From assembly GCA_900318345.1 (NCBI GenBank), contig ONKD01000032.1, positions 1-64,000 of the forward strand: DNA of 64,000 nucleotides, in the 5' to 3' direction. The translations under genes and the position numbers were made by a program. Under the pieces are notes generated by a model that saw only the letters and a program-made list of their open reading frames with translations, did not search any database and was not told the DNA's origin. How positions within the stretch are numbered: position 1 is the stretch's first letter; each line of letters begins with the position of its first letter. This stretch comes from an uncultured Prevotellaceae bacterium. Its GTDB lineage: Bacteria; Bacteroidota; Bacteroidia; Bacteroidales; Muribaculaceae. Below are positions 1-64,000 of this stretch, in pieces.

Positions 1-200
1 TGTGTCGCCCCTCATTGTGATGCCGTTGTCCAGGGCACTATTCGGAGTTGAAGACATCCTCGGCCCGTATAAGGTGGGTGCCGTTTTCAGCATCGTGTTC
101 TTCCTTCAAGTGTGGGCAACACGAAACTTCCAAAGCCTACCACCCAAGGAACCGTAGTTTGCGACATGGCCCGCAAGCAGCAGGGGATTACATTCGCTAT

Positions 201-346
201 GGTCACGGAGTTGTATTCGGCTGCTTCACGCTCCGCACCTCAACCAGCCGGCTGCGCTGGCTGGTTGAGCTGCTCCGCTACAGCCTCATGCCGCTGGGCG
301 ACTTCGCCCGGCTGAGATTACCCTGTTCCACCGCTCATCGATGGAT
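201..346. repeat. Dispersed ~145-bp repeat, copy 1
   Basis: This stretch is about 85-90% identical, by eye, to 3190-3334 in the same orientation. Both copies hold a strong hairpin (239-269 here): arms of 11 bases (CTCAACCAGCC / GGCTGGTTGAG) that extend inward by three more pairs, one of them G-T. No convincing protein is encoded: frames through it give low-complexity Ser/Pro/Arg peptides. The two copies bracket the cobalamin riboswitch, adenosyltransferase and transporter. The rest of 1-442 shows no gene that I recognise. Confidence 0.8.
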
Positions 347-442
347 TAGGGTGTCCCACAGCCCAGCTTTTATAACTTCAATCCGTATCCGAGAGTGCTC
401 GCAATTAGAGAGCCTGCTGGCTTTAAATTATATGCTGGATTA

Positions 443-472
443 TTTGTTTTATTAAAAAAAGTATTAATTTTG
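443..472 (+). promoter_or_regulatory. Bacteroidetes-type promoter for the riboswitch
   Basis: TTTG at 443-446 and TAATTTTG at 465-472 are 18 bases apart, fitting the Bacteroidetes -33/-7 consensus. The riboswitch begins within about ten bases of the -7 element, which places the transcription start at its 5' edge. Confidence 0.65.
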
Positions 473-477
473 CAGCC

Positions 478-660
478 GAAAATTTGGTGCTGCGGGCATC
501 ACGCCGTGATGTGTCGCAGATTAAAAGGGAATCAGGTGAGAATCCTGAGCAGACCCGCTGCTGTAAGTCCCGACCAAGTTGTCACACAGACAGAGTCACT
601 GTCCGCCAAGGATGGGAAGGCCGTGTGACAATGGGATAAGCCAGAAGACCTGCCAAGTTG
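478..660 (+). ncRNA. Cobalamin (adenosylcobalamin) riboswitch
   Basis: The conserved segments of the cobalamin aptamer are visible in order: a G-rich ATCACGCCGTGAT stem region, AAAAGGGAATC, GTGAGAATC, the GCAGACCCGCTGCTGTA core, and a B12 box (AAGCCAGAAGACCTGCC) at about 638-654. Class and ligand form cannot be settled by eye. It lies upstream of a corrinoid adenosyltransferase, a typical target. The aptamer ends nearly 300 bases before the start codon, unusually far for a Bacteroidetes riboswitch that hides a ribosome-binding site. Confidence 0.92.
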
Positions 661-748
661 GACATAAGTTGCTTTGACTCTCGTGGTAATAGAGTTGGAC
701 AATCAAGACACCAGTCATCCTCCTGGGTGAGGAAACTCGCGTGTGTGG

Positions 749-762
749 CTGCCTGCAGGCAG
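749..762. other. Perfect 14-bp palindrome in the leader
   Basis: CTGCCTGCAGGCAG is self-complementary and lies between the riboswitch aptamer and the adenosyltransferase start codon. No run of T follows, so it is not a classical terminator. It could be part of the leader fold; the role is unknown. Confidence 0.4.
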
Positions 763-883
763 TCAATCCATCCGATTTATTCACGTCTATGCCCATTGTC
801 AAGGTCACTTTATGGATTTTGATTGTGTAATGCCTCGTGGCATGAAACAATAAGTGTATGTATATAGTAACCTTTTCGGTGGC

Positions 884-930
884 GCAGTCATGCCGCTCAA
901 CCTTTTTCTGCCAATCTGCGGCATGACTGC
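884..930 (+). promoter_or_regulatory. 13-bp hairpin just upstream of cobO, possible expression platform
   Basis: GCAGTCATGCCGC (884-896) pairs perfectly with GCGGCATGACTGC (918-930) around a 21-base, T-rich loop. The start codon of the adenosyltransferase follows 26 bases later. The position suggests a structure coupled to the riboswitch, or one that limits ribosome entry. This is inference; no alternative pairing with the aptamer was established. Confidence 0.5.
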
Positions 931-956
931 AAAACTGAACTAAACGAGTAATTGAA

Positions 957-1484
957 ATGATTACAAACGAGAAAGGCCTTTTGCGCGTGTATACCGGCAA
1001 CGGCCAGGGTAAGACGACGACAGCCATGGGAATGGCCGTCAAAGCGTTGTCTGAAGGAAAATCGGTCTATGTGGGGCAATTCATCAAGAACGAGCTTGAC
1101 GAAGAGAGCCTGCTGGGCCACCAGTATGACAGCCTCCATATCGAGCAATTGGGATTTGGAGGTTTTGAGGACCGTGCTCCCAACGAAGATGACCGTGCTG
1201 CGGCTCTTGCCGGGCTTGACCGCTGCAAGACGCTGATGGCAAGCGGCATGTATGACATGATAGTGATGGACGAGTTGTGTGTCGCCATCCATTATGGGTT
1301 GTTGACCTGTGAACAGGTGATGGAAATGCTGTCGCAGCGTCCTGCACATACCGAAGTCATCATTACCGGCGCCGATGCCCCTCAATGGCTTATTGAAGCG
1401 GCAGATTGCGTAACCGAAATGCACGAAATCAAACACACAGCCAACGACATTGAAGCCATGTTGTGTGATGCCATTAACCAATAA
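957..1484 (+). CDS. cobO: Cob(I)alamin adenosyltransferase (CobA/CobO/BtuR family)
   Basis: Transfers the 5'-deoxyadenosyl group of ATP to cob(I)alamin or cobinamide, forming the cofactor used for example by methylmalonyl-CoA mutase. The 175-residue protein opens with a P-loop, GNGQGKTT (about residues 15-22). It continues with the family's MAVKAL and VGQFIK segments, an acidic MIVMDEL strand (Walker B-like) and TGADAP near the C-terminus. Length is normal. It is first in a probable two-gene unit, with the transporter 17 bases downstream. A cobalamin riboswitch and a strong hairpin lie in its leader, so cobalamin repression is likely. The cytoplasmic location and reaction come from family knowledge. 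Confidence 0.93.
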   Translation: MITNEKGLLRVYTGNGQGKTTTAMGMAVKALSEGKSVYVGQFIKNELDEESLLGHQYDSLHIEQLGFGGFEDRAPNEDDRAAALAGLDRCKTLMASGMYDMIVMDELCVAIHYGLLTCEQVMEMLSQRPAHTEVIITGADAPQWLIEAADCVTEMHEIKHTANDIEAMLCDAINQ

Positions 1485-1501
1485 ATAATACCAATCAAAT
1501 T

Positions 1502-3007
1502 ATGTTTAAAATATTTCATGGCTTCCACCTGGTTGAAGCCTATCACAAGAACAAGAGAGAAAACCGCAGTCAGGAGTCATCGGTGAACAAGCGCATTATT
1601 ATCGCGCTCATTCTGTCGGTGATCACGTTAATCATCTGGAACCTCCCTGCCGGTGTGTTCGGCATCGATGGTCTGACAGTCATCCAGCAACGCATCATCG
1701 CCATCTTTATTCTGGCAACGCTGATGTGGATAACCGAGGTCGTTCCCTCATGGGCCACCTCCATCTTCATCATGGTGTTCTTGTTGCTCTTCACCTCGAA
1801 CAGCGGTATCAAACCCATGGTCAATGAGGAGCAGGTGGGGCAACTGCTCAGTTACAAGGACATCATGTCCAGTTTTGCCGACCCGGTCATCATGCTGTTC
1901 ATCGGTGGTTTTATTCTTGCCATTGCGGCATCCAAGACAGGTCTTGATACTCATCTGGCACATGTGCTGTTAAAGCCGTTTGGCACCAAGAGCGAGAATG
2001 TCCTGTTGGGATTTATCCTCATCACGGGCTTTTTCTCGATGTTTGTCAGCAACACGGCCACCGCGGCAATGATGCTCACCTTCCTTGCCCCCGTATTCAA
2101 ACAGCTGCCGCCCGAAGGCAAGGGGCGTATTGCCTTGACGCTGGCTATCCCTCTCGCTGCCAACCTGGGAGGTATGGGAACGCCTATCGGCACACCGCCC
2201 AACACCATCGCAATGAAGTTCCTTAATGACCCCGATGGCCTGAATATGGGCCTTGGCTTCGGTCAATGGATGCTGTTCATGTTCCCGCTTGTGATCCTCT
2301 TGTTGTTCATCGGCTGGTTCCTGCTCAAGACGATGTACCCGTTCAGCCAAAAGACCATCCATCTTGAGATAGAGAGCAATATGGAGAAAACCAAGCACAC
2401 CAAGATCGTCATCTGGACGTTTATCGTCACCGTCCTCCTGTGGCTCACCGACAGCCTCACGGGCATCAACGCCAACACGGTTGCCCTAATACCGTTTGCC
2501 GTCTTCTCCATGACAGGAGTTATCAACAAATATGATCTTGAGGAAATAAACTGGAGCGTGATCTGGATGGTAGCGGGCGGTTTTGCCCTGGGCTACAGCC
2601 TCAACGCATCAGGCCTGGCCGAGAATGCAGTCAAGAGCATCCCGTTCAACACGTTCTCGCCCATACTGATACTGCTGCTTTCCGGTCTGATCTGTTACCT
2701 GTTGTCCAACTTCATCAGCAACTCGGCGACGGCAGCCCTGCTGATGCCTATTCTTGCCATCGTCTGTGGCGCTATGGGAGACAAACTGGATGCCATCGGC
2801 GGTACCGCCACCGTGCTCATCGGCATTGCCATCGCATCATCCAGCGCTATGGTGTTGCCCATCAGCACACCGCCCAATGCCCTCGCGTTCTCGACCAACC
2901 TCGTTAACCAGAAGGATATGAGCCGCATGGGCATTATCGTGGGCATCATCAGCATGGTGTTGGGCTACGCCCTTCTGTATTTAATTGGAAAAGCACACTT
3001 ACTATAA
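1502..3007 (+). CDS. DASS/SLC13-family sodium-coupled anion (dicarboxylate) transporter
   Basis: Membrane protein of 501 residues with about eleven to twelve hydrophobic segments. The two hallmark loops of the divalent-anion:sodium symporter fold are clear: SNTATAAMM and SNSATAALL. Matching TPPN motifs occur in both halves (IGTPPNTIA and ISTPPNALAF), as expected from the internal repeat. Likely substrates are succinate, fumarate, malate or a related anion; the exact one cannot be read. The chosen start gives a polar ~28-residue N-terminus; a GTG at 1583 (VNKRIII) is a reasonable alternative. Only 17 bases separate it from cobO, so it probably shares the B12-regulated transcript. Succinate handling would fit the B12-dependent succinate-propionate pathway, but that is inference. 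Confidence 0.85.
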   Translation: MFKIFHGFHLVEAYHKNKRENRSQESSVNKRIIIALILSVITLIIWNLPAGVFGIDGLTVIQQRIIAIFILATLMWITEVVPSWATSIFIMVFLLLFTSNSGIKPMVNEEQVGQLLSYKDIMSSFADPVIMLFIGGFILAIAASKTGLDTHLAHVLLKPFGTKSENVLLGFILITGFFSMFVSNTATAAMMLTFLAPVFKQLPPEGKGRIALTLAIPLAANLGGMGTPIGTPPNTIAMKFLNDPDGLNMGLGFGQWMLFMFPLVILLLFIGWFLLKTMYPFSQKTIHLEIESNMEKTKHTKIVIWTFIVTVLLWLTDSLTGINANTVALIPFAVFSMTGVINKYDLEEINWSVIWMVAGGFALGYSLNASGLAENAVKSIPFNTFSPILILLLSGLICYLLSNFISNSATAALLMPILAIVCGAMGDKLDAIGGTATVLIGIAIASSSAMVLPISTPPNALAFSTNLVNQKDMSRMGIIVGIISMVLGYALLYLIGKAHLL

Positions 3008-3189
3008 AGAGAGAGAATCGGATAAATCTTTCTGAACAATTATTTAATTGAATTAAGTGATTGGTGTGGGGCACTATTATGGTCCCCCACATTTTTTGTC
3101 AATGGGACAAACAACAATCCCCCGACAGACAACATACACTTGAGAAGGCCTCCACCATTCCATCATTGCATGGGAAATTCACTTGCTCT

Positions 3190-3334
3190 GGTCACAGGGC
3201 TGTATCCGGCTGCTTCATGCTCCACACCTCAACCAGCCGGCTGCGCTGGCTGGTTGAGCTGCTCCGCTACAGCCTCATGCCGCTGGACGACTTCGCCAGG
3301 CGGAGATCGCCCTGTTCACACCGCTCATTGATGG
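3190..3334. repeat. Dispersed ~145-bp repeat, copy 2
   Basis: Direct copy of 201-346, including the CTCAACCAGCC/GGCTGGTTGAG hairpin at 3228-3258. It begins about 180 bases after the transporter stop codon. The surrounding 3008-3524 holds no gene that I can support. From 3335 to 3520 the sequence is GC-rich, with short recurring CTCG/CGCT words. Confidence 0.8.
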
Positions 3335-3524
3335 CGCTGCCGCTGATACCGCCGAGTCGGGATCACTCCGTTACCGAGAGTGCCTTATCGGGCTGTCTGT
3401 CCGCATCGAGACCTCACACGCTCGGCTCGTTTCGTCGCTGACGCATCAGGTCTCGCTACGCTCGATTTGATGCACGCTCCTCAATCAAGTCCAGCGTTCT
3501 CGCTATACGCTCCAGGCAGTTACC

Positions 3525-3605
3525 ATGCATAAGCCCAAGGTTGACCGCTCGATCGCCGTGACAAACCGCATCTTCACCGAGCAGTTTGACCCCTCATACC
3601 AATAA
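3525..3605 (+). CDS. Short phage-remnant peptide (26 aa)
   Basis: A 26-codon frame, MHKPKVDRSIAVTNRIFT... ending QFDPSYQ, stops three bases before the next start codon. I read it as a small or truncated protein of the same prophage remnant as the following gene, based only on spacing and codon use. The true start may lie upstream, because the frame stays open for several codons. No function is known. Confidence 0.35.
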   Translation: MHKPKVDRSIAVTNRIFTEQFDPSYQ

Positions 3606-3608
3606 CCT

Positions 3609-3842
3609 ATGGCACAATCCATCCACATCAGTACCCTTCGAAGGATGCTCAAGGCCGGTGACCCGGTTGACCTGAAGTTCTGGACCAAGAGCGGGGAGAT
3701 CCAGTGCTGGCGCAACTGCATTCCCCTGCGCTACAACTTCTACCAGGGCACCCAGCAGTTCAAGCTGCTCGACAGCAGACAAATTCGTACAGCCAGATTG
3801 GTCTGCGTGTTCAGTGTGAATAATTTGGAAGTATTTTTGTAG
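3609..3842 (+). CDS. Small prophage-type protein (77 aa)
   Basis: The 77-residue protein has the pattern of a small protein I associate with Bacteroidales prophage-like regions: an N-terminal ISTLRRML helix, VDLKFWTKSGEI, LLDSRQIRTARLV, and a C-terminus ending in N-LEVFL. It looks complete. A portal-like fragment is found 1.1 kb downstream, with an unrelated lipoprotein gene between them. The phage assignment comes from recalled similarity and context, and no activity can be inferred. Confidence 0.5.
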   Translation: MAQSIHISTLRRMLKAGDPVDLKFWTKSGEIQCWRNCIPLRYNFYQGTQQFKLLDSRQIRTARLVCVFSVNNLEVFL

Positions 3843-3873
3843 GCAATAGCATCATCATTTTTAAAACTTGATG

Positions 3874-3881
3874 TATATTTG
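3874..3881 (+). promoter_or_regulatory. -7 element upstream of the PBP-like lipoprotein
   Basis: TATATTTG matches TAnnTTTG and lies 24 bases before the start codon at 3905. The -33 region is AT-rich, without a clear TTTG. Confidence 0.4.
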
Positions 3882-3904
3882 CACTGAACAAAATACTTTT
3901 TATC

Positions 3905-4927
3905 ATGAAGAAATTTATATTTTTTTTATTATCAGTCTCTTGCGTGATATTGATGTCATGTGGCGACGATGAACCTATCCCTGACGTTCCCAATGTGCCG
4001 GATTGGACCGAAGATATGCCGTCCGATGACCACTTGGTGCCACCTGTGGTATCTAAAATTGTAGGTTTGACCGAAGAAACATTTCCTGTGATTGACGGTT
4101 CTGACTCCACTGAGCCGATACGCACACTGCTTGCTGCCTCGCTTCTTGAAGGTTATGAGTGTTTTTGGGGACCATCGCCAGTCGACGGCTCAAGAGTATT
4201 GTACATATCAACTAATTCAGAAGATTGGACAGCTATAAGACTGTTGATTCAAAAACTTAAAGAGAACAACACCCATCCATCTTACAACAATCTAATAGAT
4301 GGTACGGTGGAATTGATTATCTGTGCGCGAGAGAGTTCTGAAGATGAACAAAACTACGCTCAGGAGAAAGGTGTGACGCTCATTGAAAAACCCATTGCAT
4401 TTGATTCGTTTGCTTTCTTGGTAAACCGTGCCAACAATGTCAACAATCTATCACACGAGCAGGTTGTTGGCATCTATAGTGGTAAAATCACTAACTGGAA
4501 TGAAGTGGGCGGGGAAGATCAACCCATCAAGGCTTTCACCCGCAACCGCAATTCCGGCAGTCAAGAAAAAATGGAGAAGCTCGTTATGAAAGGTACTCCG
4601 ATGATTGATGCACCCGAACTGCGTGGTGGTTCAATGATTTGGCCATACATGAGTCTTCATGCCTCAGTCGATGGTATTGCTTATTCACCATATTATTACT
4701 ACCTTAATATGTCTGAATCCATCGAATATGTCAAAGCTATTGCCATTAATGGCGTGCCTCCAACAAAGGAACACATTCGCGACAAGTCTTATCCCTACGT
4801 TTCGTCGGTCGTAGCAGTGATACGAAGTGACACGCCAGCAGATAGCTACGCCCGCAAAATCTTTGACTATCTCACTACTGATGATGGAAAGAAAATCATT
4901 GAAGCCAGCGGATATGTAGCCAATTGA
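3905..4927 (+). CDS. Phosphate-binding (PstS-like) substrate-binding lipoprotein
   Basis: Lipoprotein of 340 residues. The signal peptide ends in a lipobox (LMSC), followed by acidic residues (GDDEP), as in surface-exported Bacteroidetes lipoproteins. A PBP-like fold is indicated by VIDGSDSTEPIR (PstS uses a similar Gly-Ser-Thr phosphate loop), by IYSGKITNWNEVGG, typical of PstS proteins, by RNRNSGSQEKME in the second anion loop, and by a C-terminal YARKIFDYLTTDDGKK helix. No permease or ATPase genes are nearby, so ABC transport is not shown. Binding of phosphate or another anion, or sensing, are both possible. It separates two prophage fragments, as if inserted into or left beside a decayed phage. 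Confidence 0.75.
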   Translation: MKKFIFFLLSVSCVILMSCGDDEPIPDVPNVPDWTEDMPSDDHLVPPVVSKIVGLTEETFPVIDGSDSTEPIRTLLAASLLEGYECFWGPSPVDGSRVLYISTNSEDWTAIRLLIQKLKENNTHPSYNNLIDGTVELIICARESSEDEQNYAQEKGVTLIEKPIAFDSFAFLVNRANNVNNLSHEQVVGIYSGKITNWNEVGGEDQPIKAFTRNRNSGSQEKMEKLVMKGTPMIDAPELRGGSMIWPYMSLHASVDGIAYSPYYYYLNMSESIEYVKAIAINGVPPTKEHIRDKSYPYVSSVVAVIRSDTPADSYARKIFDYLTTDDGKKIIEASGYVAN

Positions 4928-4944
4928 CAAGAAATTCTCTGTCT

Positions 4945-4975
4945 TTTGACATCCAAGCATAGCTCCATAATTTTG
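4945..4975 (+). promoter_or_regulatory. Bacteroidetes-type promoter before the portal fragment
   Basis: TTTG (4945-4948) and TAATTTTG (4968-4975) are 19 bases apart, an excellent match. It would transcribe the truncated portal gene at 4998. Confidence 0.6.
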
Positions 4976-4997
4976 CGGGAACTAAAACCGCGAGATT

Positions 4998-5462
4998 ATG
5001 GAGTTAAATTTTAATAGTGTAGAAACCATTCCGGTGCTCAACGCATCGGCCGCTTTCAAGACCGACAGCGGCAAAGTGTTCAAGGAAGACGTGGACATCG
5101 TGCCGACGATCATCGACAAATCGCTGTCCTACATCCCATGGGGGAGCGATAACAACATGCCGTACCACATCATTGACCTCATCGAGAGTGACGAAACCCT
5201 CGCCACCTGTCAGATGTTCAATGCCGAGGTATGCTATGGCAGCGGGCTGCAGTACAACACCGACTCGTGTGGCGGCGATGTCAAGCGGGAGGTCGAGGAC
5301 TTCCTGTTCGACAACGCCATGCCCTCTTACTTCCTCGGTGTGTGCCAGGACTTCAAGCACTTCGCCTTCTGCGTCTCGGTCGTCATCAACAAGATTGACT
5401 CCGACAAGGAGGACGGCGACTGGTCAACGGACATCCAGAAGGCGGTGCAATTTCGGAGATAA
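4998..5462 (+). pseudogene. Truncated phage portal-like protein (N-terminal fragment)
   Basis: The 154-residue frame resembles the N-terminus of portal proteins from Bacteroidales prophages: a VPTIIDKSLSYIPWG segment, then MPYHIIDLIESDETLATC and NAEVCYGSGLQY. Complete portals run to several hundred residues. The frame ends abruptly at ...KAVQFRR within a 14-bp word, CGGTGCAATTTCGG, that recurs at 5504-5517. This suggests deletion or recombination at the repeat. A good promoter precedes it, so the fragment may still be transcribed. It is unrelated in sequence to the portal at 46.9-48.4 kb, pointing to two different phage lineages in the window. Confidence 0.6.
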
Positions 5463-5537
5463 GTGTTAATCGGTGCAGAAATCGGGCTGGAAAATTTTTG
5501 AACCGGTGCAATTTCGGTGCAGTTTTGACCACGAAAA

Positions 5538-5570
5538 AGCGGAAGCCGTTGATTTTCAACGGCTTCCGCT
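5538..5570 (-). terminator. Terminator of the tRNA-Leu/tRNA-Gly transcript
   Basis: Perfect 15-bp stem (AGCGGAAGCCGTTGA / TCAACGGCTTCCGCT) with a 3-base loop. On the minus strand TTTTCG follows. It lies 10 bases after the 3' end of tRNA-Leu. Confidence 0.8.
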
Positions 5571-5580
5571 CGAAAAAGGT

Positions 5581-5663
5581 GTCCAAGATGAGAGTCGAAC
5601 TCACACGCCCAATCGGGCACTACCCCCTCAAAGTAGCGCGTCTACCAATTCCGCCACCTGGAC
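5581..5663 (-). tRNA. tRNA-Leu (anticodon GAG)
   Basis: Read on the minus strand, the sequence folds as a class II tRNA. The acceptor is GTCCAGG/CTTGGAC. The D-arm contains GGAATTGGTAGAC. The anticodon stem CTACT/GGTAG encloses loop TTGAGGG, giving GAG. A long variable arm (GCCCGATTGGGC) and a TTCGACT T-loop follow. CCA is not encoded. It lies in tandem behind tRNA-Gly and before a strong terminator. Confidence 0.93.
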
Positions 5664-5670
5664 AAAAAGA

Positions 5671-5713
5671 GAGCGAAAGACGGGACTCGGACCCGCGACC
5701 CCGACCTTGGCAA
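5671..5713 (-). repeat. Duplicated 3' half of tRNA-Gly (probable att remnant)
   Basis: These 43 bases are identical to 5737-5779, the 3' half of tRNA-Gly from the anticodon loop to the acceptor end. The 5' half is missing; unrelated sequence begins at 5714. A tRNA 3'-half copy beside an intact tRNA is the usual footprint of an integrase that targets the tRNA end. Only 23 bases of other sequence separate the two copies, so the element would have been almost entirely lost. A partly deleted second tRNA-Gly gene is the alternative. Confidence 0.75.
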
Positions 5714-5738
5714 TCTGGTGAAGTTCAAAGAACGTTGA

Positions 5739-5810
<72 letters not shown>

Positions 5811-5909
5811 AGTCAATTCCGCCCCCTTTGCAGGGGTGCTTTCGAGAATTGCGGTGCAAAGATATATCGACTTTTTGAACTGACAAAATTTTTTGCCAAA
5901 AAAATCAAA

Positions 5910-6503
5910 TTATTTTTTCACGCCGAGTAGAGTGAAGAACTCGTTTTGGCGGTGAATGTCCTCAAACTCACCACTATACTCAAATGTGATGGTGGTGGAG
6001 TCTTGTTTCTCGACTCCGCGCATTTTCATGCACATGTGCTGTGCCTCGGCATAGACGATGACTCCGCGGTTGGGCAGGACACGCGTGAGGAGCTCGCAAA
6101 TGTCGTGTGTCATGCGTTCCTGGACCTGAAGGCGGCGTGAGAAGGTGTCGACGATGCGGGCGAGCTTGCTCAGGCCGACGATGCCCCCGGCGGGGATGTA
6201 GCCGATGGAGACTTTGCCGAAGAATGGCAGGATGTGGTGCTCGCACAGAGAGTAGAACTCGATGTCCTTGACGATGACGATCTCGCTGCCCTCGTGCTCA
6301 AAGATGGCGCTGTGGACGATGGCGTCGGCGTCCTCGTTGTAGCCTCGGGTGTTCTCGATGAGTGCCTTGGCGGCGCGCATGGGGGTCTTGGCGAGTCCCT
6401 CGCGCTCGGGGTCTTCACCGATGAGTTCGATGATGGCGCGGTAGTGGCTTGCTATCTTTTCGGCGAGTTTGAGGTCCTCGTCGCTGAATACCATTTTAAT
6501 CAT
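5910..6503 (-). CDS. folE: GTP cyclohydrolase I
   Basis: Converts GTP to 7,8-dihydroneopterin triphosphate, the first step of folate (or queuosine-type pterin) synthesis. Family motifs are clear: DPEREGLAKTPMRAAKA, SLCEHHILPFFGKVSIGYIP with the zinc-binding Cys and His residues, GLSKLARIV, and a C-terminal QHMCMKMRGV that holds the second zinc Cys. Length is about 197 residues. The start is taken at MIKMVFSDED, overlapping the stop of the SPOR gene by 8 bases. MVFSDED at 6494 is equally plausible; the longer open frame to 6545 would run further into the upstream gene. It is last in a minus-strand group with the SPOR gene. Confidence 0.95.
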   Translation of the reverse strand: MIKMVFSDEDLKLAEKIASHYRAIIELIGEDPEREGLAKTPMRAAKALIENTRGYNEDADAIVHSAIFEHEGSEIVIVKDIEFYSLCEHHILPFFGKVSIGYIPAGGIVGLSKLARIVDTFSRRLQVQERMTHDICELLTRVLPNRGVIVYAEAQHMCMKMRGVEKQDSTTITFEYSGEFEDIHRQNEFFTLLGVKK

Positions 6504-7161
6504 TGCTCCAGATGTTAATGCGGTCCTTAACGATGACCATTTCACGGGCGAATTTAGGATATACGCTCTTGATGCGCTGCAGGGCGGCTTGGGCTTCGCG
6601 TTGTGTCTTGAAGTCGCCGATGCGCAGTCGCCACGAGGGCGCCTTGTAGGAGATGTAAGAGCGGTACTGCGGAAACTTCATCGCGATGTCGCGGGCGCGC
6701 TTTTGGGCTGCGGCCTTGGCGGTAGCGTGGTTGTTGTCGCTGTAGGCTTGGATGCGGTATCCCACTCCTCTTGACTCGATGGTCTGCTGTGAGGTGTGAG
6801 TGCGCTTGGGCTTTTTGGGCGTCAGTTCCTCTTTCTTTTTCTCGTCTTCTTTCTTTTTCTCCTCGTCTTTCTTGGCAGTGTCCTTATTGTCGTCGTCAAG
6901 TTCGTTGAGGCGTTCTTCCTCGTTGGCGGGGTCGTTCTTCTTTTTGTCTTTTTCCTTGACCTTCTTGTCCTTGTTGTTGTTGGTCTGCTTGCCGTTGAGG
7001 TCGGCGTTGTTGCGTTTCACCAGTTCCTTGGGTGCGTCAACGGTTACCTGGCCGTTCTTGTTCAGGCGGTCGGTGATTTGTGGACGCTGTGCGCTGGCAA
7101 TCAGTGCAATAAGTAGCATCAGGCACAGGGAAAGAGTGCGCATGTGTAATTGTTTCAACAT
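6496..7161 (-). CDS. SPOR-domain protein, secreted
   Basis: The 221-residue protein has a signal peptide ending near LIASAQ, a long lysine/glutamate-rich linker (about residues 60-120) and a C-terminal SPOR domain (about 128-205). The SPOR core is visible in GVGYRIQAYSDN, AQKRARDIAMKF and WRLRIGDFKTQREAQAAL. SPOR domains bind denuded glycan strands of peptidoglycan, often at the septum, so a periplasmic, wall-associated role is likely. M7 (MRTLSLCL, 7143) is an equally good start. It overlaps folE, and in many Bacteroidales tpiA lies just upstream, as here. Confidence 0.85.
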   Translation of the reverse strand: MLKQLHMRTLSLCLMLLIALIASAQRPQITDRLNKNGQVTVDAPKELVKRNNADLNGKQTNNNKDKKVKEKDKKKNDPANEEERLNELDDDNKDTAKKDEEKKKEDEKKKEELTPKKPKRTHTSQQTIESRGVGYRIQAYSDNNHATAKAAAQKRARDIAMKFPQYRSYISYKAPSWRLRIGDFKTQREAQAALQRIKSVYPKFAREMVIVKDRINIWSND

Positions 7162-7249
7162 TGATAGATATCTATTGGTGTCAATTTTCGCGGCAAAGAT
7201 ACTGCAAATTTCCGTAACAACGCGAATTTCTTTACGAATTATGCAATGA

Positions 7250-7804
7250 CGTTCTAGAAAATCGTTGTGGCCTCACGCTAAGGCGCTAAGAGTCTAGTGG
7301 AGCATCCGCGCTCTTTTTTCAAACAACAGGCACAACATTGAAACAACTAAAACAACTTTTTTAATTGGCATCCGCACGTGGATTTTTCACGTGAATTGCC
7401 GTGAATTTATCATTAATTTAAAGACTGACATTCCCGTCAAAAGGCAGGATGGGGGTGGAGGGTTGTTTTTGTAACCTGCTGATTGTCAATGTCTGTCTTT
7501 GTCGCGCAGTTGTATGGAGTGGCGTGCGGGATTATTAATGAATGTTAAAGGCTGTTTTATGGCCTCTGGTGCAAAGGTAGAATCTACAGCCCTAGGCGGT
7601 CAATGACTAAATGCTCGCTGCGCTCGCTGATTAGTGGGGCATCCGCGTTGTATTATAAACTACGAATTTCGCGAAGGGCATCCGCAACTTAACAAACTAC
7701 TAATTACACGAAGGCATCCGCACACTTAAAGGGTGTAAAGGACTGTCGACGAATCAGGGGAGAGCCTAATTCGTCGACAGTTAAGGGGGTGTGAACCAGT
7801 CTCT
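7250..7804. repeat. Intergenic repeat-rich stretch
   Basis: No gene is visible. The stretch contains a CCTCACGCTAAGGCGCTAAG word at about 7270-7290, shared with 50859-50880 and, in part, with 25771-25800 and 54726-54752. GCATCCGC occurs five times (about 7302, 7368, 7630, 7677 and 7705), each time near a short coding-like or AT-rich stretch. It looks like an accumulation of a dispersed repeat family downstream of tpiA. Confidence 0.6.
7743..7780 (-). terminator. Hairpin downstream of tpiA
   Basis: CTGTCGACGAAT pairs with ATTCGTCGACAG (12 bp, 14-base loop) 25 bases after the tpiA stop. No clean T run follows on the minus strand, so it may stabilise the 3' end of the transcript without being a classical terminator. 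Confidence 0.5.
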
Positions 7805-8563
7805 TTAGAAGGCGGTAACGATGCCCATGAAGTCGCTGGCCTTGAGCGAGGCGCCACCGATGAGGCCGCCGTCGATGTCGGGCTTGGCAAACAGCTCGGG
7901 GGCGTTGCTGGGCTTGCAGCTGCCGCCGTAGAGGATGGTCGTGTCGTCGGCCACCTGTGCGCCAAACTGGTCGGCGAGCAGGCCACGGATCAGGGCGTGG
8001 ATCTCCTGTGCCTGGTCGCTAGTGGCGGTCTTGCCGGTGCCGATGGCCCAGATGGGCTCATAGGCGATGACGATGTTGGCCATCTGCTCGGCAGAGAGGT
8101 GGAACAGTGAATCGCGCAGCTCGGCGCTGATGACCTCCTTGAAGGTGCCATTCTCGCGCTCCTCGAGGCTCTCGCCGCAGCAGAAGATCACCTTCAGTCC
8201 ATTCTCGAGTGCCAAGTCAACCTTGGTCTTGAGCATCTCGGGGGTCTCGTTGTAGTAACCGCGGCGCTCGCTGTGACCCAGGATAACGTAGTTGGCGCCT
8301 GTCGAAGCGACCATGGCTGCCGAAACCTCGCCAGTGTAGGCTCCGCTGGTGTGGTCGGCGCAGTTCTGAGCTGCCAGTCCCACCTTGTTGATGTCGATGA
8401 CGTCCTTGACGGCGGTGAGATGGGTGAAGGGCACACCGACGATAACGTCACACTTCAGGTTAGCCTCTGCAGCAACAGCGGCACACACGTCCTTGGCGAG
8501 CTGTACGCCCTCGGGCACGGTGGTGTTCATTTTCCAGTTGCCCGCAACAATGTTCTTTCTCAT
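7805..8563 (-). CDS. tpiA: Triosephosphate isomerase
   Basis: Interconverts dihydroxyacetone phosphate and glyceraldehyde 3-phosphate in glycolysis. The 252-residue protein is full length. Visible are the N-terminal AGNWKMN with the substrate-binding Asn and Lys, the catalytic His in VILGHSERR, the catalytic Glu in [15 protein letters not shown] with the flexible loop 6, and the C-terminal [10 protein letters not shown] and [10 protein letters not shown] phosphate-binding loops. A Bacteroidetes promoter lies 49 bases upstream. It is transcribed toward the SPOR and folE genes but is separated from them by about 640 bases of repeat-rich DNA. Confidence 0.97.
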
Positions 8564-8611
8564 TTTTCTCTTATTCAGTTAAAACAATAAAAGTGATTTG
8601 ATTCGATACCG

Positions 8612-8643
8612 CAAAGGTACAACCTTTTGTCGAAATCATCAAA
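8612..8643 (-). promoter_or_regulatory. Promoter of tpiA
   Basis: On the minus strand TTTG (8643-8640) and TACCTTTG (8619-8612) are 20 bases apart, close to the Bacteroidetes consensus. The tpiA start codon lies 49 bases downstream. Confidence 0.65.
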
Positions 8644-8702
8644 CAACAGTCTCGGGATTTTCAAACAACATGGACAACTTGTGAGCAACGGTTACAGCAC
8701 CC

Positions 8703-9425
8703 CTATTGTAATCGTTGGGGGTGGGAGAGGAACTCGATGATGGCGCTGGGCTCGCCATCGATGGCCAGGGCGACGATGTAGCCGCCGCCGATGGGGTGGA
8801 GTGTGGGGGAGAGCAGGTCACCCAATTTGGCGGCGATGCGGTACTCGACGCGCATGTCGCGCACCTCAAAGCCCTCGGGCAGCAGTTCCATGGCGATGCG
8901 CACGTAGTTGGCGTTGTTCATGTGGCGGTTATAGTCAATGTCGGCGCGCATGACCGAGACTGGCTCTATCACGGTGCCTTCCTGCTTGGGCAGGATGATG
9001 CGGCGTCCACGGTAGTTCATCTCCTGTTTGGGATCCAGCTTGAGCGAGGCGATGGCGTCGTCGGCAATGCGGGCGAGTTTGCCAGTGGAGAGGTCGACAA
9101 AGGCGCCCATGCTCCACGTGCGGTAGCATGGCTCTCCCTGGGCGTCGCGGATGAAGGTGTTGCGGAAGCCATACATCGGCATCACCTCATAGATGGACGT
9201 GGTCACCGTCAAGTCCTCCTTGTAAGAGGGCACACGCAGCACTTCGACCTGGCGCGTGGCCAGCAGCTGGGTCATGTTGTTGTCGGTGAAAAACTTGCGG
9301 GCTGTGGGCTCGCTGTCAATCCACATCTCGGAGCAGTCCTGCATCATCTGCAGTGCCGAATAGAGTTTTAGCTTTCCCTCGCAGTCACAGCAACTGGTAG
9401 TGACTTTATAATTGAGTGTGTACAT
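8703..9425 (-). CDS. Acyl-ACP thioesterase (FatA/FatB-like)
   Basis: Predicted to hydrolyse acyl-ACP and release free fatty acids. The 240-residue protein consists of two hot-dog domains. The second contains IDYNRHMNNANYVR, the region that holds the Asn/His active-site residues in plant and bacterial acyl-ACP thioesterases. The first contains a helix of the type LQMMQDCSEMW followed by RQVEVLRVPSYKEDLTVTT. Length is typical for bacterial members. It is a single minus-strand gene between tpiA and the divergent etf operon. Acyl-chain preference cannot be read. Confidence 0.88.
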   Translation of the reverse strand: MYTLNYKVTTSCCDCEGKLKLYSALQMMQDCSEMWIDSEPTARKFFTDNNMTQLLATRQVEVLRVPSYKEDLTVTTSIYEVMPMYGFRNTFIRDAQGEPCYRTWSMGAFVDLSTGKLARIADDAIASLKLDPKQEMNYRGRRIILPKQEGTVIEPVSVMRADIDYNRHMNNANYVRIAMELLPEGFEVRDMRVEYRIAAKLGDLLSPTLHPIGGGYIVALAIDGEPSAIIEFLSHPQRLQ

Positions 9426-9519
9426 GTGATAGTAGTTAAATGGTGTGCAAATATAGCTAAATTACGGGGATTATGGGGGCAAAGCACACATTATTAATAT
9501 ACTTTAAGGGGGTAGAGGG

Positions 9520-9550
9520 GTTGAGTTTGCCTGTTTTTTTTGTACCTTTG
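9520..9550 (+). promoter_or_regulatory. Promoter of the etfB-etfA-acd operon
   Basis: TACCTTTG at 9543-9550 matches the -7 element. GTTG at 9520-9523, 19 bases upstream, is a near match to TTTG. The etfB start codon is at 9635, giving a leader of about 75 bases. Confidence 0.55.
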
Positions 9551-9634
9551 CGGTCGATTTTGTGCAAAATGTGCACAAGTTACTGTAAATAAATAGAATA
9601 TCAACGTAACAACCATAAAATCGAAAAAGAAACT

Positions 9635-10507
9635 ATGGGTTTAAGAATCATTGTACTGGCCAAGCAAGTGCCAGATACCCGCAACGTGGGTAAAGATGCG
9701 ATGAAGGCCGACGGCACCATCAACCGTGCTGCCTTGCCCGCCATTTTCAATCCCGAGGACTTGAACGCTCTGGAGCAGGCGTTGCAGCTCAAGGAGGCTC
9801 ATCCCGGCTCGACCATCACACTGCTGACGATGGGTCTGCCCCGCAGTGCCGAGATGGTGCGTGAGAGCCTGTATCGCGGTGGCGATGACGGCGTGGTACT
9901 GACCGACCGCCCCCTGGGTGGCGCCGACACGCTGGCCACGAGCTACTCGCTGGCCCAGGCCATCAGGCACATGGGTGAGTTTGACATCATCGTGGGTGGT
10001 CGTCAGGCCATCGACGGCGACACGGCCCAGGTGGGACCGCAGATCGCCGAGAAGTTGGGCCTGCCCCAGGTGACCTACGCCGAGAACATCAGTGTTGCCG
10101 ATGGCAAGGCTACCATCAAGCGCCGCATTGAGCGCGGTTTTGAGACCGTGGAGTGCCCGCTGCCCCTGGTGGTGACCGTTAACGGCAGTGCCGACGCTTG
10201 CCGTCCCCGCAACGCCCGCTTGATCCAGAAGTACAAATATGCCGTGACGCCCAGTGAGAAGGCCGCATTGCCCGCCGACCGCCAGGCGCTGGTTGACGCC
10301 CGTCCCTACCTGAACATCAAGGAGTGGGGCGTGAAAGAGATTGAGGCCGATCCCGAACAAATCGGTATGGCAGGCTCGCCCACCAAGGTAAAGACCATCG
10401 TTAACGTGGCATTCCAAGCCAAGGAGGCTCGCCGCATCGACGCTGCTGCCGATGCCGAGCTCGAGGGTCTCGTTAAGGAGTTAATCGCCGACCACATTAT
10501 CGGTTAA
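9635..10507 (+). CDS. etfB: Electron transfer flavoprotein, beta subunit
   Basis: Small subunit of the FAD/AMP-containing ETF that accepts electrons from acyl-CoA dehydrogenases. The 290 residues begin with IIVLAKQVPDT, typical of EtfB. FDIIVGGRQAIDGDTAQVGPQIAEKLGLPQ follows the family pattern around the nucleotide-binding strand, and RRIERGFETVECPLPLVVTV is characteristic. It is first of three genes (etfB, etfA, acyl-CoA dehydrogenase). Whether the complex bifurcates electrons cannot be decided by eye. Confidence 0.95.
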   Translation: MGLRIIVLAKQVPDTRNVGKDAMKADGTINRAALPAIFNPEDLNALEQALQLKEAHPGSTITLLTMGLPRSAEMVRESLYRGGDDGVVLTDRPLGGADTLATSYSLAQAIRHMGEFDIIVGGRQAIDGDTAQVGPQIAEKLGLPQVTYAENISVADGKATIKRRIERGFETVECPLPLVVTVNGSADACRPRNARLIQKYKYAVTPSEKAALPADRQALVDARPYLNIKEWGVKEIEADPEQIGMAGSPTKVKTIVNVAFQAKEARRIDAAADAELEGLVKELIADHIIG

Positions 10508-10508
10508 A

Positions 10509-10532
10509 ACAACTTGCCGAGCGGCAAGTTGT
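10509..10532 (+). other. Intercistronic hairpin between etfB and etfA
   Basis: ACAACTTGCC pairs with GGCAAGTTGT around loop GAGC: a perfect 10-bp stem two bases after the etfB stop codon. The GTGATTAGTGATTAGAGATT... that follows is a low-complexity tract of the TTAG type seen elsewhere in the window. It may stabilise the upstream message or set the subunit ratio. Confidence 0.55.
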
Positions 10533-10567
10533 GATTAGTGATTAGAGATTAGTGATTAGAGAATAAG

Positions 10568-11605
10568 ATGACAATAATGGAAGACAAGAATAATCTGATA
10601 GTCTATTGCGAGTATGATGAGGGTCGCATCGCCGACGTCAGCCTCGAATTGTTGACTAAGGGCCGCACGCTGGCCACCCGCCTGGGCTGCCGTCTCGAGG
10701 CGCTGGTGCTGGGCGATAAGCTCGACGGCATCGAGCAGGAGTTGTTCCCCTATGGCGTTGACGTGGTTTACAAGGTGCAGGACGATCGCCTGTTCCCCTA
10801 CACGTCGCTGCCCAACAGCAGTGTGGTGACCACGCTGTTCAAGGAGATTGAGCCGCAGGTGTGCCTCATGGGCGCCACCACCATTGGCCGTGACCTGGGT
10901 CCCCGCGTGTCCTCGTGCCTGCACAGCGGCTTGACCGCCGACTGCACCTCGCTCGAGATTGGTGACCACACCGACGCTGCCCAGGGCAAGGAATACAAGG
11001 ACCTGCTGTACCAGATCCGTCCTGCATTTGGCGGCAACATCGTCGCCACCATCGTCAACCCCGAGTGCCGTCCCCAGATGGCGACCGTGCGCGAGGGTGT
11101 GATGAAGAAGGAGATTTTTGACGCCAACTATAAAGGAGAGGTCGTCAACCTCGATCCCGACAAGTATATCGACCCTGCCAGCCTCGTGGTGAAGATCATC
11201 GACCGCGAGATCGAGCAGAGCAAGGTGAACATCAAGGGTGCCCACATCATCGTGGCCGGAGGCTACGGTGTGGGCAGCAAGGAGAACTTTGACATGCTGT
11301 TTGAACTGGCCGACGTGCTCGGCGGTGAGGTGGGTGCGTCGCGCGCTGCCGTTGATGCCGGTTTCACCGACCATGAGCGCCAGATTGGCCAGACGGGTGT
11401 CACCGTACGTCCCAAGCTCTACATCGCTTGCGGTATTTCGGGCCAGATCCAGCACATTGCCGGCATGAACGAGAGCAGTATCATCATCAGCATCAACACC
11501 GACCCCGATGCGCCCATCAACGCGATTGCCGACTATGTGATCACGGGCAGCGTCGAGGACGTGATTCCCAGGCTAATCAAGCACTACAAGAAGAATTCAA
11601 AATAA
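10568..11605 (+). CDS. etfA: Electron transfer flavoprotein, alpha subunit
   Basis: Large ETF subunit carrying the catalytic FAD. The 345-residue protein ends with the conserved FAD domain: VAGGYGVGSKENF, LADVLGGEVGASRAAVDAGF, a GQTGVTVRPKLYIACGISGQIQH-type stretch, and INTDPDAPINAIADYVITG. The N-terminal domain has the adenine-nucleotide fold seen in ETF (LVLGDKLDG). It lies 60 bases after etfB, with a hairpin between them. Confidence 0.96.
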   Translation: MTIMEDKNNLIVYCEYDEGRIADVSLELLTKGRTLATRLGCRLEALVLGDKLDGIEQELFPYGVDVVYKVQDDRLFPYTSLPNSSVVTTLFKEIEPQVCLMGATTIGRDLGPRVSSCLHSGLTADCTSLEIGDHTDAAQGKEYKDLLYQIRPAFGGNIVATIVNPECRPQMATVREGVMKKEIFDANYKGEVVNLDPDKYIDPASLVVKIIDREIEQSKVNIKGAHIIVAGGYGVGSKENFDMLFELADVLGGEVGASRAAVDAGFTDHERQIGQTGVTVRPKLYIACGISGQIQHIAGMNESSIIISINTDPDAPINAIADYVITGSVEDVIPRLIKHYKKNSK

Positions 11606-11692
11606 TAGCTATTAGGTTTTAGGCGTTAGGCTTTAGTTTTCGCAAGCAAATCCTAACACCTAGCACCTAAATCCTAAAACCTAAATTAAAAA
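11606..11692. repeat. TTAGG/CCTAA inverted tract between etfA and acd
   Basis: TTAGGTTTTAGGCGTTAGG on the left is approximately complementary to the CCTAACACC...CCTAAAACCTAA on the right, so the spacer folds back on itself. It is one of several heptamer-like TTAGGTT/AACCTAA tracts in this window. Confidence 0.6.
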
Positions 11693-11693
11693 T

Positions 11694-13400
11694 ATGGCTA
11701 ACTTTTATACCGACAATAAAGCGCTCCAGTATCACCTGCGTCACCCGTTGATGAAGGAGATCGTCGCCCTGCGTGAGCGCGATTATACCCAGAGCGAGAA
11801 ATTTGACTACGCGCCCCTCGACTTTGAGGATGCGATGGACTCCTACGAGCGCGTGCTGGAAGTCATTGGCGAAATTTGTGGTGATATCATCGCCCATAAC
11901 GCCAAGGATGTTGACCTGGAGGGCCCCCACCACGAGAATGGCCGTGTGCGCTATGCCAGCGGCACCGAGGTGAACCTCAAGGCGCTCAACCAGGCTGGCC
12001 TGATGGGCATCACACTGCCCCGCCAGTATGGTGGCTTGAACATGTCGTCCATCCCTTACATCATGGCAGCTGACATGGTGAGCCGTGCCGATGCGGGCTT
12101 TGTAAACGTGTGGGGTCTGCAGGACTGTGCCGAGACCATCAACGAGTTTGCCAACGAGGACCAGAAGGAGCGTTTCCTGCCCCGCACCTGCAAGGGTGAG
12201 ACGCTGGCCATGGACCTGACCGAGCCTGATGCCGGCAGTGACCTGCAGTCGGTGATGCTCAAGGCAACCCAGGATGAGGACGGCACTTGGCGCCTGAATG
12301 GCGTGAAGCGCTTCATCACCAATGGTGATGGTGACATCTCGCTCGTGCTGGCACGCAGCGAGGAGGGCACCAGCGACGGCCGCGGCCTGTCGATGTTCAT
12401 CTATGACAAGCGCGACGGTGGCATGACCGTGCGCCGCATCGAGGACAAGATGGGTATCCATGGCAGCCCCACGTGCGAACTCGTGTTCAAGAATGCCAAG
12501 GCCGAATTGTGCGGTGAGCGCCGCCTGGGCCTTATCAAGTACGTGATGTCGCTGATGAACGGCGCCCGCCTGGGTATCGCTGCCCAGAGCGTTGGTGTGA
12601 GCGAGAGCGCCTATCAGGAGGCCATCGCCTATGCCCGCAGCCGCGAGCAGTTCGGCAAGCCCATCATCAATTTCCCCGCCGTGAGCGAGATGATTGCCAA
12701 CATCAAGGCCAAGTTGGACGCATCACGCACCCTGCTGTATGAGTGCACCCGCTTTGTGGACATGTACAAGTCACTGGAGGCCATCAGCCGTGAGCGCACC
12801 CTCACCCCCGAGGAGCGCAAGACGATGAAGGCCTATAACCGCCTGGCCGACGCGTTCACCCCGCTGGCTAAGGGCATGACGAGCGAGTTCTGCAACCAGA
12901 ACGCCTATGATTGCGTGCAGATCCACGGTGGCAGCGGTTTCATGCGCGACTACGCTTGTGAACGCATCTATCGCGACGCCCGCATCACCAGCATCTATGA
13001 GGGTACGACCCAGTTGCAGGTGGTTGCTGCCATACGCCACGTCACCACTGGCACTTATCTGAACCAGATTAAGGCCTATGCCGAGCGCGAGTACAGTGAG
13101 GCTGTCGCTCCCATGAAGGCTAAGCTGGAGGCCATGACGGCCACCTACGAGGAGACGATGGAGAAGGTAAAGGCTGTCGAGGATCCCGAGTACATCACCT
13201 TCCATGCACGTCGCTTGGTAGAGATGCTCGGTCACATCATCATGGGCTATCTGCTCATCGGTGATGCCAGCCAGGAGCCCGACCTGTTCATGGATAGCGC
13301 TAAGGTCTATGTCAACATGGGTGAGGCCGAGGTTGCCCGTCACGCACGCTTCATCGGCGCATTTAACCCCGCCGACCAGGCCGCTTATACCCGCCAGTAA
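11694..13400 (+). CDS. Acyl-CoA dehydrogenase (butyryl-CoA dehydrogenase-like, with C-terminal extension)
   Basis: Oxidises an acyl-CoA to the enoyl-CoA, passing electrons to the ETF encoded just upstream, or runs in reverse in butyrate-type metabolism. The 568-residue protein has the usual three-part fold. MDLTEPDAGSD and GVKRFITNGDGD are substrate and FAD signatures. RSREQFGKPIINFPAV precedes the FAD-binding helices. ITSIYEGTTQLQ holds the catalytic Glu near residue 434. About 120 residues follow this core, matching the C-terminal extension of the longer acyl-CoA dehydrogenase subgroup. Substrate chain length is not determined. Confidence 0.92.
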   Translation: MANFYTDNKALQYHLRHPLMKEIVALRERDYTQSEKFDYAPLDFEDAMDSYERVLEVIGEICGDIIAHNAKDVDLEGPHHENGRVRYASGTEVNLKALNQAGLMGITLPRQYGGLNMSSIPYIMAADMVSRADAGFVNVWGLQDCAETINEFANEDQKERFLPRTCKGETLAMDLTEPDAGSDLQSVMLKATQDEDGTWRLNGVKRFITNGDGDISLVLARSEEGTSDGRGLSMFIYDKRDGGMTVRRIEDKMGIHGSPTCELVFKNAKAELCGERRLGLIKYVMSLMNGARLGIAAQSVGVSESAYQEAIAYARSREQFGKPIINFPAVSEMIANIKAKLDASRTLLYECTRFVDMYKSLEAISRERTLTPEERKTMKAYNRLADAFTPLAKGMTSEFCNQNAYDCVQIHGGSGFMRDYACERIYRDARITSIYEGTTQLQVVAAIRHVTTGTYLNQIKAYAEREYSEAVAPMKAKLEAMTATYEETMEKVKAVEDPEYITFHARRLVEMLGHIIMGYLLIGDASQEPDLFMDSAKVYVNMGEAEVARHARFIGAFNPADQAAYTRQ

Positions 13401-13427
13401 TTCCCTGTTTTGGGGTTCATGCAATAT

Positions 13428-13467
13428 AACAGCGCTCCTGTCACCGTGTGGTGGCGGGAGCGCTGTT
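13428..13467. terminator. Terminator between convergent acd and the YbjN-like gene
   Basis: AACAGCGCTCC (13428-13438) pairs with GGAGCGCTGTT (13457-13467), with further partial pairing in the loop. Its position between convergent genes suggests use in both directions, although T runs are short. Confidence 0.6.
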
Positions 13468-13495
13468 GTTGATAGCGTTGCCTGATGTGGGCACC

Positions 13496-13912
13496 TTAAT
13501 GGTCGGCGATCTCCTCGAGCCTAGAGAGGAACGCGATGCGTGCACCCTGCAGCAGGGTGATGGCGCGCGGCACGATGTCGCTGAGCTCGGGCGTGGTGTC
13601 GGCCAGGATCTCAAAGGCAACCCACACGCTGGTGTCCTTCTTGCCTTCCTCGTCCTCCATATCCATGGTGTAGAGTTTCACGACCTTGATGCTGCTGTTC
13701 ACATCGTTCATCACCTTGAGGATGGTGTCCTCGTTGTCCTCGGTGACTTCAAAGATGGCGGGCATCATCAGCCTGAAGTACTGTTCATCCTCCTCATCCT
13801 TGAAAAAGAGGAAATTGAAACCCTCGTTCTTGAACGCGATGCCGAAAGGAGTCTCGTGGGGACGGTAACCTTCCTCGGCCAGATAATCGATCATCAGTTT
13901 GTTTAAGTCCAT
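13496..13912 (-). CDS. YbjN-like (type III secretion chaperone-fold) protein
   Basis: Acidic 138-residue protein. The pattern of an N-terminal helix (LNKLMIDYLAEEGY), strands such as GIAFKNEGFNFLFFKD, a VMNDVNSSIKVVKLY helix and a C-terminal helix fits the YbjN / secretion-chaperone-like fold. No catalytic residues are evident. It lies 48 bases downstream of the kinase-AAA+ fusion on the same strand, so the two are probably co-transcribed, and it may act as a partner or adaptor of that protein. The assignment is by fold pattern and is tentative. Confidence 0.55.
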   Translation of the reverse strand: MDLNKLMIDYLAEEGYRPHETPFGIAFKNEGFNFLFFKDEEDEQYFRLMMPAIFEVTEDNEDTILKVMNDVNSSIKVVKLYTMDMEDEEGKKDTSVWVAFEILADTTPELSDIVPRAITLLQGARIAFLSRLEEIADH

Positions 13913-13960
13913 GTTGTTTAGTGTTTTAGTCGCTAGTCACTAGTCTTTTGTTGTTAGTTC

Positions 13961-15835
13961 TTATTTGGTGTTGAAGCCCACGTGGGGGAGGGCGTTGTTG
14001 CGGGAGATGCCTTCCATCTTGTCGCGCATCTCCTCATACTCCTTGAGCAGCTCGTTGCTGATCGATGGCTTGATGCCCTCGATGGTCTTGATGAGCAGGT
14101 CTTGGGTGATTTGCTCGTGGTTGAAGGCGGCGATGGTAGCGGCCTCGTTGACCACATAAGCAATGTCGCTGGCGACGTAGCCCTCGGCCTTCTTGGACAG
14201 GATGTCGCTGTCGATATTCTCCTCACAGGGGCGGTCCTTGAGGTATAGCTCGAACATGAGCTTGCGGGCAGTGTCATCGGGCATGGGCACATACACCTGC
14301 TTGTCGATGCGTCCAGTGCGCAGCACGGCAGGGTCAACCTTGTCGGGACGGTTGCTCGTGGCGATGACAAAGATGCCGCGCTTGGAGCAATTGTTGAGCT
14401 GGGTGAGGAACTCGTTAACCTCGCCCGCCTGGTTGCCGCCAGAGTTGTCGCTCGAGCGGTTGGGCACAAAGGCGTCAAACTCGTCGAAGCACAGCACTGT
14501 GGGGGCGTTCTCCTCGGCCTTCTTGAACAGGTCGGCAATCTTGCCTTGTGAGCCGTGGACATAGATGGAGCCCAGGTCGCTGGCCTTGACCAGGATGAAG
14601 TTGAAGCCCGTTTCCTCGGCAAACTTCTCGGCAAAGAAGCTCTTGCCGCATCCGGGAGGGCCATAGAGCAACATGCCGTTGGGTGGCGTGAGGCGGTATT
14701 TCGCGGCCAGCTCTTTATCTTTCAGGATGAGGATGACGCGCTTGCGCAGCATCTCCTTGAGGTCATCCATGCCGGCAATGTCGGCAAAGCCGTTGCCGCT
14801 GCCACGCTTGATTTCCACGTCGGCGCTGGTCTCGGCAGCGTGCTTGGAGGTGGTGCCGCTGCCCCCGCTTCCGCTCCAGTCAAAGGGGTCAAACCCGTCG
14901 GTGCCATCATCGTCGTCAGTTTCCTCTTTCTGGCGAGTGGTGAGCTTGTTGCGTATCTCTTGGGCCGTCTTGCTCTCATCGCCCTCGATGAGGTCGTTGA
15001 GCATCTCGTCAACACTGCCATAGCGGTCGTTGTAGCCTAGCGCCAGGCCTTTCTTGATGATTTTCTTGAGCTTCTCGTCGTCGATGTCATCGACGTTGAT
15101 CTCGCCCTGCTCGCTGCGAGCCTTTTGCACCAGTTTGATTTTCTCCTTGCGGGTCATCTCGGGCGGGAATTCCACACCCCAGGGGTCCTTGCCGGTGAGC
15201 ATCTTGTAGAACACGCCCGTGGCGGCAAAGATGTCGTTGCGCTCGTCATACTTACCCAGGAACGACTGCCCGCTGGCGTAGCGGGGATCCAGGTCGGCGG
15301 TGTCAAAGGGCGCGCTGCCCATGAAGCAGTTGGAGATGTGCCCCATGTCAATCAGCTCGGCGATACCGCCGGTCTTGCTGCTGAGCATGACGTTGGTGGG
15401 GTTGATGTCGTTGTGCAGCAGCACGCCGGGTGAGTTGTGCAGGTACTGCAGACCTTGCAGCATCTCCATGAAGATTTTTACAGCGGTTTTTGGGTCGAGT
15501 TTCTTTTTCTTCTTGCGCTGGAGCATTTCGCTCAACAGCTCACCGCTGAAGTAGTTGGCCACCAGGTAACGGCATTCACCCGCATCGTCGCTGTAGGTAC
15601 CGTTGTCGATGCAGCTGATGATGTTCTTGTGGTTGATGATTTGGCTCATGACGACCTCGATCACCTGCCCATCGATGATGAGTTTCTCAGGCGTGTTCTT
15701 GAGCCTGTAGACCTTCAAGAAATAGGGGTTGCCGCTCTCGTCCTCGACGCGGTAACTCTCGGCATAAGGGTTTTCCTTGATGAGGTAAACCACATGCCAG
15801 CGGTTGTTGATGAGTTGTCCTTCTTTGAGAATCAT
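13961..15835 (-). CDS. Protein kinase-like domain fused to an AAA+ ATPase
   Basis: Two-domain protein of 624 residues. Residues ~10-285 resemble a Ser/Thr protein kinase: K41 in YFLKVY is the ATP lysine, HNDINPTN (141-148) replaces HRDLKPSN, and IDMG (162-165) replaces DFG. The usual catalytic-loop Lys and the HRD Arg are absent, and no glycine-rich loop is obvious. An acidic, Gly/Ser-rich linker spans ~290-350. Residues ~350-600 form an FtsH/Cdc48-type AAA+ module: Walker A GPPGCGKS (392-399), Walker B LCFDEFD, sensor ATSN, arginine finger in RTGRID. The kinase may be weak, or a pseudokinase used for binding. Neighbours are the YbjN-like gene and, 11 bases upstream, the DoxX gene. Substrates are unknown. 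Confidence 0.85.
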   Translation of the reverse strand: MILKEGQLINNRWHVVYLIKENPYAESYRVEDESGNPYFLKVYRLKNTPEKLIIDGQVIEVVMSQIINHKNIISCIDNGTYSDDAGECRYLVANYFSGELLSEMLQRKKKKKLDPKTAVKIFMEMLQGLQYLHNSPGVLLHNDINPTNVMLSSKTGGIAELIDMGHISNCFMGSAPFDTADLDPRYASGQSFLGKYDERNDIFAATGVFYKMLTGKDPWGVEFPPEMTRKEKIKLVQKARSEQGEINVDDIDDEKLKKIIKKGLALGYNDRYGSVDEMLNDLIEGDESKTAQEIRNKLTTRQKEETDDDDGTDGFDPFDWSGSGGSGTTSKHAAETSADVEIKRGSGNGFADIAGMDDLKEMLRKRVILILKDKELAAKYRLTPPNGMLLYGPPGCGKSFFAEKFAEETGFNFILVKASDLGSIYVHGSQGKIADLFKKAEENAPTVLCFDEFDAFVPNRSSDNSGGNQAGEVNEFLTQLNNCSKRGIFVIATSNRPDKVDPAVLRTGRIDKQVYVPMPDDTARKLMFELYLKDRPCEENIDSDILSKKAEGYVASDIAYVVNEAATIAAFNHEQITQDLLIKTIEGIKPSISNELLKEYEEMRDKMEGISRNNALPHVGFNTK

Positions 15836-15846
15836 ATATTCGGGTT

Positions 15847-17163
15847 TTAGTTATTTGTCGATTTTTTCTTGAAAAAGAGGCGCTTGACAACCAAGTGGGA
15901 GCGGTTGATCACCAGCACGGCGAGCATTCCCGCCAGATAGGCCAGCATCAGGGTGGTCATGATGCTGTCGGCATCATAGTCGTCGGCTAGTTCTACCAGA
16001 TGGTCGGGCATCGTCACGCTGTCGAGCGAGCCCAGGGTGCGTTTCCAGCTGATGACGCCATCCTCGAGATAGACCACGGCGGGATTGCCGCGCGCGATCA
16101 TCTTGAGTTCGCTGTCGTCCATGTTGTAGATGGGATAGCTTGCCATCGAGTTGTCCTTCCACTGCTCGATTTCCTCGGCCGTGGCAGGCGTGAGACCAAT
16201 CACGTCCACATCAGTGACCATGGCGGCATCGGTGAGCTCGTTTAGGGCAAATGAGTTGACGACCCCCACCGTGGGCAGGTCGGGGAAGAGCAGCAACAGG
16301 GTGTTGCGGCTGTCGGCGAGCACATCGACGGTGACATCGTTGCCCTCACTGTCCATGATGGCGATCCCATCCTCGGCATTGCCGGTTTGCACAATCACTT
16401 TTCCGCGTGGGCGGCGGGCATGGTAGCGGGTCACGTATTCCCAGCCGTCTTCCTCGTCAGGCAGGCTGTCGATGGTGAACTCCTGCTGCTTGCCGTCGCG
16501 GCTGTAGATGAAGATGAAGTCATCCTCGCCCTCGTCGCTGTCACCCATGGTCGTGGCATTGACCAGGCGCGTGCCTATCGGGTAAGGTCGGTAATCGATG
16601 AGCGGCTGGGTGAAGTAGCCATAGTAGGCCACCGCCATCACAAAGGCGAAAGACAGCGCCATCACCATCCACTGCACGGCGGGCCCGTAGATCCCGCGCA
16701 CCGAGGTGTTGAACAGCAGCAGGTAGATGGTGCCCAGCAGGAGCAACACATTCTTGCCAAAGGTGGCCCAGTTGCTCAAGTGCAACGCGTCGCCGAAGCA
16801 GCCGCAGTCGGGCACGGCAGCAGTTACGGCCAGCCACAGCGTGAGCGGCGTCATCACCAGCATCGCCAGCAATGCCAGCCAGGGGGCGCTGCGGCGGTAA
16901 GCGCCCACAGCGAGCGCCACGCCGAGCATGAACTCCAGCGCTGCCAGTGCAATGGCCGCGAAGAGCGCCGTGCCGGCCCACTGCTCCAGCCCCATGGCAT
17001 TGAGGTAGTCGGTAATCTTATAGTAGGTGCCCCAAGGGTCAACCCCCTTGGTAAAGCCTGAAAAAATGAATACGCCACCCACGGTGATCCTCATGAGCAC
17101 CGTGAGTATCTGGCACCATTTCTCGAACTTGACCGCGTTAACGACTGCCTTGATGGTCTTCAT
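15847..17163 (-). CDS. DoxX/MauE-like membrane protein with C-terminal periplasmic domain
   Basis: The 438-residue protein has four to five membrane segments in the first ~200 residues, starting after a short cytoplasmic N-terminus. The DoxX-type ILTVLMRITVGGVFIFSGFTKGVDPWG is followed by a MauE-like pair of cysteines in VPDCGCFGD. A ~200-residue soluble part follows, with a C-terminal membrane anchor at ~405-425 (LMLAYLAGMLAVLVI) and a basic tail. In Bacteroidales, genes like this sit between a DUF1599 gene and tpiA. Here the DUF1599 gene is upstream but tpiA is 7 kb away. The reaction is unknown; redox or sulfur-linked roles are suggested for relatives. Confidence 0.75.
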   Translation of the reverse strand: MKTIKAVVNAVKFEKWCQILTVLMRITVGGVFIFSGFTKGVDPWGTYYKITDYLNAMGLEQWAGTALFAAIALAALEFMLGVALAVGAYRRSAPWLALLAMLVMTPLTLWLAVTAAVPDCGCFGDALHLSNWATFGKNVLLLLGTIYLLLFNTSVRGIYGPAVQWMVMALSFAFVMAVAYYGYFTQPLIDYRPYPIGTRLVNATTMGDSDEGEDDFIFIYSRDGKQQEFTIDSLPDEEDGWEYVTRYHARRPRGKVIVQTGNAEDGIAIMDSEGNDVTVDVLADSRNTLLLLFPDLPTVGVVNSFALNELTDAAMVTDVDVIGLTPATAEEIEQWKDNSMASYPIYNMDDSELKMIARGNPAVVYLEDGVISWKRTLGSLDSVTMPDHLVELADDYDADSIMTTLMLAYLAGMLAVLVINRSHLVVKRLFFKKKSTNN

Positions 17164-17190
17164 TTCTCGTTCTCAATCAAAGTCTAACCT

Positions 17191-17742
17191 TTAAATGCTT
17201 CCCTCGTTGTGCTTGATGAGGGCAAACACGCTGTAGTTGATCATGTCCTGGTAGTTGGCGTCGATGCCCTCGCTCACCAGTGTGGCGCCGCCGTGGTTCT
17301 CAATCTCCTTGGTGCGCTGGATCTTGGTCAGGATCAGGTCGGTGTAGCTCGAGATGCGCATGTCGCGCCATGCCTCGCCATAGTCGGTGTTCTTGGCAAT
17401 CATCAGGTTCTTGGTGTCGGTGATGAGCTCGTCATAGAGCTGCAGGGCTTTCTCCTGAGAGATGTCCACCGTGTCGCTGTAGCCCAGTCGCAGCTGGATG
17501 AGTCCGATGATGCCATAGTTGATGATGCCCACAAATTCGGGCCAGATGCCTTCACCCACCTTGGTCTCGCCATTGAGCTCAAGGGTGCGGATGCGCTTGG
17601 CCTTGATGAAGATCTGGTCGGTCACCGAGCTGGGCCTGAGTATGCGCCACGAGGGGCCGTAGTCCTTCATCTTGTTGATGAACAACTCGCGGCACTGAGC
17701 GATGGCCTCGTCATATTGTTTGCTGGTATTCTGCATAGTCAA
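17191..17742 (-). CDS. DUF1599 protein (nucleotide modification-associated domain 1)
   Basis: The 183-residue protein contains two repeats of the DUF1599/Nmad1 unit, visible as IAQCRELFINKMKDYGPSW and ITDTKNLMIAKNTDYGEAW, and again as QIFIKAKRIRTLE and LILTKIQRTKEIE. The family was proposed from comparative genomics to handle modified nucleotides; no enzyme activity is established. It is the first gene of the minus-strand run with the DoxX gene (27-base gap). The start MTMQNTSKQ gives a short polar N-terminus; M3 is also possible. Confidence 0.82.
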   Translation of the reverse strand: MTMQNTSKQYDEAIAQCRELFINKMKDYGPSWRILRPSSVTDQIFIKAKRIRTLELNGETKVGEGIWPEFVGIINYGIIGLIQLRLGYSDTVDISQEKALQLYDELITDTKNLMIAKNTDYGEAWRDMRISSYTDLILTKIQRTKEIENHGGATLVSEGIDANYQDMINYSVFALIKHNEGSI

Positions 17743-17819
17743 TCTTGAGGGATTTGGTTTTAACTTACAAAGTTAATGCTTTTTCCCATGCGATGCCATG
17801 AATGTGGGGAGATTTTTTC

Positions 17820-18135
17820 AATTATGTCCCTGGGAAGGCCAACGTGTCGCAATATTTAACCGTGCTGACGCACGGGAAATTGAAACAAATTTTAAAATTC
17901 AAGACGGACCAAGGGGCCGCGACAAAGGGTACCGGGCGGGAACCGCGACACGGGTACGGGTTGACAACCCGTAATACATAGACAACACTGACGCGGGGGG
18001 ACTCGGGGAGACTGTGTCTCAATTGCAATGTCGCTATATATATCGGCCTACGGCCGAGAAATTAAAACAAATTTAATTAAAAAATTGAAACAAATTTTTA
18101 AATTAAAATATTGAGACGCAAGATTTTGCGTCTCT
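17820..18135. repeat. Intergenic hairpin-repeat element, locus A
   Basis: The 517 bases between the DUF1599 gene and the large secreted protein hold no gene. They contain TTTAACCGTGCTGACGCACGGGAAATT (hairpin 17860-17875), shared with three other loci. A second hairpin with different bases but the same flank follows (TCGGCCTACGGCCGA, 18043-18057, then GAAATTAAAACAAATTT). There is also a GAGACGCAA...TTGCGTCTC stem (18113-18134) of a type common in Bacteroidetes intergenic DNA. The GC-rich part in between (17900-18010) contains several short CGCGACA/GGGTACGGG words. Confidence 0.65.
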
Positions 18136-18193
18136 ACAGGCGGGTGGTGGTGTCGGATGGGGTGGGGTTTCCTGGGGGCAATGGATAACAAAA

Positions 18194-18232
18194 ACGGCAG
18201 CCGCGCCTGGTCGATCGAGGCACGGCTGTCGT
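18194..18232 (-). terminator. Terminator of the large secreted protein gene
   Basis: ACGGCAGCCGcGCCT pairs with AGGCaCGGCTGtCGT with two mismatched positions. On the minus strand the stem is followed by TTTTTGTTA. It lies 29 bases after the stop codon. Confidence 0.75.
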
Positions 18233-18260
18233 GAATGATAGCTGTCGCTAACGGATTGCG

Positions 18261-21200
18261 TTAACGCAGGATTTTCTTGCTGGAGCGGCTACCGTCGCTG
18301 TAGGTGGTCACAACGATGTTGATGCCGTCAAAGGGCTTGTCGCTCCTGGCACCCATGAGGTTGTAGTAGTGAACACCGGTCACGGTGCGCGGGGTGTACA
18401 CTTCCTTAACGACGGTCACGTTGCCCAAGCCGTCGCCGTTAGAATCCTCGGCATAGCCCATGAGCGGGAAGACGATGAATTTGCTCTCGTTAAGGATATC
18501 AAAGGGAACAATGTCCATATTGGTTACATCGACATAGTCGGTCCTCCTTGGGGCATTGAACGCATGATTGCCTCCACCCTCGTGATAGTCGCCGGTGTAA
18601 TTCTCGTCAATGACGCCTGCTGTGTACTCGACATCACTGAGGTCGTCACCCCATGCATAGCGGATCAGGGCGAGGATCTTGTAGGCTTGTCCGGGCTTGA
18701 AGATTTGGTACCAGGGCTGTCCGTGCTCATTCCAGTGGTTGTCGTCACCAAACAGTGACCAGTTGACCTGGAAGCCGCCATACTGCATGTAACCGTTGCT
18801 GAAGGGACCATAGGTCTCACCCCATGCCGCATTGGGCGATTCGGGATCGGTGCCCCACAGCTGTCCCTTGCGGTTCCAGTTCATGGGCGTATAGAAAGCG
18901 CCAGGCGTTGAAGGTTCATGCTCGCAGCCGCTTGTGCCGACAGTAGAATCAGGATGGTCAAATACCGCCCATGTGATGAAGGCGATTTCCTGGGGCTTGG
19001 GCGCCACATAGAACATCTTGTAGCGCTTGTCGGTCTTGATCTCGGTGTAGTCGACAAAGTAATTGCCGTTGCTGTCGGTCAAGTACTCACCGGTCTCATC
19101 GTCAACGGCCAGGTGGGGAACAGTCCTGTAAACACCCTCGTAGATGCCAGGACTCCATTCCTGATGCACATAGCTAAAGACAATCGAGTCGTTGAAGTGG
19201 GTGGTGACGTACACATTCTTCTCATACTCGGGGGTAGCTATCGGATTGGCGATGTTGGTGATGTGCATCTGGGGATTGACATTGTCCACCAGGTTACCCG
19301 ACATGGAGTGGCCGGGAATGATCTTGCCCACATAGCGGCTGAGGTAACCCTCGCTAAGCTGCTCGGCGCGAAGATAAGTCATATCGTCGAACTGGCTTGC
19401 GTCGATGGTCACGTCGGCATTGCTCTTGGCGTTGGTGTTGTCAAAGTTGGGCGAGAGCACAATCTTCACCCAGTTACTCTGGTCATAGGAGGTGCGCTTG
19501 AGCTGAATCTGTGAGCCGCCAGGATACTGTTGGCTTGTCCAGTGGGCGCAGATGTCATAGACATAGTCGGTCGTGCCCTCGGCCAGCCTTGACTTGGCTG
19601 AATAGTTCTCATTGTCCTTGGCATAGAGCGCGCCCTTGACGTAGTAAGGAATCTCGTGGCCCTCGTGGTCAACGGCCGTGATCAGCGTGATGGCATCGTC
19701 GTCATAGTAAACACCAATCAGGTCATCCTCGACGGTGTATTTGGGTCCGTCAACGACACCGCCATTGATGATGGCGTTGAGCGAGTTACCCAGGTAGATC
19801 ATGCCCAGGTAGTCGTAGCAGGCACCGTTGTCAAACTCCAGGTCACCGGTCTGCTGACGCACGGCGTCGCCGGCTTGGCCCTCAGACTCGCCGCCCCTGC
19901 CGTTGTTGAAGATGACACCTGTAGGCTCGGGCTGGTTGAACTCATCAATCAAGCCGAAGTCGTAGCACCACACCTCGTAGCCGTCGTTGTCATAGCCGAC
20001 AAAGGTACACTTGCCGCCGGGATAACCGCCATTATACTCGATGAGCGGATCGGAGTGCCAAGCATAGCAGTAAACCGAATCCCAGCCAGTGGTGTTAGTG
20101 TAATAGACATAGTAGTGTCCCTCGAGCATCGTGGCGCAGTCGCTCACGCCGCTGGTGGTCACGTCATAGTAGTCGCGGGTCACATCCATCAGGCTGTCGA
20201 GGTGCTGGGCATTATCCTGACGGTTGAAGGTGGCATCCTCGTCAATCCAGGTGAGCCAAACCTCGCCGGCGCGGCGGATGATGTTCTGTGACTTGTAGTC
20301 GGTCTGGTTATTGCGGATGAAGTAGAACTCGCAAATCGAGTTGGACACGCTCCAGGCATACCATTCCTTGCCATCGGAGGTGATGGTGTCGTTCATGTCC
20401 TTGAGGTAATTGTCGCCGCCATAGTCGTTACCAACCTCGCCGTCATAGGTGTAGTTGGTGGGACCATGGTTAATGGCCCAAGTGTAGGCCTGGTCGTTCT
20501 GGCTCTCGAGGTTGAGCTTGTTCCAGGCGTAGATGCCACCGCGCTTCCCGTCAACCGGCTGGTTGTTATAGGTGCCGCCAGCGGGGTTAAGGGTCACATT
20601 AGGAGTCTTCTGCAGGTAGATTTTGGTCTTGGTGGCGTCGTAGGTCTTGCGCAGCATCACGGTCTTCTTGGCCTTGTTGACCACGACGATGTACTTGCCC
20701 GTGGTGCCATTGAAGTAGAAGTTCTTGGTGCTGCCCGGTTCAAGCTTCTGAGCAAAATTAATCATCAGGTCGGTGATTTCATAAGACTCAGAATCGGTCT
20801 CAGCGCCCCATGCGCTATCGTCATCCAGGTCGGTCGAGAACAGGAAGAAGTCGCCCTGGTTGAGGGTGATGGTGGCCTGATAGACATTACCATCGACCGT
20901 CGTCATCTGGTCGCTGTTGAGCTGGTAGTCCCAGTTCACGCCATGGGAGATGTACATGTCTTCGTGACGGGTTTCCACCATGATGCGGCGTGTGCCGGGA
21001 TCAACATAGATGTTATAGGAACCGGCCTGCTCGACATACCAGTTGTGGTTGTCGTTGTTAACAAAGTCATCGTACTTGATCCAGGTGTCGAGCTGATCTA
21101 CCGTGATGTTCCAGTTGCTCTCGCCGATTGAAATCAGGCGATGGGCATTAAGCGTATCCCAGTCGTCGCTGGTCTCGCCCAGCTGGGTGGCAAATGCGAA

Positions 21201-22634
21201 GTTGCTCCTGGAGGTGAGCACGACGCGCTCCAGCTTGTAGTAATTGTTGTTCTCGTCCCACTCCATGGGGATGCCGTTGTTGGCCGCCCACTGCTGTGAG
21301 TTGGCATAGCCAATGAGGTACATGTCGGTGCGGGCATCGGCCTGAGCATTGGGGCCGTCAACAGTGCTGCCGCCACCATAGGTGAAGTAGTTGTCACCAG
21401 GCGTTGCGGTCAAGTCAGCAGTCTGAGTTGACGAGGAGCCGTTCTCGTTGAAGATGACGTTGATTGTCGATGAATAGGACGTGTAGGTCACGTGGTAGTA
21501 GGTATAGCCGTTGATGATCTCTGAGCTCAGGCTTGAGAACGGTGTGCCGCCCATATTGCCGCTCCAGGCGGCAGACAGCGTGCCATTACCATCCCAAGCA
21601 TAGATGTACAAGTTGGTGTCTTCCTCAAGGCCCGTGTAGCGCACGTAGATGTCGTAGGTGTACGTCGGGTCGGCCTGAACCAAAGTGGGCACGGCGGTCA
21701 CGTTGGTGCCATCGAAGCTGAACACCACGTTGTAGGTGCCGCTGACATTCACGTTGAAGGTCGCGTTATCGCCCGAGGGATACCACGAATTGTCGCTGCC
21801 CGTTACCTTGTACTCATAGTTGGTGCCAGCATTCAAGTGGACGTTGCTTGCTGTCCAGGTGTAGGTGCCGTTATCTACGTCCATCAGGTTCTCGCTGCCC
21901 GTGTTCCAGCCGTTGGGGAAGATGTTAGTGTCGTTGCCCACAACATAATAGTCAGGAGTCGTTGGGGTGACCGATTTCTCGGTCACATTGACGGAGACAT
22001 TCTTAGTAACCACATTGAAAGAAAAAACAACATCAGCAAGGCCGGTGAAACCAACCGAATATTCAAGGTTGGAACCTGGCCATGAAGTAGTCCAAGCGTG
22101 GTCTAGTGTTACTTTGCACTGGTAGTTTCCAGCCGTGACATTCACGTCAGTAAAAGACAGTGTGTAGTTCACACCGTCGCTAGTGGTCATGTCGTTATTG
22201 GCATCAGCTTGACCCCACGATGAGCCTAAAATCTCGGTCTGGTTGCCTGCCACGGTCAGCGTCTTAAACGGGCCGAACAGGGAGACGGCGTGATTGTTGT
22301 CTCTGTCGTACATAAACACTAGGCTGTAGATGCCATTGGCATTGAACGTCAAATTGCCGCCGCTGGGATACCAGCTGCCGTTGTCCACGACCTTGTACTG
22401 GGTCGTGCCTGACAGCGACACGTTGGTCTTGGCCAAGTAATAAGTGCTTGTGCCGCTTTGTAGCGTCATCTCATTAGATGAGTTGGCAGTCGTGCTCCAG
22501 CTGCCGCCAAACAGCGCCGTGTTGTCACCAGCCACGACGATGGCTGCATGGAGCTGCGGCACGGTCGCAGCAAGACACAGCATCAGCGCTAAGAGCCTGA
22601 ATGCTGTCGTTGATAGCATTTTCATCTTTTTCAT
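18261..22634 (-). CDS. Very large secreted carbohydrate-binding-type protein with T9SS-like C-terminus
   Basis: The start is taken at MKKMKMLSTTAF, giving ~1457 residues and a signal peptide ending near LHAA; the frame is open to 22727, but that extension lacks export character. At least three N-terminal repeats (about residues 30-110, 115-200, 210-300) share a pattern such as NGWNTGSENLM, YEYKVTGSDNSWYPSG and GTYNVVFSFDG. It resembles the starch-binding modules of pullulanases and SusE/F-like proteins. Further such domains follow in the middle. The last ~70 residues, with VTGVHYYNLMGARSDKPFDG and ending SSKKILR, look like a type IX secretion sorting domain. No glycosidase motif was seen. A surface glycan-binding role is inferred. 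Confidence 0.65.
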   Translation of the reverse strand: MKKMKMLSTTAFRLLALMLCLAATVPQLHAAIVVAGDNTALFGGSWSTTANSSNEMTLQSGTSTYYLAKTNVSLSGTTQYKVVDNGSWYPSGGNLTFNANGIYSLVFMYDRDNNHAVSLFGPFKTLTVAGNQTEILGSSWGQADANNDMTTSDGVNYTLSFTDVNVTAGNYQCKVTLDHAWTTSWPGSNLEYSVGFTGLADVVFSFNVVTKNVSVNVTEKSVTPTTPDYYVVGNDTNIFPNGWNTGSENLMDVDNGTYTWTASNVHLNAGTNYEYKVTGSDNSWYPSGDNATFNVNVSGTYNVVFSFDGTNVTAVPTLVQADPTYTYDIYVRYTGLEEDTNLYIYAWDGNGTLSAAWSGNMGGTPFSSLSSEIINGYTYYHVTYTSYSSTINVIFNENGSSSTQTADLTATPGDNYFTYGGGSTVDGPNAQADARTDMYLIGYANSQQWAANNGIPMEWDENNNYYKLERVVLTSRSNFAFATQLGETSDDWDTLNAHRLISIGESNWNITVDQLDTWIKYDDFVNNDNHNWYVEQAGSYNIYVDPGTRRIMVETRHEDMYISHGVNWDYQLNSDQMTTVDGNVYQATITLNQGDFFLFSTDLDDDSAWGAETDSESYEITDLMINFAQKLEPGSTKNFYFNGTTGKYIVVVNKAKKTVMLRKTYDATKTKIYLQKTPNVTLNPAGGTYNNQPVDGKRGGIYAWNKLNLESQNDQAYTWAINHGPTNYTYDGEVGNDYGGDNYLKDMNDTITSDGKEWYAWSVSNSICEFYFIRNNQTDYKSQNIIRRAGEVWLTWIDEDATFNRQDNAQHLDSLMDVTRDYYDVTTSGVSDCATMLEGHYYVYYTNTTGWDSVYCYAWHSDPLIEYNGGYPGGKCTFVGYDNDGYEVWCYDFGLIDEFNQPEPTGVIFNNGRGGESEGQAGDAVRQQTGDLEFDNGACYDYLGMIYLGNSLNAIINGGVVDGPKYTVEDDLIGVYYDDDAITLITAVDHEGHEIPYYVKGALYAKDNENYSAKSRLAEGTTDYVYDICAHWTSQQYPGGSQIQLKRTSYDQSNWVKIVLSPNFDNTNAKSNADVTIDASQFDDMTYLRAEQLSEGYLSRYVGKIIPGHSMSGNLVDNVNPQMHITNIANPIATPEYEKNVYVTTHFNDSIVFSYVHQEWSPGIYEGVYRTVPHLAVDDETGEYLTDSNGNYFVDYTEIKTDKRYKMFYVAPKPQEIAFITWAVFDHPDSTVGTSGCEHEPSTPGAFYTPMNWNRKGQLWGTDPESPNAAWGETYGPFSNGYMQYGGFQVNWSLFGDDNHWNEHGQPWYQIFKPGQAYKILALIRYAWGDDLSDVEYTAGVIDENYTGDYHEGGGNHAFNAPRRTDYVDVTNMDIVPFDILNESKFIVFPLMGYAEDSNGDGLGNVTVVKEVYTPRTVTGVHYYNLMGARSDKPFDGINIVVTTYSDGSRSSKKILR

Positions 22635-22739
22635 TGATAAGTAGTTAGTATTTTGGTTATTAATAAGTAGTTTCAGGTTATTTCGGTCACTCGGTTTGAC
22701 GCTCTTCATCAAGAATGATAAGTGCAAGCCAAAGGGCTA

Positions 22740-22747
22740 CAAAAATA
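22740..22747 (-). promoter_or_regulatory. -7 element upstream of the large secreted protein
   Basis: The minus strand reads TATTTTTG, matching TAnnTTTG, about 105 bases before the start codon at 22634. No good -33 element was found. Confidence 0.35.
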
Positions 22748-22832
22748 GTTCCAGCGCTTTTATAATAATGTGGTAACTCCCTAATAATTAACATTTTTTA
22801 TTATGCAATCGTTTGCACTTATCATTAAAAAG

Positions 22833-22857
22833 AGTGGGGAAGTCGTGCTTCCCCACT
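22833..22857 (-). terminator. Terminator of recA
   Basis: AGTGGGGAAG pairs perfectly with CTTCCCCACT around a 5-base loop. On the minus strand CTTTTTAATG follows. It lies about 30 bases after the recA stop. Confidence 0.85.
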
Positions 22858-22887
22858 TCGAGTGGTTTTCATGGTATTGGAATGTTG

Positions 22888-23991
22888 TCAGGCGGTGTGG
22901 AGGAGGTCGGCGATAGCGTTGGCGGTGTCGGGGTTGTCGGCGAGGAACTGCTTGGCGGCCTCACGGCCTTGACCTAGGCGCATGTCCTGCCAGCTGAACC
23001 ACGCGCCGCTCTTCTTGATGATGCCGGCCTCGACACCCAGGTCGATGAGTTCGCTCTCGCGGCTGATGCCCGTGCCGTAGATGACGTCAAACTCGGCCTT
23101 GCGGAAGGGTGGGGCGACCTTGTTCTTCACCACCTTGACACGCGTTTGTGCGCCCAGTACGCGCTCGCCGTCCTTGATGTGGGCCAGGCGGCGGATGTCG
23201 AGCCTGACGCTGCTGTAGAACTTAAGGGCGTTGCCGCCGGTGGTCGTCTCGGGGTTGCCAAACATCACACCCAGCTTCTCGCGCAGCTGGTTGATGAAGA
23301 TGCAGCAGGTGCGCGTCTTGGCGATGGTCGAGGTGAGTTTCCTCAGCGCCTGGCTCATCAGGCGAGCTTGGAGGCCCATCTTGCTCTCGCCCATCTCGCC
23401 TTCGATCTCGGCCTTGGGCGTGAGGGCGGCGACGCTGTCGATGACGATGACGTCGATGGCTGCGCTGCGGATAAGCTGGTCGGCAATCTCCAGGGCCTGC
23501 TCGCCGTTGTCGGGTTGCGAGATCCACAGGTTGCGCGTGTTCACGCCGACGGCCTCGGCATAGGAGCGGTCAAAGGCGTGCTCGGCGTCGATATAGGCGG
23601 CAATGCCGCCCATCTGCTGCGCCTGGGCAATGGCGTGGAGCGCCAGCGTGGTCTTGCCCGACGACTCGGGGCCATAGATCTCGACTATGCGGCCGCGCGG
23701 ATAGCCGCCCACGCCGAGCGCCCTGTCCAGGCCGATGCTGCCGGTGGGGATGACGTCGACGTCCTCGACGCTCTCGTCGTTCATGCGCATGATGGCACAG
23801 GTGCCAAAGGCCTTCTCGATTTTGGCGACAGCGTTCTGCATCACTTGCAGCTTCATGGGGTCCACCTCGACGGCGTGCTTAGCGAGGGGAGTGGTCTCGG
23901 CAACGTGGTTGTTCACAATGTCGGGTGTGGCGATGCTCATCACCTGCTGCCCGTCAATCATTACGTCTTGTTTTAAAATCTGCTCAGTCAT
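22888..23991 (-). CDS. recA: Recombinase RecA
   Basis: Forms filaments on single-stranded DNA, drives strand exchange and triggers LexA-type self-cleavage. The 367-residue protein contains Walker A in GPESSGKTT, the IDAEHAFD segment, Walker [11 protein letters not shown], loop 1 [20 protein letters not shown] and loop 2 [28 protein letters not shown] in order. About 50 residues precede the usual start of homology, a long N-terminal extension compared with E. coli RecA. Nothing is missing from the core. A strong terminator follows; bcp, its common Bacteroidetes neighbour, is 10 kb away. Confidence 0.98.
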
Positions 23992-23999
23992 AGTCTATT

Positions 24000-24386
24000 A
24001 AGTTTTTAGTTGTTAGTCCTTGCTGTTAGTTGATAGCGCGTGAAAAACCTTTCACGGTGCAAAGGAATAACAACAGAGTGCCACTTTTTAGCACTCTAAT
24101 GAGAAAGAAGGTTAAAACCTCATGTTTAAGGTTGACAAGCCGCAATACGGGACCACAGGAACGCGGGGGCGGGCTCATAATCTTAACCGTGCTGGCGCAC
24201 GGGAAATTCAAACAAATTATAAAGCCACGGCAGCGGATGGCTGTCGCGGCTAGATGAAAAAATTACTATTATCTGTCTACAAGGCGAGTGCCCTAGTAAA
24301 CTCTAAATTGAGACTGCAGTGAGCATCATGTGGATGCTTCACTAACCTCTAACCTTTAACCTCCTAGTGGGCTTGCCCACTAGGTC
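24000..24386. repeat. Intergenic region with hairpin-repeat element, locus B
   Basis: No gene is seen. TTAACCGTGCTGGCGCACGGGAAATT (hairpin arms 24187-24192 and 24197-24202, followed by CAAACAAATT) belongs to the same family as 17.8, 29.8, 46.7 and 52.0-52.5 kb. A CTAACCTCTAACCTTTAACCT heptamer-like tract ends at about 24362, just after the asnS stop. Confidence 0.6.
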
Positions 24387-25727
<1,341 letters not shown>

Positions 25728-25770
25728 TGTTTTTTTGTGTTGTATTTCTTTTTTAACTCCGACACAAACA

Positions 25771-25852
25771 CCCCACGCTAAGGCGCCAAGGCGCTAAGTG
25801 ATATTTTTTGACAATAAAAAAATTCTTTGCGACTTAGCGGCTTAGCGAGAGG
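25771..25852. repeat. CTAAGGCG repeat pair
   Basis: CCCCACGCTAAGGCGCCAAGGCGCTAAG (25771-25798) and the opposing GACTTAGCGGCTTAGCGAG (about 25832-25851) form an inverted pair upstream of asnS. Similar words occur at 7270, 50859 and 54726. Confidence 0.6.
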
Positions 25853-25876
25853 CTAGAGTCGGTTGTGTTGTTATGT

Positions 25877-27291
25877 TTATTCAAATGAGTTTTGTTTCAA
25901 GAAGTTCACCTCTTCCTGGGTGAGGTAACGCCAGCGTCCGCGCGGCAGGTTCTTCTTGGTCAAGCCTGCAAAGTAAACGCGGTCGAGCTTCACCACGTGG
26001 TAGCCCAGCGATTCAAAAATGCGGCGAACGACGCGGTTGCGGCCCGAGTGGATCTCGATGCCGGCCTGCTTGCGGTCGGTGGGCGAGACGTAGCTCACGG
26101 CGTCGGCGTGGATGGGACCGTCGTCGAGTTCAACGCCGTCGGCGATGTGCTGCATGTCCTCCTCGCTGATGGGCTTGTCGGTCCACACCTGGTAGATTTT
26201 CGTCGTCCCACGGGATAGATGCGTTCTTCGCATGCGCCTTTCACGAGGTCCATGACGGTCTTGCGGCCGTTGGGATCGTCGCTAGTGGTCACGCAGTCTT
26301 TGGGCTTGTTGAGCAGGATGTAGCACTTCTTCTCGGTGGTCACTACCTCGCCGTTATATTCAACGATGTCCTTGGGGGTGATCTTCATACCGAGTTCGGT
26401 TGCTACGTTGCCGTTCACCTTAACGAGACCTTTCTGGATGTATTCATCAGCCACACGGCGTGAGCATATGCCGGCATTGGCCATGAATTTGTTCAAGCGG
26501 ATCTCCATGTTGGGGTCGATAGCCGGCTCCTCATAGATGACGCGTTGGGGCTTGGGCGTGAAGCGCATCTGGGGCTTGGGACCCTGGCGCTTGGGGCGCT
26601 GCTGGTTGTATCCGCCCTGGCGCTGGTTGTATCCGCCCTGCTGACGTTGGTTATAGCCACCCTGGCGCTGCTGGTTGTAACCACCCTGGCGCTGCTGGTT
26701 GTAACCACCCTGGCGCTGCTGGTTGTAACCGCCCTGACGCTGCTGATAACCGCCCTGGCGCTGCTGATAACCGCCCTGACGAGGCTGATATCCACCCTGG
26801 CGCTGCTGGTAACCGCCCTGACGGGGCTGGTAACCATGCTGACGGGGCTGGTAGCCGCCTTGTTGCTGCTGCTGTTCGGGGTTCATCGTGTTGCCCTCGG
26901 CATTGGCGTCATCGCCCATTGCTTGAGGCTGTGGATAGCGTTGCTGGTAACGGGGCTGATAACCACCCTGCTGGCGCTGCTGGTAGCCGCCTTGACGCTG
27001 TTGGTATCCACCTTGACGGGGCTGATAGCCCTGACGGTTGTAGCCGCCTTGACGCTGCTGGTATCCACCCTGACGGGGCTGATAGCCCTGACGGTTGTAG
27101 CCGCCCTGTTGACGCTGCTGGTAGTCATCGTGATGCTGGATGCCCTCGGGGGCAGTGTTCTCGTCGCCCTGATTTGGCTCATGGGCTTTGTACTCTACTT
27201 TCTCGTAGCGGCCATTCTCCATGTTCTCATCTAAATTGGCGCTAGTTTCACCGATTCTGGGTCTTTTCGGCTTTTTCAAATTTTCGTCCAT
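25877..27291 (-). pseudogene. rluB: 23S rRNA pseudouridine synthase (RluB-like), broken by internal deletion/frameshift
   Basis: The first frame (stop at 26095) encodes a ~190-residue N-terminal region rich in GGYQQRQ/GYQPRQ units, then an S4 RNA-binding domain (IRLNKFMANAGICSRRVADEYI) and the start of the synthase domain, reaching ERIYPVGR. In this family GRLDRNTTG with the catalytic Asp should follow. Instead the frame shifts at about 26201-26207 and continues in another frame from KIYQVWTDKPISEEDM to the C-terminus (25877-26233), with RKQAGIEIHSGRNRVVRRIFE intact. Roughly 30 codons, including the catalytic Asp, are missing. The gene is probably inactive unless the assembly is wrong. The repetitive N-terminus is common in Bacteroidetes RluB. 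Confidence 0.85.
26590..27125 (-). repeat. Coding tandem repeats (GGYQQRQ / GGYNQQRQ)
   Basis: About twenty imperfect units of 21-24 bases encode Gly-Gly-Tyr-(Gln/Asn)-Gln-Arg-Gln in the N-terminal extension of the rluB-like gene. Intrinsically disordered and basic, likely RNA-associating. Repeat number is expected to vary between strains. Confidence 0.85.
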
Positions 27292-27415
27292 CATATTGCA
27301 AAAAATGGTTAGAGATGATTTGTAAAAAATGAATGATAACTAAATATTAATATATTGGCCTCGCGGCCGGTTTTCTAAAAAAATCTCAACTTGTTTAGAT
27401 ATACTTCTTAGATTG

Positions 27416-27490
27416 TGGGCGGTGAGGGATTCGAACCCCCGACCCTCTGCTTGTAAGGCAGATGCTCTGAACCAACTGCGCTAACCGCCC
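27416..27490 (-). tRNA. tRNA-Val (anticodon TAC)
   Basis: The minus strand reads GGGCGGTTAGCGCAGTTGG..., with anticodon stem-loop CTGCCTTACAAGCAG (anticodon TAC), T-arm GGGTTCGAATCCC and acceptor end CCGCCCA. The cloverleaf is complete; CCA is not encoded. Confidence 0.95.
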
Positions 27491-27706
27491 ATGACTTTTC
27501 CTGAAAAGCACCGCAAAAGTACAGCAAAGTTTACTAATTCCCAAAAAATTAAGGATAATTATCATTAACGCCCGCCAAAGTAACTATTGAACGAGTCAAC
27601 TTCATGCCAAGTCGCCGTAGTGCTAAGTTGTTGTTTGATGCTCGCTGGCGCGAGTGGTTAATAGGGCCAATAGGGGCATTAGGGGCCATAGGGGTGAAAA
27701 GAAAAA

Positions 27707-27732
27707 CCTGGGGCACCGGCAAGTGCCCCAGG
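27707..27732 (-). terminator. Terminator of mdh
   Basis: CCTGGGGCAC pairs perfectly with GTGCCCCAGG around a 6-base loop. On the minus strand TTTTTCTTTTC follows. It lies 36 bases after the mdh stop codon. Confidence 0.9.
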
Positions 27733-27767
27733 CTTTAAGGTGTCTATAAACACAAACTGCTGTGTGC

Positions 27768-28757
27768 TTACAGGTTGGGATTGATCTTGTTCCACTCGCT
27801 GATGGGGGGAACGATACCCAGGGTTACCAGCTCGTCGCGCATCTTGCACAGGTGCTCATAGCTGGCGTCGAGACGTGCGTTCTCGCTGGGAATGCCCTGC
27901 GGCACCTTGTAGGACGCGCCATTCTCGTCGAGCGTGGTGTCCATTGCCATCATGATGTGGTTGTACTTGTCGTTGCTCACGTAGGTACCTACGGGGTAGT
28001 TGAACTTCTCACCGCCCATGGCAGCACGAATCATCTCTACCGACAGGTAAGCGGGGCTCTGGAACGAGCTGCGGCCGCGCAGCTTGATGATCTGGGCACC
28101 ACCCAGGGTGACGTCACGCTTCATGTGCTCCCACTCCTCACGGGGGAATTCCTCGGTACCCATGATGTCGATCAACTTGCGTCCTGCAATCTCGACATGG
28201 CTGCCAAACACTGCCATCTGCTCGCCGTGGCCGCCGTAGGTGGCACAGCCGGTGATCTGGCTACGCATCACGTTGAACTTCTTGGCCAGAGCGTTCTGCA
28301 GGCGCGTGGTGTCAAGGGCTGCAAGGGTGGTCACCTGGCTGGGCTTCAAGCCGCTGTACAACAGGGTTACCAGACCCGTCAGGTCGGCGGGGTTGAAGAT
28401 GATAACCACGTGCTTCACGTCAGGGCAGTACCTCTTGATGTCCATGCCAAGTTCCTCGGCAATCTTGCAGTTGCCAGCCAGCAGGTCCTCGCGGGTCATG
28501 CCATCCTTGCGGGGAGCACCACCGCTCGAAATGATGTATTTAGCGTCGGTAAAGGCTTCCTTGACATCGGTGGTAGCGACGATATTCACGTCGCCGAAAC
28601 CGCTCTGACGCATTTCCTCGGCCACACCCTCGGGCGAGAACACGTCATAGAGGCAAATGTTTGTTGTCAAGCCCATCATCAGGGCCGTCTGTACCATGTT
28701 TGAGCCAATCATGCCAGCAGCGCCGACGATGACCAATTTGTCATTTGTTAATGCCAT
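27768..28757 (-). CDS. mdh: Malate dehydrogenase
   Basis: Interconverts malate and oxaloacetate with NAD(H), part of the reductive branch to succinate and propionate in Bacteroidales. The 329-residue protein opens with LVIVGAAGMIGSNM, the Rossmann dinucleotide motif. SSGGAPRKDGMTREDLL is the region with substrate-binding Arg residues, VVIIFNPADLTG follows, and CATYGGHGEQM holds the catalytic His. The asparagine/proline-rich loop and overall length agree with the Bacteroidetes malate dehydrogenase branch. It is divergent from recR, with ~130 bases between the two starts. Confidence 0.93.
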   Translation of the reverse strand: MALTNDKLVIVGAAGMIGSNMVQTALMMGLTTNICLYDVFSPEGVAEEMRQSGFGDVNIVATTDVKEAFTDAKYIISSGGAPRKDGMTREDLLAGNCKIAEELGMDIKRYCPDVKHVVIIFNPADLTGLVTLLYSGLKPSQVTTLAALDTTRLQNALAKKFNVMRSQITGCATYGGHGEQMAVFGSHVEIAGRKLIDIMGTEEFPREEWEHMKRDVTLGGAQIIKLRGRSSFQSPAYLSVEMIRAAMGGEKFNYPVGTYVSNDKYNHIMMAMDTTLDENGASYKVPQGIPSENARLDASYEHLCKMRDELVTLGIVPPISEWNKINPNL

Positions 28758-28859
28758 AATGTTATGTTATTTAATCTTTTAATGTTGATTCTTCGAAATT
28801 TTACCAGCGCAAAGGTGATTAAATATTGTGAAATCAGCATTAATTCGTGACAAAATGAC

Positions 28860-28867
28860 TAATTTTG
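28860..28867 (+). promoter_or_regulatory. -7 element for recR
   Basis: TAATTTTG lies 24 bases before the chosen recR start (28891). A -33 element is not clear. Confidence 0.4.
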
Positions 28868-28890
28868 CCCTCACAATCACGATAGATAGC

Positions 28891-29520
28891 ATGGAACAGG
28901 AATTTGCCTCAAGGTTACTGGAATCGGCGGTCAGCGAGTTTGCCAAGCTGCCCGGCATCGGGCGCAAAACGGCGCTCAGGCTCGTGTTGTATCTGCTCAA
29001 GCGCGATGAGCAGGAGGCCGTCAACTTTGGTGAGGCCATCATCAAGCTGCGGCGAGAGATACGCTACTGCACGGTGTGCCACAACATCAGCGAGACCGAG
29101 GTGTGTCCCATCTGCAGCAATCCGTCGCGCGATGCCAGCACCATCTGCGTGGTTGAGAACGTCAAGGACGTGATGAGCATCGAGAACACTCACCAGCACC
29201 ATGGCCTGTACCATGTGTTGGGCGGGCTCATCTCGCCCATGGACGGCATCGGACCTGCCGACATCGAGGTGGACAGCCTGGAGGAGCGTGTCAAGGCTGG
29301 TGGCATCAAGGAGGTGATCCTGGCCCTGAGCGCGACGATGGAGGGCGACACCACTAACTTCTACATCTTCCGCCGCTTGGCACCGTACCCCGATGTGAAA
29401 ATTACTATCCTGGCACGTGGCGTGAGCGTTGGCAACGAGATCGAGTACACCGACGAGTTGACCTTGGGCCGCTCGATCATGAACCGCACCCTCTTTAGCG
29501 ACACCTTCCACAAGGAGTAA
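28891..29520 (+). CDS. recR: Recombination protein RecR
   Basis: Ring-forming DNA-binding protein of the RecFOR pathway. The start is chosen at [14 protein letters not shown], giving 209 residues, because the promoter-like TAATTTTG lies inside the longer open frame from 28828. The N-terminal helix-hairpin-helix is [20 protein letters not shown], the four-Cys zinc finger is CTVC...CPIC ([19 protein letters not shown]), and the Toprim domain runs from [14 protein letters not shown] to [13 protein letters not shown]. All expected parts are present. Confidence 0.95.
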
Positions 29521-29600
29521 ACAAACAACGAATTACACGAATTTCTCTAATCATATTTCTGTTAATCAATCCGTTAAATTAGCGAAATTTGTAGTTGACA

Positions 29601-29741
29601 ATGATGGCTGATAACGATTTTGCATACCGCCAGGAGGACGCCGAGAAGCGCCGTCGCCGCCGTGAACAGGAACGGCAGCGTCGCTTGCGCCATGCCCGCG
29701 AGGAATACATCAAGAAGAAAAAGCAGGAAGAATCACATTAA
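29601..29741 (+). CDS. Small basic, highly charged protein (46 aa)
   Basis: A 47-codon frame begins ATGATGGCTGATAAC and ends TAA at 29739-29741. The peptide, MMADNDFAYRQEDAEKRRRR followed by alternating R/E/Q and ending KKKKQEESH, would form one charged helix. Codon use resembles the neighbours. It lies 80 bases after recR. Small charged-helix proteins like this are easily missed by gene callers. The function is unknown. Confidence 0.5.
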   Translation: MMADNDFAYRQEDAEKRRRRREQERQRRLRHAREEYIKKKKQEESH

Positions 29742-29769
29742 GCTATTGTTTTAGAGAAAACACAGTGGC

Positions 29770-30004
29770 TGTGTCATAATTCAACGTCGCAATATTTAAC
29801 CGTGCTACGCACGGGAAATTCATACAAATTAATTGAAAAATTGATATAAAAATTTAATTTGCTTAATTTAAATACAAAATTTGTTTTAATTTCCCGAAAC
29901 TTGGCGTCACCTCAACCATTGAAGTAAACTTCATGGCCTTCGGTTTGCACAAGTTTTCCCGCTCGTTAGAGCGGTTATTATTTCGGGCGAACATTTATGA
30001 CACA
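29770..30004. mobile_element. MITE-like element with terminal inverted repeats, locus C
   Basis: A 235-bp element whose ends are TGTGTCATAA (29770-29779) and TTATGACACA (29995-30004), in inverted orientation. Inside each end sits a hairpin: CCGTGC-TAC-GCACGG (29800-29814) on the left and CCGCTC-GTTA-GAGCGG (29959-29974) on the right, each flanked by AACC...GGGAAA when read inward. The AT-rich middle is followed by TTTCCCGAAACTTGGCG and a stretch also found, inverted, at 46686-46760. No coding capacity. Confidence 0.7.
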
Positions 30005-30026
30005 CCCTCCAGTTTTTAGTTGTTAA

Positions 30027-30968
30027 TCAGTTGTTTTTGTTGTCTGGTAATTGGTCGGCGAGGGCGAGGACCTGGGCGGTGAAGTCGGTGGGGGAGAGGG
30101 TGCTGGAGAGCCAGTGGATGGGGGTGCCTCGCTTTTCCATGCCGCGGTACCAGGTCATCTGCCGCTTGGCAAACTGATGGATGGCAATCTCCAGCTGGCG
30201 GAACATCTCTTCTTCACTCAGCTGGCCGATGACGTATTGGGTGACAAACTTGTATTCCAAGCCGTAGTAGATGAGGTCCTCGGGGTCAATGCCCTCGTCG
30301 TCGATAAGGCGGCGCACCTCGTCCACCATGCCCTCGTCCAAGCGGGCCCGCAGGCGGCGGCTGATGCGTTCGCGACGTGTGTCGCGGTCCACTTCAACGC
30401 CGATGACCAACGCATTTTCCATGGGGTGGGGCTCGGTTAGGGCTTTGAGTTCGGGATGCAATTCATAGTAGCGGCAGATTTCGATGGCGCGTGTGGCGCG
30501 TGCCACGGTGTCGATGTCGCTGTTGTTGCGCAGGGTCTTCATCGTCTTCAACAGGGCGGTCAGTTCCTCCAGCGACTTGCCTGCCAGTTCGGCGCGAAGC
30601 TCCTCGTTGCGGGGCACGGGTGGCAACTTGATGCCCTTGACGACGGTCTCGACATACATCCCCGTGCCACCACACATGATGACGGGCTTGCCACGACGGC
30701 TGATGTCGTCATATACCCGCTCAAAGTCCTCTAGAAACTCATACAGGCTGTAGCGGTAGCCGGCAGGACGGATATCGATAAGGTGGTAGGGCACACAGTC
30801 ATACTCGGCTAGGTCCTTGCCCGTGCCGATGTCCATGCCGCGATAGATTTGGCGCGAGTCGGCGCTGATGATCTCACCTCCAATCGCCTTGGCCAGATGC
30901 ACCGCCCGAGCCGTCTTGCCCGTCGCCGTCGGTCCCGTCACCACAAAAAACACATCCCTATAATCCAT
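30027..30968 (-). CDS. miaA: tRNA dimethylallyltransferase
   Basis: Adds an isopentenyl group to A37 of tRNAs that read UNN codons. The 313-residue protein has Walker A GPTATGKT (about residues 12-19), then ISADSRQIYRGMDIGTGK, the DMAPP/tRNA motif PYHLIDI, VIMCGGTGMYVETVVKG, and the C-terminal YYGLEYKFV and FAKRQMTWYRG motifs. All are normal. Single gene on the minus strand between the MITE-like element and a GxxExxY gene. Confidence 0.96.
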   Translation of the reverse strand: MDYRDVFFVVTGPTATGKTARAVHLAKAIGGEIISADSRQIYRGMDIGTGKDLAEYDCVPYHLIDIRPAGYRYSLYEFLEDFERVYDDISRRGKPVIMCGGTGMYVETVVKGIKLPPVPRNEELRAELAGKSLEELTALLKTMKTLRNNSDIDTVARATRAIEICRYYELHPELKALTEPHPMENALVIGVEVDRDTRRERISRRLRARLDEGMVDEVRRLIDDEGIDPEDLIYYGLEYKFVTQYVIGQLSEEEMFRQLEIAIHQFAKRQMTWYRGMEKRGTPIHWLSSTLSPTDFTAQVLALADQLPDNKNN

Positions 30969-31048
30969 TAGTCATTCCTTCAATTTGTATTCCACGAATT
31001 ATTTTCAATGCGAATTCCACAAATTAAACTAATTCAACGAATTCATTT

Positions 31049-31438
31049 TTATTTTTCTAGCAGGTTATTGCTGTTGCAAACACGAGCAGTTTCTAAACTT
31101 GTGGAACCAAAATTCGCTAGAATTCCGAGTCGGTATCCAGTCGCTTTCAGGTAATTTTTTACTTGACTTTTATGAATATCAGCAATTTGAGAAACTGCCT
31201 TGAGTTCAATAATGATTTTATCATAACATACAAAATCAGCAATATATTCCTTTGTGAGAGTGACCCCCTTGTAATTGATTTGTAGAGGCACCTCACGTTT
31301 GAAGGGAATACCGGCCTTCTTAAATTCAATTGCCAACGCTTCTTGATAAACAGCCTCAAGAAAACCACAACCCAATTCTCGGTGGACATCCATTAAACAG
31401 CCTGTGATGTCATATGACTCTTTTGGATAAATCAGCAT
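31049..31438 (-). CDS. GxxExxY protein (PD-(D/E)XK-like)
   Basis: The 129-residue protein has the signature GCGFLEAVYQEAL (GxxExxY) and a downstream IADFVCYDKIIIELKAV with the D...ExK arrangement of the PD-(D/E)XK nuclease fold. Such genes are abundant as single copies in Bacteroidetes and environmental genomes; their role is not established. The composition is more AT-rich than its neighbours, and the flanks contain several ATTCGTG/AATTC words, suggesting that it is a separately acquired piece of DNA. Confidence 0.85.
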   Translation of the reverse strand: MLIYPKESYDITGCLMDVHRELGCGFLEAVYQEALAIEFKKAGIPFKREVPLQINYKGVTLTKEYIADFVCYDKIIIELKAVSQIADIHKSQVKNYLKATGYRLGILANFGSTSLETARVCNSNNLLEK

Positions 31439-31486
31439 GAAGAATTAGTATAATTCGTGAAATTCGCATTAGCCCCGCAGGGAAAA

Positions 31487-33655
31487 TTATTTGAGGTACT
31501 GGTCGTAGAACTCGAGGGCGCGCTTGTAGACCACGTAGCGGGCCGAGCAGTCGCGGATGCTGTGGTTCATGTTGGGGAATACCATCATGTCACAGGTGCG
31601 GTTCATGTCAACCAGCTTCGATACATACTGCATCGAGTTGACGATGTGCACGTTGTCGTCAGCGCTACCGAACATGATGAGCACGCGGCCGTTGAGGTTC
31701 TCGGCGCGGTTGAGCGGGAAGTTGCTATAGCCCTCGGGATTCTCTTGGGGCGTGCGCATGTAGCGTTCGGTGTAGATGCTGTCATAGAAACGCCAAGTGG
31801 TCACCGGGGCGATGCTCACGCCACAGGCATAGTTGCTGCCCGGCTCGCTCATCGCCATGAGCGTTTGGAAACCGCCGTAGCTCCATCCCATGATGCCGAT
31901 GTGGTCAGCATCCACCCAGGGCTGGCTGGCCATATAATTGGCAGCGGCCACAGCGTCCTCGGTCTCATATTTGCCCAGGTTCAGGTAAGTGATGGACTCA
32001 AACTCCTTGCCACGGAAGCCCGTACCACGGCTGTCCACCTCGCACACGATGTAGCCCTGGGTGGCAAAATACTGTTCCCAACCCATGCGCCAGCGGTTGA
32101 CCACCTCCTGTGAGCCAGGGCCGTTATAATGCTCCATGATGACGGGATACTTCTTTGACGGATCAAAGTCCACAGGCTTAATCATGTAGCCATTAAGGGT
32201 ATAGCCGTCGTGCTCCATGGTGAAGAATTCCTTCTTGGGCACGTCCACAGCAGTGTAACGGCGCGCATACTCCTCGTTGAGCTGCAGGTCGCGCACACGC
32301 TTGCCCTTGCGGTCATATATACGGTACTGATGGGGGGTCTGGGCATCGCTATAGCAGCCCACATAGTAACTGAAGTCACCGTTAAAGGTAGCCGATGCCG
32401 TGCCCTTGCCGTCAACAGTCGACGGAGCGAGGCGCGTCACCTTGCCCTTGTCATCGACATACTCTACAACACGATTCAATGGGCCGCAAGAAGCCTGATA
32501 GTAAAAACGCTTGGTTGCCTTGTCGTAGCCGTAGAACTGCGAGATGATGCGGTTATTGTCCTTGGTTAGCTGGCGCATGAGGTTGCCGTCCAAATCATAT
32601 TGGTAGAGCTGCATGTAGCCCGAACGCTCACTGGGGATGACAAAGAAATTGTCCTCATACTGCACCTGCTGGCTGGTCTCGGCATCGACCCAGGTGTCAG
32701 ATGTCTCGTGATAAACCTGCTTGGCTTCGCCCGTGCGGGGATTGACAGCATAGATGCGCAGGTCGTTCTGGTGACGGTTCAGGCGCTGTACCATCAGGCG
32801 CTGAGGATCGGGGCTGAAAGTGATGTGGCACACGTAATCCTCCTCATCAAGGGGCACATTTAACTGCTTGAAAGTGCCATCGATAACATCATAGCAGTGA
32901 ACGGTCACCACCGAGTTTTTCTCGCCTGCCACGGGGTACTTGAAATCGTAACGGCCAGGGTAGAGCGCATACTCGTCCTTGGGGTTGCACGTGCCTTGAT
33001 AGATGACCATCGAGGCCATCTTCACCTGGCTCTCATCCCAACGCAGGAACGCCAGCGAGCGGCTGTCGCTTGACCAGTTCAGGGTATTGAGCATTCCCAA
33101 TTCCTCCTGGTACACCCAGTCGGGCACGCCATAGATGATGTTGTTTTTCTTGCCGTCATGGGTGACCTGCACTGTCGTGCCGTCCTCCAGATTGCGCACA
33201 AACACATTGTTGTCCTTGACATAGGCCACGCGCTTGCCGTCGGGCGAGAGAGTGGCGATTTCTTCTCCACCACCGTCACTCAGTGACTTGAGGGTCTTGT
33301 TCTTCAAGTCATAAACGTAGTAGTCGGCACTGAAGCTGTAACGGTAAATCTCCTGAGAATTGTTCCACAGCAGCACATAGGCGCCATCGGCAGTCACCTC
33401 AAAGTCGTCCCAGCCTGTCACCAACTCGTTGCGGGTATCGACCAACACGCTCTCGTCACCCTTGGCATAGCTGATGCGGTTAATGGCATTGCCGTCGTCA
33501 CTCAAGCGGTAAAAATAGCGGCCGTCGCTTTTGCTGGGCTGCATCGCGCCGATACCGCGTGGCGAACTGCCGCGCAACACACATTCTTCAAGCGTTAAGG
33601 CGCTGGAACTCAATGCCAGCACCATTATGGTGAGGGTCAATATTATCTTTTTCAT
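31487..33655 (-). CDS. Dipeptidyl peptidase IV (S9B family), exported
   Basis: Cleaves N-terminal X-Pro or X-Ala dipeptides from peptides in the periplasm or at the surface. The 722-residue protein has a signal peptide ending near LSSSALT, an N-terminal beta-propeller with DWVYQEEL (the paired Glu residues that bind the substrate amino group), and a C-terminal alpha/beta-hydrolase with GWSYGG (catalytic Ser near residue 590), SADDNVH (Asp near 667) and MNHSI (His near 700). Everything needed is present. It overlaps the 3' end of bcp by 4 bases (ATGA), so the two are translationally coupled. Confidence 0.94.
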   Translation of the reverse strand: MKKIILTLTIMVLALSSSALTLEECVLRGSSPRGIGAMQPSKSDGRYFYRLSDDGNAINRISYAKGDESVLVDTRNELVTGWDDFEVTADGAYVLLWNNSQEIYRYSFSADYYVYDLKNKTLKSLSDGGGEEIATLSPDGKRVAYVKDNNVFVRNLEDGTTVQVTHDGKKNNIIYGVPDWVYQEELGMLNTLNWSSDSRSLAFLRWDESQVKMASMVIYQGTCNPKDEYALYPGRYDFKYPVAGEKNSVVTVHCYDVIDGTFKQLNVPLDEEDYVCHITFSPDPQRLMVQRLNRHQNDLRIYAVNPRTGEAKQVYHETSDTWVDAETSQQVQYEDNFFVIPSERSGYMQLYQYDLDGNLMRQLTKDNNRIISQFYGYDKATKRFYYQASCGPLNRVVEYVDDKGKVTRLAPSTVDGKGTASATFNGDFSYYVGCYSDAQTPHQYRIYDRKGKRVRDLQLNEEYARRYTAVDVPKKEFFTMEHDGYTLNGYMIKPVDFDPSKKYPVIMEHYNGPGSQEVVNRWRMGWEQYFATQGYIVCEVDSRGTGFRGKEFESITYLNLGKYETEDAVAAANYMASQPWVDADHIGIMGWSYGGFQTLMAMSEPGSNYACGVSIAPVTTWRFYDSIYTERYMRTPQENPEGYSNFPLNRAENLNGRVLIMFGSADDNVHIVNSMQYVSKLVDMNRTCDMMVFPNMNHSIRDCSARYVVYKRALEFYDQYLK

Positions 33656-34104
33656 AAGCCGAGTTCCAAAATTTGGTTAGCGCTATCCTTAGTGTTCACT
33701 TTCTCGATGATATGCTTCACAACTCCCTGTTCATCGATGATGAAGGTCGTGCGCACGGTGCCCATGTAGGTGCGGCCTGCCATCTTCTTCTCGCGCCACA
33801 CCCCGAAGGCCTGGTTCAGCGTGGTATCGGTGTCAGCAATGAGCGGGAACGGCAGACTGTACTTGTCGGCAAACTTCTGGTGGCTTGCCGCGCTGTCCTT
33901 GCTCACACCCAGCAGCGCAAAGCCCGCGCGCTTGAGCGCTCCATAGCCCTCGGCCAGGCTGCATGCCTCGGCAGTGCATCCGGGCGTGTTGTCCTTAGGG
34001 TAGAAATAGATGATGAGTTTCTTGCCGGCAAAATCGCTGGCTTTCACTTCGTTGCCATTGGCATCCGTGCCCAGGAATTCGGGAATCTTATCTCCAATCT
34101 TCAT
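33652..34104 (-). CDS. bcp: Thiol peroxidase / peroxiredoxin (Bcp, PrxQ type)
   Basis: Thioredoxin-dependent reduction of peroxides. The 150-residue protein has IIYFYPKDNTPGCTAEACSL, with the peroxidatic Cys in PGCT and a resolving Cys five residues later, as in PrxQ. GVSKDSAASHQKFADKY and RTTFIIDEQGVVKHI follow the family pattern. It is the first gene of a two-gene transcript with DPP IV (ATGA overlap). Confidence 0.95.
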   Translation of the reverse strand: MKIGDKIPEFLGTDANGNEVKASDFAGKKLIIYFYPKDNTPGCTAEACSLAEGYGALKRAGFALLGVSKDSAASHQKFADKYSLPFPLIADTDTTLNQAFGVWREKKMAGRTYMGTVRTTFIIDEQGVVKHIIEKVNTKDSANQILELGL

Positions 34105-34348
34105 AGTGTCATTCAGTTTTAAAGGTTGATTAATCTTACAAAGTTACAACTTTTTCCCGAACCCTTCATCTTTCAGCTTTATTTTTCCTCCACAATCCCC
34201 TTCAACCAGATCCTCATCATCCAATTGAACCGCGTTTAGCTCCAGGAACTAGACAGCAAATTGCAGTGAGGCTGGTTGTGCAGAATGGTTGCTCACACCA
34301 TAAATACCGTTAATTTTTATGAAATTAATCGGTTATTCGCTCTTGACA

Positions 34349-34380
34349 TTTGCACACATTATAAAAAAGAAGTAATTTTG
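34349..34380 (+). promoter_or_regulatory. Promoter of bamD-rpoZ
   Basis: TTTG (34349-34352) and TAATTTTG (34373-34380) lie 20 bases apart, a near-perfect Bacteroidetes promoter. The chosen bamD start codon is 28 bases downstream, inside a longer open frame; this decides against the upstream start at 34276. Confidence 0.75.
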
Positions 34381-34407
34381 CGGGCTAATTGCGCAAAATA
34401 CAGTTCA

Positions 34408-35214
34408 ATGATTAAGAGATTGTCGATAATTGTGGCAGCGGCTTGTTTGCTGATGGGCTGTGGCGAGTACAACAAGGTGATGAAGAGCAGTGACCTTGAG
34501 TACAAATATGCTTATGCCAAAAAAGCCTTTGAAAACAAGCGCTATGCCCAAACCTATACCATCTTGACCGAATTGGTGCCCATTTTCCGCGGCACCCCTA
34601 AGGCCGAGGAGTCACTCTATTTGTTGGCGTTGAGCTACTATGAGAACCAGGACTATTTGAACTCAGGCTCTTATTTTAAGCAATACTATCAGCGTTATCC
34701 GCGTGGTGAATATGCCGAGTTAGCCCGATTCTATTCAGGTTACGGTTACTATCTTGATTCTCCTGACCCTCAGCTCGACCAAACCGAGACCATCAAGGCC
34801 ATGGAGGAATTGCAGGCTTTCCTGGATTACTTCCCCAAGAGTGACAAAGTCTCGATTGCCCAGGCGGCCGTCTTTGAACTGCAAGACAAACTGGTGCTCA
34901 AGGAGCTCCAAAACGCGACCCTGTATTACAATCTGGGTAACTACATGGGTAACAACTATGAGAGCGCGGTGATTACCGCTCAAAATGCCATCAAGAGTTA
35001 TCCCTATAGCAAGTACAAAGAGGACTTGGAGATGTTAGTGCTCCGTGCCCGCTTCAAGGAGGCAAGCGAGAGTGTTCTAGAGAAGAAGTTGGAGCGCTTC
35101 CGCACGGTGATCGATGAGTACTACTCGTTTGTCAACGATTATCCTGAGAGCAAAATGCGCAAGGAGGCCGACAATATTTTCAAGATTGCCAACAAGTACG
35201 TCAATGGCAATTAA
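34408..35214 (+). CDS. bamD: Outer-membrane assembly lipoprotein BamD
   Basis: Part of the Bam machinery that inserts beta-barrel proteins. The start is set at MIKRLSIIVAAACLLMGC (268 residues) because of the promoter and the lipobox LMGC. TPR-like helices follow: YKYAYAKKAFENKRYAQTY, AEESLYLLALSYYENQDY, and SGSYFKQYYQRYPRG. Bacteroidetes BamD has this length. It is followed 47 bases later by the omega-subunit gene, a conserved pair in the phylum. Confidence 0.93.
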   Translation: MIKRLSIIVAAACLLMGCGEYNKVMKSSDLEYKYAYAKKAFENKRYAQTYTILTELVPIFRGTPKAEESLYLLALSYYENQDYLNSGSYFKQYYQRYPRGEYAELARFYSGYGYYLDSPDPQLDQTETIKAMEELQAFLDYFPKSDKVSIAQAAVFELQDKLVLKELQNATLYYNLGNYMGNNYESAVITAQNAIKSYPYSKYKEDLEMLVLRARFKEASESVLEKKLERFRTVIDEYYSFVNDYPESKMRKEADNIFKIANKYVNGN

Positions 35215-35261
35215 GCATCAATAAAAAGCATCATCAACAATCACATAAATATTATATAGAT

Positions 35262-35594
35262 ATGGATTACAAGAAGACTAACGCGCCACTTACCACTACA
35301 GTGCATGACATTATCGAGATGGCTGAGCCCACGGGCAACATCTATGAGACCGTGTGCATCATTAGTAAGCGAGCTAACCAGATTGCTGCCGAGATGAAGT
35401 CTGATCTGGAGAAAAAGCTCCAGGAATTTGCCACTATGAATGACACTCTTGAGGAAATCAGTGAGAACCGCGAGCAGATTGAGATCTCGAAGTACTACGA
35501 GAAGCTGCCCAAGCCCACACTCATCGCCACTCAAGAGTATCTTGAGGATAAGTTGGCTTACCGTAATATCGCCAAGGAGAAAGAGGAGTTCTAA
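35262..35594 (+). CDS. rpoZ: RNA polymerase omega (Rpb6/RpoK-like) subunit
   Basis: The 110-residue protein matches the Bacteroidetes omega/Rpb6 family: TGNIYETVCIISKRANQIAAEMKSDLEKKL is the conserved region that clamps beta'. The C-terminal PKPTLIATQEYLEDKLAYR is typical of the phylum's version. Conserved position directly after bamD. Confidence 0.9.
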   Translation: MDYKKTNAPLTTTVHDIIEMAEPTGNIYETVCIISKRANQIAAEMKSDLEKKLQEFATMNDTLEEISENREQIEISKYYEKLPKPTLIATQEYLEDKLAYRNIAKEKEEF

Positions 35595-35630
35595 AAGACA
35601 CCTGTTCTCTGGTGACATAATGATAACAAG

Positions 35631-35668
35631 AAAGGAGGGTGGTGCCATCATGGGCAGACTCCTCCTTT
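35631..35668 (+). terminator. Terminator of bamD-rpoZ
   Basis: AAAGGAGG (35631-35638) pairs with CCTCCTTT (35661-35668), followed by further T residues. It lies 37 bases after the rpoZ stop codon. Confidence 0.65.
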
Positions 35669-35746
35669 TTATGCTTGTAAAAAGCGTGGCCCGTTTTGAG
35701 AGGGGGGACTTGTGATAGATGAACCGATAATAATGACCGACGGATT

Positions 35747-36682
35747 ATGAGATTTGAGTTTTCTGATTTCAGCAAGAAAAGAAGCCAACTGATGGGCATA
35801 TCCATGCTCATGATCATGGTTTTCCACAGCGGAATGATGTTGCAGTCCAGATATACACAATTTGGTGATGTGGGCGTGGAGTTCTTTCTTGTGATTTCGG
35901 CAATCGGATTGTTTTTCTCACTCTCCAAGAACAATAATAAACGAGCCTTCTACAAGAAAAGGGTTTTACGCATCCTTCCCACCTATCTCATTGTCGCCGC
36001 GCCCTATTTTGCCCATAATCAGGAGTTTTCGATAGGTAACTACCTGATTAATCTCTCAGGCTTGTGTATCCTTTACAATAACCGTTTCTTTTGGTTCATC
36101 GGCGAGATATTGATCTGTTATTTGCTGGCGCCATTCTATTTCGAGGTGATGAAAAAGCACAAACTGTCCATAGTCATCCCCTTTGTTACGCTGGCGGTTT
36201 GTTACGTCCTTGGACAGTGTTTCCCCCCGCTGGCCATCATGCTCATCAGGTTCGCCATATTCTTTTTAGGGCTCCATCTGGCCAAGTTGGTCTATGACAA
36301 GCAGGTAATCGACAGTTGGCTGGTGCTGCCGGTTTGTTTGCTGTCACTGATTCTGATACCGGTCATTGGTGATATGCCGATTCCTGAAGAACAGCGTTGG
36401 TTGGCTTTTTTCTTCCTCTCCATCCCTGCTCTCGGTGCCCTTGTCATGATGCTGGATAAATGTCCTTCTTTCATCAGTCAATCGCTTGCCTTTGTGGGTG
36501 GTATCACATTAGAGATATACCTGTTGCATGAGCGCATTTGCCTCAGGGCCATGGAGTTGCTGTTTGGTCCACTCCTTGGTGCGGTTTTGAGTTTCCCGGT
36601 GTGCATCTTCCTGGCTTATTTGCTCAGCAAGATGATGAAAATCGTCAACAAGCATCTGTTGCCAACGTCTACCAAGGCTTAG
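35747..36682 (+). CDS. Acyltransferase family 3 (OafA/YrhL-like) membrane protein
   Basis: Integral membrane protein of 311 residues with about nine or ten hydrophobic segments. The N-terminal stretch GISMLMIMVFHSGMM carries the His of the family's active-site region, and FGDVGVEFFLVISAIGLFFSL matches the second motif. YKKRVLRILPTYL is the conserved positively charged loop. Members acetylate sugars of O-antigen, capsule or peptidoglycan. The acceptor is unknown. The gene is rather AT-rich for the region and stands alone between rpoZ and an ECF-type gene, as if recently inserted. Confidence 0.85.
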   Translation: MRFEFSDFSKKRSQLMGISMLMIMVFHSGMMLQSRYTQFGDVGVEFFLVISAIGLFFSLSKNNNKRAFYKKRVLRILPTYLIVAAPYFAHNQEFSIGNYLINLSGLCILYNNRFFWFIGEILICYLLAPFYFEVMKKHKLSIVIPFVTLAVCYVLGQCFPPLAIMLIRFAIFFLGLHLAKLVYDKQVIDSWLVLPVCLLSLILIPVIGDMPIPEEQRWLAFFFLSIPALGALVMMLDKCPSFISQSLAFVGGITLEIYLLHERICLRAMELLFGPLLGAVLSFPVCIFLAYLLSKMMKIVNKHLLPTSTKA

Positions 36683-36820
36683 TTTTTTGCTGCCTAATTA
36701 TACATGCTTGGGTGATTGACGGCATCTCCTGGCTATCGCTGGGATGCCATATCGCTCGCTCCTCAATGATACCCCAAAAGCGATAATTGAAGAGATTGTA
36801 AGATTTTTCTTCATTTTTCC

Positions 36821-36850
36821 TTGCAAAATCGTTGAATTGATGTAATTTTG
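36821..36850 (+). promoter_or_regulatory. Promoter of the ECF S-component-like gene
   Basis: TTG (36821-36823) and TAATTTTG (36843-36850) are 19 bases apart. The start codon is 29 bases downstream. Confidence 0.5.
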
Positions 36851-36878
36851 CCAAATATTTATCAAAATATCACAGATT

Positions 36879-37454
36879 ATGGAAGGAGCATTCAAAGTGA
36901 TTATACTGGCTGGCTTGTATGTGTTGGCATTCTTTTTGGTGGAGTGCTTAGGTTTTTTACATCCGTTTGGCTGGACCTATAGCGCGGTATTCCTGGCCGT
37001 TGTCGCCGCGTGGCCCTATTTCAAGTTGTGCCAGCGTTTTCCCATACCATGCGTCGCCATCATTTGCTCGGTGTTGCTGCTCATGTGCAATTTCCTCATT
37101 GGTGAGGGACATGAATACTTTGCCCTTGGATGTGTGGGATTTGGCTGCATTGCCGAGCTTTTGCGCAAGGTCTTTGGCAACTATCGTGGTCGCAAGGGTG
37201 TGATTGCCAGCTATGCAGTGATGTCGCTCATCCCCTTCTCGATGACCTGCGTCCTGTGGATTGATTATGACACCGCCATGGAACTGGTCGTTAACCGCAT
37301 GGGAGACATCTATGCCGCCGTGATGGGCCGCATGCTCTCCAAGTATATGCTCTTGGCCATGATAATCCTCACGCTCGTGTTTGCCGTGTTGACGATGTGG
37401 ATATTGACCCGCAACTGGCGCCCGCGCGATGAGTACCATTTCATCAGGGAATAA
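36879..37454 (+). CDS. ECF-type substrate-binding membrane protein (MptD / Trep_Strep-like S component)
   Basis: The 191-residue protein has five to six membrane segments. The arrangement GHEYFALGCVGFGCIAELLRK, the polar GNYRGRKGVIASYAVMSLIPF and a later MGDIYAAVMGRML follow the MptD/Trep_Strep family of S components. These capture a small nutrient and normally dock on an EcfT-EcfA energy module. No EcfT or EcfA gene is in the window, so it must rely on a shared module, act alone, or do something else. The substrate is unknown. Confidence 0.55.
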   Translation: MEGAFKVIILAGLYVLAFFLVECLGFLHPFGWTYSAVFLAVVAAWPYFKLCQRFPIPCVAIICSVLLLMCNFLIGEGHEYFALGCVGFGCIAELLRKVFGNYRGRKGVIASYAVMSLIPFSMTCVLWIDYDTAMELVVNRMGDIYAAVMGRMLSKYMLLAMIILTLVFAVLTMWILTRNWRPRDEYHFIRE

Positions 37455-37490
37455 GCTGAGTGCTCATAGTCACTGGCTTAAAAATATCTA

Positions 37491-37522
37491 GAGGCAGAAC
37501 CCATCCGATGGTGTTCTGCCTC
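37491..37522. terminator. Bidirectional terminator
   Basis: GAGGCAGAAC pairs perfectly with GTTCTGCCTC around a 12-base loop, flanked by A-rich sequence on the left and TTTTTA on the right. It serves the convergent ECF-like gene and capD-like gene. Confidence 0.85.
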
Positions 37523-37551
37523 AATTTTTAAGTCGTGTGATGTGCTGAAAG

Positions 37552-39561
37552 TTATTCGGCGGTGGGCTGCACGGCGTTAGGGGCGATGGGCTTGCCCTCG
37601 TTCTCGATTTCCTTGTCGATAGCCTCAAACTTGCTGTGCATGCTCTTGTACTCGGGCACAAACTCTTTCATGGCATAAACCATCTCGTGGACGTCACCCT
37701 TTGACGCAAATGTGATGATCTTGTCAATGTGGGTGCACACGTCTTTATAGTCATACATCTTCACCTTGGCAACCATGATTTTCTTGTTGACGGTCGCCGT
37801 GGTTTTCTCCTTATCGTTAAGCAGCTCCTCATACAGTTTCTCGCCGGGACGCAGGCCTATCTCTTCAATCTTGATGTCAACATCGGGCTTGAGACCAGCT
37901 AGGGAGATCATGCGGCGCGCCATGTCATAGATTTTCACCGGCTCGCCCATGTCAAAGATGTAGATTTCGCCGCCATTGCCCATGCAGCCAGCCTCAAGCA
38001 CCAGTGAGCAGGCCTCGGGAATGGTCATGAAGTAGCGGATAATCTCCTTGTGGGTGACGGTCACAGGGCCGCCAGCCGCAATCTGCTTGCGGAACAACGG
38101 AATTACCGAGCCGTTGCTGCCCAGCACGTTGCCAAATCGAGTGGTGATGAACTGGGTTTTCTTCCCCTTTTGCTGTGCGTCATGGAACAATGATTGGCAG
38201 TAGATCTCGGCGAGGCGTTTGGTGCAACCCATCACGTTAGTGGGGTTAACGGCCTTGTCGGTCGAGATCATCACAAACTTGTAAACGCCATATTTCAGGG
38301 CCAGGTCGGCCACATTTCGCGTGCCCATCACGTTGGCCAGAATGGCTTCGGTGGGGTTGATTTCCATCATCGGCACGTGCTTGTAGGCGGCAGCGTGGAA
38401 GACATAGCTGGGATGGAACTTCTCGAAGGCTTCCTCGACGCGCTCGCGGTTGCGCACATCGCCCATGAACAGCTCGATATCGGCATCGGGATAATCTTTC
38501 TTCATCTCCAGCGAGATGTCGTGCATCGGCGTCTCGGCTTGGTCAAACAAGATGATTTTGCTCGCATGGTAGCTGGCCACCTGTCGCACAATCTCGCTAC
38601 CAATCGATCCACAGGCACCGGTGATGAGTACACACGAGCCGTTGATGTGCTTGCTCACGAGCGGGTTGTTCAGCACAATGGGGTCACGGCCCAGCAAGTC
38701 CTCGATCTGAACCTCCTTGATGTAGGTGGAGATGCCTTTCTCGTTCTGGCCTTTTGGGTCATCCTGCTCAAACTCGGCCACCTTGTTCATGGCCAGCAGG
38801 GCAATGTCGTTTTTGATAAAGTAATCGGCAAAACCGCTACTCATCAGGTTGTTGCTCTTGGCGTCATAGATGAGTCCAACAATACCATTCTTGGCAAACT
38901 CGTCGCTCGTGGTTTTAGGATCAAAATGATAGATTTTCAAGCCGTTGATCTCAGAGTTGGTATTATTTGACTTGATGCTGAGCAGGCCCACGGGCAGGTA
39001 TTTACCGCCAATCTCGCCCTTCAACGCGTTAGCCAGGAACACCGAGTTGAAAGTCGTGCCCAGAACGAGCACGCGCTTGCGGCCTTCGGTGGCATTGTTC
39101 ATGCGCATGTACAGGTACTTGATGCACAATCGTTCAATCATCATCATCGAGAAGGACAATGCCCCGATGACAAGAATATTCCAGAACTTAATGAGCTCAG
39201 CATGAGCGAAAACGAGCCAAAGGGCATTGATCACGCACAGGATAACTGAGGCTATTATTACGGCTATGAATATGCGGTACAGGTCTTCAATCACCGATAG
39301 GCGGATGACGCAGGTATAGCTCTTGGATATATAGGAAACAACAAAATATACGCCAATGACGATAGCGGCGACAAACAAGACGTTTAACGGTCCTGTCACA
39401 ATGTGCAACGAGTAGGTATCGGCAATCACAGTAGCTGCATAACTGATCAACACAATGACCATGTCGAGCAACAAGATGATCCACCGTGGGGTTGTTCTTA
39501 CCTTAAATGACCGGAGAATTCTCAGGTCCATCAATTTATTTAGTAGTTGTTCCATCTGCAA
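37552..39561 (-). CDS. Membrane-anchored nucleotide-sugar 4,6-dehydratase/epimerase (CapD/WbpM-like)
   Basis: The 669-residue protein has four N-terminal membrane helices (about residues 25-145), a CoA-binding-like Rossmann domain (RKRVLVLGTTFNSVFLANAL), then the SDR catalytic domain. The latter has VLITGACGSIGSEIVRQV for NAD(P), VFHAAAYKHVPMME, and STDKAVNPTNVMGCTKR. These proteins make UDP-4-keto-6-deoxy sugars, or epimerise UDP-GlcNAc, for capsule or O-antigen. No other glycan genes adjoin on this side. The C-terminal ~70 residues are acidic and poorly conserved. Confidence 0.9.
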   Translation of the reverse strand: MQMEQLLNKLMDLRILRSFKVRTTPRWIILLLDMVIVLISYAATVIADTYSLHIVTGPLNVLFVAAIVIGVYFVVSYISKSYTCVIRLSVIEDLYRIFIAVIIASVILCVINALWLVFAHAELIKFWNILVIGALSFSMMMIERLCIKYLYMRMNNATEGRKRVLVLGTTFNSVFLANALKGEIGGKYLPVGLLSIKSNNTNSEINGLKIYHFDPKTTSDEFAKNGIVGLIYDAKSNNLMSSGFADYFIKNDIALLAMNKVAEFEQDDPKGQNEKGISTYIKEVQIEDLLGRDPIVLNNPLVSKHINGSCVLITGACGSIGSEIVRQVASYHASKIILFDQAETPMHDISLEMKKDYPDADIELFMGDVRNRERVEEAFEKFHPSYVFHAAAYKHVPMMEINPTEAILANVMGTRNVADLALKYGVYKFVMISTDKAVNPTNVMGCTKRLAEIYCQSLFHDAQQKGKKTQFITTRFGNVLGSNGSVIPLFRKQIAAGGPVTVTHKEIIRYFMTIPEACSLVLEAGCMGNGGEIYIFDMGEPVKIYDMARRMISLAGLKPDVDIKIEEIGLRPGEKLYEELLNDKEKTTATVNKKIMVAKVKMYDYKDVCTHIDKIITFASKGDVHEMVYAMKEFVPEYKSMHSKFEAIDKEIENEGKPIAPNAVQPTAE

Positions 39562-40141
39562 GTGTAAACTTTTTCATGTCTTGAAGAATGATAGGACGGT
39601 ACAAATCCTTTTCATTCCCCTCAATGGGCGCTTTGCGCATTGGGTTTAAAGGGTTGATATACAGTCACATCATTTGTGTCTGAATAAGGGGCATAACTCC
39701 CCTAAAATTACAATCAAGCCCACAAAAGTAACTATTTTCTTTCAATAAACAACAATATCTCTAAAAAAACACTCTTTGGCCACTTGGCCATGCCTGGCAA
39801 GTCTATCTATCGCCTGTTTTTTGCCCTGCGATTATTGGAAGCTCGGCAGCCCTATCGTGTGAAAAATGAGAAAATTATAGGGCTTGTGGATTAGCCGCAT
39901 GGTGGTTGATGTCCTGCATCGTGGTCTTTGACCCCTCGTTCGCTGGAGCCACTTCAACTCCTAACTCCTAACCTTTAACCTTTAACCCTTAACCCTTAAC
40001 CTTTAACCCTTAACCTCTAACCTTTAAACCTTAACCCCTAATCACGTGTTTTAATGCTTATTCCACAAAAAAAACCTATTCATTCATTTGAGTTAAAAAT
40101 AAAATGTCTAATTTTGCACGTTTAAATGTAAATTCGATAGA
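39562..40141. repeat. Intergenic region with telomere-like heptamer tract
   Basis: No gene in 580 bases. From 39956 to 40041 there are about twelve heptamer-like units (CTAACCTTTAACCTTTAACCCTTAACC...), strongly reminiscent of TTAACCY telomere-type repeats. Shorter tracts of the same type lie at about 24343, 44262, 48405, 49676 (TTAGAGG orientation), 52541 and 53273. Near 39618-39640 a CAATGGGCGC/GCGCATTG hairpin sits in the leader of the capD-like gene. Confidence 0.7.
40087..40116 (+). promoter_or_regulatory. Promoter of the surface-protein operon
   Basis: TTTG (40087-40090) and TAATTTTG (40109-40116), 18 bases apart. The first start codon follows after 25 bases. Confidence 0.7.
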
Positions 40142-41311
40142 ATGGACTGTATCATACCTAATTATAGGCATCTCATTATCGGGATGTTAGCAATGCTGCT
40201 GATGGCTGTGAACACGTCATGCGGTGACGAGCCCGATGGCTGTGAGGCCGATATCGAGACGGTGACCCTTCACGTGTCGAGCCCTGAGCACTTCTTCTTT
40301 CAGGCGACTGACTCGATGCAGGTTGTCCTCTCGACCGATAGCGTTATTACGTTTGCCGTGCGAGGCGATGCCGACGTAACGTCACTCTCGCCTGTCTTGA
40401 CACTGTCACAAGGCGCTACTGTGACCCCCGAGAGCGGCACTACCCATGACTTCTCTAACGGACCAGTCGTTTACACCGTCACGTCCCAGGACGGCAAGTG
40501 GCGGCGCACCTATCGGGTGAACATCGTCCCCACAATGGTTACTGTTGCCGACACGTTGTGCTATGACTTTGAGCACTATGAGCTGGAAACGGCCACTCAG
40601 CGCTACTACCAGTGGCATAACGTCTTGCCTGACGGCTCGCTGGGTAATGACTGGGCCACGGCCAATGCCGGTTACCGCATCTCGATGAGCACGGCACTGC
40701 CCGAGGATTATCCCACCACTCCCTTGGTCGATGGCTATGATGGCGCTGCCGTGTGCCTGATGACACGCGACACGGGACCCTTTGGACGCATGGCCAATAA
40801 ACGGTTAGCGGCAGGAAATATGTTCTTGGGCACGTTTGACATCAGGATCGCGATGAGCGACCACCTGCGCGCTACACGCTTCGGTCTGCCGTTTACCAGC
40901 CGTCCCGCTCGCTTCACGGGCTACTACACCTATGAGCCTGGTCCCACCGTTCAAGACTTCTACGGCAATCCCATCGAGGGCCGCGTCGATTCGGCCGACG
41001 TGTATGCAGTCTTTTACCGCAACCACGACGCTGCGGGCAACGAGGTGGTGCTCTACGGTGACAATGTGCTGTCGAGCAATCAGATTGTGGCCGTTGCCAA
41101 CCTGGGATATTACGAGCCCACCACAACGTGGACAGCCTGGGATGCTGAATTTGTATATAGAGAAACCATCGACGAGCAGTTGCTGGCAAACCGCGGCTAT
41201 AGCCTAGCCATCGTCTTCTCCTCGAGCCGAGGGGGTGGCGACTTCATCGGAGCCATCGGCAGCCGCCTGTGTGTGGATAAAGTTCGCCTCTTCTGCACGC
41301 ATGAAGAATAA
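40142..41311 (+). CDS. PCMD-domain surface lipoprotein
   Basis: The 389-residue protein has a signal peptide with a probable lipid Cys in VNTSCGDEPD; the acidic residues right after it fit the Bacteroidetes surface-export signal. An N-terminal Ig-like domain (about residues 35-130) resembles the DUF5018/cadherin-like repeats of this group. The rest matches the 'putative carbohydrate metabolism domain' (PCMD): PTTPLVDGYDGAAVCLMTRDTG and a C-terminal FIGAIGSRLCVDKVRL. Its role in glycan binding is assumed only from the family name. First gene of a four-gene operon. Confidence 0.7.
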   Translation: MDCIIPNYRHLIIGMLAMLLMAVNTSCGDEPDGCEADIETVTLHVSSPEHFFFQATDSMQVVLSTDSVITFAVRGDADVTSLSPVLTLSQGATVTPESGTTHDFSNGPVVYTVTSQDGKWRRTYRVNIVPTMVTVADTLCYDFEHYELETATQRYYQWHNVLPDGSLGNDWATANAGYRISMSTALPEDYPTTPLVDGYDGAAVCLMTRDTGPFGRMANKRLAAGNMFLGTFDIRIAMSDHLRATRFGLPFTSRPARFTGYYTYEPGPTVQDFYGNPIEGRVDSADVYAVFYRNHDAAGNEVVLYGDNVLSSNQIVAVANLGYYEPTTTWTAWDAEFVYRETIDEQLLANRGYSLAIVFSSSRGGGDFIGAIGSRLCVDKVRLFCTHEE

Positions 41312-41326
41312 AAATTACAGTTGACA

Positions 41327-42085
41327 ATGACCAACATAAAAACAACCCTATCAGTAGCCTTACTGCTTGTCATCACCACGACAATGGGCGTGAGTGCCAC
41401 GGTGCTCGATAGCTTGAGTTATGACGTGCGCCTGGGATATGCTCTGGGTGGTACTGTGCCCACCCATGTTGACAACAAGATACGTCACCTCAACAGTTTC
41501 AACCCTGGATTTAATTTCACCATAGCTGCCGAGGCTTCCTATCCGCTTGCCGAGCGCTGGTCGCTGCACTCGGGCCTGCGTTTTGAGCTGGGCAGCATGG
41601 ATGTGGACAGCCGGGTCAAGAATTATGACATCGAGGTGGTGCGAGGCGAGGAATCGCTTAGCGGAATCTTCAACGGCAATGTGCGCATCAAGACGGCCCA
41701 GCGTCGCATCACCTTGCCCATCCAGGCCGCCTATAGCTTGAACGACAAGTGGTCACTGCGTGGCGGCTTTTTCATGGCATGGCTCACTAACCGCCGGTTT
41801 TGGGGATGGGCTTACGACGGATACCTGCGTGAGGGCACTCCCGTTGGACCCAAGATTGAGATGGGAACAGAGCCTGGCGACCGTGGCGACTTTGACTTTG
41901 ACGCCAACATGCGCCACATGCAGTGGGGTCTAGATGTGGGCGCTGACTGGCAAATTCACCGCCGCTGGGGTGCTTTTGCTGAGTTGACCTATGGCCTGAG
42001 CGGCCTGTTCAAGAGTGACTTCCATTCGGTGGAAACCCTGCGGCCCTTGTATGGCACGCTGGGCATTATCTACCGCATCAAGTGA
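41327..42085 (+). CDS. Outer-membrane beta-barrel protein (PorT-like)
   Basis: The 252-residue protein, with a signal peptide ending near MGVSA, consists of alternating beta strands ending in aromatic residues: YDVRLGYALGG, WSLHSGLRFELGS, RITLPIQAAYSL, WGLDVGADWQIH, and the C-terminal YGTLGIIYRIK. This is typical of small outer-membrane porins of the OMP_b-brl_2 type in Bacteroidetes. The start is taken at ATG 41327; an in-frame TTG at 41321 is less likely. 15 bases after the PCMD gene, so co-transcribed. Confidence 0.75.
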   Translation: MTNIKTTLSVALLLVITTTMGVSATVLDSLSYDVRLGYALGGTVPTHVDNKIRHLNSFNPGFNFTIAAEASYPLAERWSLHSGLRFELGSMDVDSRVKNYDIEVVRGEESLSGIFNGNVRIKTAQRRITLPIQAAYSLNDKWSLRGGFFMAWLTNRRFWGWAYDGYLREGTPVGPKIEMGTEPGDRGDFDFDANMRHMQWGLDVGADWQIHRRWGAFAELTYGLSGLFKSDFHSVETLRPLYGTLGIIYRIK

Positions 42086-42103
42086 TAAGAAAATTATAAT
42101 ATA

Positions 42104-43618
42104 ATGAAAATGAAAAAATTAGCTTTAATGTTTAGCTTGGCATTGATGACCTGCATGGCCGGCAATGCATCTAGCATCGTTTTTAACGGCACATGGACAG
42201 TTACCATGGATGGTAATACCCAGACGTCCAATGACGGTGAGGTGACCATCGAAACCAACCCCACTGGCGTGGACAATATCAATTTCGTGATTCCTCCTTT
42301 TGGCATCAGCAGTGTATCGCTGTTCTCAGTTCCCGGTGCCACGGTCAATGGCATTACCGTTTATAGCACCGAGCGTGATGTGCAATTCGGTGGCTCAATG
42401 AAGCACGCCATCGTGCTTGCCCGCTACATCGGCGGAATGATGACTGCCGAGATTAACATCCCGGCCGAGGGCATCACCGCGAGGTTTGACAACGTGTATG
42501 ACCACTTCCAGCTGCCCAACAGCGGCTTTGAGGCCTGGACTGCCAGCACTGGCGAGCCCGACCGCTGGCATGGATTCAAGAGCGCAGGCGGCACCTATGC
42601 CACAACTTCGGCAGCTCTTGTCAAGCTTGAGAAAAGCCAGGACGTTCGCACTGGCGCTACCGGCTATAGTGCTGTGATGACCGCTAATTCCATCATTGGC
42701 ATCGTTGCTAACGGCACCATGACCAACGGCCGCCTCATGGCCGGTGCGATGAGCGCCGCCAGCCTTTCTAACCATGCCGAGATGGACAAGACCTCGACCG
42801 AGACCGACGCTAACGGCGACCTGTTCTACATGCCCCTGTATGCCAAGCCCGACGCGTTCAACGTGTGGATGAAGTACACCCAGGGCACCGCCAACGCCAA
42901 CAACAAGGCCAGCGTCAGTGTGAAGACCTTTGATGGTACCTACTATCAGGAGCCCGTGGATATGGAATATACCAACCTGTCGGGCAGCATCGTGGGTGGT
43001 CAGATCCCCGCTGGTGACTGGACCCACTATTCCTTCCCCTTTGACTACGACAGTTATGCTGCCAATGGTGCTGCCACCGAGGCCATTTTCGTCACTTTCT
43101 CGACCAATGGCAATCCCGGCCAGGGCAGCAAGAACGATGCCCTCTACGTCGATGACATGCAGCTGGTTTATCTGGCTCAGATGACCGACCTGCGTTACCA
43201 GGGTGTGACCCTGCAGGGCTGGAACCCCGCGGTTACTGACTACACCCTCGTCATGGACGGTGAGCCCAACCTTGACGACTTCACTGCCGATGTGACTGGC
43301 GCTAGCGCTGTGGTCACCAAGACCATGGAGCAGACCGACAACGGCTACCGCATCGCCATCAGCGCTGTTGCTGGCGACTTGCAGACGGCTACCGCCTATA
43401 TCATCAATGTCACCGTTCCTGCCGCAGGCATGAAAGGTGATGTGGACAACAGTGGCACGATCAACATCTCGGATGTGACCGCCCTCATTGACTACCTGCT
43501 CGCAGGTGGCGACGTCATTGAATATAATGCTGACGTTGACAACAGTGGCACGATCAACATCTCTGATGTGACCGCTCTCATCGACTATCTGTTGACCGGC
43601 AATTATCCCGCTAATTAA
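42104..43618 (+). CDS. Calycin-like/PCMD protein with two dockerin-like repeats
   Basis: The 504-residue secreted protein has a signal peptide (MFSLALMTCMAGNAS), a lipocalin-like N-terminal half (about residues 25-130; ATVNGITVYSTERDVQFGG), a PCMD-type middle domain (about 140-360; LPNSGFEAW...DALYVDDMQLVYL) and an Ig-like segment. The C-terminus carries two near-identical dockerin type I repeats, GDVDNSGTINISDVTALIDY and ADVDNSGTINISDVTALIDY. Each has the Asp/Asn residues of a calcium loop. The two repeats are 60 bp long and about 90% identical in DNA. Dockerins normally dock to cohesins; none is visible in the window. Confidence 0.8.
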   Translation: MKMKKLALMFSLALMTCMAGNASSIVFNGTWTVTMDGNTQTSNDGEVTIETNPTGVDNINFVIPPFGISSVSLFSVPGATVNGITVYSTERDVQFGGSMKHAIVLARYIGGMMTAEINIPAEGITARFDNVYDHFQLPNSGFEAWTASTGEPDRWHGFKSAGGTYATTSAALVKLEKSQDVRTGATGYSAVMTANSIIGIVANGTMTNGRLMAGAMSAASLSNHAEMDKTSTETDANGDLFYMPLYAKPDAFNVWMKYTQGTANANNKASVSVKTFDGTYYQEPVDMEYTNLSGSIVGGQIPAGDWTHYSFPFDYDSYAANGAATEAIFVTFSTNGNPGQGSKNDALYVDDMQLVYLAQMTDLRYQGVTLQGWNPAVTDYTLVMDGEPNLDDFTADVTGASAVVTKTMEQTDNGYRIAISAVAGDLQTATAYIINVTVPAAGMKGDVDNSGTINISDVTALIDYLLAGGDVIEYNADVDNSGTINISDVTALIDYLLTGNYPAN

Positions 43619-43637
43619 TCACTCAAATGTAATAACA

Positions 43638-44186
43638 ATGAAGAAATTATTTTTAATGTTTGCAGCTGTTTGCTGCGCTATGGCTGTCAATGCCACTTCC
43701 TATGGTTGCCACCTCAAGGTGACCATCAATGGCGAGAGCACTGAGCAGGACCAGGTGCCTGTCGAGGTTGTCAAGAACGGTAATACTTACACCTTGACCC
43801 TTAAGAATTTCATCCTCATGGCCGATGGCGTTTCTTTGCCAGTAGGTAATATTGAAGTCACTGGTGTCGAGGGTGTTGACGAGTATGGTTACACGGTAAT
43901 CCATTACAATAACCCGGTTACCATCACTCCTGGTAATGACCCCAATTATGGCGAGAGTGACTGGATTGGTCCCATGTTGGGCGAGGTGCCCATCGATTTG
44001 ACTTCGCGTTTCATCAGCACGGCAATCTCAGCCAATATCGACATCGATTTGTCCGAAATGTTAGGCCAGGTGATTGGCGTGTCGATCTTTGGTGTCGCAC
44101 CCCAGCTCAAGGGCGATGTCAACGAGGACAATGAGGTGAACATCACCGACGTGAACAACGTGATTGACATCATTGTTTCACAGTAA
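43638..44186 (+). CDS. Calycin-like secreted protein with one dockerin-like repeat
   Basis: The 182-residue protein begins MKKLFLMFAAVCCAMAVNA (signal peptide), then a lipocalin-like beta domain (YGCHLKVTINGEST, VEVVKNGNTYTLTLKNF). It ends with a single dockerin-like unit, GDVNEDNEVNITDVNNVIDI, related to the paired repeats of the preceding gene. Probably a smaller paralogue or partner of that protein. Last gene of the operon; a terminator follows. Confidence 0.75.
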   Translation: MKKLFLMFAAVCCAMAVNATSYGCHLKVTINGESTEQDQVPVEVVKNGNTYTLTLKNFILMADGVSLPVGNIEVTGVEGVDEYGYTVIHYNNPVTITPGNDPNYGESDWIGPMLGEVPIDLTSRFISTAISANIDIDLSEMLGQVIGVSIFGVAPQLKGDVNEDNEVNITDVNNVIDIIVSQ

Positions 44187-44209
44187 GGTAGATCATTGAT
44201 AAAAACAGT

Positions 44210-44252
44210 GAGGGCAAGGCTCGACGAGGTGTCATCGTCAAGTCTTGCCCTC
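44210..44252 (+). terminator. Terminator of the surface-protein operon
   Basis: GAGGGCAAG pairs perfectly with CTTGCCCTC; a TTTC run follows. It lies 24 bases after the last stop codon. Confidence 0.8.
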
Positions 44253-44308
44253 TTTCAATTCACTAATCTTTAATCTCTAATCACTAATCAATTCCAGCTG
44301 CATCGCAG

Positions 44309-44707
44309 CTAAAATTTCATGTACATGCGGCGGTTGGAGCCCGCGCGGTGGCTCACGTGAATCCATCGGCACCCTTTCTCGTCGATGCACTGGTCCACGG
44401 GCAGGTCCAGGCGCTTGATCAGCGCCAGCAACCGGCGGTTGGCGCTGCGCGAGCCCACGGTGATGTCGGCGGCCTCGCCGCGTTGGTGCTGGCTTGTCGG
44501 TGTCCCGCCCACGGCCTCGTTCAACTCGGGGCAGCGGTAGCCGCTGTTGACCCTGATGGGACCGCCCCAAGCCTCACGCAACGGGTCGAGCACCTCATCC
44601 ACGAGGACGGTCAGGGCTTTGACGGCGCTGGCGGGCGGTGTGTTGTCAATGCCCAACCGTTGTGCGGTAGCCGATCGGCACAACTCAGCGATAGTGAAGT
44701 ACTTCAT
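44309..44707 (-). CDS. M15-family peptidoglycan peptidase (phage endolysin type)
   Basis: The 132-residue protein has a complete zinc site of the M15A family: SQHQRGEAADI with the first His and the Asp, and WIHVS with the second His. IRVNSGYRCPELNEAVGG is the characteristic central motif. It would cut the peptide stems of peptidoglycan. The start is set at MKYFTIAEL, whose ATG overlaps the capsid gene's TGA (ATGA), indicating coupled translation; the longer open frame would read through the capsid 3' end. Last gene of the capsid cassette. No holin is visible. Confidence 0.85.
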   Translation of the reverse strand: MKYFTIAELCRSATAQRLGIDNTPPASAVKALTVLVDEVLDPLREAWGGPIRVNSGYRCPELNEAVGGTPTSQHQRGEAADITVGSRSANRRLLALIKRLDLPVDQCIDEKGCRWIHVSHRAGSNRRMYMKF

Positions 44708-46107
44708 CGGTTCAGGATGCGCATGTGCGCCTTGGGGTAACGCAATACCAGGCACGAGGCCTCGGTCATCACCAGTGCGTCAACGTTGCGCACACCGCTC
44801 TTCTTGAGGTTCAGCTGCTCGGTGCTGAAGGGGATATGGGTGTACTTCTGGATATACTCGGGGTCGATGACCATGCCGCAGTCTTCCAGCCCCACCTCGT
44901 CAAACACCTCGCTCAGCAGCACATACAGGCACCCAAACTTCGATCGCAACTCGGCGAAATCTATGCCCCACTTGCTCACGTGCTGACCGGCGTGGATGAT
45001 GCGGGTGTAATCGAGCTTGCTGATCCTGCTGATCAGGCCGCTGCCGCCAATCAGGATCTTGCGCTTGCTACCCGTGTTGCCGGTGAACGCTTGGCGCATC
45101 AGCTCCACCAGCTCATCCTCGTTCAGCTCGGTTGACGACTCCAGATAGTAGTTCTTGCCCGCCTGGTTCCAGATGCCGCCCGTGAAATAGACGTGTTCCT
45201 TCTTGTTGGGGTCCCAAATCTGGCGGGCAACGCCAAACAGGTAGGACTTCTCGATGCCCATGCGCATGTCATAGACGGCTGCCTCTTCCTGGTCGCTCAT
45301 CGTCCAGCCCACCTCCTTGTTGGACAGGCGCTGCAGGGTTGACTGCTCGACCTGCATCTTGAAGATCTGGCACAGGTTGCGGCTCTTCTTGGGCAGTGCC
45401 TCAAACTGGGGCGATTGCACGTCAAGCTCGCTGGCGGCGCGGCCCATGCGGATGAGGCTCACCCCATTGGGGATGTTGGGGAAGCAGTTGGGCACACCAG
45501 CAATCGTGGGGCCATTCACGGCCATGACAGTCACGCCCTCGTTGGTGCGGTTGATGACATAGAGCACGAGGTCTTGTCCGCTCTCGCTCACGCCATTACT
45601 GTCATAACCTGACACGTTCTGCACAAGAATCGTGTCGGTGGGGTCAAAGATCTCGTTGTTCTGGGTGCTGATGACAATGATGGGGGTGTCATCGCCCTCG
45701 TGCACGTCCGACTCGGTGACCGCCCCCGTCAGTTTAGTGCTCGTGGGCTTGGTGTCAACGCTGTAATAATCAACGACCATGCTGCCGGCGTGTTTGCTGC
45801 CCGCAAAACGCGAAATCTGGTCGATGGGCGTGGACATCGGGCGGATTTTGACAATCTGCTGGTCAATCTCGTTGAGCAACAGGTCGGGCGAGCCCTCGCG
45901 GGTCAGGTCGGTGGTCAACGGGCCGTCAACGACGTGTTTGCCGTCATCCACGCCGGCGATGATCATGCCCACGGCCAGGGTGGCACTACCGCCTTCAGTT
46001 AGACAAGATGATAAGATGGCGATGAGAATCATCGTGATGACAAAGAGAACGAGTTTCTTGTGGTTGCCCATCCAGCGCAGGGCGGTTTGGATTTTGTTCA
46101 GTTTCAT
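44704..46107 (-). CDS. Phage major-capsid-like protein with N-terminal hydrophobic/lipobox segment
   Basis: The 467-residue protein resembles the SU10/DUF5309 type of HK97-fold capsid proteins: NEIDQQIVKIRPMSTPIDQI, GSMVVDYYSVDTKPT, NEIFDPTDTILVQNVSG and a long C-terminal half with ILIGGSGLISRISK and KWGIDFAELRSKFG. Unusually, residues 1-35 form a basic then hydrophobic segment ending AILSSC, which looks like a lipoprotein signal. A capsid protein would normally stay in the cytoplasm. Two readings are possible: a domesticated, exported version, or an N-terminal arm that happens to be hydrophobic. The gene lies between a small acidic protein and the peptidase. Confidence 0.7.
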   Translation of the reverse strand: MKLNKIQTALRWMGNHKKLVLFVITMILIAILSSCLTEGGSATLAVGMIIAGVDDGKHVVDGPLTTDLTREGSPDLLLNEIDQQIVKIRPMSTPIDQISRFAGSKHAGSMVVDYYSVDTKPTSTKLTGAVTESDVHEGDDTPIIVISTQNNEIFDPTDTILVQNVSGYDSNGVSESGQDLVLYVINRTNEGVTVMAVNGPTIAGVPNCFPNIPNGVSLIRMGRAASELDVQSPQFEALPKKSRNLCQIFKMQVEQSTLQRLSNKEVGWTMSDQEEAAVYDMRMGIEKSYLFGVARQIWDPNKKEHVYFTGGIWNQAGKNYYLESSTELNEDELVELMRQAFTGNTGSKRKILIGGSGLISRISKLDYTRIIHAGQHVSKWGIDFAELRSKFGCLYVLLSEVFDEVGLEDCGMVIDPEYIQKYTHIPFSTEQLNLKKSGVRNVDALVMTEASCLVLRYPKAHMRILNR

Positions 46108-46144
46108 GGTTTTAAATAGTAATTTTGAATTGAGTGTGTTGATG

Positions 46145-46531
46145 TTAATCCCAGATGCTGCGGCGGCAGTAACGGGGAAAGTTGATTGTCAAGCCCGGGT
46201 CGTTGTTTTCCTCCTCCTCGGGCTGGGGATGCAGGACTGCCTCGATTTTCTCGTTGCGACCACGCAGGTAGCCGGCTGCATCGGCTGTCTGCACGTCATC
46301 GTCGTGAGTGATGCCGTGGGCGAGCATGGTGAGCAGTTCTGGAGTGACCGCCTCGGCGTTGAGCCCTGCGGTGAGTTCGGTGAGCCGTTTGGTCGTGCCC
46401 TCGTCCAGCCCCATTGTGCCTAGTTTGTCGGCAAGGGTAGGGGAGGTGGTCGGCTCTTGTTCATGCGTTTCACTTGAGTGAAAGGGTGGTGGTGCCACCG
46501 GTTCCTGTTCGGGATGATCTTGTGTTTCCAT
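46145..46531 (-). CDS. Small acidic protein between portal and capsid genes (scaffold-like position)
   Basis: The 128-residue protein is rich in Glu, Pro and Thr in its first 35 residues. A helical centre (TTKRLTELTAGLNAEAVTPELL) and an acidic tail (PQPEEEENNDPGL) follow. Its position between portal and capsid genes is that of phage scaffolding or head-maturation proteins. Sequence alone does not identify it. 37 bases separate it from the capsid gene. Confidence 0.5.
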   Translation of the reverse strand: METQDHPEQEPVAPPPFHSSETHEQEPTTSPTLADKLGTMGLDEGTTKRLTELTAGLNAEAVTPELLTMLAHGITHDDDVQTADAAGYLRGRNEKIEAVLHPQPEEEENNDPGLTINFPRYCRRSIWD

Positions 46532-46932
46532 GTGGATAATGAATGATTAAAGTGAATAATAAAGGAATTATATATACTCGGCGCTTTAGCGTGACTTCAA
46601 CCCAAATAGAGCTAATGCCCAAGTCATCTGATGTGAATGCTATGTCATAATTCATCAGCTGGAATATTAACCGCCCTTCGGGCGGGAAAACTTGAGCAAA
46701 TCGAAGGCCATGAAGTTTACTTCAATGGCTGAGATGCCGCCAAGTTTCGGGAAATTAAAACAAATTTGAATTTTTTATAATAATTTTTTATATTTAATTT
46801 GTTTAAATTTTTCGAGCGAAGCTCGATCAATGTTTCAATCGAGTGTTTTGCAACAATCTCTCGTTCTCTGGTTAGTAACTCACTGAAAACAATTGAGCTA
46901 GGGTGTATTGGTGTCGCAGAGCGCTATCGCTA
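46532..46932. repeat. Intergenic hairpin-repeat element inside the capsid cassette, locus D
   Basis: No gene. From about 46641 (TATGTCATAATT) the sequence matches the inverted right half of the 29.8-30.0 kb element: AACCGCCCTTCGGGCGGGAAAACTTG (hairpin 46671-46685), then AAGGCCATGAAGTTTACTTCAATGG and GCCAAGTTTCGGGAAATTAAAACAAATT. A further hairpin TCGAGCGAAGCTCGA (46812-46826) follows. The second inverted end is not evident. It separates the portal gene from the rest of the cassette by 401 bases. Confidence 0.65.
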
Positions 46933-48351
46933 TCAAGAGGCCAATGCCCCCATTTTGCGGTCACGCTGGCGACGGAAGGCCTCAAATGTGTCAAACACGT
47001 CGCTCAAGGCAATGTTGGCGTTCTCGCTCTGCAGTTGATAGGCGCCCGCGCTGTTCACCGTGGGGGCTTTCCCCTGCAAGGCGCCGCTCACGCCGCTGAT
47101 TTCCTCAAACAGCTTCATCTGCAACTCAATCATCTGGTAGGCCCCGATGTTTGTCCCGTTGCTGCTCACCTGCTCGGGCTTGGCCTCGCTGTAGCGCGGG
47201 TTGTAGGGCAGCAGGCCGTTGGCGCTCGACCAGCAGCGGCGCGCGTCTTCCCAGGTCCAGCCGTCGGGCAGGGCGGTCTCGGGGAACAGCAGCACACCCT
47301 TGGCACTGCTGCGCATCACCTGATCCAACAGCGAGATCATGCGATTGACGTGTTTCTGGGTGTCAATCAGGTCCTCGACGACGGCATGCACCTCACCGTC
47401 GGTTAGCGGATAGAGCTTGATGACAAACGGATGGCTGCCGTGTGGCCAGGGCGAGTCATACTCGCACAGCAGGTCGCCCATCGGGCTGTACCACCGGCAG
47501 TGCCACACGGTGGCGATATCCCAGCGCGTGGATACCTCGGGCGTGTTCTTCAGGCGGTGCAGGGCGCTGGCGGGCTCGACGGTGAGGGTGCCCTCGCGGC
47601 GGTTGTGGCACACGACCACCTCGCGGCTCTCGAGTGTCCACACCTCGATGGCGCGGCACTTGCCATCGGGCGCATGCCAGAAGTCGGTCCCCAGTTGCGA
47701 GTCGGCGCCCAGACGGGTAGTGAAGTCGATGAGGCGGCTCTCGGCGTTGTCGGTATACAGCCGCCTCACCCATGCGGCCTTGCGCGGGTTGCCGCCCGCC
47801 ACGCGGCGCAGCAGTTGGGCGATGTTCAGGTCGTGCAGTTGCCCGATGAGTTCGCAGTCCCAGGCGCGGGTGTCGCCCATCGTGTTCACAAACAGGCGGT
47901 TCACGTTCACGTTATCGACCCTCACCTGCTCGTTGCCCACGGGCTCGTTGACGGTCTCCACGCGCTGGATGCAGCATCCCGAAATCAGGAACTCCTCAAG
48001 CGCGCGGCTGTCGAGTTCATCGAGCTCATTATACTGCCCGATTAGGCTCAATGGGGTGGGGGCGCTATCGCTGTCTTTTTTGATGTACTGGGAGCGGAAA
48101 CGGCCCACAATTGTCTTCACCATCTTCCTGATCAGGTTATTGGTGATGCTTTCACAGCCCTGATGGGCGATGTGTTCGCCCTCGGTCATCAGTTTGCCGT
48201 GCGGACCCCTCACCAGGTCGCCCCATTGGTCGCCATAGGTGAACCGCTTGTTCCTGAGCCGGGCCTGCCGCAATCCTGCCGCGTTCATCCACGCCTGGTA
48301 GGCTGCCCTCAGCACCCGTGTGTGCTCTTCATGGTTTGTTGGTGTCTTCAT
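46933..48351 (-). CDS. Phage portal protein (P22-like/Bacteroides phage type)
   Basis: The 472-residue protein matches portal proteins by its ordered motifs: RNKRFTYGDQW, GCESITNNLIRKMVKTIVG, QYIKKDSD, an EFLISGCCIQRVE strand, VNRLFVNTMGDTR, HPFVIKLYPLTDGEVH and VVEDLIDTQKHVNRMISLLDQ. The C-terminal SGVSGALQGKAPTVNSAGAYQ is also typical. Portals form the 12-mer ring through which DNA is packaged. No terminase gene adjoins it. First gene of the minus-strand cassette; the composition and codon use are GC-rich and uniform with the capsid gene. Confidence 0.82.
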   Translation of the reverse strand: MKTPTNHEEHTRVLRAAYQAWMNAAGLRQARLRNKRFTYGDQWGDLVRGPHGKLMTEGEHIAHQGCESITNNLIRKMVKTIVGRFRSQYIKKDSDSAPTPLSLIGQYNELDELDSRALEEFLISGCCIQRVETVNEPVGNEQVRVDNVNVNRLFVNTMGDTRAWDCELIGQLHDLNIAQLLRRVAGGNPRKAAWVRRLYTDNAESRLIDFTTRLGADSQLGTDFWHAPDGKCRAIEVWTLESREVVVCHNRREGTLTVEPASALHRLKNTPEVSTRWDIATVWHCRWYSPMGDLLCEYDSPWPHGSHPFVIKLYPLTDGEVHAVVEDLIDTQKHVNRMISLLDQVMRSSAKGVLLFPETALPDGWTWEDARRCWSSANGLLPYNPRYSEAKPEQVSSNGTNIGAYQMIELQMKLFEEISGVSGALQGKAPTVNSAGAYQLQSENANIALSDVFDTFEAFRRQRDRKMGALAS

Positions 48352-48455
48352 GGTTCTTCTGTTTTTAAAAATTCAAAGTTTTGTCGCTGGTCGCATAAGG
48401 AGTTAGGAGTTAGAAGTTAGGAGTTGGCCTTTCCTAAAACCTAGAGCCTAAACCC

Positions 48456-48524
48456 TTTAACCTGCAAGCCCAGCGAGCATTATTCACGCTGCAAAATTAC
48501 GCGCCCCGATTCGTCCCCCACCAT
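48456..48524. repeat. ~69-bp direct repeat, copy 1 (left of the radical SAM locus)
   Basis: TTTAACCTGC...CAGCGAGCATTATTCACG followed by GCAAAATTACGCGCCCCG is repeated at 52561-52629 with about 85% identity in the same orientation. Both copies follow a TTAACC-type tract. The radical SAM enzyme and its three leader proteins lie between them. Confidence 0.7.
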
Positions 48525-48611
48525 GTCAAAAAGCAAAAAAGACATAAAAATCTTGCATACATCAAAGAATATGACGTAATTTGCATAAATCTAGTTTAAT
48601 ACAAGACCATT

Positions 48612-49697
48612 ATGAACGAGCGTCAACAGCAACAATTAGAGATGACTCGCGATTACCTCGAGCGCCTCAGGCGAGAGCACCCCTTAAGGGATTTGTTTTG
48701 GGAATGCACCTTGCGCTGTAACATGGCCTGCCGGCATTGCGGCAGTGACTGCCTCAAGGAATCGATGGTGCCCGATATGCCCTTTGCCGATTTCCTGCCC
48801 GTGCTTGACGAGGTAGCGGCCCATTGCGACACCAAGCAAGTGATGGTGCAGACTGTGGGTGGAGAACCGTTGGTCAGGCCCGACCTGTTGGACTGTGGGC
48901 GAGCGATACGTGAACGGGGCTTCATGTGGGGACTTGTCACCAATGGCCTCATTTTGGACCGCTCTTTAGCTCGCGAGATGGCTCAAGCCGGAATCACTTC
49001 GCTATCCATCGACGTGGATGGCATGCGCGAGGAGCACAACTGGCTCCGCAATTCCAAGGTCAGTTTTGATGCCGCCATGCGGGCGATAGAGGCGGTGCAG
49101 ACTATCCCAGGTCTCACTTGGGACGTGATTACCTGTGTCAACGGCCGTAACCTGCCCCGGCTGAATGAGATCAAGAAGCTGCTCATTGAGGCTGGAGTGA
49201 CCCACTGGCGCTGTTTCACAATCGACCCGATGGGACGAGCCGCACAGGACAAGAGCCTGCTGCTCACCGATGAACAATTCCGTGACTTGCTCAACTTCAT
49301 CGTCGCCACCCGCATCGAGGGGAAAATCAACCTGAGCTATGCCTGCGACGGATTCTTGGGCGCCTATGAGGGGCTTGTCCGCGATTTTTTTTTCTACTGC
49401 CAGGCGGGACTCACCGTCGCCAGCGTGCGGGCTAACGGTGACATCTCGGGCTGCTTGAGCATCCGTAGCGATTACAGCCAGGGCAACATCTATCGCGACA
49501 GTTTCTGGGACGTGTGGGATAACCGCTTTGAGCAATACCGCGACCACGAGTGGATGAGGCGCGGCGCGTGCGAGGATTGCGAGGCCTTCCGCTACTGCCA
49601 GGGCGACGGATTTCACCTGCGAGACGGCAATGGCGACTTGATGATGACCTGCCACTACAAGCAACTGAAGAATATTAGGTTAGAGGTTAAAGGTTAG
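48612..49697 (+). CDS. Radical SAM/SPASM enzyme (TIGR04133-like)
   Basis: The 361-residue protein has the radical SAM cluster motif CNMACRHC (CxxxCxxC) in LFWECTLRCNMACRHCGSDC, the GGEPLVRPDL motif and TNGLIL. A C-terminal SPASM-type set of Cys residues follows: FFYCQAGLTV, GDISGCLSI, and CEDCEAFRYC near the end, with a final Cys in MTCHYK. This agrees with the TIGR04133 branch, usually beside a putative lipoprotein substrate in Bacteroidetes. Such enzymes modify peptide side chains using SAM. The last residues (RLEVKG) are encoded by a TTAGAGGTTAAAGG heptamer-like tract (49676-49712), so the C-terminus may be altered by the repeat. Its probable substrates are the three exported proteins downstream. 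Confidence 0.9.
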   Translation: MNERQQQQLEMTRDYLERLRREHPLRDLFWECTLRCNMACRHCGSDCLKESMVPDMPFADFLPVLDEVAAHCDTKQVMVQTVGGEPLVRPDLLDCGRAIRERGFMWGLVTNGLILDRSLAREMAQAGITSLSIDVDGMREEHNWLRNSKVSFDAAMRAIEAVQTIPGLTWDVITCVNGRNLPRLNEIKKLLIEAGVTHWRCFTIDPMGRAAQDKSLLLTDEQFRDLLNFIVATRIEGKINLSYACDGFLGAYEGLVRDFFFYCQAGLTVASVRANGDISGCLSIRSDYSQGNIYRDSFWDVWDNRFEQYRDHEWMRRGACEDCEAFRYCQGDGFHLRDGNGDLMMTCHYKQLKNIRLEVKG

Positions 49698-49734
49698 AGG
49701 TTAAAGAGGTTATTGTGAAACTTAACATTTTAAC

Positions 49735-50007
49735 ATGATGAAAGACAAAAATAAAGGAAAAAAGTCACTCGCCGCGATAGGTGCCGTGGTTGCTGCCGGG
49801 CTCACGCCTGGTATCATAGCCGCCTCGCCCATTCAAGGCTGCAATGCTGCAGTCACTGCAGCCGACGTGGTCGCCATCGACGGCACTACTTACAGTTTTG
49901 ACGAGTTATATTTTCATCCTCTCGTGATGAAGCTATTGGAAATGACGACACTATTTTTCGTAGCGTTGAACAGATGCCTCAATTCCCTGGTGGCGAGGCT
50001 GCACTGA
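49735..50007 (+). CDS. Exported leader protein 1 (leader shared with two paralogues; frame runs off after DELY)
   Basis: The first ~59 residues form a leader: a basic MMKDKNKGKKSL, a hydrophobic AAIGAVVAAGLTPGIIAASP export segment, a Cys in IQGCNAA, then AADVVAIDGTTYSFDELY. The same leader recurs at 50292 and, with changes, at 51311. After DELY this frame encodes unrelated residues and stops at 50007. The TonB domain that should follow lies in another frame (49974-50279). 37 bases after the radical SAM gene. Either a frameshifted gene, a programmed shift, or a real short peptide. Confidence 0.6.
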   Translation: MMKDKNKGKKSLAAIGAVVAAGLTPGIIAASPIQGCNAAVTAADVVAIDGTTYSFDELYFHPLVMKLLEMTTLFFVALNRCLNSLVARLH

Positions 50008-50279
50008 TGAAATACATTGAATCTCATATCAAATATCCTCCCTTGGCTGCCACGAACAAAGTTCAGGGTAGAGTCATTGTACAATTTGTTGTGAATAAGG
50101 ACGGAAGTATAGGTGAAGTGAAGGTTGTCCGCTCGGTGGATAAGGACCTCGACAAGGAGGCCATCCGAGTTATCAAGACGCTGCCCAAGTTCACCCCCGG
50201 CCGTCAGAATGGGCAAGTAGTGAGCGTATGGTACACACTGCCAGTTTCATTCAAGCTGCCAGCAAAGAACGATAATTAA
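49974..50279 (+). CDS. TonB C-terminal domain fragment, downstream of leader 1
   Basis: 101 residues in a frame shifted relative to the leader. MPQFPGGEAALMKYI, QGRVIVQFVVNKDGSIGEVK and LPKFTPGRQNG are the Bacteroidetes TonB C-terminal domain pattern. The same frame stays open upstream (...RDEAIGNDDTIFRSVEQ), so the domain naturally continues from the leader of 49735 if the frame changed by two bases forward or one back near 49912-49935. The ATG at 49974 is therefore probably not a true start. TonB domains contact outer-membrane receptors from the periplasm. Confidence 0.65.
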   Translation: MPQFPGGEAALMKYIESHIKYPPLAATNKVQGRVIVQFVVNKDGSIGEVKVVRSVDKDLDKEAIRVIKTLPKFTPGRQNGQVVSVWYTLPVSFKLPAKNDN

Positions 50280-50291
50280 AAAACAGATAGC

Positions 50292-50474
50292 ATGATGAAA
50301 GACAAAAATAAAGGAAAAAAGACGCTCGCCGCGGTGGGTGCCGTGGTTGCTGCTGGGCTCACGCCAGGCATCATAGCCGCCTCGCCCATTCAAGGCTGCA
50401 ATGCTGCAGTCACTGCAGCCGACGTGGTCGCCATCGACGGCACTACTTACAGTTTTGACGAGTTATATTCGTGA
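50292..50474 (+). CDS. Exported leader protein 2 (second tandem copy)
   Basis: 60 residues, almost identical to leader 1 (two or three substitutions near residues 11-16); the last 100 bases of the leader are identical in DNA (50370-50469 vs 49813-49912). The frame ends one codon after DELY with TGA. The TonB domain that follows is in the +1 frame. A very recent duplication or gene conversion is implied. Confidence 0.6.
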   Translation: MMKDKNKGKKTLAAVGAVVAAGLTPGIIAASPIQGCNAAVTAADVVAIDGTTYSFDELYS

Positions 50475-50823
50475 TGATAAGGTTCAGAGGAAAAAGACTG
50501 ATGCAAATGACGGCATTATATATCGTAGCGTTGAGCAGATGCCCCGATTCCCTGGTGGCGAGGCTGCACTGATGAAATACATCCAAGAAAACCTCAAATA
50601 TCCACAGGGGCAAGAGAATGTTGAAGGCAAAGTCCTCTTGGAGTTTGTTGTGAAAAAGAATGGTAAAGTTGGATCAGTGAAGGTTTTGAGTGTGTTGGGC
50701 AAAGACTTTGATCAAGAGGTCATCCGTGTTGTCAAGTCGCTTCCCAAGTTTAAACCTGGCCGCCAAAATGGCAAAGCGGTCGATGTATGGTACACGCTAC
50801 ATGTGCCTTATAAACAGAAATAG
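50401..50823 (+). CDS. TonB C-terminal domain fragment, downstream of leader 2
   Basis: The TonB-type domain runs from about residue 46 (VEQMPRFPGGEAALMKYI, GKVLLEFVVKKNGKVGSVK, LPKFKPGRQNGKAVDVWYT). Residues 1-21 are a +1 reading of the leader coding sequence and are surely not native. A linker (RDDKVQRKKTDANDG) then joins. Removing one base in TATATTCGTG (50465-50474) would fuse leader and domain in a single 170-residue protein. The frame offset (+1) differs from that of copy 1 (+2/-1), so the two breaks arose independently or serve a shared mechanism. Confidence 0.65.
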   Translation: MLQSLQPTWSPSTALLTVLTSYIRDDKVQRKKTDANDGIIYRSVEQMPRFPGGEAALMKYIQENLKYPQGQENVEGKVLLEFVVKKNGKVGSVKVLSVLGKDFDQEVIRVVKSLPKFKPGRQNGKAVDVWYTLHVPYKQK

Positions 50824-50858
50824 GGAAAGTAATCTATTCAACGAAACACCTGCCGTAA

Positions 50859-50910
50859 GGCCTCACGCTAAGCCGCCAAGGCGCGAAGAGTTTATTGGGG
50901 CATCCGCGCG
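50859..50910. repeat. CACGCTAAG...GCATCCGC repeat copy
   Basis: GGCCTCACGCTAAG...AAGAGT...GGGGCATCCGCGCG closely matches 7269-7311. The rest of 50824-51310 holds no gene that I can support; an inverted GCGCGGATGCC at about 51077 belongs to the same family. Confidence 0.65.
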
Positions 50911-51310
50911 TTGAGGGTTGGAAGACAAGAACGACAAGAATGACAAACTTGTATTATAACAAAACGCAGATTGCGCTGATTATCGAGAATTTAGAAATAT
51001 TATTTAGCGTTAATTCGAGTAATTCTCATTATAATAATCACGTGAAAAGATAAAAGCTTGACGTCTTAGCGGAACATAAAAGTGCGCGGATGCCATCAGA
51101 GGTCTCAGACTATTCAGTTGTTAATTTAAGAACTGGCTAGCATATTTAAAAGTTGTTTTTATTGTTTTTTTAATGTTGTTTTGGTTGTTTGATATAGCGA
51201 CTTTGCATGGGGTCAAACGGCTGAAACGAAATAGGAAACAGGCACGGCTAAAGAGCATTAAACTCTAACGGCGTTTTTTAGTCTAAAAGATATAAAAACG
51301 CTACCTCATC

Positions 51311-51967
51311 ATGAAAAAAGACAAAAATAAAGGGAAAAAGACGATCGCCGCGGTGGGTGCCGTCGTTGTTGCCGGGCTCACGCCAGGCATCATAGCCGCT
51401 AGCGCTGCAGGTACGGCTCTCCAAGCCCCCAATGCCACAGTCACCGCAGCCGAGGTGGTCGCCATCGGCGGCAACACTTATGACTATGACGAATTATATG
51501 ACATGCAGCAGCGTGCCGACGGGCCGAAGCAAGCCAAGAAGAAAGAACAACGTCAACAAGCCACAAGGTATGGTGTGCCACGCCCTCAACACGCAACATA
51601 CTATGGTGTGCCACGCCCTTCAGGAACTTTTCCTTCAAAGCCTAGTCCTCCCCCTAAGCCCGATCCAACAATTGTTGTTGTAACAATGCCGAATTCTGAA
51701 ACGGTTGAAATGACCTGCCTGGAGTACCTCATGGAGTACAGTGCACAACTGATTGCTGCCGATGCCAGAGGTATCATGATTACACCAGACAGTGACCTCT
51801 CTCATGAATTAGGAATGAATGAAGACCAATTGAAGGCGCTCAAGGCTGAAATTGAAGACTGCTTTGGCGTGGAAGTTTCCTACAACCGATTCTTCCTCAA
51901 AGGCCAGCTCAACACCCTCCGTCTCATTTCAGAGTATATCTATAAGCTGAAAACCGTTTGGTATTGA
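51311..51967 (+). CDS. Exported leader protein 3 with YGVPRP motifs and acyl-carrier-like C-terminus
   Basis: The 218-residue protein is intact. Residues 1-62 are the shared leader (MKKDKNKGKKTIAAVGA..., VVAIGGNTYDYDELYD). A charged, Gln-rich linker carries two copies of YGVPRP (in RYGVPRPQHA and YYGVPRPSG), then a proline-rich stretch. The last ~75 residues (DSDLSHELGMNEDQLKALKA, IEDCFGVEVSYNRF, LISEYIYKL) follow the helical pattern of an acyl carrier protein, but at the place of the usual DSL serine there is MNEDQL, so no phosphopantetheine attachment is expected. YG-x-P motifs also occur, as I recall, in lipoproteins linked to TIGR04133 enzymes; they may be the modified sites. Confidence 0.6.
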   Translation: MKKDKNKGKKTIAAVGAVVVAGLTPGIIAASAAGTALQAPNATVTAAEVVAIGGNTYDYDELYDMQQRADGPKQAKKKEQRQQATRYGVPRPQHATYYGVPRPSGTFPSKPSPPPKPDPTIVVVTMPNSETVEMTCLEYLMEYSAQLIAADARGIMITPDSDLSHELGMNEDQLKALKAEIEDCFGVEVSYNRFFLKGQLNTLRLISEYIYKLKTVWY

Positions 51968-52010
51968 TGATCACCATACGGTTTGAGTATAAAGAATAAA
52001 AAAGCTATGG

Positions 52011-52528
52011 GTGTGTGACATAATTACATCGCCTGCAATAATAACCGCCCTAGCGGGCGGGAAATTAAATTCTGTATAAAAATCTATTCGTATCCGTGGA
52101 AAAGCCCCGCTAGAGGCGACCAAGGCTTAGGCAGGGGTGTAACGAGGCGAAGCCGAGTGAAACCCCTGCAGCATTGGAGCACACACATCCAAGCCCCATC
52201 GGGGCGGCAGTAAGGTATTGATACACAATCTGTCACCCCTAACGGGGTTAATTGATGATGGGGATGTCCATTTACAGGGGTTCCGCTGCGCTCCACCCCT
52301 GCCTATGCCCTGACCAGCCCTAACGGGCTTCAAAGTAAGTCCCATCACGCGAAAACGCCATAATGGCATTGATATTGAAACGCTTATGTAACCTTGGAGC
52401 TTTTTCCCCGGACAACAATGATAAAAATAATTCAAACAGAAATAATTTTGTTTAATTTTATATACAATTTGTATGAATTTCCCGTGCGTAGCACGGTTGG
52501 TTTCTGCGACATTGCTTTTTGACACAGC
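52011..52528. mobile_element. Composite hairpin-repeat element, locus E
   Basis: Left end GTGTGTGACATAATT, then TAACCGCCCTAGCGGGCGGGAAATT (hairpin 52045-52060). Right end AATTTCCCGTGCGTAGCACGGTT (hairpin 52482-52496), then ...TTTTTGACACAG (52516-52527). The two ends are inverted relative to each other, as in the 29.8 kb element. The middle (52085-52420) holds other GC-rich repeat words (AAGCCCCATCGGGGCGG; CTAACGGGGTTA; CAGCCCTAACGGGCTTC) and no gene. The region 51968-52724 is otherwise non-coding. Confidence 0.6.
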
Positions 52529-52560
52529 CTCATGCCCTTTTAACCTTTAACCTCTAACCT

Positions 52561-52629
52561 TTTAACCTGCTCGCGCAGCGAGCATTAATCACGCCGCAGA
52601 ATTACGCGCCCCGCTTCATCCACACCATA
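52561..52629. repeat. ~69-bp direct repeat, copy 2 (right of the radical SAM locus)
   Basis: Same orientation and about 85% identical to 48456-48524. Preceded, like copy 1, by TTAACC-type heptamers. Confidence 0.7.
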
Positions 52630-52691
52630 CCTAATTGCAACCATCGCACAAAAACCATTGCTTTCAGGGCAAGGAAATGTAATTATTTTCA

Positions 52692-52699
52692 TATCTTTG
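52692..52699 (+). promoter_or_regulatory. -7 element for the 175-aa protein
   Basis: TATCTTTG, 25 bases before the start codon at 52725. No clear -33 element. Confidence 0.4.
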
Positions 52700-52724
52700 C
52701 AGGAGAATCAAAATTATAGACAAA

Positions 52725-53252
52725 ATGGAACAGTTTGTAACGACATTGCACGAGGACCTGCACCGCTACCTGGTGCAGCGCGGTGCCGTGGACGAGCGTA
52801 TGCCCGAGTGCCCAGACGTGGAGGCCAAGTGGGCCGCTATTGCCGAGGCTTACCTGCCCGATGGCGCGCGTGAGTTTGCCGATTATCCCATCGCATCGCT
52901 GGGCTGGATGATGTTCATCGGCATGGCGGTGGCCAAGTACTGGGACACCGACTGGGAGCGTTATGCCAACGTTGAGGACCTTTACACCCCCATGCGCGAC
53001 AAGCGCGGTTTTGACAACCTTGACGAGTACATCATGGACGAGGTGCTTGACGTGCACGGCGATGCTGCCGAGGCCTTGCAGGAACTAGTGGGCGACACAG
53101 CCGAGCGCACCAAGCGCGCCCTGTTCCGCCTCGATGTGGAGCCAGGCACGGCCGAGGCGTTTAAGGCCTATATTGTATGCCTGCAGGCGATGTACCAAAT
53201 GGGTATGGCCGTGCAGCTCAAGGCCATGGGCTACCACATGACAAAGGTGTGA
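52725..53252 (+). CDS. Conserved-looking protein of unknown function (175 aa)
   Basis: I do not recognise the family. The protein is acidic and mainly helical: LHEDLHRYLVQRGAVDERMP, WMMFIGMAVAKYWDTDWERY, DEYIMDEVLDVHGDAAEALQELV, and a C-terminal FKAYIVCLQAMYQMGMAVQLKAMG that could be partly buried. No signal peptide or catalytic motif is evident. Codon use matches its neighbours, and a promoter element precedes it, so it is probably real. It is followed by the FMN reductase gene after a heptamer-like tract. Confidence 0.7.
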   Translation: MEQFVTTLHEDLHRYLVQRGAVDERMPECPDVEAKWAAIAEAYLPDGAREFADYPIASLGWMMFIGMAVAKYWDTDWERYANVEDLYTPMRDKRGFDNLDEYIMDEVLDVHGDAAEALQELVGDTAERTKRALFRLDVEPGTAEAFKAYIVCLQAMYQMGMAVQLKAMGYHMTKV

Positions 53253-53324
53253 TTTAGGCACTAGGAAAGGTCAACTCCTAACCTCTAACTTCTAACTAAG
53301 AACTAACAACTAAGGACTAAAATA

Positions 53325-53942
53325 ATGAAAATACTTCTCATCAACGGTTCGCCCCATGAGCGGGGCAACACCTATCAGGCCCTTAATGAGGCCGCTCAAG
53401 CGCTTGTAGAGCAAGGCTTTGAGACCGAAATCGTGTGGATTGGCACCAAGCCCGTGCGCGGTTGCATCGCTTGCGGCACTTGCGCCGCTAAGGGCGATGG
53501 TCACTGCGTGTTTAACGACGACCTGTGCAACGAGGTGATCGACAAGATGAACGCTGCCGACGGACTCATCGTGGGTTCCCCGGTCTATTACGGCACCCCG
53601 ACGGGCAATGTGCTCAACCTGATTCACCGCATGCTCTTTGCCGGTGCCCAGGTAGCAGGCAAACCCGCTGCCGCGGTTGCCGTGTGCCGTCGTGGTGGTG
53701 CAACTGCCGCCTTCCAAACCTTGCAGATGCCGTTCCAGATGGTCAACATGCCCCTGGTTACCTCGCAGTACTGGAACATTGCCTATGGCCTTGAGCCGGG
53801 AGATATCGCGCAGGATGCTGAGGGCTTGCAGACGATGCGAACCATGGCCCGTAACATGGCTTGGATGGTCAAGCAGTTCAAGTCAGGAACCGCCCAGCCG
53901 CCAGAGTTTGAACCCTGGCAGGGTACAAATTTTATCCGCTGA
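53325..53942 (+). CDS. Flavodoxin-like NAD(P)H-dependent FMN reductase
   Basis: The 205-residue protein begins INGSPHERGNTYQAL, the FMN phosphate loop of this family. CIACGTCAAKGDGHCVFNDD is the Cys-rich segment, and DGLIVGSPVYYGTPTGNVLNLIHRM the flavin-side loop. Probably reduces a small substrate using FMN. TGATG links its stop to the start of the next gene. Confidence 0.88.
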   Translation: MKILLINGSPHERGNTYQALNEAAQALVEQGFETEIVWIGTKPVRGCIACGTCAAKGDGHCVFNDDLCNEVIDKMNAADGLIVGSPVYYGTPTGNVLNLIHRMLFAGAQVAGKPAAAVAVCRRGGATAAFQTLQMPFQMVNMPLVTSQYWNIAYGLEPGDIAQDAEGLQTMRTMARNMAWMVKQFKSGTAQPPEFEPWQGTNFIR

Positions 53943-54652
53943 TGAATAGCAATCATGACCCCATGGGCCATGCCATTGCCGACTATCACAGTAGCGGCAA
54001 GGCGGCACGCTTACGGGTGTTCTCGCCCATGTTTGACGAGGACGAGATCCCCGTGGCTATGCTCTTTCGCCCCTTTGACGACATGCCGGCACTGGAGCAG
54101 GAGGCCTTGCGTGCTGCCACCGGTGAAATCCTTGATGTGGGCGCCGGAGCAGGTTGCCACTCGCTTGCCCTGCAGGCGATGGGCAAGCAGGTGACAGCCA
54201 TCGACATCTCGCCCCTCGCCGTGGCGACGATGCGCGAGCGAGGAGTACTGGACGTACGTGAGCAGGACTTTTTCACCCTCGATGGCCAGTATGACACTAT
54301 TCTCATGCTCATGAATGGCATCGGCATCGTGGGCTCGCTCTCTCGTCTGCCCGCGTTTTTCATGCAGCTCGACACCCTGCTGGCTCCGGGAGGGCAGGTG
54401 TTGTGCGACTCCAGCGACATTTGCTACATCTTTGAGGACGAGGACGGCATTATCGACCTCACGGGAATCGACGGATATTATGGCGAACTGACCTACCAAA
54501 TGCAGTACCGCAAAGTCAAGGGTGAACCCTTCCCCTGGCTCTTCATCGACCCCGAGACGCTCGCCGAGCAGGCCGCGGCCCACGGCTACCGCTGCGACAT
54601 CATCGCCCGCGGCACCCACTATGACTACCTCGCCCGCCTCACCCGCCCCTAG
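53942..54652 (+). CDS. SAM-dependent methyltransferase
   Basis: The 236-residue protein has the class I motif LDVGAGAGCHSLALQAMG (SAM glycine-rich loop), VTAIDISPLAV (acidic residue), and QYDTILMLMNGIGIVGSL (motif for the catalytic region). The rest is typical of small-molecule methyltransferases; the substrate is unknown. Its start overlaps the FMN-reductase stop by one base, so they are co-translated. Confidence 0.85.
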   Translation: MNSNHDPMGHAIADYHSSGKAARLRVFSPMFDEDEIPVAMLFRPFDDMPALEQEALRAATGEILDVGAGAGCHSLALQAMGKQVTAIDISPLAVATMRERGVLDVREQDFFTLDGQYDTILMLMNGIGIVGSLSRLPAFFMQLDTLLAPGGQVLCDSSDICYIFEDEDGIIDLTGIDGYYGELTYQMQYRKVKGEPFPWLFIDPETLAEQAAAHGYRCDIIARGTHYDYLARLTRP

Positions 54653-54954
54653 TTCATATTGGCAATGGTATGAATTAGTGTAATTCGTTGACGGTCAAGA
54701 TCGTGCAGATGCCTTCTGTAGTAATCTTAGCGCCTTGGCGGCTTAGTGTGGGATCCCTAATGTCTAAAGTCTGCTTGTGCTGCGAGTATCACCGCGGCAA
54801 CTCGATTTGGGTCTAAAAAAACGCTGATTTGTGATAAAAAAATCAAAATTGGGGCTGATGATAAAATTATCGATAGATAAAGCACGTTATTTTCAAAAAA
54901 GATTGTACCTTTGTATCTTAAAATATTTTGACGACAAGATAATATTAAGCACTA
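54653..54954. promoter_or_regulatory. Intergenic region before the mannosyltransferase, with promoter element
   Basis: No gene. TACCTTTG at 54906-54913 matches the -7 element and lies 41 bases before the next start codon. CTTAGCGCCTTGGCGGCTTAGTGTGGG (54726-54752) belongs to the CACGCTAAG repeat family, here inverted. Confidence 0.5.
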
Positions 54955-55731
54955 ATGAAGTCAGATAGCTTAGTCATCATTCCTACCTATAACGAGAAGG
55001 AAAACATCAAGGCCATCATCGAGGCTGTGCTCGCTGTGGGTGAGCACCAGTTTGATGTGCTCATCGTTGATGATAACTCGCCCGACGGCACTGCGGCCAT
55101 CGTCGAGTCGTTGATCACCGAGCATCCCGAGCGCATCAATATCCTCAAGCGGGCTGGCAAGATGGGATTGGGTACAGCTTATATCGCTGGCTTCAAGTGG
55201 GCGCTGGACCATGGTTATGAGTACATCATCGAGATGGACGCCGACTTCTCTCATCCCGTCGATAAACTACCCGAGTTGCAGGCTACCTGTGCTACAGGCG
55301 GAGCTGATGTGGCTGTCGGTTCAAGATACATTTCAGGCGTAAATGTCGTCAACTGGCCGATGGGTAGGATGCTCATGAGCTACTACGCATCGGCCTATGT
55401 CCGCCTCATTACCGGTATGGAGGTTCGCGACGCCACCGCCGGATACGTTTGCTACCGTCGCGAGGTGCTACAGGCCATCAACCTCGATGCCATCGAGTTT
55501 AAGGGCTATGCCTTCCAGATCGAGATGAAGTTTACTGCCCATCGCATGGGCTTCATCATCAAGGAAGTGCCCATCGTGTTCATCAACCGCGTGCTGGGCA
55601 CGAGCAAGATGAACAGCAGCATCTTCTTTGAGGCACTGTGGGGCGTGATCAAGTTGCGCTGGGACTCCATCTTCAACAAGGCGCGCTTCACACGCCAACC
55701 CGCTCCACCGCAAATTACCTCTGGGCAATGA
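54955..55731 (+). CDS. Polyprenol-phosphate mannosyltransferase (DPM1-like GT2)
   Basis: The 258-residue protein opens IIPTYNEKENIKAII (GT2 start), then DDNSPDGTAAI and MDADFSHPVDKLPEL, the catalytic DXD-type stretch. GSRYISGVNVVNWPMGR and the C-terminal half match the DPM1 subfamily, which transfers mannose or another hexose from a nucleotide sugar to a polyprenyl phosphate. No membrane segment is obvious, as in soluble DPM1-type enzymes. It probably supplies a lipid-linked sugar for protein or glycan glycosylation. Confidence 0.9.
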   Translation: MKSDSLVIIPTYNEKENIKAIIEAVLAVGEHQFDVLIVDDNSPDGTAAIVESLITEHPERINILKRAGKMGLGTAYIAGFKWALDHGYEYIIEMDADFSHPVDKLPELQATCATGGADVAVGSRYISGVNVVNWPMGRMLMSYYASAYVRLITGMEVRDATAGYVCYRREVLQAINLDAIEFKGYAFQIEMKFTAHRMGFIIKEVPIVFINRVLGTSKMNSSIFFEALWGVIKLRWDSIFNKARFTRQPAPPQITSGQ

Positions 55732-55741
55732 CATTAATCGT

Positions 55742-55785
55742 AAACCGGTTTGATTCTGTTTTACAACATGATCAAGGCCGGTTTT
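55742..55785 (+). terminator. Terminator of the mannosyltransferase gene
   Basis: AAACCGG (55742-55748) pairs with CCGGTTT (55778-55784), followed by T and AT-rich sequence. The stem is short. Confidence 0.45.
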
Positions 55786-55841
55786 AATTTGGCATGATTA
55801 TTGCCGCTAGGGAATTATGCAATTGTGAAAATTGACTGAAC

Positions 55842-58550
55842 ATGGCTAAAAGAAAACCAGATAACGGCCTTACTGCCGAACAAGTGATTGCCAGTAGGCA
55901 AGAGCATGGTACTAATGTGCTCACTCCTCCCGTCCATGAACCATTGTGGAAGCAATTCCTGAAGAAATTTGACGACCCGCTCATCAAGATCCTGCTTGTG
56001 GCACTGGTCTTGTCGGTGGGTTTATCAATATATGAGTTTTTCTGGCTCGACATGGGCGTGAGCATCCTGTTTGAGCCGCTGGGCATCTTCATCGCAATCG
56101 TGCTGGCAACGCTGGTGGGCTTCCTGGTCGAGGTCAATGCCAATAAGAAATTCCGCCTCCTCAACCAGACCGATGACCACATTAAGGTCAAGGTCATGCG
56201 TGCGGGACACATCACCCAGGTGCCGCGTTGCGACATCGTTGTGGGCGATATCGTCATTCTTGATACAGGCGAGAAAGTGCCTGCCGATGGTGAGTTGATC
56301 GACAGTTTCAACCTCACTGTTGACGAGAGTTCCTTCACCGGCGAACCCTCGGCATGGAAAACCCACGACCCCGCGTTGGCCGCCAAGGCCACCGAGGCCA
56401 CCTATCCCGCCAATGAGCTCCTGCGTGCGAGCACGGTGATTGAGGGCAATGCCATCATGCGTGTGGATCGCGTGGGCGACATGACCGAATATGGCAAGAT
56501 CTACCGTGACGCCCAAATCGACAACAACATCAAGACCCCGCTTACCCAGCAACTCGACCGCCTGGGTCGCACCATCTCCCACGGCAGCTACATCATGGCG
56601 GCCCTGCTCGTGCTCGGACGTGTCGTGGAATTCTTCATCGCTGGCAGTGAGGGTGTCGTTGCCGATGCCCAGTATTTCATTGAGACGGTGATGCTGGCTG
56701 TCACGCTCATCGTCGTTTCGGTGCCCGAGGGCCTGCCCATGAGTGTGACCCTGTCGCTGGCCTTGAGTATGCGAAAGATGCTCAAGCACAATAACCTGGT
56801 GCGCCGCATGCACGCCTGCGAGACGATGGGCGCCGCCACAGTCATCTGTACCGACAAGACCGGCACGCTCACCCAGAACAAGATGCAGGTCTATCAGGCC
56901 CGTTTCTATGGCTTGCCCGATGGAGACAAACTCGCCGATGATGAGGAGAGTGCCATCGTCAAGGAGAGCATTGCCTGCAACAGCACGGCCTTCCTCGACG
57001 ACAGCGACCCGTCAAATATCGTGGCACTGGGCAACCCAACTGAGGGCGCTCTGCTGCTGTGGCTACAAGATGCGGGCATTGATTATATGACCGTTCGCAA
57101 CGAGGACGACGCGCTGGCCCAACTGCCGTTCTCGACCATGACTAAGTATATGGCGACCGTCATCGACAGCACCACGGGCAAGCGCTTGCTGCTTGTCAAG
57201 GGTGCTCCCGAGATTGTCATGGGCATGTGTGACACGATGGCTGGTGGCGTGTCGTCTCAACAGGTGTCTGATGAATTGACCGGTTTCCAGTCCAAGGCGA
57301 TGCGCACGCTGGCGTTTGCCTGTGCCGAACTCGACCGTGACGTGGCTGCCGACAAGGTCATCAACGAGTTGAGGAGCGGTAAATTCTCTGGACTTACCCT
57401 GTTGGGCATTGTGGCCATCAGCGACCCTGTGCGCCCCGATGTGCCGGCAGCCATTCAGGACTGCCGCAATGCGGGTGTCAAGGTGAAGATCGTCACGGGT
57501 GACACAGGTGCCACGGCACGCGAGATAGGCCGCCAGGTGGGCTTGTGGACCGACGAGGATACCGCCGATGCCATCATCACCGGGCCTGATTTTGCCGCCC
57601 TAAACGATGATGAGGCTGCCAAGCGTGCCGCCAGCATCAAGATTATGGCCCGAGCACGCCCCGACGACAAGGCGCGCCTTGTACGTCTGTTGCAAAAGCA
57701 GGGCGAAGTGGTGGCTGTCACCGGCGACGGAACCAATGACGCGCCGGCCCTCAATGCGGCCCAGGTGGGCATGTCGATGGGCGATGGCACTGCTGTGGCC
57801 AAGGAGGCCAGCGACATCACCATCCTCGACAATTCGTTTGCCAGCATCAATAAGGCGGTCCTGTGGGGGCGCTCGCTCTACAGCAACATCCAGCGCTTCA
57901 TCCTGTTCCAGTTGACGGTCAACGTGTGCGCTTGTTTGGTTGTTGCCGTTTGCTCGTTCTTCAGCAAGCAGCCGGCGCTCACCGTTACCCAGATGCTGTG
58001 GGTCAACCTGATCATGGACACCTTTGCTGCCCTTGCTCTCGCATCGCTGCCGCCCAATAGCGTGCTCATGCGTCAGCGACCGCGCAACTCCAAGGCCAGC
58101 ATCATCACCCCTGTCATGATGCGTTTCATCATGATATGCGGCGTGTTGTTCGCCGTACTCATGATTGGCTTGTACTATTATTTTGTCAGGGAGGCCAATG
58201 GAGGCCCTGTCTTTATGCGCGGCATCAATCCCAACATCAATCCTGAGGAGATGGGCGTGTTCTTTAGCGTCTTCGTTTTCCTTCAGTTCTGGAATATACT
58301 CAACGCCAGGGCATTCGCTACAGGCAAGTGGGCGTTTAATAACATGGAGGACAGCAAGGTCTTTTGGGCTGTGGCCATTGTCATATTTGTCGGCCAGATT
58401 GCCCTCGTGCAGTTCGCTTCGCCGTTGTTTAATTGCGCTCCCCTCGACCTGAAGACCTGGGTATTGATTATTCTGGGCACCTCGCCCGTCTTCCTGCTTG
58501 GTCAGGTGGTCAAGAGTGTCAAGAACATCGATGCCGGCCCCGCTGAGTAA
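55842..58550 (+). CDS. Calcium-transporting P-type ATPase (PMCA/SERCA type)
   Basis: The 902-residue protein has the P-type set of motifs: an actuator loop SSFTGEPSAW, where the usual TGES reads TGEP; PEGLP in membrane helix 4 (SVPEGLPMSVTLSLAL); the phosphorylated Asp in CTDKTGTLTQNKM (near residue 337); and VVAVTGDGTNDAPAL. About ten membrane helices. PEGLP and the length suit the P2 calcium group. Moves Ca2+ out of the cytoplasm using ATP. A hairpin terminator follows. Confidence 0.93.
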   Translation: MAKRKPDNGLTAEQVIASRQEHGTNVLTPPVHEPLWKQFLKKFDDPLIKILLVALVLSVGLSIYEFFWLDMGVSILFEPLGIFIAIVLATLVGFLVEVNANKKFRLLNQTDDHIKVKVMRAGHITQVPRCDIVVGDIVILDTGEKVPADGELIDSFNLTVDESSFTGEPSAWKTHDPALAAKATEATYPANELLRASTVIEGNAIMRVDRVGDMTEYGKIYRDAQIDNNIKTPLTQQLDRLGRTISHGSYIMAALLVLGRVVEFFIAGSEGVVADAQYFIETVMLAVTLIVVSVPEGLPMSVTLSLALSMRKMLKHNNLVRRMHACETMGAATVICTDKTGTLTQNKMQVYQARFYGLPDGDKLADDEESAIVKESIACNSTAFLDDSDPSNIVALGNPTEGALLLWLQDAGIDYMTVRNEDDALAQLPFSTMTKYMATVIDSTTGKRLLLVKGAPEIVMGMCDTMAGGVSSQQVSDELTGFQSKAMRTLAFACAELDRDVAADKVINELRSGKFSGLTLLGIVAISDPVRPDVPAAIQDCRNAGVKVKIVTGDTGATAREIGRQVGLWTDEDTADAIITGPDFAALNDDEAAKRAASIKIMARARPDDKARLVRLLQKQGEVVAVTGDGTNDAPALNAAQVGMSMGDGTAVAKEASDITILDNSFASINKAVLWGRSLYSNIQRFILFQLTVNVCACLVVAVCSFFSKQPALTVTQMLWVNLIMDTFAALALASLPPNSVLMRQRPRNSKASIITPVMMRFIMICGVLFAVLMIGLYYYFVREANGGPVFMRGINPNINPEEMGVFFSVFVFLQFWNILNARAFATGKWAFNNMEDSKVFWAVAIVIFVGQIALVQFASPLFNCAPLDLKTWVLIILGTSPVFLLGQVVKSVKNIDAGPAE

Positions 58551-58579
58551 TGATCTAATCAATTTGATGTCAAATTCCC

Positions 58580-58613
58580 ACAGGCCCGTTCTATCTCGGT
58601 AGTTCGGGCCTGT
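58580..58613 (+). terminator. Terminator of the Ca2+ ATPase gene
   Basis: ACAGGCCCG pairs with CGGGCCTGT (9 bp). The T run after it is weak. Confidence 0.55.
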
Positions 58614-58690
58614 TGCTCGTGTTAAGGCCACTTTTTCAGCGCTCAAGTCATAATCTGAGCGCTAGAAACCCGAAATAGAAAACTTTTCAC

Positions 58691-58698
58691 TACCTTTG
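58691..58698 (+). promoter_or_regulatory. -7 element of the manA operon
   Basis: TACCTTTG, 27 bases before the manA start codon. A -33 element is not clear. Confidence 0.5.
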
Positions 58699-58725
58699 TA
58701 GGTTGAATCAATTATTTTTTATGTC

Positions 58726-59703
58726 ATGCAGATATATAGCTTCAATAACATTCTCAAACCTGTGTTGTGGGGTGGGAATCAGATGACAGCCTTCAAGGGG
58801 CTGCCGCCGTGCGATGAGCCCATTGGCGAGAGTTGGGAAATCTCGGGTGTGCCGGGCCGTGAGTCGGTCGTCGCCGAGGGACCCGACAAGGGCTTGACGC
58901 TCACCGAGCTTGTCCAGCGCTATGGCGCACAACTGGTGGGCGAGGATGTCTTTCGCCGTTTTGGTACCGAATTTCCACTGCTCATCAAGTTCATCGATGC
59001 GCGCCGTGATTTGTCAGTGCAGGTGCATCCCGACGACGAGTTGGCGATGAAATTGCATGGTTGTGAAGGAAAAACCGAGATGTGGTATATCCTGCGAGCC
59101 GACGAGGGCGCCAAGATTCGTGCTGGCTTTAACCGGCCGATGTCGCCCGAGGAGTATGACGCTAGGGTGGAGGATGGCTCAATAATCGATGTCATTGCAG
59201 CCCATGATAGCAAGCCAGGCGCAGCATTCTTCATCCCCGCAGGACAGATCCATTGCATCGGTGCGGGCAATATGCTCGTTGAGATTCAGCAATCGAGCGA
59301 CATCACTTACCGCGTGTGGGACTATGCCCGCCGTGACGCTAATGGCAACTTGCGCCAACTTCACACCCAGGAGGCGCGCGAGGCCCTCAACTATGATGTT
59401 GTGGAAAGCGAGGTCCATTATGGTCCTGTCGAGGCCATGGGGGTTACTCCCGTGGTGTCATGTTCCAAGTTTGATGTGTGCCACATTGATGTGGATGGCC
59501 GTCTTGACCTACCGCTGCCCGCACCGCACTCGTTTATAGCGCTGATGTGCATCGAAGGCGAAACGACGGTCATGGTCGAGGGCATGGATCCCGTCACGTT
59601 ACCGATGGGCCATTCGGCTCTCGTGCCTGCCACCGTGCCGTCCATTCAGTTTACGGGCACGGCCCAACTGCTCACGGCTATGGTTCCTGTAGAAGGTGAT
59701 TAA
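58726..59703 (+). CDS. manA: Mannose-6-phosphate isomerase, class I
   Basis: Interconverts fructose 6-phosphate and mannose 6-phosphate. The 325-residue protein has the zinc site in QVHPDDE, EMWYIL and QIHCIG. The N-terminal KPVLWGGNQM and a C-terminal cupin-like domain are typical. First gene of a run of five plus-strand genes. Mannose 6-phosphate would feed the GDP-mannose used by the nearby mannosyltransferase. Confidence 0.93.
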   Translation: MQIYSFNNILKPVLWGGNQMTAFKGLPPCDEPIGESWEISGVPGRESVVAEGPDKGLTLTELVQRYGAQLVGEDVFRRFGTEFPLLIKFIDARRDLSVQVHPDDELAMKLHGCEGKTEMWYILRADEGAKIRAGFNRPMSPEEYDARVEDGSIIDVIAAHDSKPGAAFFIPAGQIHCIGAGNMLVEIQQSSDITYRVWDYARRDANGNLRQLHTQEAREALNYDVVESEVHYGPVEAMGVTPVVSCSKFDVCHIDVDGRLDLPLPAPHSFIALMCIEGETTVMVEGMDPVTLPMGHSALVPATVPSIQFTGTAQLLTAMVPVEGD

Positions 59704-59760
59704 TTGCCCTGTGAGGTCTTAACTCCAGGAAAAAGAAACAACCGAATAATAAAAAGGGAA

Positions 59761-60771
59761 ATGAATAAGAAAAAATGGATTGTCGGCATCATTGCCGCTG
59801 TAGTAGTTGCCCTCGTGGCATGCACCGTGCCTTACTTGTTTATGGGCGCTCCAGCCGAGGGACTGGTCAAGGTGCGCAAGGGCAGCACCATTGATCAGAT
59901 TGCCGATAGTGTCAAGACTCATGTGGATGAGGCATTCGGCAGCCGCGTGGCGACCATGCTCAAGTTGATGAACGCCAAGGTCGAGAACCGCGAGGGGGCC
60001 TACCGCATTGAACAGGGTACCTCGCCCTTCACTGCTGCCCGGCGCATCAAGAATGGCGTGCAGAGCGGCGTGAAGTTCACCTTTAACAACGTGCGCACGC
60101 TCGACGAGTGGGCACAGCGATGGGGTGATACCTTCATGGATGGTGCCGATGAGATGCTCAAGGTGCTGAAGGATAGCGCCATTTGTGCCAAGTATGGAAA
60201 GACACCCGAGACGATCGTCTGCCTGCTCATGCCCGACACCTATGAGTTCTATTGGAACATCTCACCCGAGAAGACACTTGCCCGTTTCAACGACTATTAC
60301 AACGATTTCTGGACTAACGAGCGCAAGGCCAAGGCCGAGAAGTTGGGTCTGACGCCCGATGAGGTTTCCACCATCGCCTCGATTGTCGAGGAGGAGACAA
60401 GCAAGGCCGATGAACGCGGCAAGGTGGCTCGTCTCTACCTCAACCGCTACCAGCAGCATATGCGCCTCCAGGCCGACCCGACGGTGAAATTCGCACTGGG
60501 CGATTTCTCCATTAAGCGCATCACACAGCCCATGACACAGGTGAAATCACCTTACAACACCTATCGCGTGGATGGCTTGCCACCAGGTCCCATCCGCTTG
60601 CCCGAGAAATCGACCATCGATGCTGTGCTCAACGCTCCTCAGCACGATTACATGTACATGTGTGCCCGTGCCGACTTCAGCGGCTATCACGATTTCACCC
60701 GTGACTATGCCTCTCACCTTGACAACGCTCACCGTTATCAAGCTGCTCTTAACAATCGTGGTATCAAGTAA
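59761..60771 (+). CDS. mltG: Endolytic transglycosylase MltG
   Basis: Cuts nascent peptidoglycan strands from the inside. The start MNKKKWIVGIIAAVV (336 residues) is taken because an ATG with a membrane anchor directly after it is expected; the longer frame from 59704 would overlap the spacer. A single N-terminal membrane helix is followed by the LysM-like region (VKVRKGSTIDQIADSV) and the YceG domain with the catalytic Glu in TIASIVEEETSK and the final YNTYRVDGLPPGPI. 21 bases before the DUF2007 gene. Confidence 0.94.
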   Translation: MNKKKWIVGIIAAVVVALVACTVPYLFMGAPAEGLVKVRKGSTIDQIADSVKTHVDEAFGSRVATMLKLMNAKVENREGAYRIEQGTSPFTAARRIKNGVQSGVKFTFNNVRTLDEWAQRWGDTFMDGADEMLKVLKDSAICAKYGKTPETIVCLLMPDTYEFYWNISPEKTLARFNDYYNDFWTNERKAKAEKLGLTPDEVSTIASIVEEETSKADERGKVARLYLNRYQQHMRLQADPTVKFALGDFSIKRITQPMTQVKSPYNTYRVDGLPPGPIRLPEKSTIDAVLNAPQHDYMYMCARADFSGYHDFTRDYASHLDNAHRYQAALNNRGIK

Positions 60772-60792
60772 CCCGTTAAACGACTCAACCCA

Positions 60793-61197
60793 ATGGAAGA
60801 GAAACTCATTGTTTTTGATAAATTCCCTAACGCCATCGACGCCAATATCGTCAAGGGTGCCCTCGAGGCCAGTGGCATTCCTGCAGGTGTGATGGGTGAC
60901 AGTACGGCCAATGCCATATTGATGGCGCCCGTGGCTGTCGTCGTGTTCCAGCGCGATTTGGAGGCCGCTATCCAAGCCCTGTATGGTGGCGAGGCTAACT
61001 ATGATGATTATAAGGATGAGATGGATGTCATCGCCTTTGAGAACTGGCAGGCCTGCAACAAGGTCTTCTGTGAACTGGCGCTGAAGATTCATCCTGAAAT
61101 TGGCGGCAAGCAGTGTCGCGATGCCTATCGCAGAGCCAAGGACGCGCTCGAGGCGGGTGACCTCAAGACCCTCGAGGCCATGCGTGCTCACATCTGA
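60793..61197 (+). CDS. DUF2007-domain protein
   Basis: The 134-residue protein begins with a DUF2007-like fold (about residues 1-70): FDKFPNAIDANIVKGALEAS, then AVVVFQRDLEAAIQAL. The second half is helical, with two cysteines of no clear role. DUF2007 resembles the GlnB-like ferredoxin-type fold and is proposed to bind small ligands. It is placed in the mltG operon. Confidence 0.75.
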   Translation: MEEKLIVFDKFPNAIDANIVKGALEASGIPAGVMGDSTANAILMAPVAVVVFQRDLEAAIQALYGGEANYDDYKDEMDVIAFENWQACNKVFCELALKIHPEIGGKQCRDAYRRAKDALEAGDLKTLEAMRAHI

Positions 61198-61207
61198 TTT
61201 TTTTAGC

Positions 61208-62473
61208 ATGAAAAAACTCTTGACCTCAACATTGCTGCTCTACATCGTGATGCTCACCATGTTCACGACGTTGATCATTGCCGTGTACATGATTCCGCGC
61301 AGCGCCATCGAGCCTCAAGTCAAGAGTTCTGCTAAAATCTTCTCCCAAGAAGGGGTTTACCCCTTCAAGACGTCGGTGGACGGTCGCCGTGTGCTGGTTG
61401 ACAACCACACCGACTGTTGCATGCACATTGTCGCTTACTGTGCCGATGACGCTCATCCGGTCGATGCTGCCATGCGCAATTACCGTTACCGCGATAATGC
61501 TGACATCACCGTGTCGCTTGAGCATCTGGTTAGCGGCAACCTGCTCAATGAGCCATTTGAATATGGCAAGTATTGGCACGGCTATCTGGTGACCTTGAGA
61601 CCTCTTCTCACGGTGATGGATTATGGGAAGATCAGGATACTCAACGGCATCATCTTGGGCATCTTGTTTGTCATTACCCTCATTTTGCTCACTCGCCGCC
61701 TGTCCATCGGCATCACCTTGTGCTTCCTGGTGGCGCTGTTCATGGTGCATTCGGGCATCATTCCGTGGTCGCTGCAGTTTTCAACATGCTATTACATCAC
61801 GCTGGTGAGCATGATTGCGCTGTTGGGCTTCAAGTGGCTGACCGCCACTTGGCATCGTTCGCTGCTCTGTTTCTTTGCCATTGGCGCCTCCACCGCTTTC
61901 TTTGATTTCCTCACCACGCCCATGATGACCCTCGGCGTCCCATTGACCGTCATGTTGCTCAAGGATGAAAAGATTTGTAGAATGAGGTTTGTTTTGGCCT
62001 TGTGTGCTGCATGGTTCTTGGGCTATGGCTTGATGTGGGCTTCCAAGTGGCTCATGGCCTATCTGCTGGCGGGCTATAATCCCCTTGCCGAGGTGTCACA
62101 ATCGATAAAACTCCACTCGGTAGGTAAAGAAGAACTCCCCATGTGGTCCTATTGGCAAAAAATGATTAACATGCTCTCGCCCCGATGGTCGCTTTTTGAG
62201 GCTAAAGGTTGGATGAGATGGGGCATCATAGCCGCTCTTGCTATCCCTGCATTGGTCGCTAACAAGGGCCGCCTGACAACTAACAGATACCTTCCCTTGC
62301 TCTTCGTGGCGATGTTAACGCCCCTGTGGTATATAGTGGTGGCGCGCCATTCTTACACTCACTTCTATATCACCTCACGTGCGCTGCTCGTTTGGTGGTT
62401 TGCTTGCTTGTGCTTTTTGTATGTGAATATTGACTTCAAAAAACTGAAATCCCATGTCCTCAACAAATTGTGA
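61208..62473 (+). CDS. Polytopic membrane protein, possible GT-C-type glycosyltransferase partner
   Basis: The start is set at MKKLLTSTLLLYIVML (421 residues) from the longer frame at 61100, because upstream codons overlap the DUF2007 gene in another frame. There is one N-terminal membrane helix, a ~110-residue extracytoplasmic part with an acidic stretch and an HTDCC pair, then eight or nine membrane helices. Its 3' end overlaps the GT2 gene by 20 bases. A lipid-linked-sugar-using GT-C fold is suspected because GtrB-like GT2 enzymes often pair with such proteins. This is inference only. Confidence 0.6.
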   Translation: MKKLLTSTLLLYIVMLTMFTTLIIAVYMIPRSAIEPQVKSSAKIFSQEGVYPFKTSVDGRRVLVDNHTDCCMHIVAYCADDAHPVDAAMRNYRYRDNADITVSLEHLVSGNLLNEPFEYGKYWHGYLVTLRPLLTVMDYGKIRILNGIILGILFVITLILLTRRLSIGITLCFLVALFMVHSGIIPWSLQFSTCYYITLVSMIALLGFKWLTATWHRSLLCFFAIGASTAFFDFLTTPMMTLGVPLTVMLLKDEKICRMRFVLALCAAWFLGYGLMWASKWLMAYLLAGYNPLAEVSQSIKLHSVGKEELPMWSYWQKMINMLSPRWSLFEAKGWMRWGIIAALAIPALVANKGRLTTNRYLPLLFVAMLTPLWYIVVARHSYTHFYITSRALLVWWFACLCFLYVNIDFKKLKSHVLNKL

Positions 62474-63389
62474 ACAAGACGCTCGGGTCGTGGTGCTGAT
62501 TCCATGCTACAACGAGGCGGTTACGGTTGCCAAGGTGGTGGCTGACGTGAAGCATGCTTTGCCCACAGCACTGGTCGTGGTCTGTGACAACAACTCGACC
62601 GATGACACTGCCAATATTGCTAAGGATGCTGGAGCGCGGGTGGTTACCGAGTCACGCCAGGGCAAGGGCAATGTCCTGCGCACACTGTTCCGCAACATCG
62701 ATGCCGATTGTTATATCATCATCGATGGCGACGACACTTACTCTGTGGACCAGTTGCCTCACATGGCCGACATGGTGCTCAGCGAGGGTGTGGACATGGT
62801 TATTGGCGATAGGATCTCCACATCCTATCTGCAGGTGAACAAGCGGCGCTATCACAACTCGGGCAACCTGTTCTTGCGCTTTTTCATTAACAAGATGTTC
62901 AACAGTTCAGTCCCCGACATCCTGTCTGGACTGCGGGCATTAAGCCCCGCCTTTGTCAAGAATTTCCCTATCTTATCCCATGGCTTTGAGATCGAGACCG
63001 AGATGACAATCTATGCCCTGGACAACAATTTCGCCCTTTGCTCGATACCTGTGGCCTATAACAACCGCCCTGAGGGCAGCACATCAAAACTGAACACATT
63101 CAGCGATGGCTTCAAGGTCATCAAGAAGGCCTTCTCTCTTTTCATTCATTTCAAGCCTCTGCTGTTCTTCTCCATCCTGGCCAGCGTGTTGTTCCTGGCG
63201 GGTGCGATTGGCATGATACCGGTCTTTGTCGAGTATTTTGCCACAGGACTTGTGCCCCGCTTCCCCACACTGATTGTTTGCGGTTTTGTCATCCTACTGT
63301 CCCTCTTGCTCTTGGTCTGCGGCTTGATTCTTGAAGTGGCTAACACACGACACAAGCAACTCATGGAGGTTTTGATGAACAAGAAATAA
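62454..63389 (+). CDS. GT2 glycosyltransferase with C-terminal membrane helices (GtrB/ArnC-like)
   Basis: The 311-residue protein has VVVLIPCYNEAVTVAKVV, DNNSTDDTANIAKDA, and IIIDGDDTYSVDQLPHM with the metal-binding acidic residues. SGLRALSPAFVKNFPI is typical of the polyprenyl-phosphate-sugar synthase group. Two or three C-terminal membrane helices (about residues 230-300) fit GtrB-like enzymes. It probably makes a polyprenyl-phosphate sugar that the preceding membrane protein could use. Last gene of the manA run. Confidence 0.85.
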   Translation: MSSTNCEQDARVVVLIPCYNEAVTVAKVVADVKHALPTALVVVCDNNSTDDTANIAKDAGARVVTESRQGKGNVLRTLFRNIDADCYIIIDGDDTYSVDQLPHMADMVLSEGVDMVIGDRISTSYLQVNKRRYHNSGNLFLRFFINKMFNSSVPDILSGLRALSPAFVKNFPILSHGFEIETEMTIYALDNNFALCSIPVAYNNRPEGSTSKLNTFSDGFKVIKKAFSLFIHFKPLLFFSILASVLFLAGAIGMIPVFVEYFATGLVPRFPTLIVCGFVILLSLLLLVCGLILEVANTRHKQLMEVLMNKK

Positions 63390-63484
63390 GTTTGTGTGCA
63401 GGCATAAATTTGCCGCTGTTTATACGATTAGGTGCTGTTTTTTCGTTATATAGGTACTAATTTGGAGTTAACAAGCAAGACGAT

Positions 63485-64000
63485 ATGACAACCTATTTGC
63501 GTCACCTCATATTGACAGCCGCGTTTTTTGCGGCGTTTCAGCTTGTGGCCGACGATAACTCGACCACGGCCTATAATTTCCTTGACGTGCCCGTCTCTAG
63601 CCACGTCTATGCCCTGGGTGGACACAACCTCACCGTCATCGACGATGACATCAGCCTCGTGGAGCAGAATCCTTCCCTGCTGGGACCAGAGTTTGACCAT
63701 CAAATCGGGCTCAACTACATGAAGTATATCGGTGAGACTAACTTTGCCGGTGTGCGTTATGCTCAGGGTGTGAGCGAGCATGGCGCTGTTGCCGTGGGAC
63801 TGCAATATTTCGGCTATGGCAATATCCAGGGCGCTGCCATCGACGGCACCCGTACGGGTACTTTCAGCGCCAGCGACATCGCCTTCAACGTGACCTATAG
63901 CCACGACATCAGCGAGCGCCTGCGCGGTGGTATCACCGTCAAGTACCTCTATTCCAAGTATGAGGACTATACCGCAGGGGCTGTCGCTGCCGATTTGGGT
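63485..64000 (+). CDS. porQ: PorQ-like type IX secretion protein (partial, runs off window)
   Basis: The frame opens at ATG 63485 and is still open at the window end (172 codons). A signal peptide (LILTAAFFAAFQLVAD) is followed by YNFLDVPVSSHVYALGGHN and DDDISLVEQNPSLLGPE, the N-terminal signature of PorQ and related PorV-type barrels. Beta strands follow. PorQ is an accessory component of the type IX secretion system. This supports active T9SS in the organism and fits the sorting-domain-like C-terminus of the large protein at 18.3-22.6 kb. Confidence 0.82.
   Translation, partial: MTTYLRHLILTAAFFAAFQLVADDNSTTAYNFLDVPVSSHVYALGGHNLTVIDDDISLVEQNPSLLGPEFDHQIGLNYMKYIGETNFAGVRYAQGVSEHGAVAVGLQYFGYGNIQGAAIDGTRTGTFSASDIAFNVTYSHDISERLRGGITVKYLYSKYEDYTAGAVAADLG

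Follow-up and report, generated by a model that had tools for sequence, protein, structure and literature searches.

A radical SAM/SPASM enzyme family of gut and rumen Bacteroidales that usually adjoins exported proteins with an Xaa-Tyr-Gly motif, a candidate site of splicease-like chemistry

Introduction

Radical SAM enzymes with a SPASM domain catalyze a range of reactions on tyrosine and its neighbors, including Tyr cross-linking, Tyr decarboxylation and epimerization. PlpX (IPR026482), which we take to be the family TIGR04103, is the enzyme of the cyanobacterial PlpXY splicease system and excises tyramine at an Xaa-Tyr-Gly (XYG) motif. It is described as acting on XYG with no requirement for a leader (PMC11002830, PMC10533398). 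The second report gives IRPLYGLPI as a PlpX tag and cites Scott et al. 2022 for 27 characterized and 939 predicted splicease systems (PMC10533398); the TIGR04133 family, our subject here, may already be covered by that work. In the literature searched, TIGR04133 and its lipoprotein partner TIGR04134 are unmentioned, no paper contains both "splicease" and "lipoprotein", and no modified protein of the TIGR04133-partner family was found; by term matching, a paper on RiPP mining in Bacteroidales (PMC10352776) has none of "splic", "YGP", "lipoprotein" or "TonB".

Here we describe a TIGR04133 locus in the window, i.e. the whole 64,000-nucleotide stretch of DNA that was analyzed, and place it among its relatives. 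In gut and rumen Bacteroidales, the TIGR04133 enzyme usually adjoins exported proteins with a Tyr-Gly motif, and we propose, by analogy with PlpX, that these enzymes modify exported proteins at XYG, the most likely chemistry being that of a splicease.

Results

An intact enzyme beside one intact and two broken partners

The enzyme gene (48612..49697, forward strand) is intact and encodes 361 residues. The first-pass annotation called the product TIGR04133-like, and its score of 494.2 bits against the TIGR04133 profile, above the curated cut-off of 425, bears this out. A domain search finds both the radical SAM and the SPASM domain; the radical SAM CxxxCxxC cysteines (C36, C40, C43) and those of the SPASM region (C245, C263, C281, C320, C323, C329, C347) are all present and, together with C47 and C175, are invariant in an alignment of 47 enzymes. 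The predicted fold has a pLDDT of 90.9, and its neighbors in searches of solved structures are generic SPASM or radical SAM proteins. The gene set is bracketed by a direct repeat on the forward strand, with the left copy at 48451..48524 and the right copy, 85% identical, at 52556..52628.

All three genes 3' of the enzyme, also on the forward strand, open with a basic/hydrophobic leader and a VVAI-G-TY--DELY block, as had been described for three exported proteins with a common leader, but only the third gene is intact. Gene 1 has a leader frame at 49735..50007, a leader-profile match, which carries the leader to DELY at 49735-49911 and is then out of frame; its TonB_C part (E 2.1e-23) lies in a different frame at 49974..50279. 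In gene 2, the leader frame (50292..50474, likewise a leader-profile match) ends at a stop (50472-50474) directly after DELYS, and the TonB_C domain (E 2.9e-15) occupies residues 65-138 of another frame, 50401..50823. In neither gene, then, do leader and TonB_C share one open frame. The TAT codon of DELY and the shared CGTGATGA are separated by 11 nt in gene 1 but by 1 nt in gene 2; with the same flanks, the two genes are thus broken in opposite senses. Comparison with the two intact TonB-type genes that G019, a genome of the same genus, has in this position shows gaps of 35 and 77 nt in gene 1 and 83 nt missing from gene 2 at the break. The linker that bears Tyr-Gly (YG) in relatives is lost from both, and YG is absent from all four of their open-frame pieces; genes 1 and 2 thus cannot stand as the intact substrates that they were first taken to be. 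Programmed frameshifting was considered and rejected because it would require opposite shifts and because the linker of intact relatives is missing from both genes. An assembly error is possible, and we describe the breaks as they stand in the sequence rather than as proven; the genome comprises 82 contigs, and a search for a second assembly of the species found none.

Gene 3 (51311..51967, 218 residues) combines the leader, an XYG linker and an acyl-carrier fold. Its conserved block (residues 49-67; 51455..51511) is predicted to form a beta-hairpin and a helix. The linker holds two XYG sites: RYGVP (Y87; 51566..51580), in a column that is invariant in the alignment of relatives, and YYGVP (Y98; 51599..51613), where Y98 is invariant and G99 nearly so. 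The C-terminal domain (residues 129-217; 51695..51961) had been called acyl-carrier-like. By sequence the resemblance is weak (Pfam PP-binding, E 0.019, below the cut-off), and it is upheld by Foldseek on the predicted fold, where the best E is 3.3e-3 and the matches listed are, judged by their titles, acyl or peptidyl carrier proteins or complexes holding one. The leader and linker are predicted at low confidence (mean pLDDT 64.0, 13 rows), and our reading of the model is therefore confined to the hairpin and the C-terminal domain. Residues 1-134 contain no cysteine, so gene 3 is without a lipobox. The genome encodes TatC, and a Tat export route is conceivable.

The leader follows the enzyme, but many enzymes have no leader gene beside them

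In 61 genomes of the same genus, the leader profile has 47 matches, two of them (in G018) parts of a single fused gene. Each has a TIGR04133 enzyme no more than 2971 bp away, and none occurs in the 24 genomes that lack an over-cut-off enzyme. Because all 47 adjoin the enzyme, a search for leaders occurring without it, put forward at the outset as a test of the suggested modification system, does not count against that system. Seen from the enzyme, however, the leader as unifying feature finds no support: among the 45 genus enzymes over the cut-off, leader genes adjoin only 26 and are absent beside 19. Eighteen of the 45 adjoin short lipoproteins without the leader, one of these 18 having both, and 12 of 57 lipoprotein-profile matches lie away from any enzyme or enzyme fragment. 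The original picture of one enzyme beside several exported proteins agrees with this survey; the claim that conservation is confined to the leader fails for the family, since YG is conserved in intact relatives and, within the TonB group, TonB_C is as well.

A shared Xaa-Tyr-Gly motif

What intact partners have in common is XYG, which the first-pass annotation overlooked together with the splicease link. The motif is present in 41 of 41 aligned intact partners from the same genus, where YG is the sole dipeptide common to all; these proteins contain 88 copies, compared with a mean of 16.2 and a maximum of 33 in 1000 shuffles. Their architectures are unrelated: leader plus acyl-carrier fold, leader plus TonB_C, and short lipoproteins. 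Partners of a carboxypeptidase-regulatory-like architecture share the motif too. The set of 41 excludes the two broken window genes (1 and 2), a TonB fragment in L030, two genes of L032 (one a fusion of 344 aa, the other cut), the second gene of L027, which is also cut, and an LYGPP protein of L022 that has no leader. As the 41 were chosen partly by YG or leader, a survey of 80 wider loci is the more independent test. In 67 of these loci, an export-type YG..P protein or a leader protein lies no more than 1.5 kb from the enzyme and on the same strand, and 13 loci lack one; the same search succeeded in 7 of 80 loci on the opposite strand and in 1 of 11 NirJ2-like loci. Additionally, in loci that were sought with the enzyme only, lipoproteins next to TIGR04133 enzymes carry the motif, as CYGMP in Treponema, EYGSP in P. 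distasonis and EYGTP in P. massiliensis.

Proline commonly follows. It stands at +3 in 139 of 205 cases in the 80-locus survey, a share that is partly built in as the filter requires YG near Pro (or the leader); of the 88 copies in the 41 partners, for which Pro was not asked, 40 have it at +2 and 45 at +3. Residue +2 is variable in those partners (P, V, A, I and others).

Placement of the enzyme among radical SAM families

Reverse profile and BLAST comparisons, but not forward profile rank, place the PlpX-type families TIGR04103 and TIGR03913 closest to TIGR04133. In 395 genomes of the phylum, the TIGR04133 profile returns three members, then TIGR04103/TIGR03913-type enzymes in the next 12 places (151-181 bits), and then NirJ2-like enzymes from 112 bits down. 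In BLAST, the best TIGR04103-type score exceeds the best NirJ2-like score for six of six TIGR04133 enzymes, and in a plasmid search a Nostoc TIGR04103 enzyme (136 bits) is top among the named non-TIGR04133 matches. A Nostoc precursor adjoining a TIGR04103 enzyme has the C-terminal end ALYGLPPELF.

Forward NCBIfam rank was dropped as proof of kinship. For the window enzyme, TIGR04103 ranks first among outside families (137.6 bits, against a cut-off of 725), but it is third for the enzymes of L009 and L018 and fourth for those of L042 and L043, behind TIGR04053, TIGR04545 or TIGR04055; with the TIGR04103-type enzyme of L049 as query, heme b synthase is placed ahead of TIGR04133. In a tree of 14 TIGR04133, 12 TIGR04103-type and 8 NirJ2-like enzymes with one outgroup, TIGR04133 forms a separate clade on a long branch and is not nested among the TIGR04103-type enzymes, a topology compatible with a near or a distant relation. 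The window enzyme has 69 NCBIfam rows, and in the best 25 of these no family of the XncB/OscB/MscB type (three-residue cyclophane) was recognized by name. No gene is seen in the PlpY position between the window genes, where a divergent PlpY could escape notice, and the best PqqD match in the genome scores 13.8 bits against a cut-off of 23.4. By eye, an evident YG protein or peptide lies within 1.5 kb in 4 of 12 TIGR04103-type loci of the phylum (L044, L045, L047 and L049).

Discussion

Which residues does the enzyme act on, and what does it do to them? We consider it very probable that XYG is the site modified by the TIGR04133 enzyme. Since the partner motif is the same as the cut site of the related cyanobacterial enzyme, the exported proteins are probably edited in a similar way after translation, and the analogy makes tyramine excision the reaction that we favor. 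The enzyme would modify exported proteins in the cytoplasm, prior to export, at XYG in a flexible linker: its SAM cluster would start a radical, a tyramine equivalent would be excised from XYG, and rejoining of the chain would leave an alpha-keto-beta-amino acid at X. In the window's genome, gene 3 (RYGVP and YYGVP) is the one intact partner that still adjoins the enzyme; both TonB-type partners have apparently lost their sites and frames. Once exported, the ketoamide would be a reactive group retained in the periplasm or at the membrane and might plausibly act as a covalent protease inhibitor, although inhibition of proteases by the spliced product is a somewhat doubtful proposition. Slightly less doubtful, and offered tentatively, is a broader picture in which TIGR04133 makes up a widespread lineage of spliceases that serve exported and lipid-anchored proteins instead of RiPP peptides; in Bacteroidales, the linkers of anchored proteins would carry the backbone ketoamides, interchangeable domains at the C-terminus (acyl-carrier fold, TonB_C or carboxypeptidase-regulatory-like) would deliver them to different places, and the products would serve as anchored covalent protease inhibitors or cross-linkers.

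The most durable alternative, which we nonetheless regard as unlikely, accepts XYG as the site and replaces excision by another radical reaction that removes no backbone piece: a Tyr cross-link (e.g. a three-residue cyclophane with Tyr first), decarboxylation of the Tyr, or epimerization. All three are within the known repertoire of SPASM radical SAM enzymes, TIGR04133 is a clade apart with a long branch, and the mycofactocin maturase profile scores 108 bits against the window enzyme; Tyr decarboxylation by a SPASM radical SAM enzyme is described for mycofactocin (PMC8326336). Against this, the Gly directly after Tyr is invariant, the motif with its Pro resembles both the PlpX tag (PMC10533398) and the ALYGLPP of Nostoc, and the varied +2 residue does not favor a fixed Tyr-X3 link. 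It is quite improbable that the leader is the recognition element, as the first-pass annotation held, with the modified site in or next to it and YG incidental: every leader match is near an enzyme and the conserved block, a predicted small hairpin plus helix, would make a plausible docking piece, but 19 of the 45 genus enzymes have no adjoining leader gene, and partners in the wider loci mostly have other N-termini, with the leader borne by 13 of 95. Least probable of all is that YG..P has a structural or sorting role in exported proteins while the enzyme modifies another protein or a small molecule, a reading that fits the lack of a modified family member in the literature searched and the lipoprotein-profile matches away from the enzyme but sits poorly with a motif that is common to partners of otherwise different architecture and rare in the opposite-strand and NirJ2-like controls. 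Of the undescribed modification system first suggested, the adjacency of enzyme and partners is supported, the leader as key feature is not, and genes 1 and 2 are not intact.

If splicease-like action at XYG is correct, a family with a placeholder name gains a predicted reaction and an exact site, as does the long-orphan TIGR04133/TIGR04134 pairing. Backbone splicing, so far a matter of small peptides, would reach exported and lipid-anchored proteins in Bacteroidales of the gut and rumen and in a Treponema, a protease-reactive chemistry on common gut bacteria would be indicated, and new splicease tags would be on offer.

Comparison with known systems

Gene 3 is like an acyl carrier protein in the fold of its C-terminal domain and unlike one in that the GxDSL serine motif is missing (it is kept in 6 of 23 relatives) and the domain follows an export-type leader in 23 of 23 relatives. 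The TIGR03913 "GDL motif" maturases with DUF1843 peptides belong to the same neighborhood of radical SAM families, and YG occurs in two of three TIGR03913-adjacent peptides of Azospirillum oryzae (LYGG and PYGV; the third has MYM); their peptides, however, are short and without an export leader, and the enzyme is longer (about 475-516 aa).

With the TIGR04133/TIGR04134 pair (NCBIfam rSAM_w_lipo and lipo_with_rSAM) the window shares its enzyme, a TIGR04133 member. The TIGR04134 lipoproteins also have XYG, in 7 of 7 found by profile (the L042 neighbor, L184, L191, L210, L222, L224 and L230, all but the first from a YG-selected list) and in both of two annotated ones reached without YG selection. 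The window partners differ in scoring below the TIGR04134 cut-off of 39.8 bits, in their leader, in their acyl-carrier or TonB_C domains and, for gene 3, in having no lipobox; TIGR04134 is over its cut-off nowhere in the window's genome. The first-pass annotation had held that the known pairing is not known to describe exported multi-domain proteins of this kind.

The window enzyme differs from the PlpXY splicease in falling well short of the TIGR04103 cut-off, in belonging to a separate clade and in having no PlpY-type gene in view, and TIGR04133 partners are exported proteins rather than Nif11/NHLP-leader peptides. Yet reverse profile and BLAST comparisons put PlpXY closest among the outside families, its enzyme is likewise a SPASM radical SAM protein, and the partners of both carry XYG with Pro soon after.

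The enzyme and its leader-bearing partners

The gene at 48612–49697 (+ strand, 361 aa) encodes a TIGR04133 radical SAM/SPASM enzyme: in keeping with the first-pass annotation, which had called it TIGR04133-like, the full-length protein matches the family profile at 494.2 bits, above the cut-off of 425. Domain search finds both the radical SAM and the SPASM domain, the fold is confidently predicted, and the cluster cysteines are invariant across 47 aligned enzymes. The window is contig 65 of 82 in a 3.17 Mb genome. Where relatives of the enzyme among the 80 best loci from a genome scan are named, they come from Bacteroidales, chiefly rumen or gut metagenome assemblies, the closest (92% identity) being 'uncultured Prevotellaceae bacterium isolate RUG362'.

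Does the leader shared by the downstream genes, with its conserved VVAI-G-TY--DELY block, ever occur without this enzyme? A profile built from 29 leaders and searched over 61 same-genus genomes matched 47 times, in 26 genomes, and no match was more than 2971 bp from a TIGR04133 enzyme. The 24 genomes in which no enzyme exceeds the cut-off gave no match, and the leader therefore goes with the enzyme in this set. Only 26 of the 45 over-cut-off enzymes (found in 37 genomes) adjoin leader genes; 18 adjoin short lipoproteins that carry YGPP motifs but not this leader, one of these enzymes having both types of partner. Of the two remaining enzymes, G017:C12 adjoins a protein with LCLYGPPYP, and G010:C2 has no partner in the 7 kb examined around its locus; the G010 genome holds six lipoprotein-type YGP proteins on contigs other than the enzyme's. 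Twelve of 57 lipoprotein-profile matches are remote from any enzyme.

The earlier description of three leader-bearing downstream proteins holds for the leader, which begins all three, but genes 1 and 2 are frame-broken, the TonB_C part of each being out of frame with its leader. From the DELY codon to the shared CGTGATGA there are 11 nt in gene 1 and 1 nt in gene 2, and therefore the two are broken in opposite senses. Compared with two intact TonB-type genes at the equivalent position in another genome of the genus (G019), gene 2 lacks 83 nt at the linker and gene 1 has gaps of 35 and 77 nt there. No YG is left in the four open-frame pieces of genes 1 and 2, which are probably decayed partners; misassembly is a possible source of the breaks. 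Sequence exchange between these copies is likely, because 170 of their first 177 nt agree. A fused 344-aa gene in G018 (L149:3852–4883), in which a leader and TonB_C part come first and the end of another leader, YG and a further TonB_C part follow, looks like a sign of recombination among tandem partner genes.

The reading frame of gene 3 (51311–51967) is intact. Its leader is predicted to be disordered, the conserved block (residues 49–67) to form a beta-hairpin and helix, and residues 129–217 to form a helical domain (pLDDT about 90); between them, a low-confidence linker (about residues 70–125) holds both YG sites, Y87 and Y98. Such a flexible linker between anchor and domain would be a natural target for a modifying enzyme. 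The 50 Foldseek matches listed for the C-terminal domain are, by their titles, carrier proteins or complexes containing one, with E-values from 3.3e-3 upward. The phosphopantetheine serine motif (GxDSL) is absent from gene 3 and is kept in 6 of 23 relatives. It is seen in the acyl-carrier domains of leader proteins at loci L013, L016, L012, L009, L026 and L034, and proteins of this kind may be exported carriers with a phosphopantetheine arm.

To the left of the enzyme, PHROGs identifies phage-type genes on the minus strand at 44312–48351 (endolysin-like, 44312–44707; major-head-like, 44707–46107; portal, 46936–48351), probably a prophage remnant. Beyond them, at 42104–44186, lie two secreted-type genes, the second combining a calycin-like domain with a dockerin-like end. 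Direct repeats of ~73 bp (48451–48524 and 52556–52628; 85% identical) flank the enzyme and all three partner genes; they have just two short partial matches in the remainder of the genome and are possible cassette boundaries.

A Xaa-Tyr-Gly motif common to the partners

Across 41 intact same-genus partners (23 with leader and acyl-carrier-like domain, 9 with leader and TonB_C, and 9 lipoproteins), YG is the sole dipeptide that occurs in every one. It is present in 88 copies, whereas 1000 composition shuffles gave 16.2 on average and never more than 33; Pro follows at +2 in 40 of the 88 copies and at +3 in 45. Because these 41 were partly picked by YG or leader, a wider check weighs more. Scanning named genomes confirmed at least 584 related stretches, of which 80 loci were kept. 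A script that looked up to 1.5 kb from the enzyme, on its own strand, for a leader protein or for an export-type protein combining YG with a nearby Pro succeeded at 67 of the 80 loci; two of the other 13 (L214 and L239) do have an MYG lipoprotein. As controls, the motif criterion was applied to the opposite strand over whole loci, where it picked out 7 of 80, and to the surroundings of NirJ2-like enzymes, where it picked out 1 of 11.

The leader is present in 13 of 95 partner proteins of the wider loci, and X is most commonly V, M, E, L or R. The lipoprotein family TIGR04134 accounts for six of ten partners scanned and also for the neighbour of L042, with MYG, EYG or LYG sites. TIGR04133 loci found in plasmids by searching for the enzyme agree with the pattern: the adjacent lipoproteins carry EYGSP in Parabacteroides distasonis, EYGTP in Phocaeicola massiliensis and, with YG straight after Cys, CYGMP in Treponema saccharophilum. 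The last is a spirochaete, whose plasmid pTS1 (L246:1776–4068) encodes the enzyme and an annotated lipoprotein (SCYGMP), adjoined by a serine recombinase gene.

Possible kinship with spliceases and proposed function

As described in three papers (PMC11002830, PMC10533398, PMC10373908), the IPR026482 member PlpX, a SPASM-type radical SAM enzyme, works with PlpY to cut tyramine out of Xaa-Tyr-Gly, the chain being resealed as an alpha-ketoamide; the second of these papers describes the RiPP leader as dispensable for PlpX and uses tags containing IRPLYGLPI (PMC10533398). On a Nostoc plasmid, a Nif11-type precursor ending ALYGLPPELF, close to the RYGVPRP and VYGPPP of TIGR04133 partners, adjoins an enzyme annotated as a TIGR04103 product. 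We take TIGR04103 to be the same family as IPR026482. Over 395 phylum genomes, the top three matches of the TIGR04133 profile are members (494–603 bits), the next twelve (151–181 bits) are the same twelve that the TIGR04103 profile finds, and eleven follow at ≤112 bits; eight of these eleven were scanned, and all eight are NirJ2-like. By BLAST within 23 proteins confined to TIGR04133, TIGR04103-type and NirJ2-like enzymes, all six TIGR04133 enzymes score higher with their best TIGR04103-type match than with any NirJ2-like protein. Among the 40 of 64 plasmid records listed, the non-TIGR04133 matches are headed by the TIGR04103 enzyme from Nostoc (136 bits) and by an unnamed one from Agathobacter (135 bits), with TIGR04053 (107 bits) and mycofactocin maturases (85–89 bits) lower. 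Several results count against the link. In forward NCBIfam scores, TIGR04103 is the top outside family for the window enzyme but ranks only third or fourth for four further members of TIGR04133, and in a tree TIGR04133 forms a separate, long-branched clade that does not fall within the TIGR04103-type enzymes.

The window locus showed no gene in the position of PlpY, and a PqqD profile gave no match above cut-off in the window's genome. Inspection by eye picked out a clear YG protein or peptide, no more than 1.5 kb away, at only 4 of 12 TIGR04103-type loci of the phylum (L044, L045, L047, L049). At L049:2955–3596, in a same-order genome, a protein with six KYGYP repeats adjoins a TIGR04103/TIGR03913-type enzyme, likely another Xaa-Tyr-Gly system.

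The window enzyme scores below the PlpX-family cut-off and is therefore not filed as a member; by analogy, it probably works like one. We propose that the TIGR04133 enzyme would modify its partner's Xaa-Tyr-Gly prior to export, that the leader may serve as an extra docking element in the window's branch, and that the partner's C-terminal domain would set the final location of the linker. What, then, is the reaction? The motif and the relatives of the enzyme lead us to favour splicing; the main rival is a different radical reaction at Tyr-Gly. As alpha-ketoamide-type residues are said, in PMC10373908 with reference to Scott et al. 2022, to confer potent protease inhibition, one guess is that the exported product inhibits proteases.

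Comparison with known systems

The literature searched yielded no mention of TIGR04133 or TIGR04134 by name and no paper bringing a splicease together with a lipoprotein. According to PMC10533398, which cites Scott et al. 2022, 27 splicease systems have been characterised and 939 predicted, and the TIGR04133 family may thus already be among them. The window's partners, for their part, differ from the known partner family of TIGR04133 in being filed outside TIGR04134.
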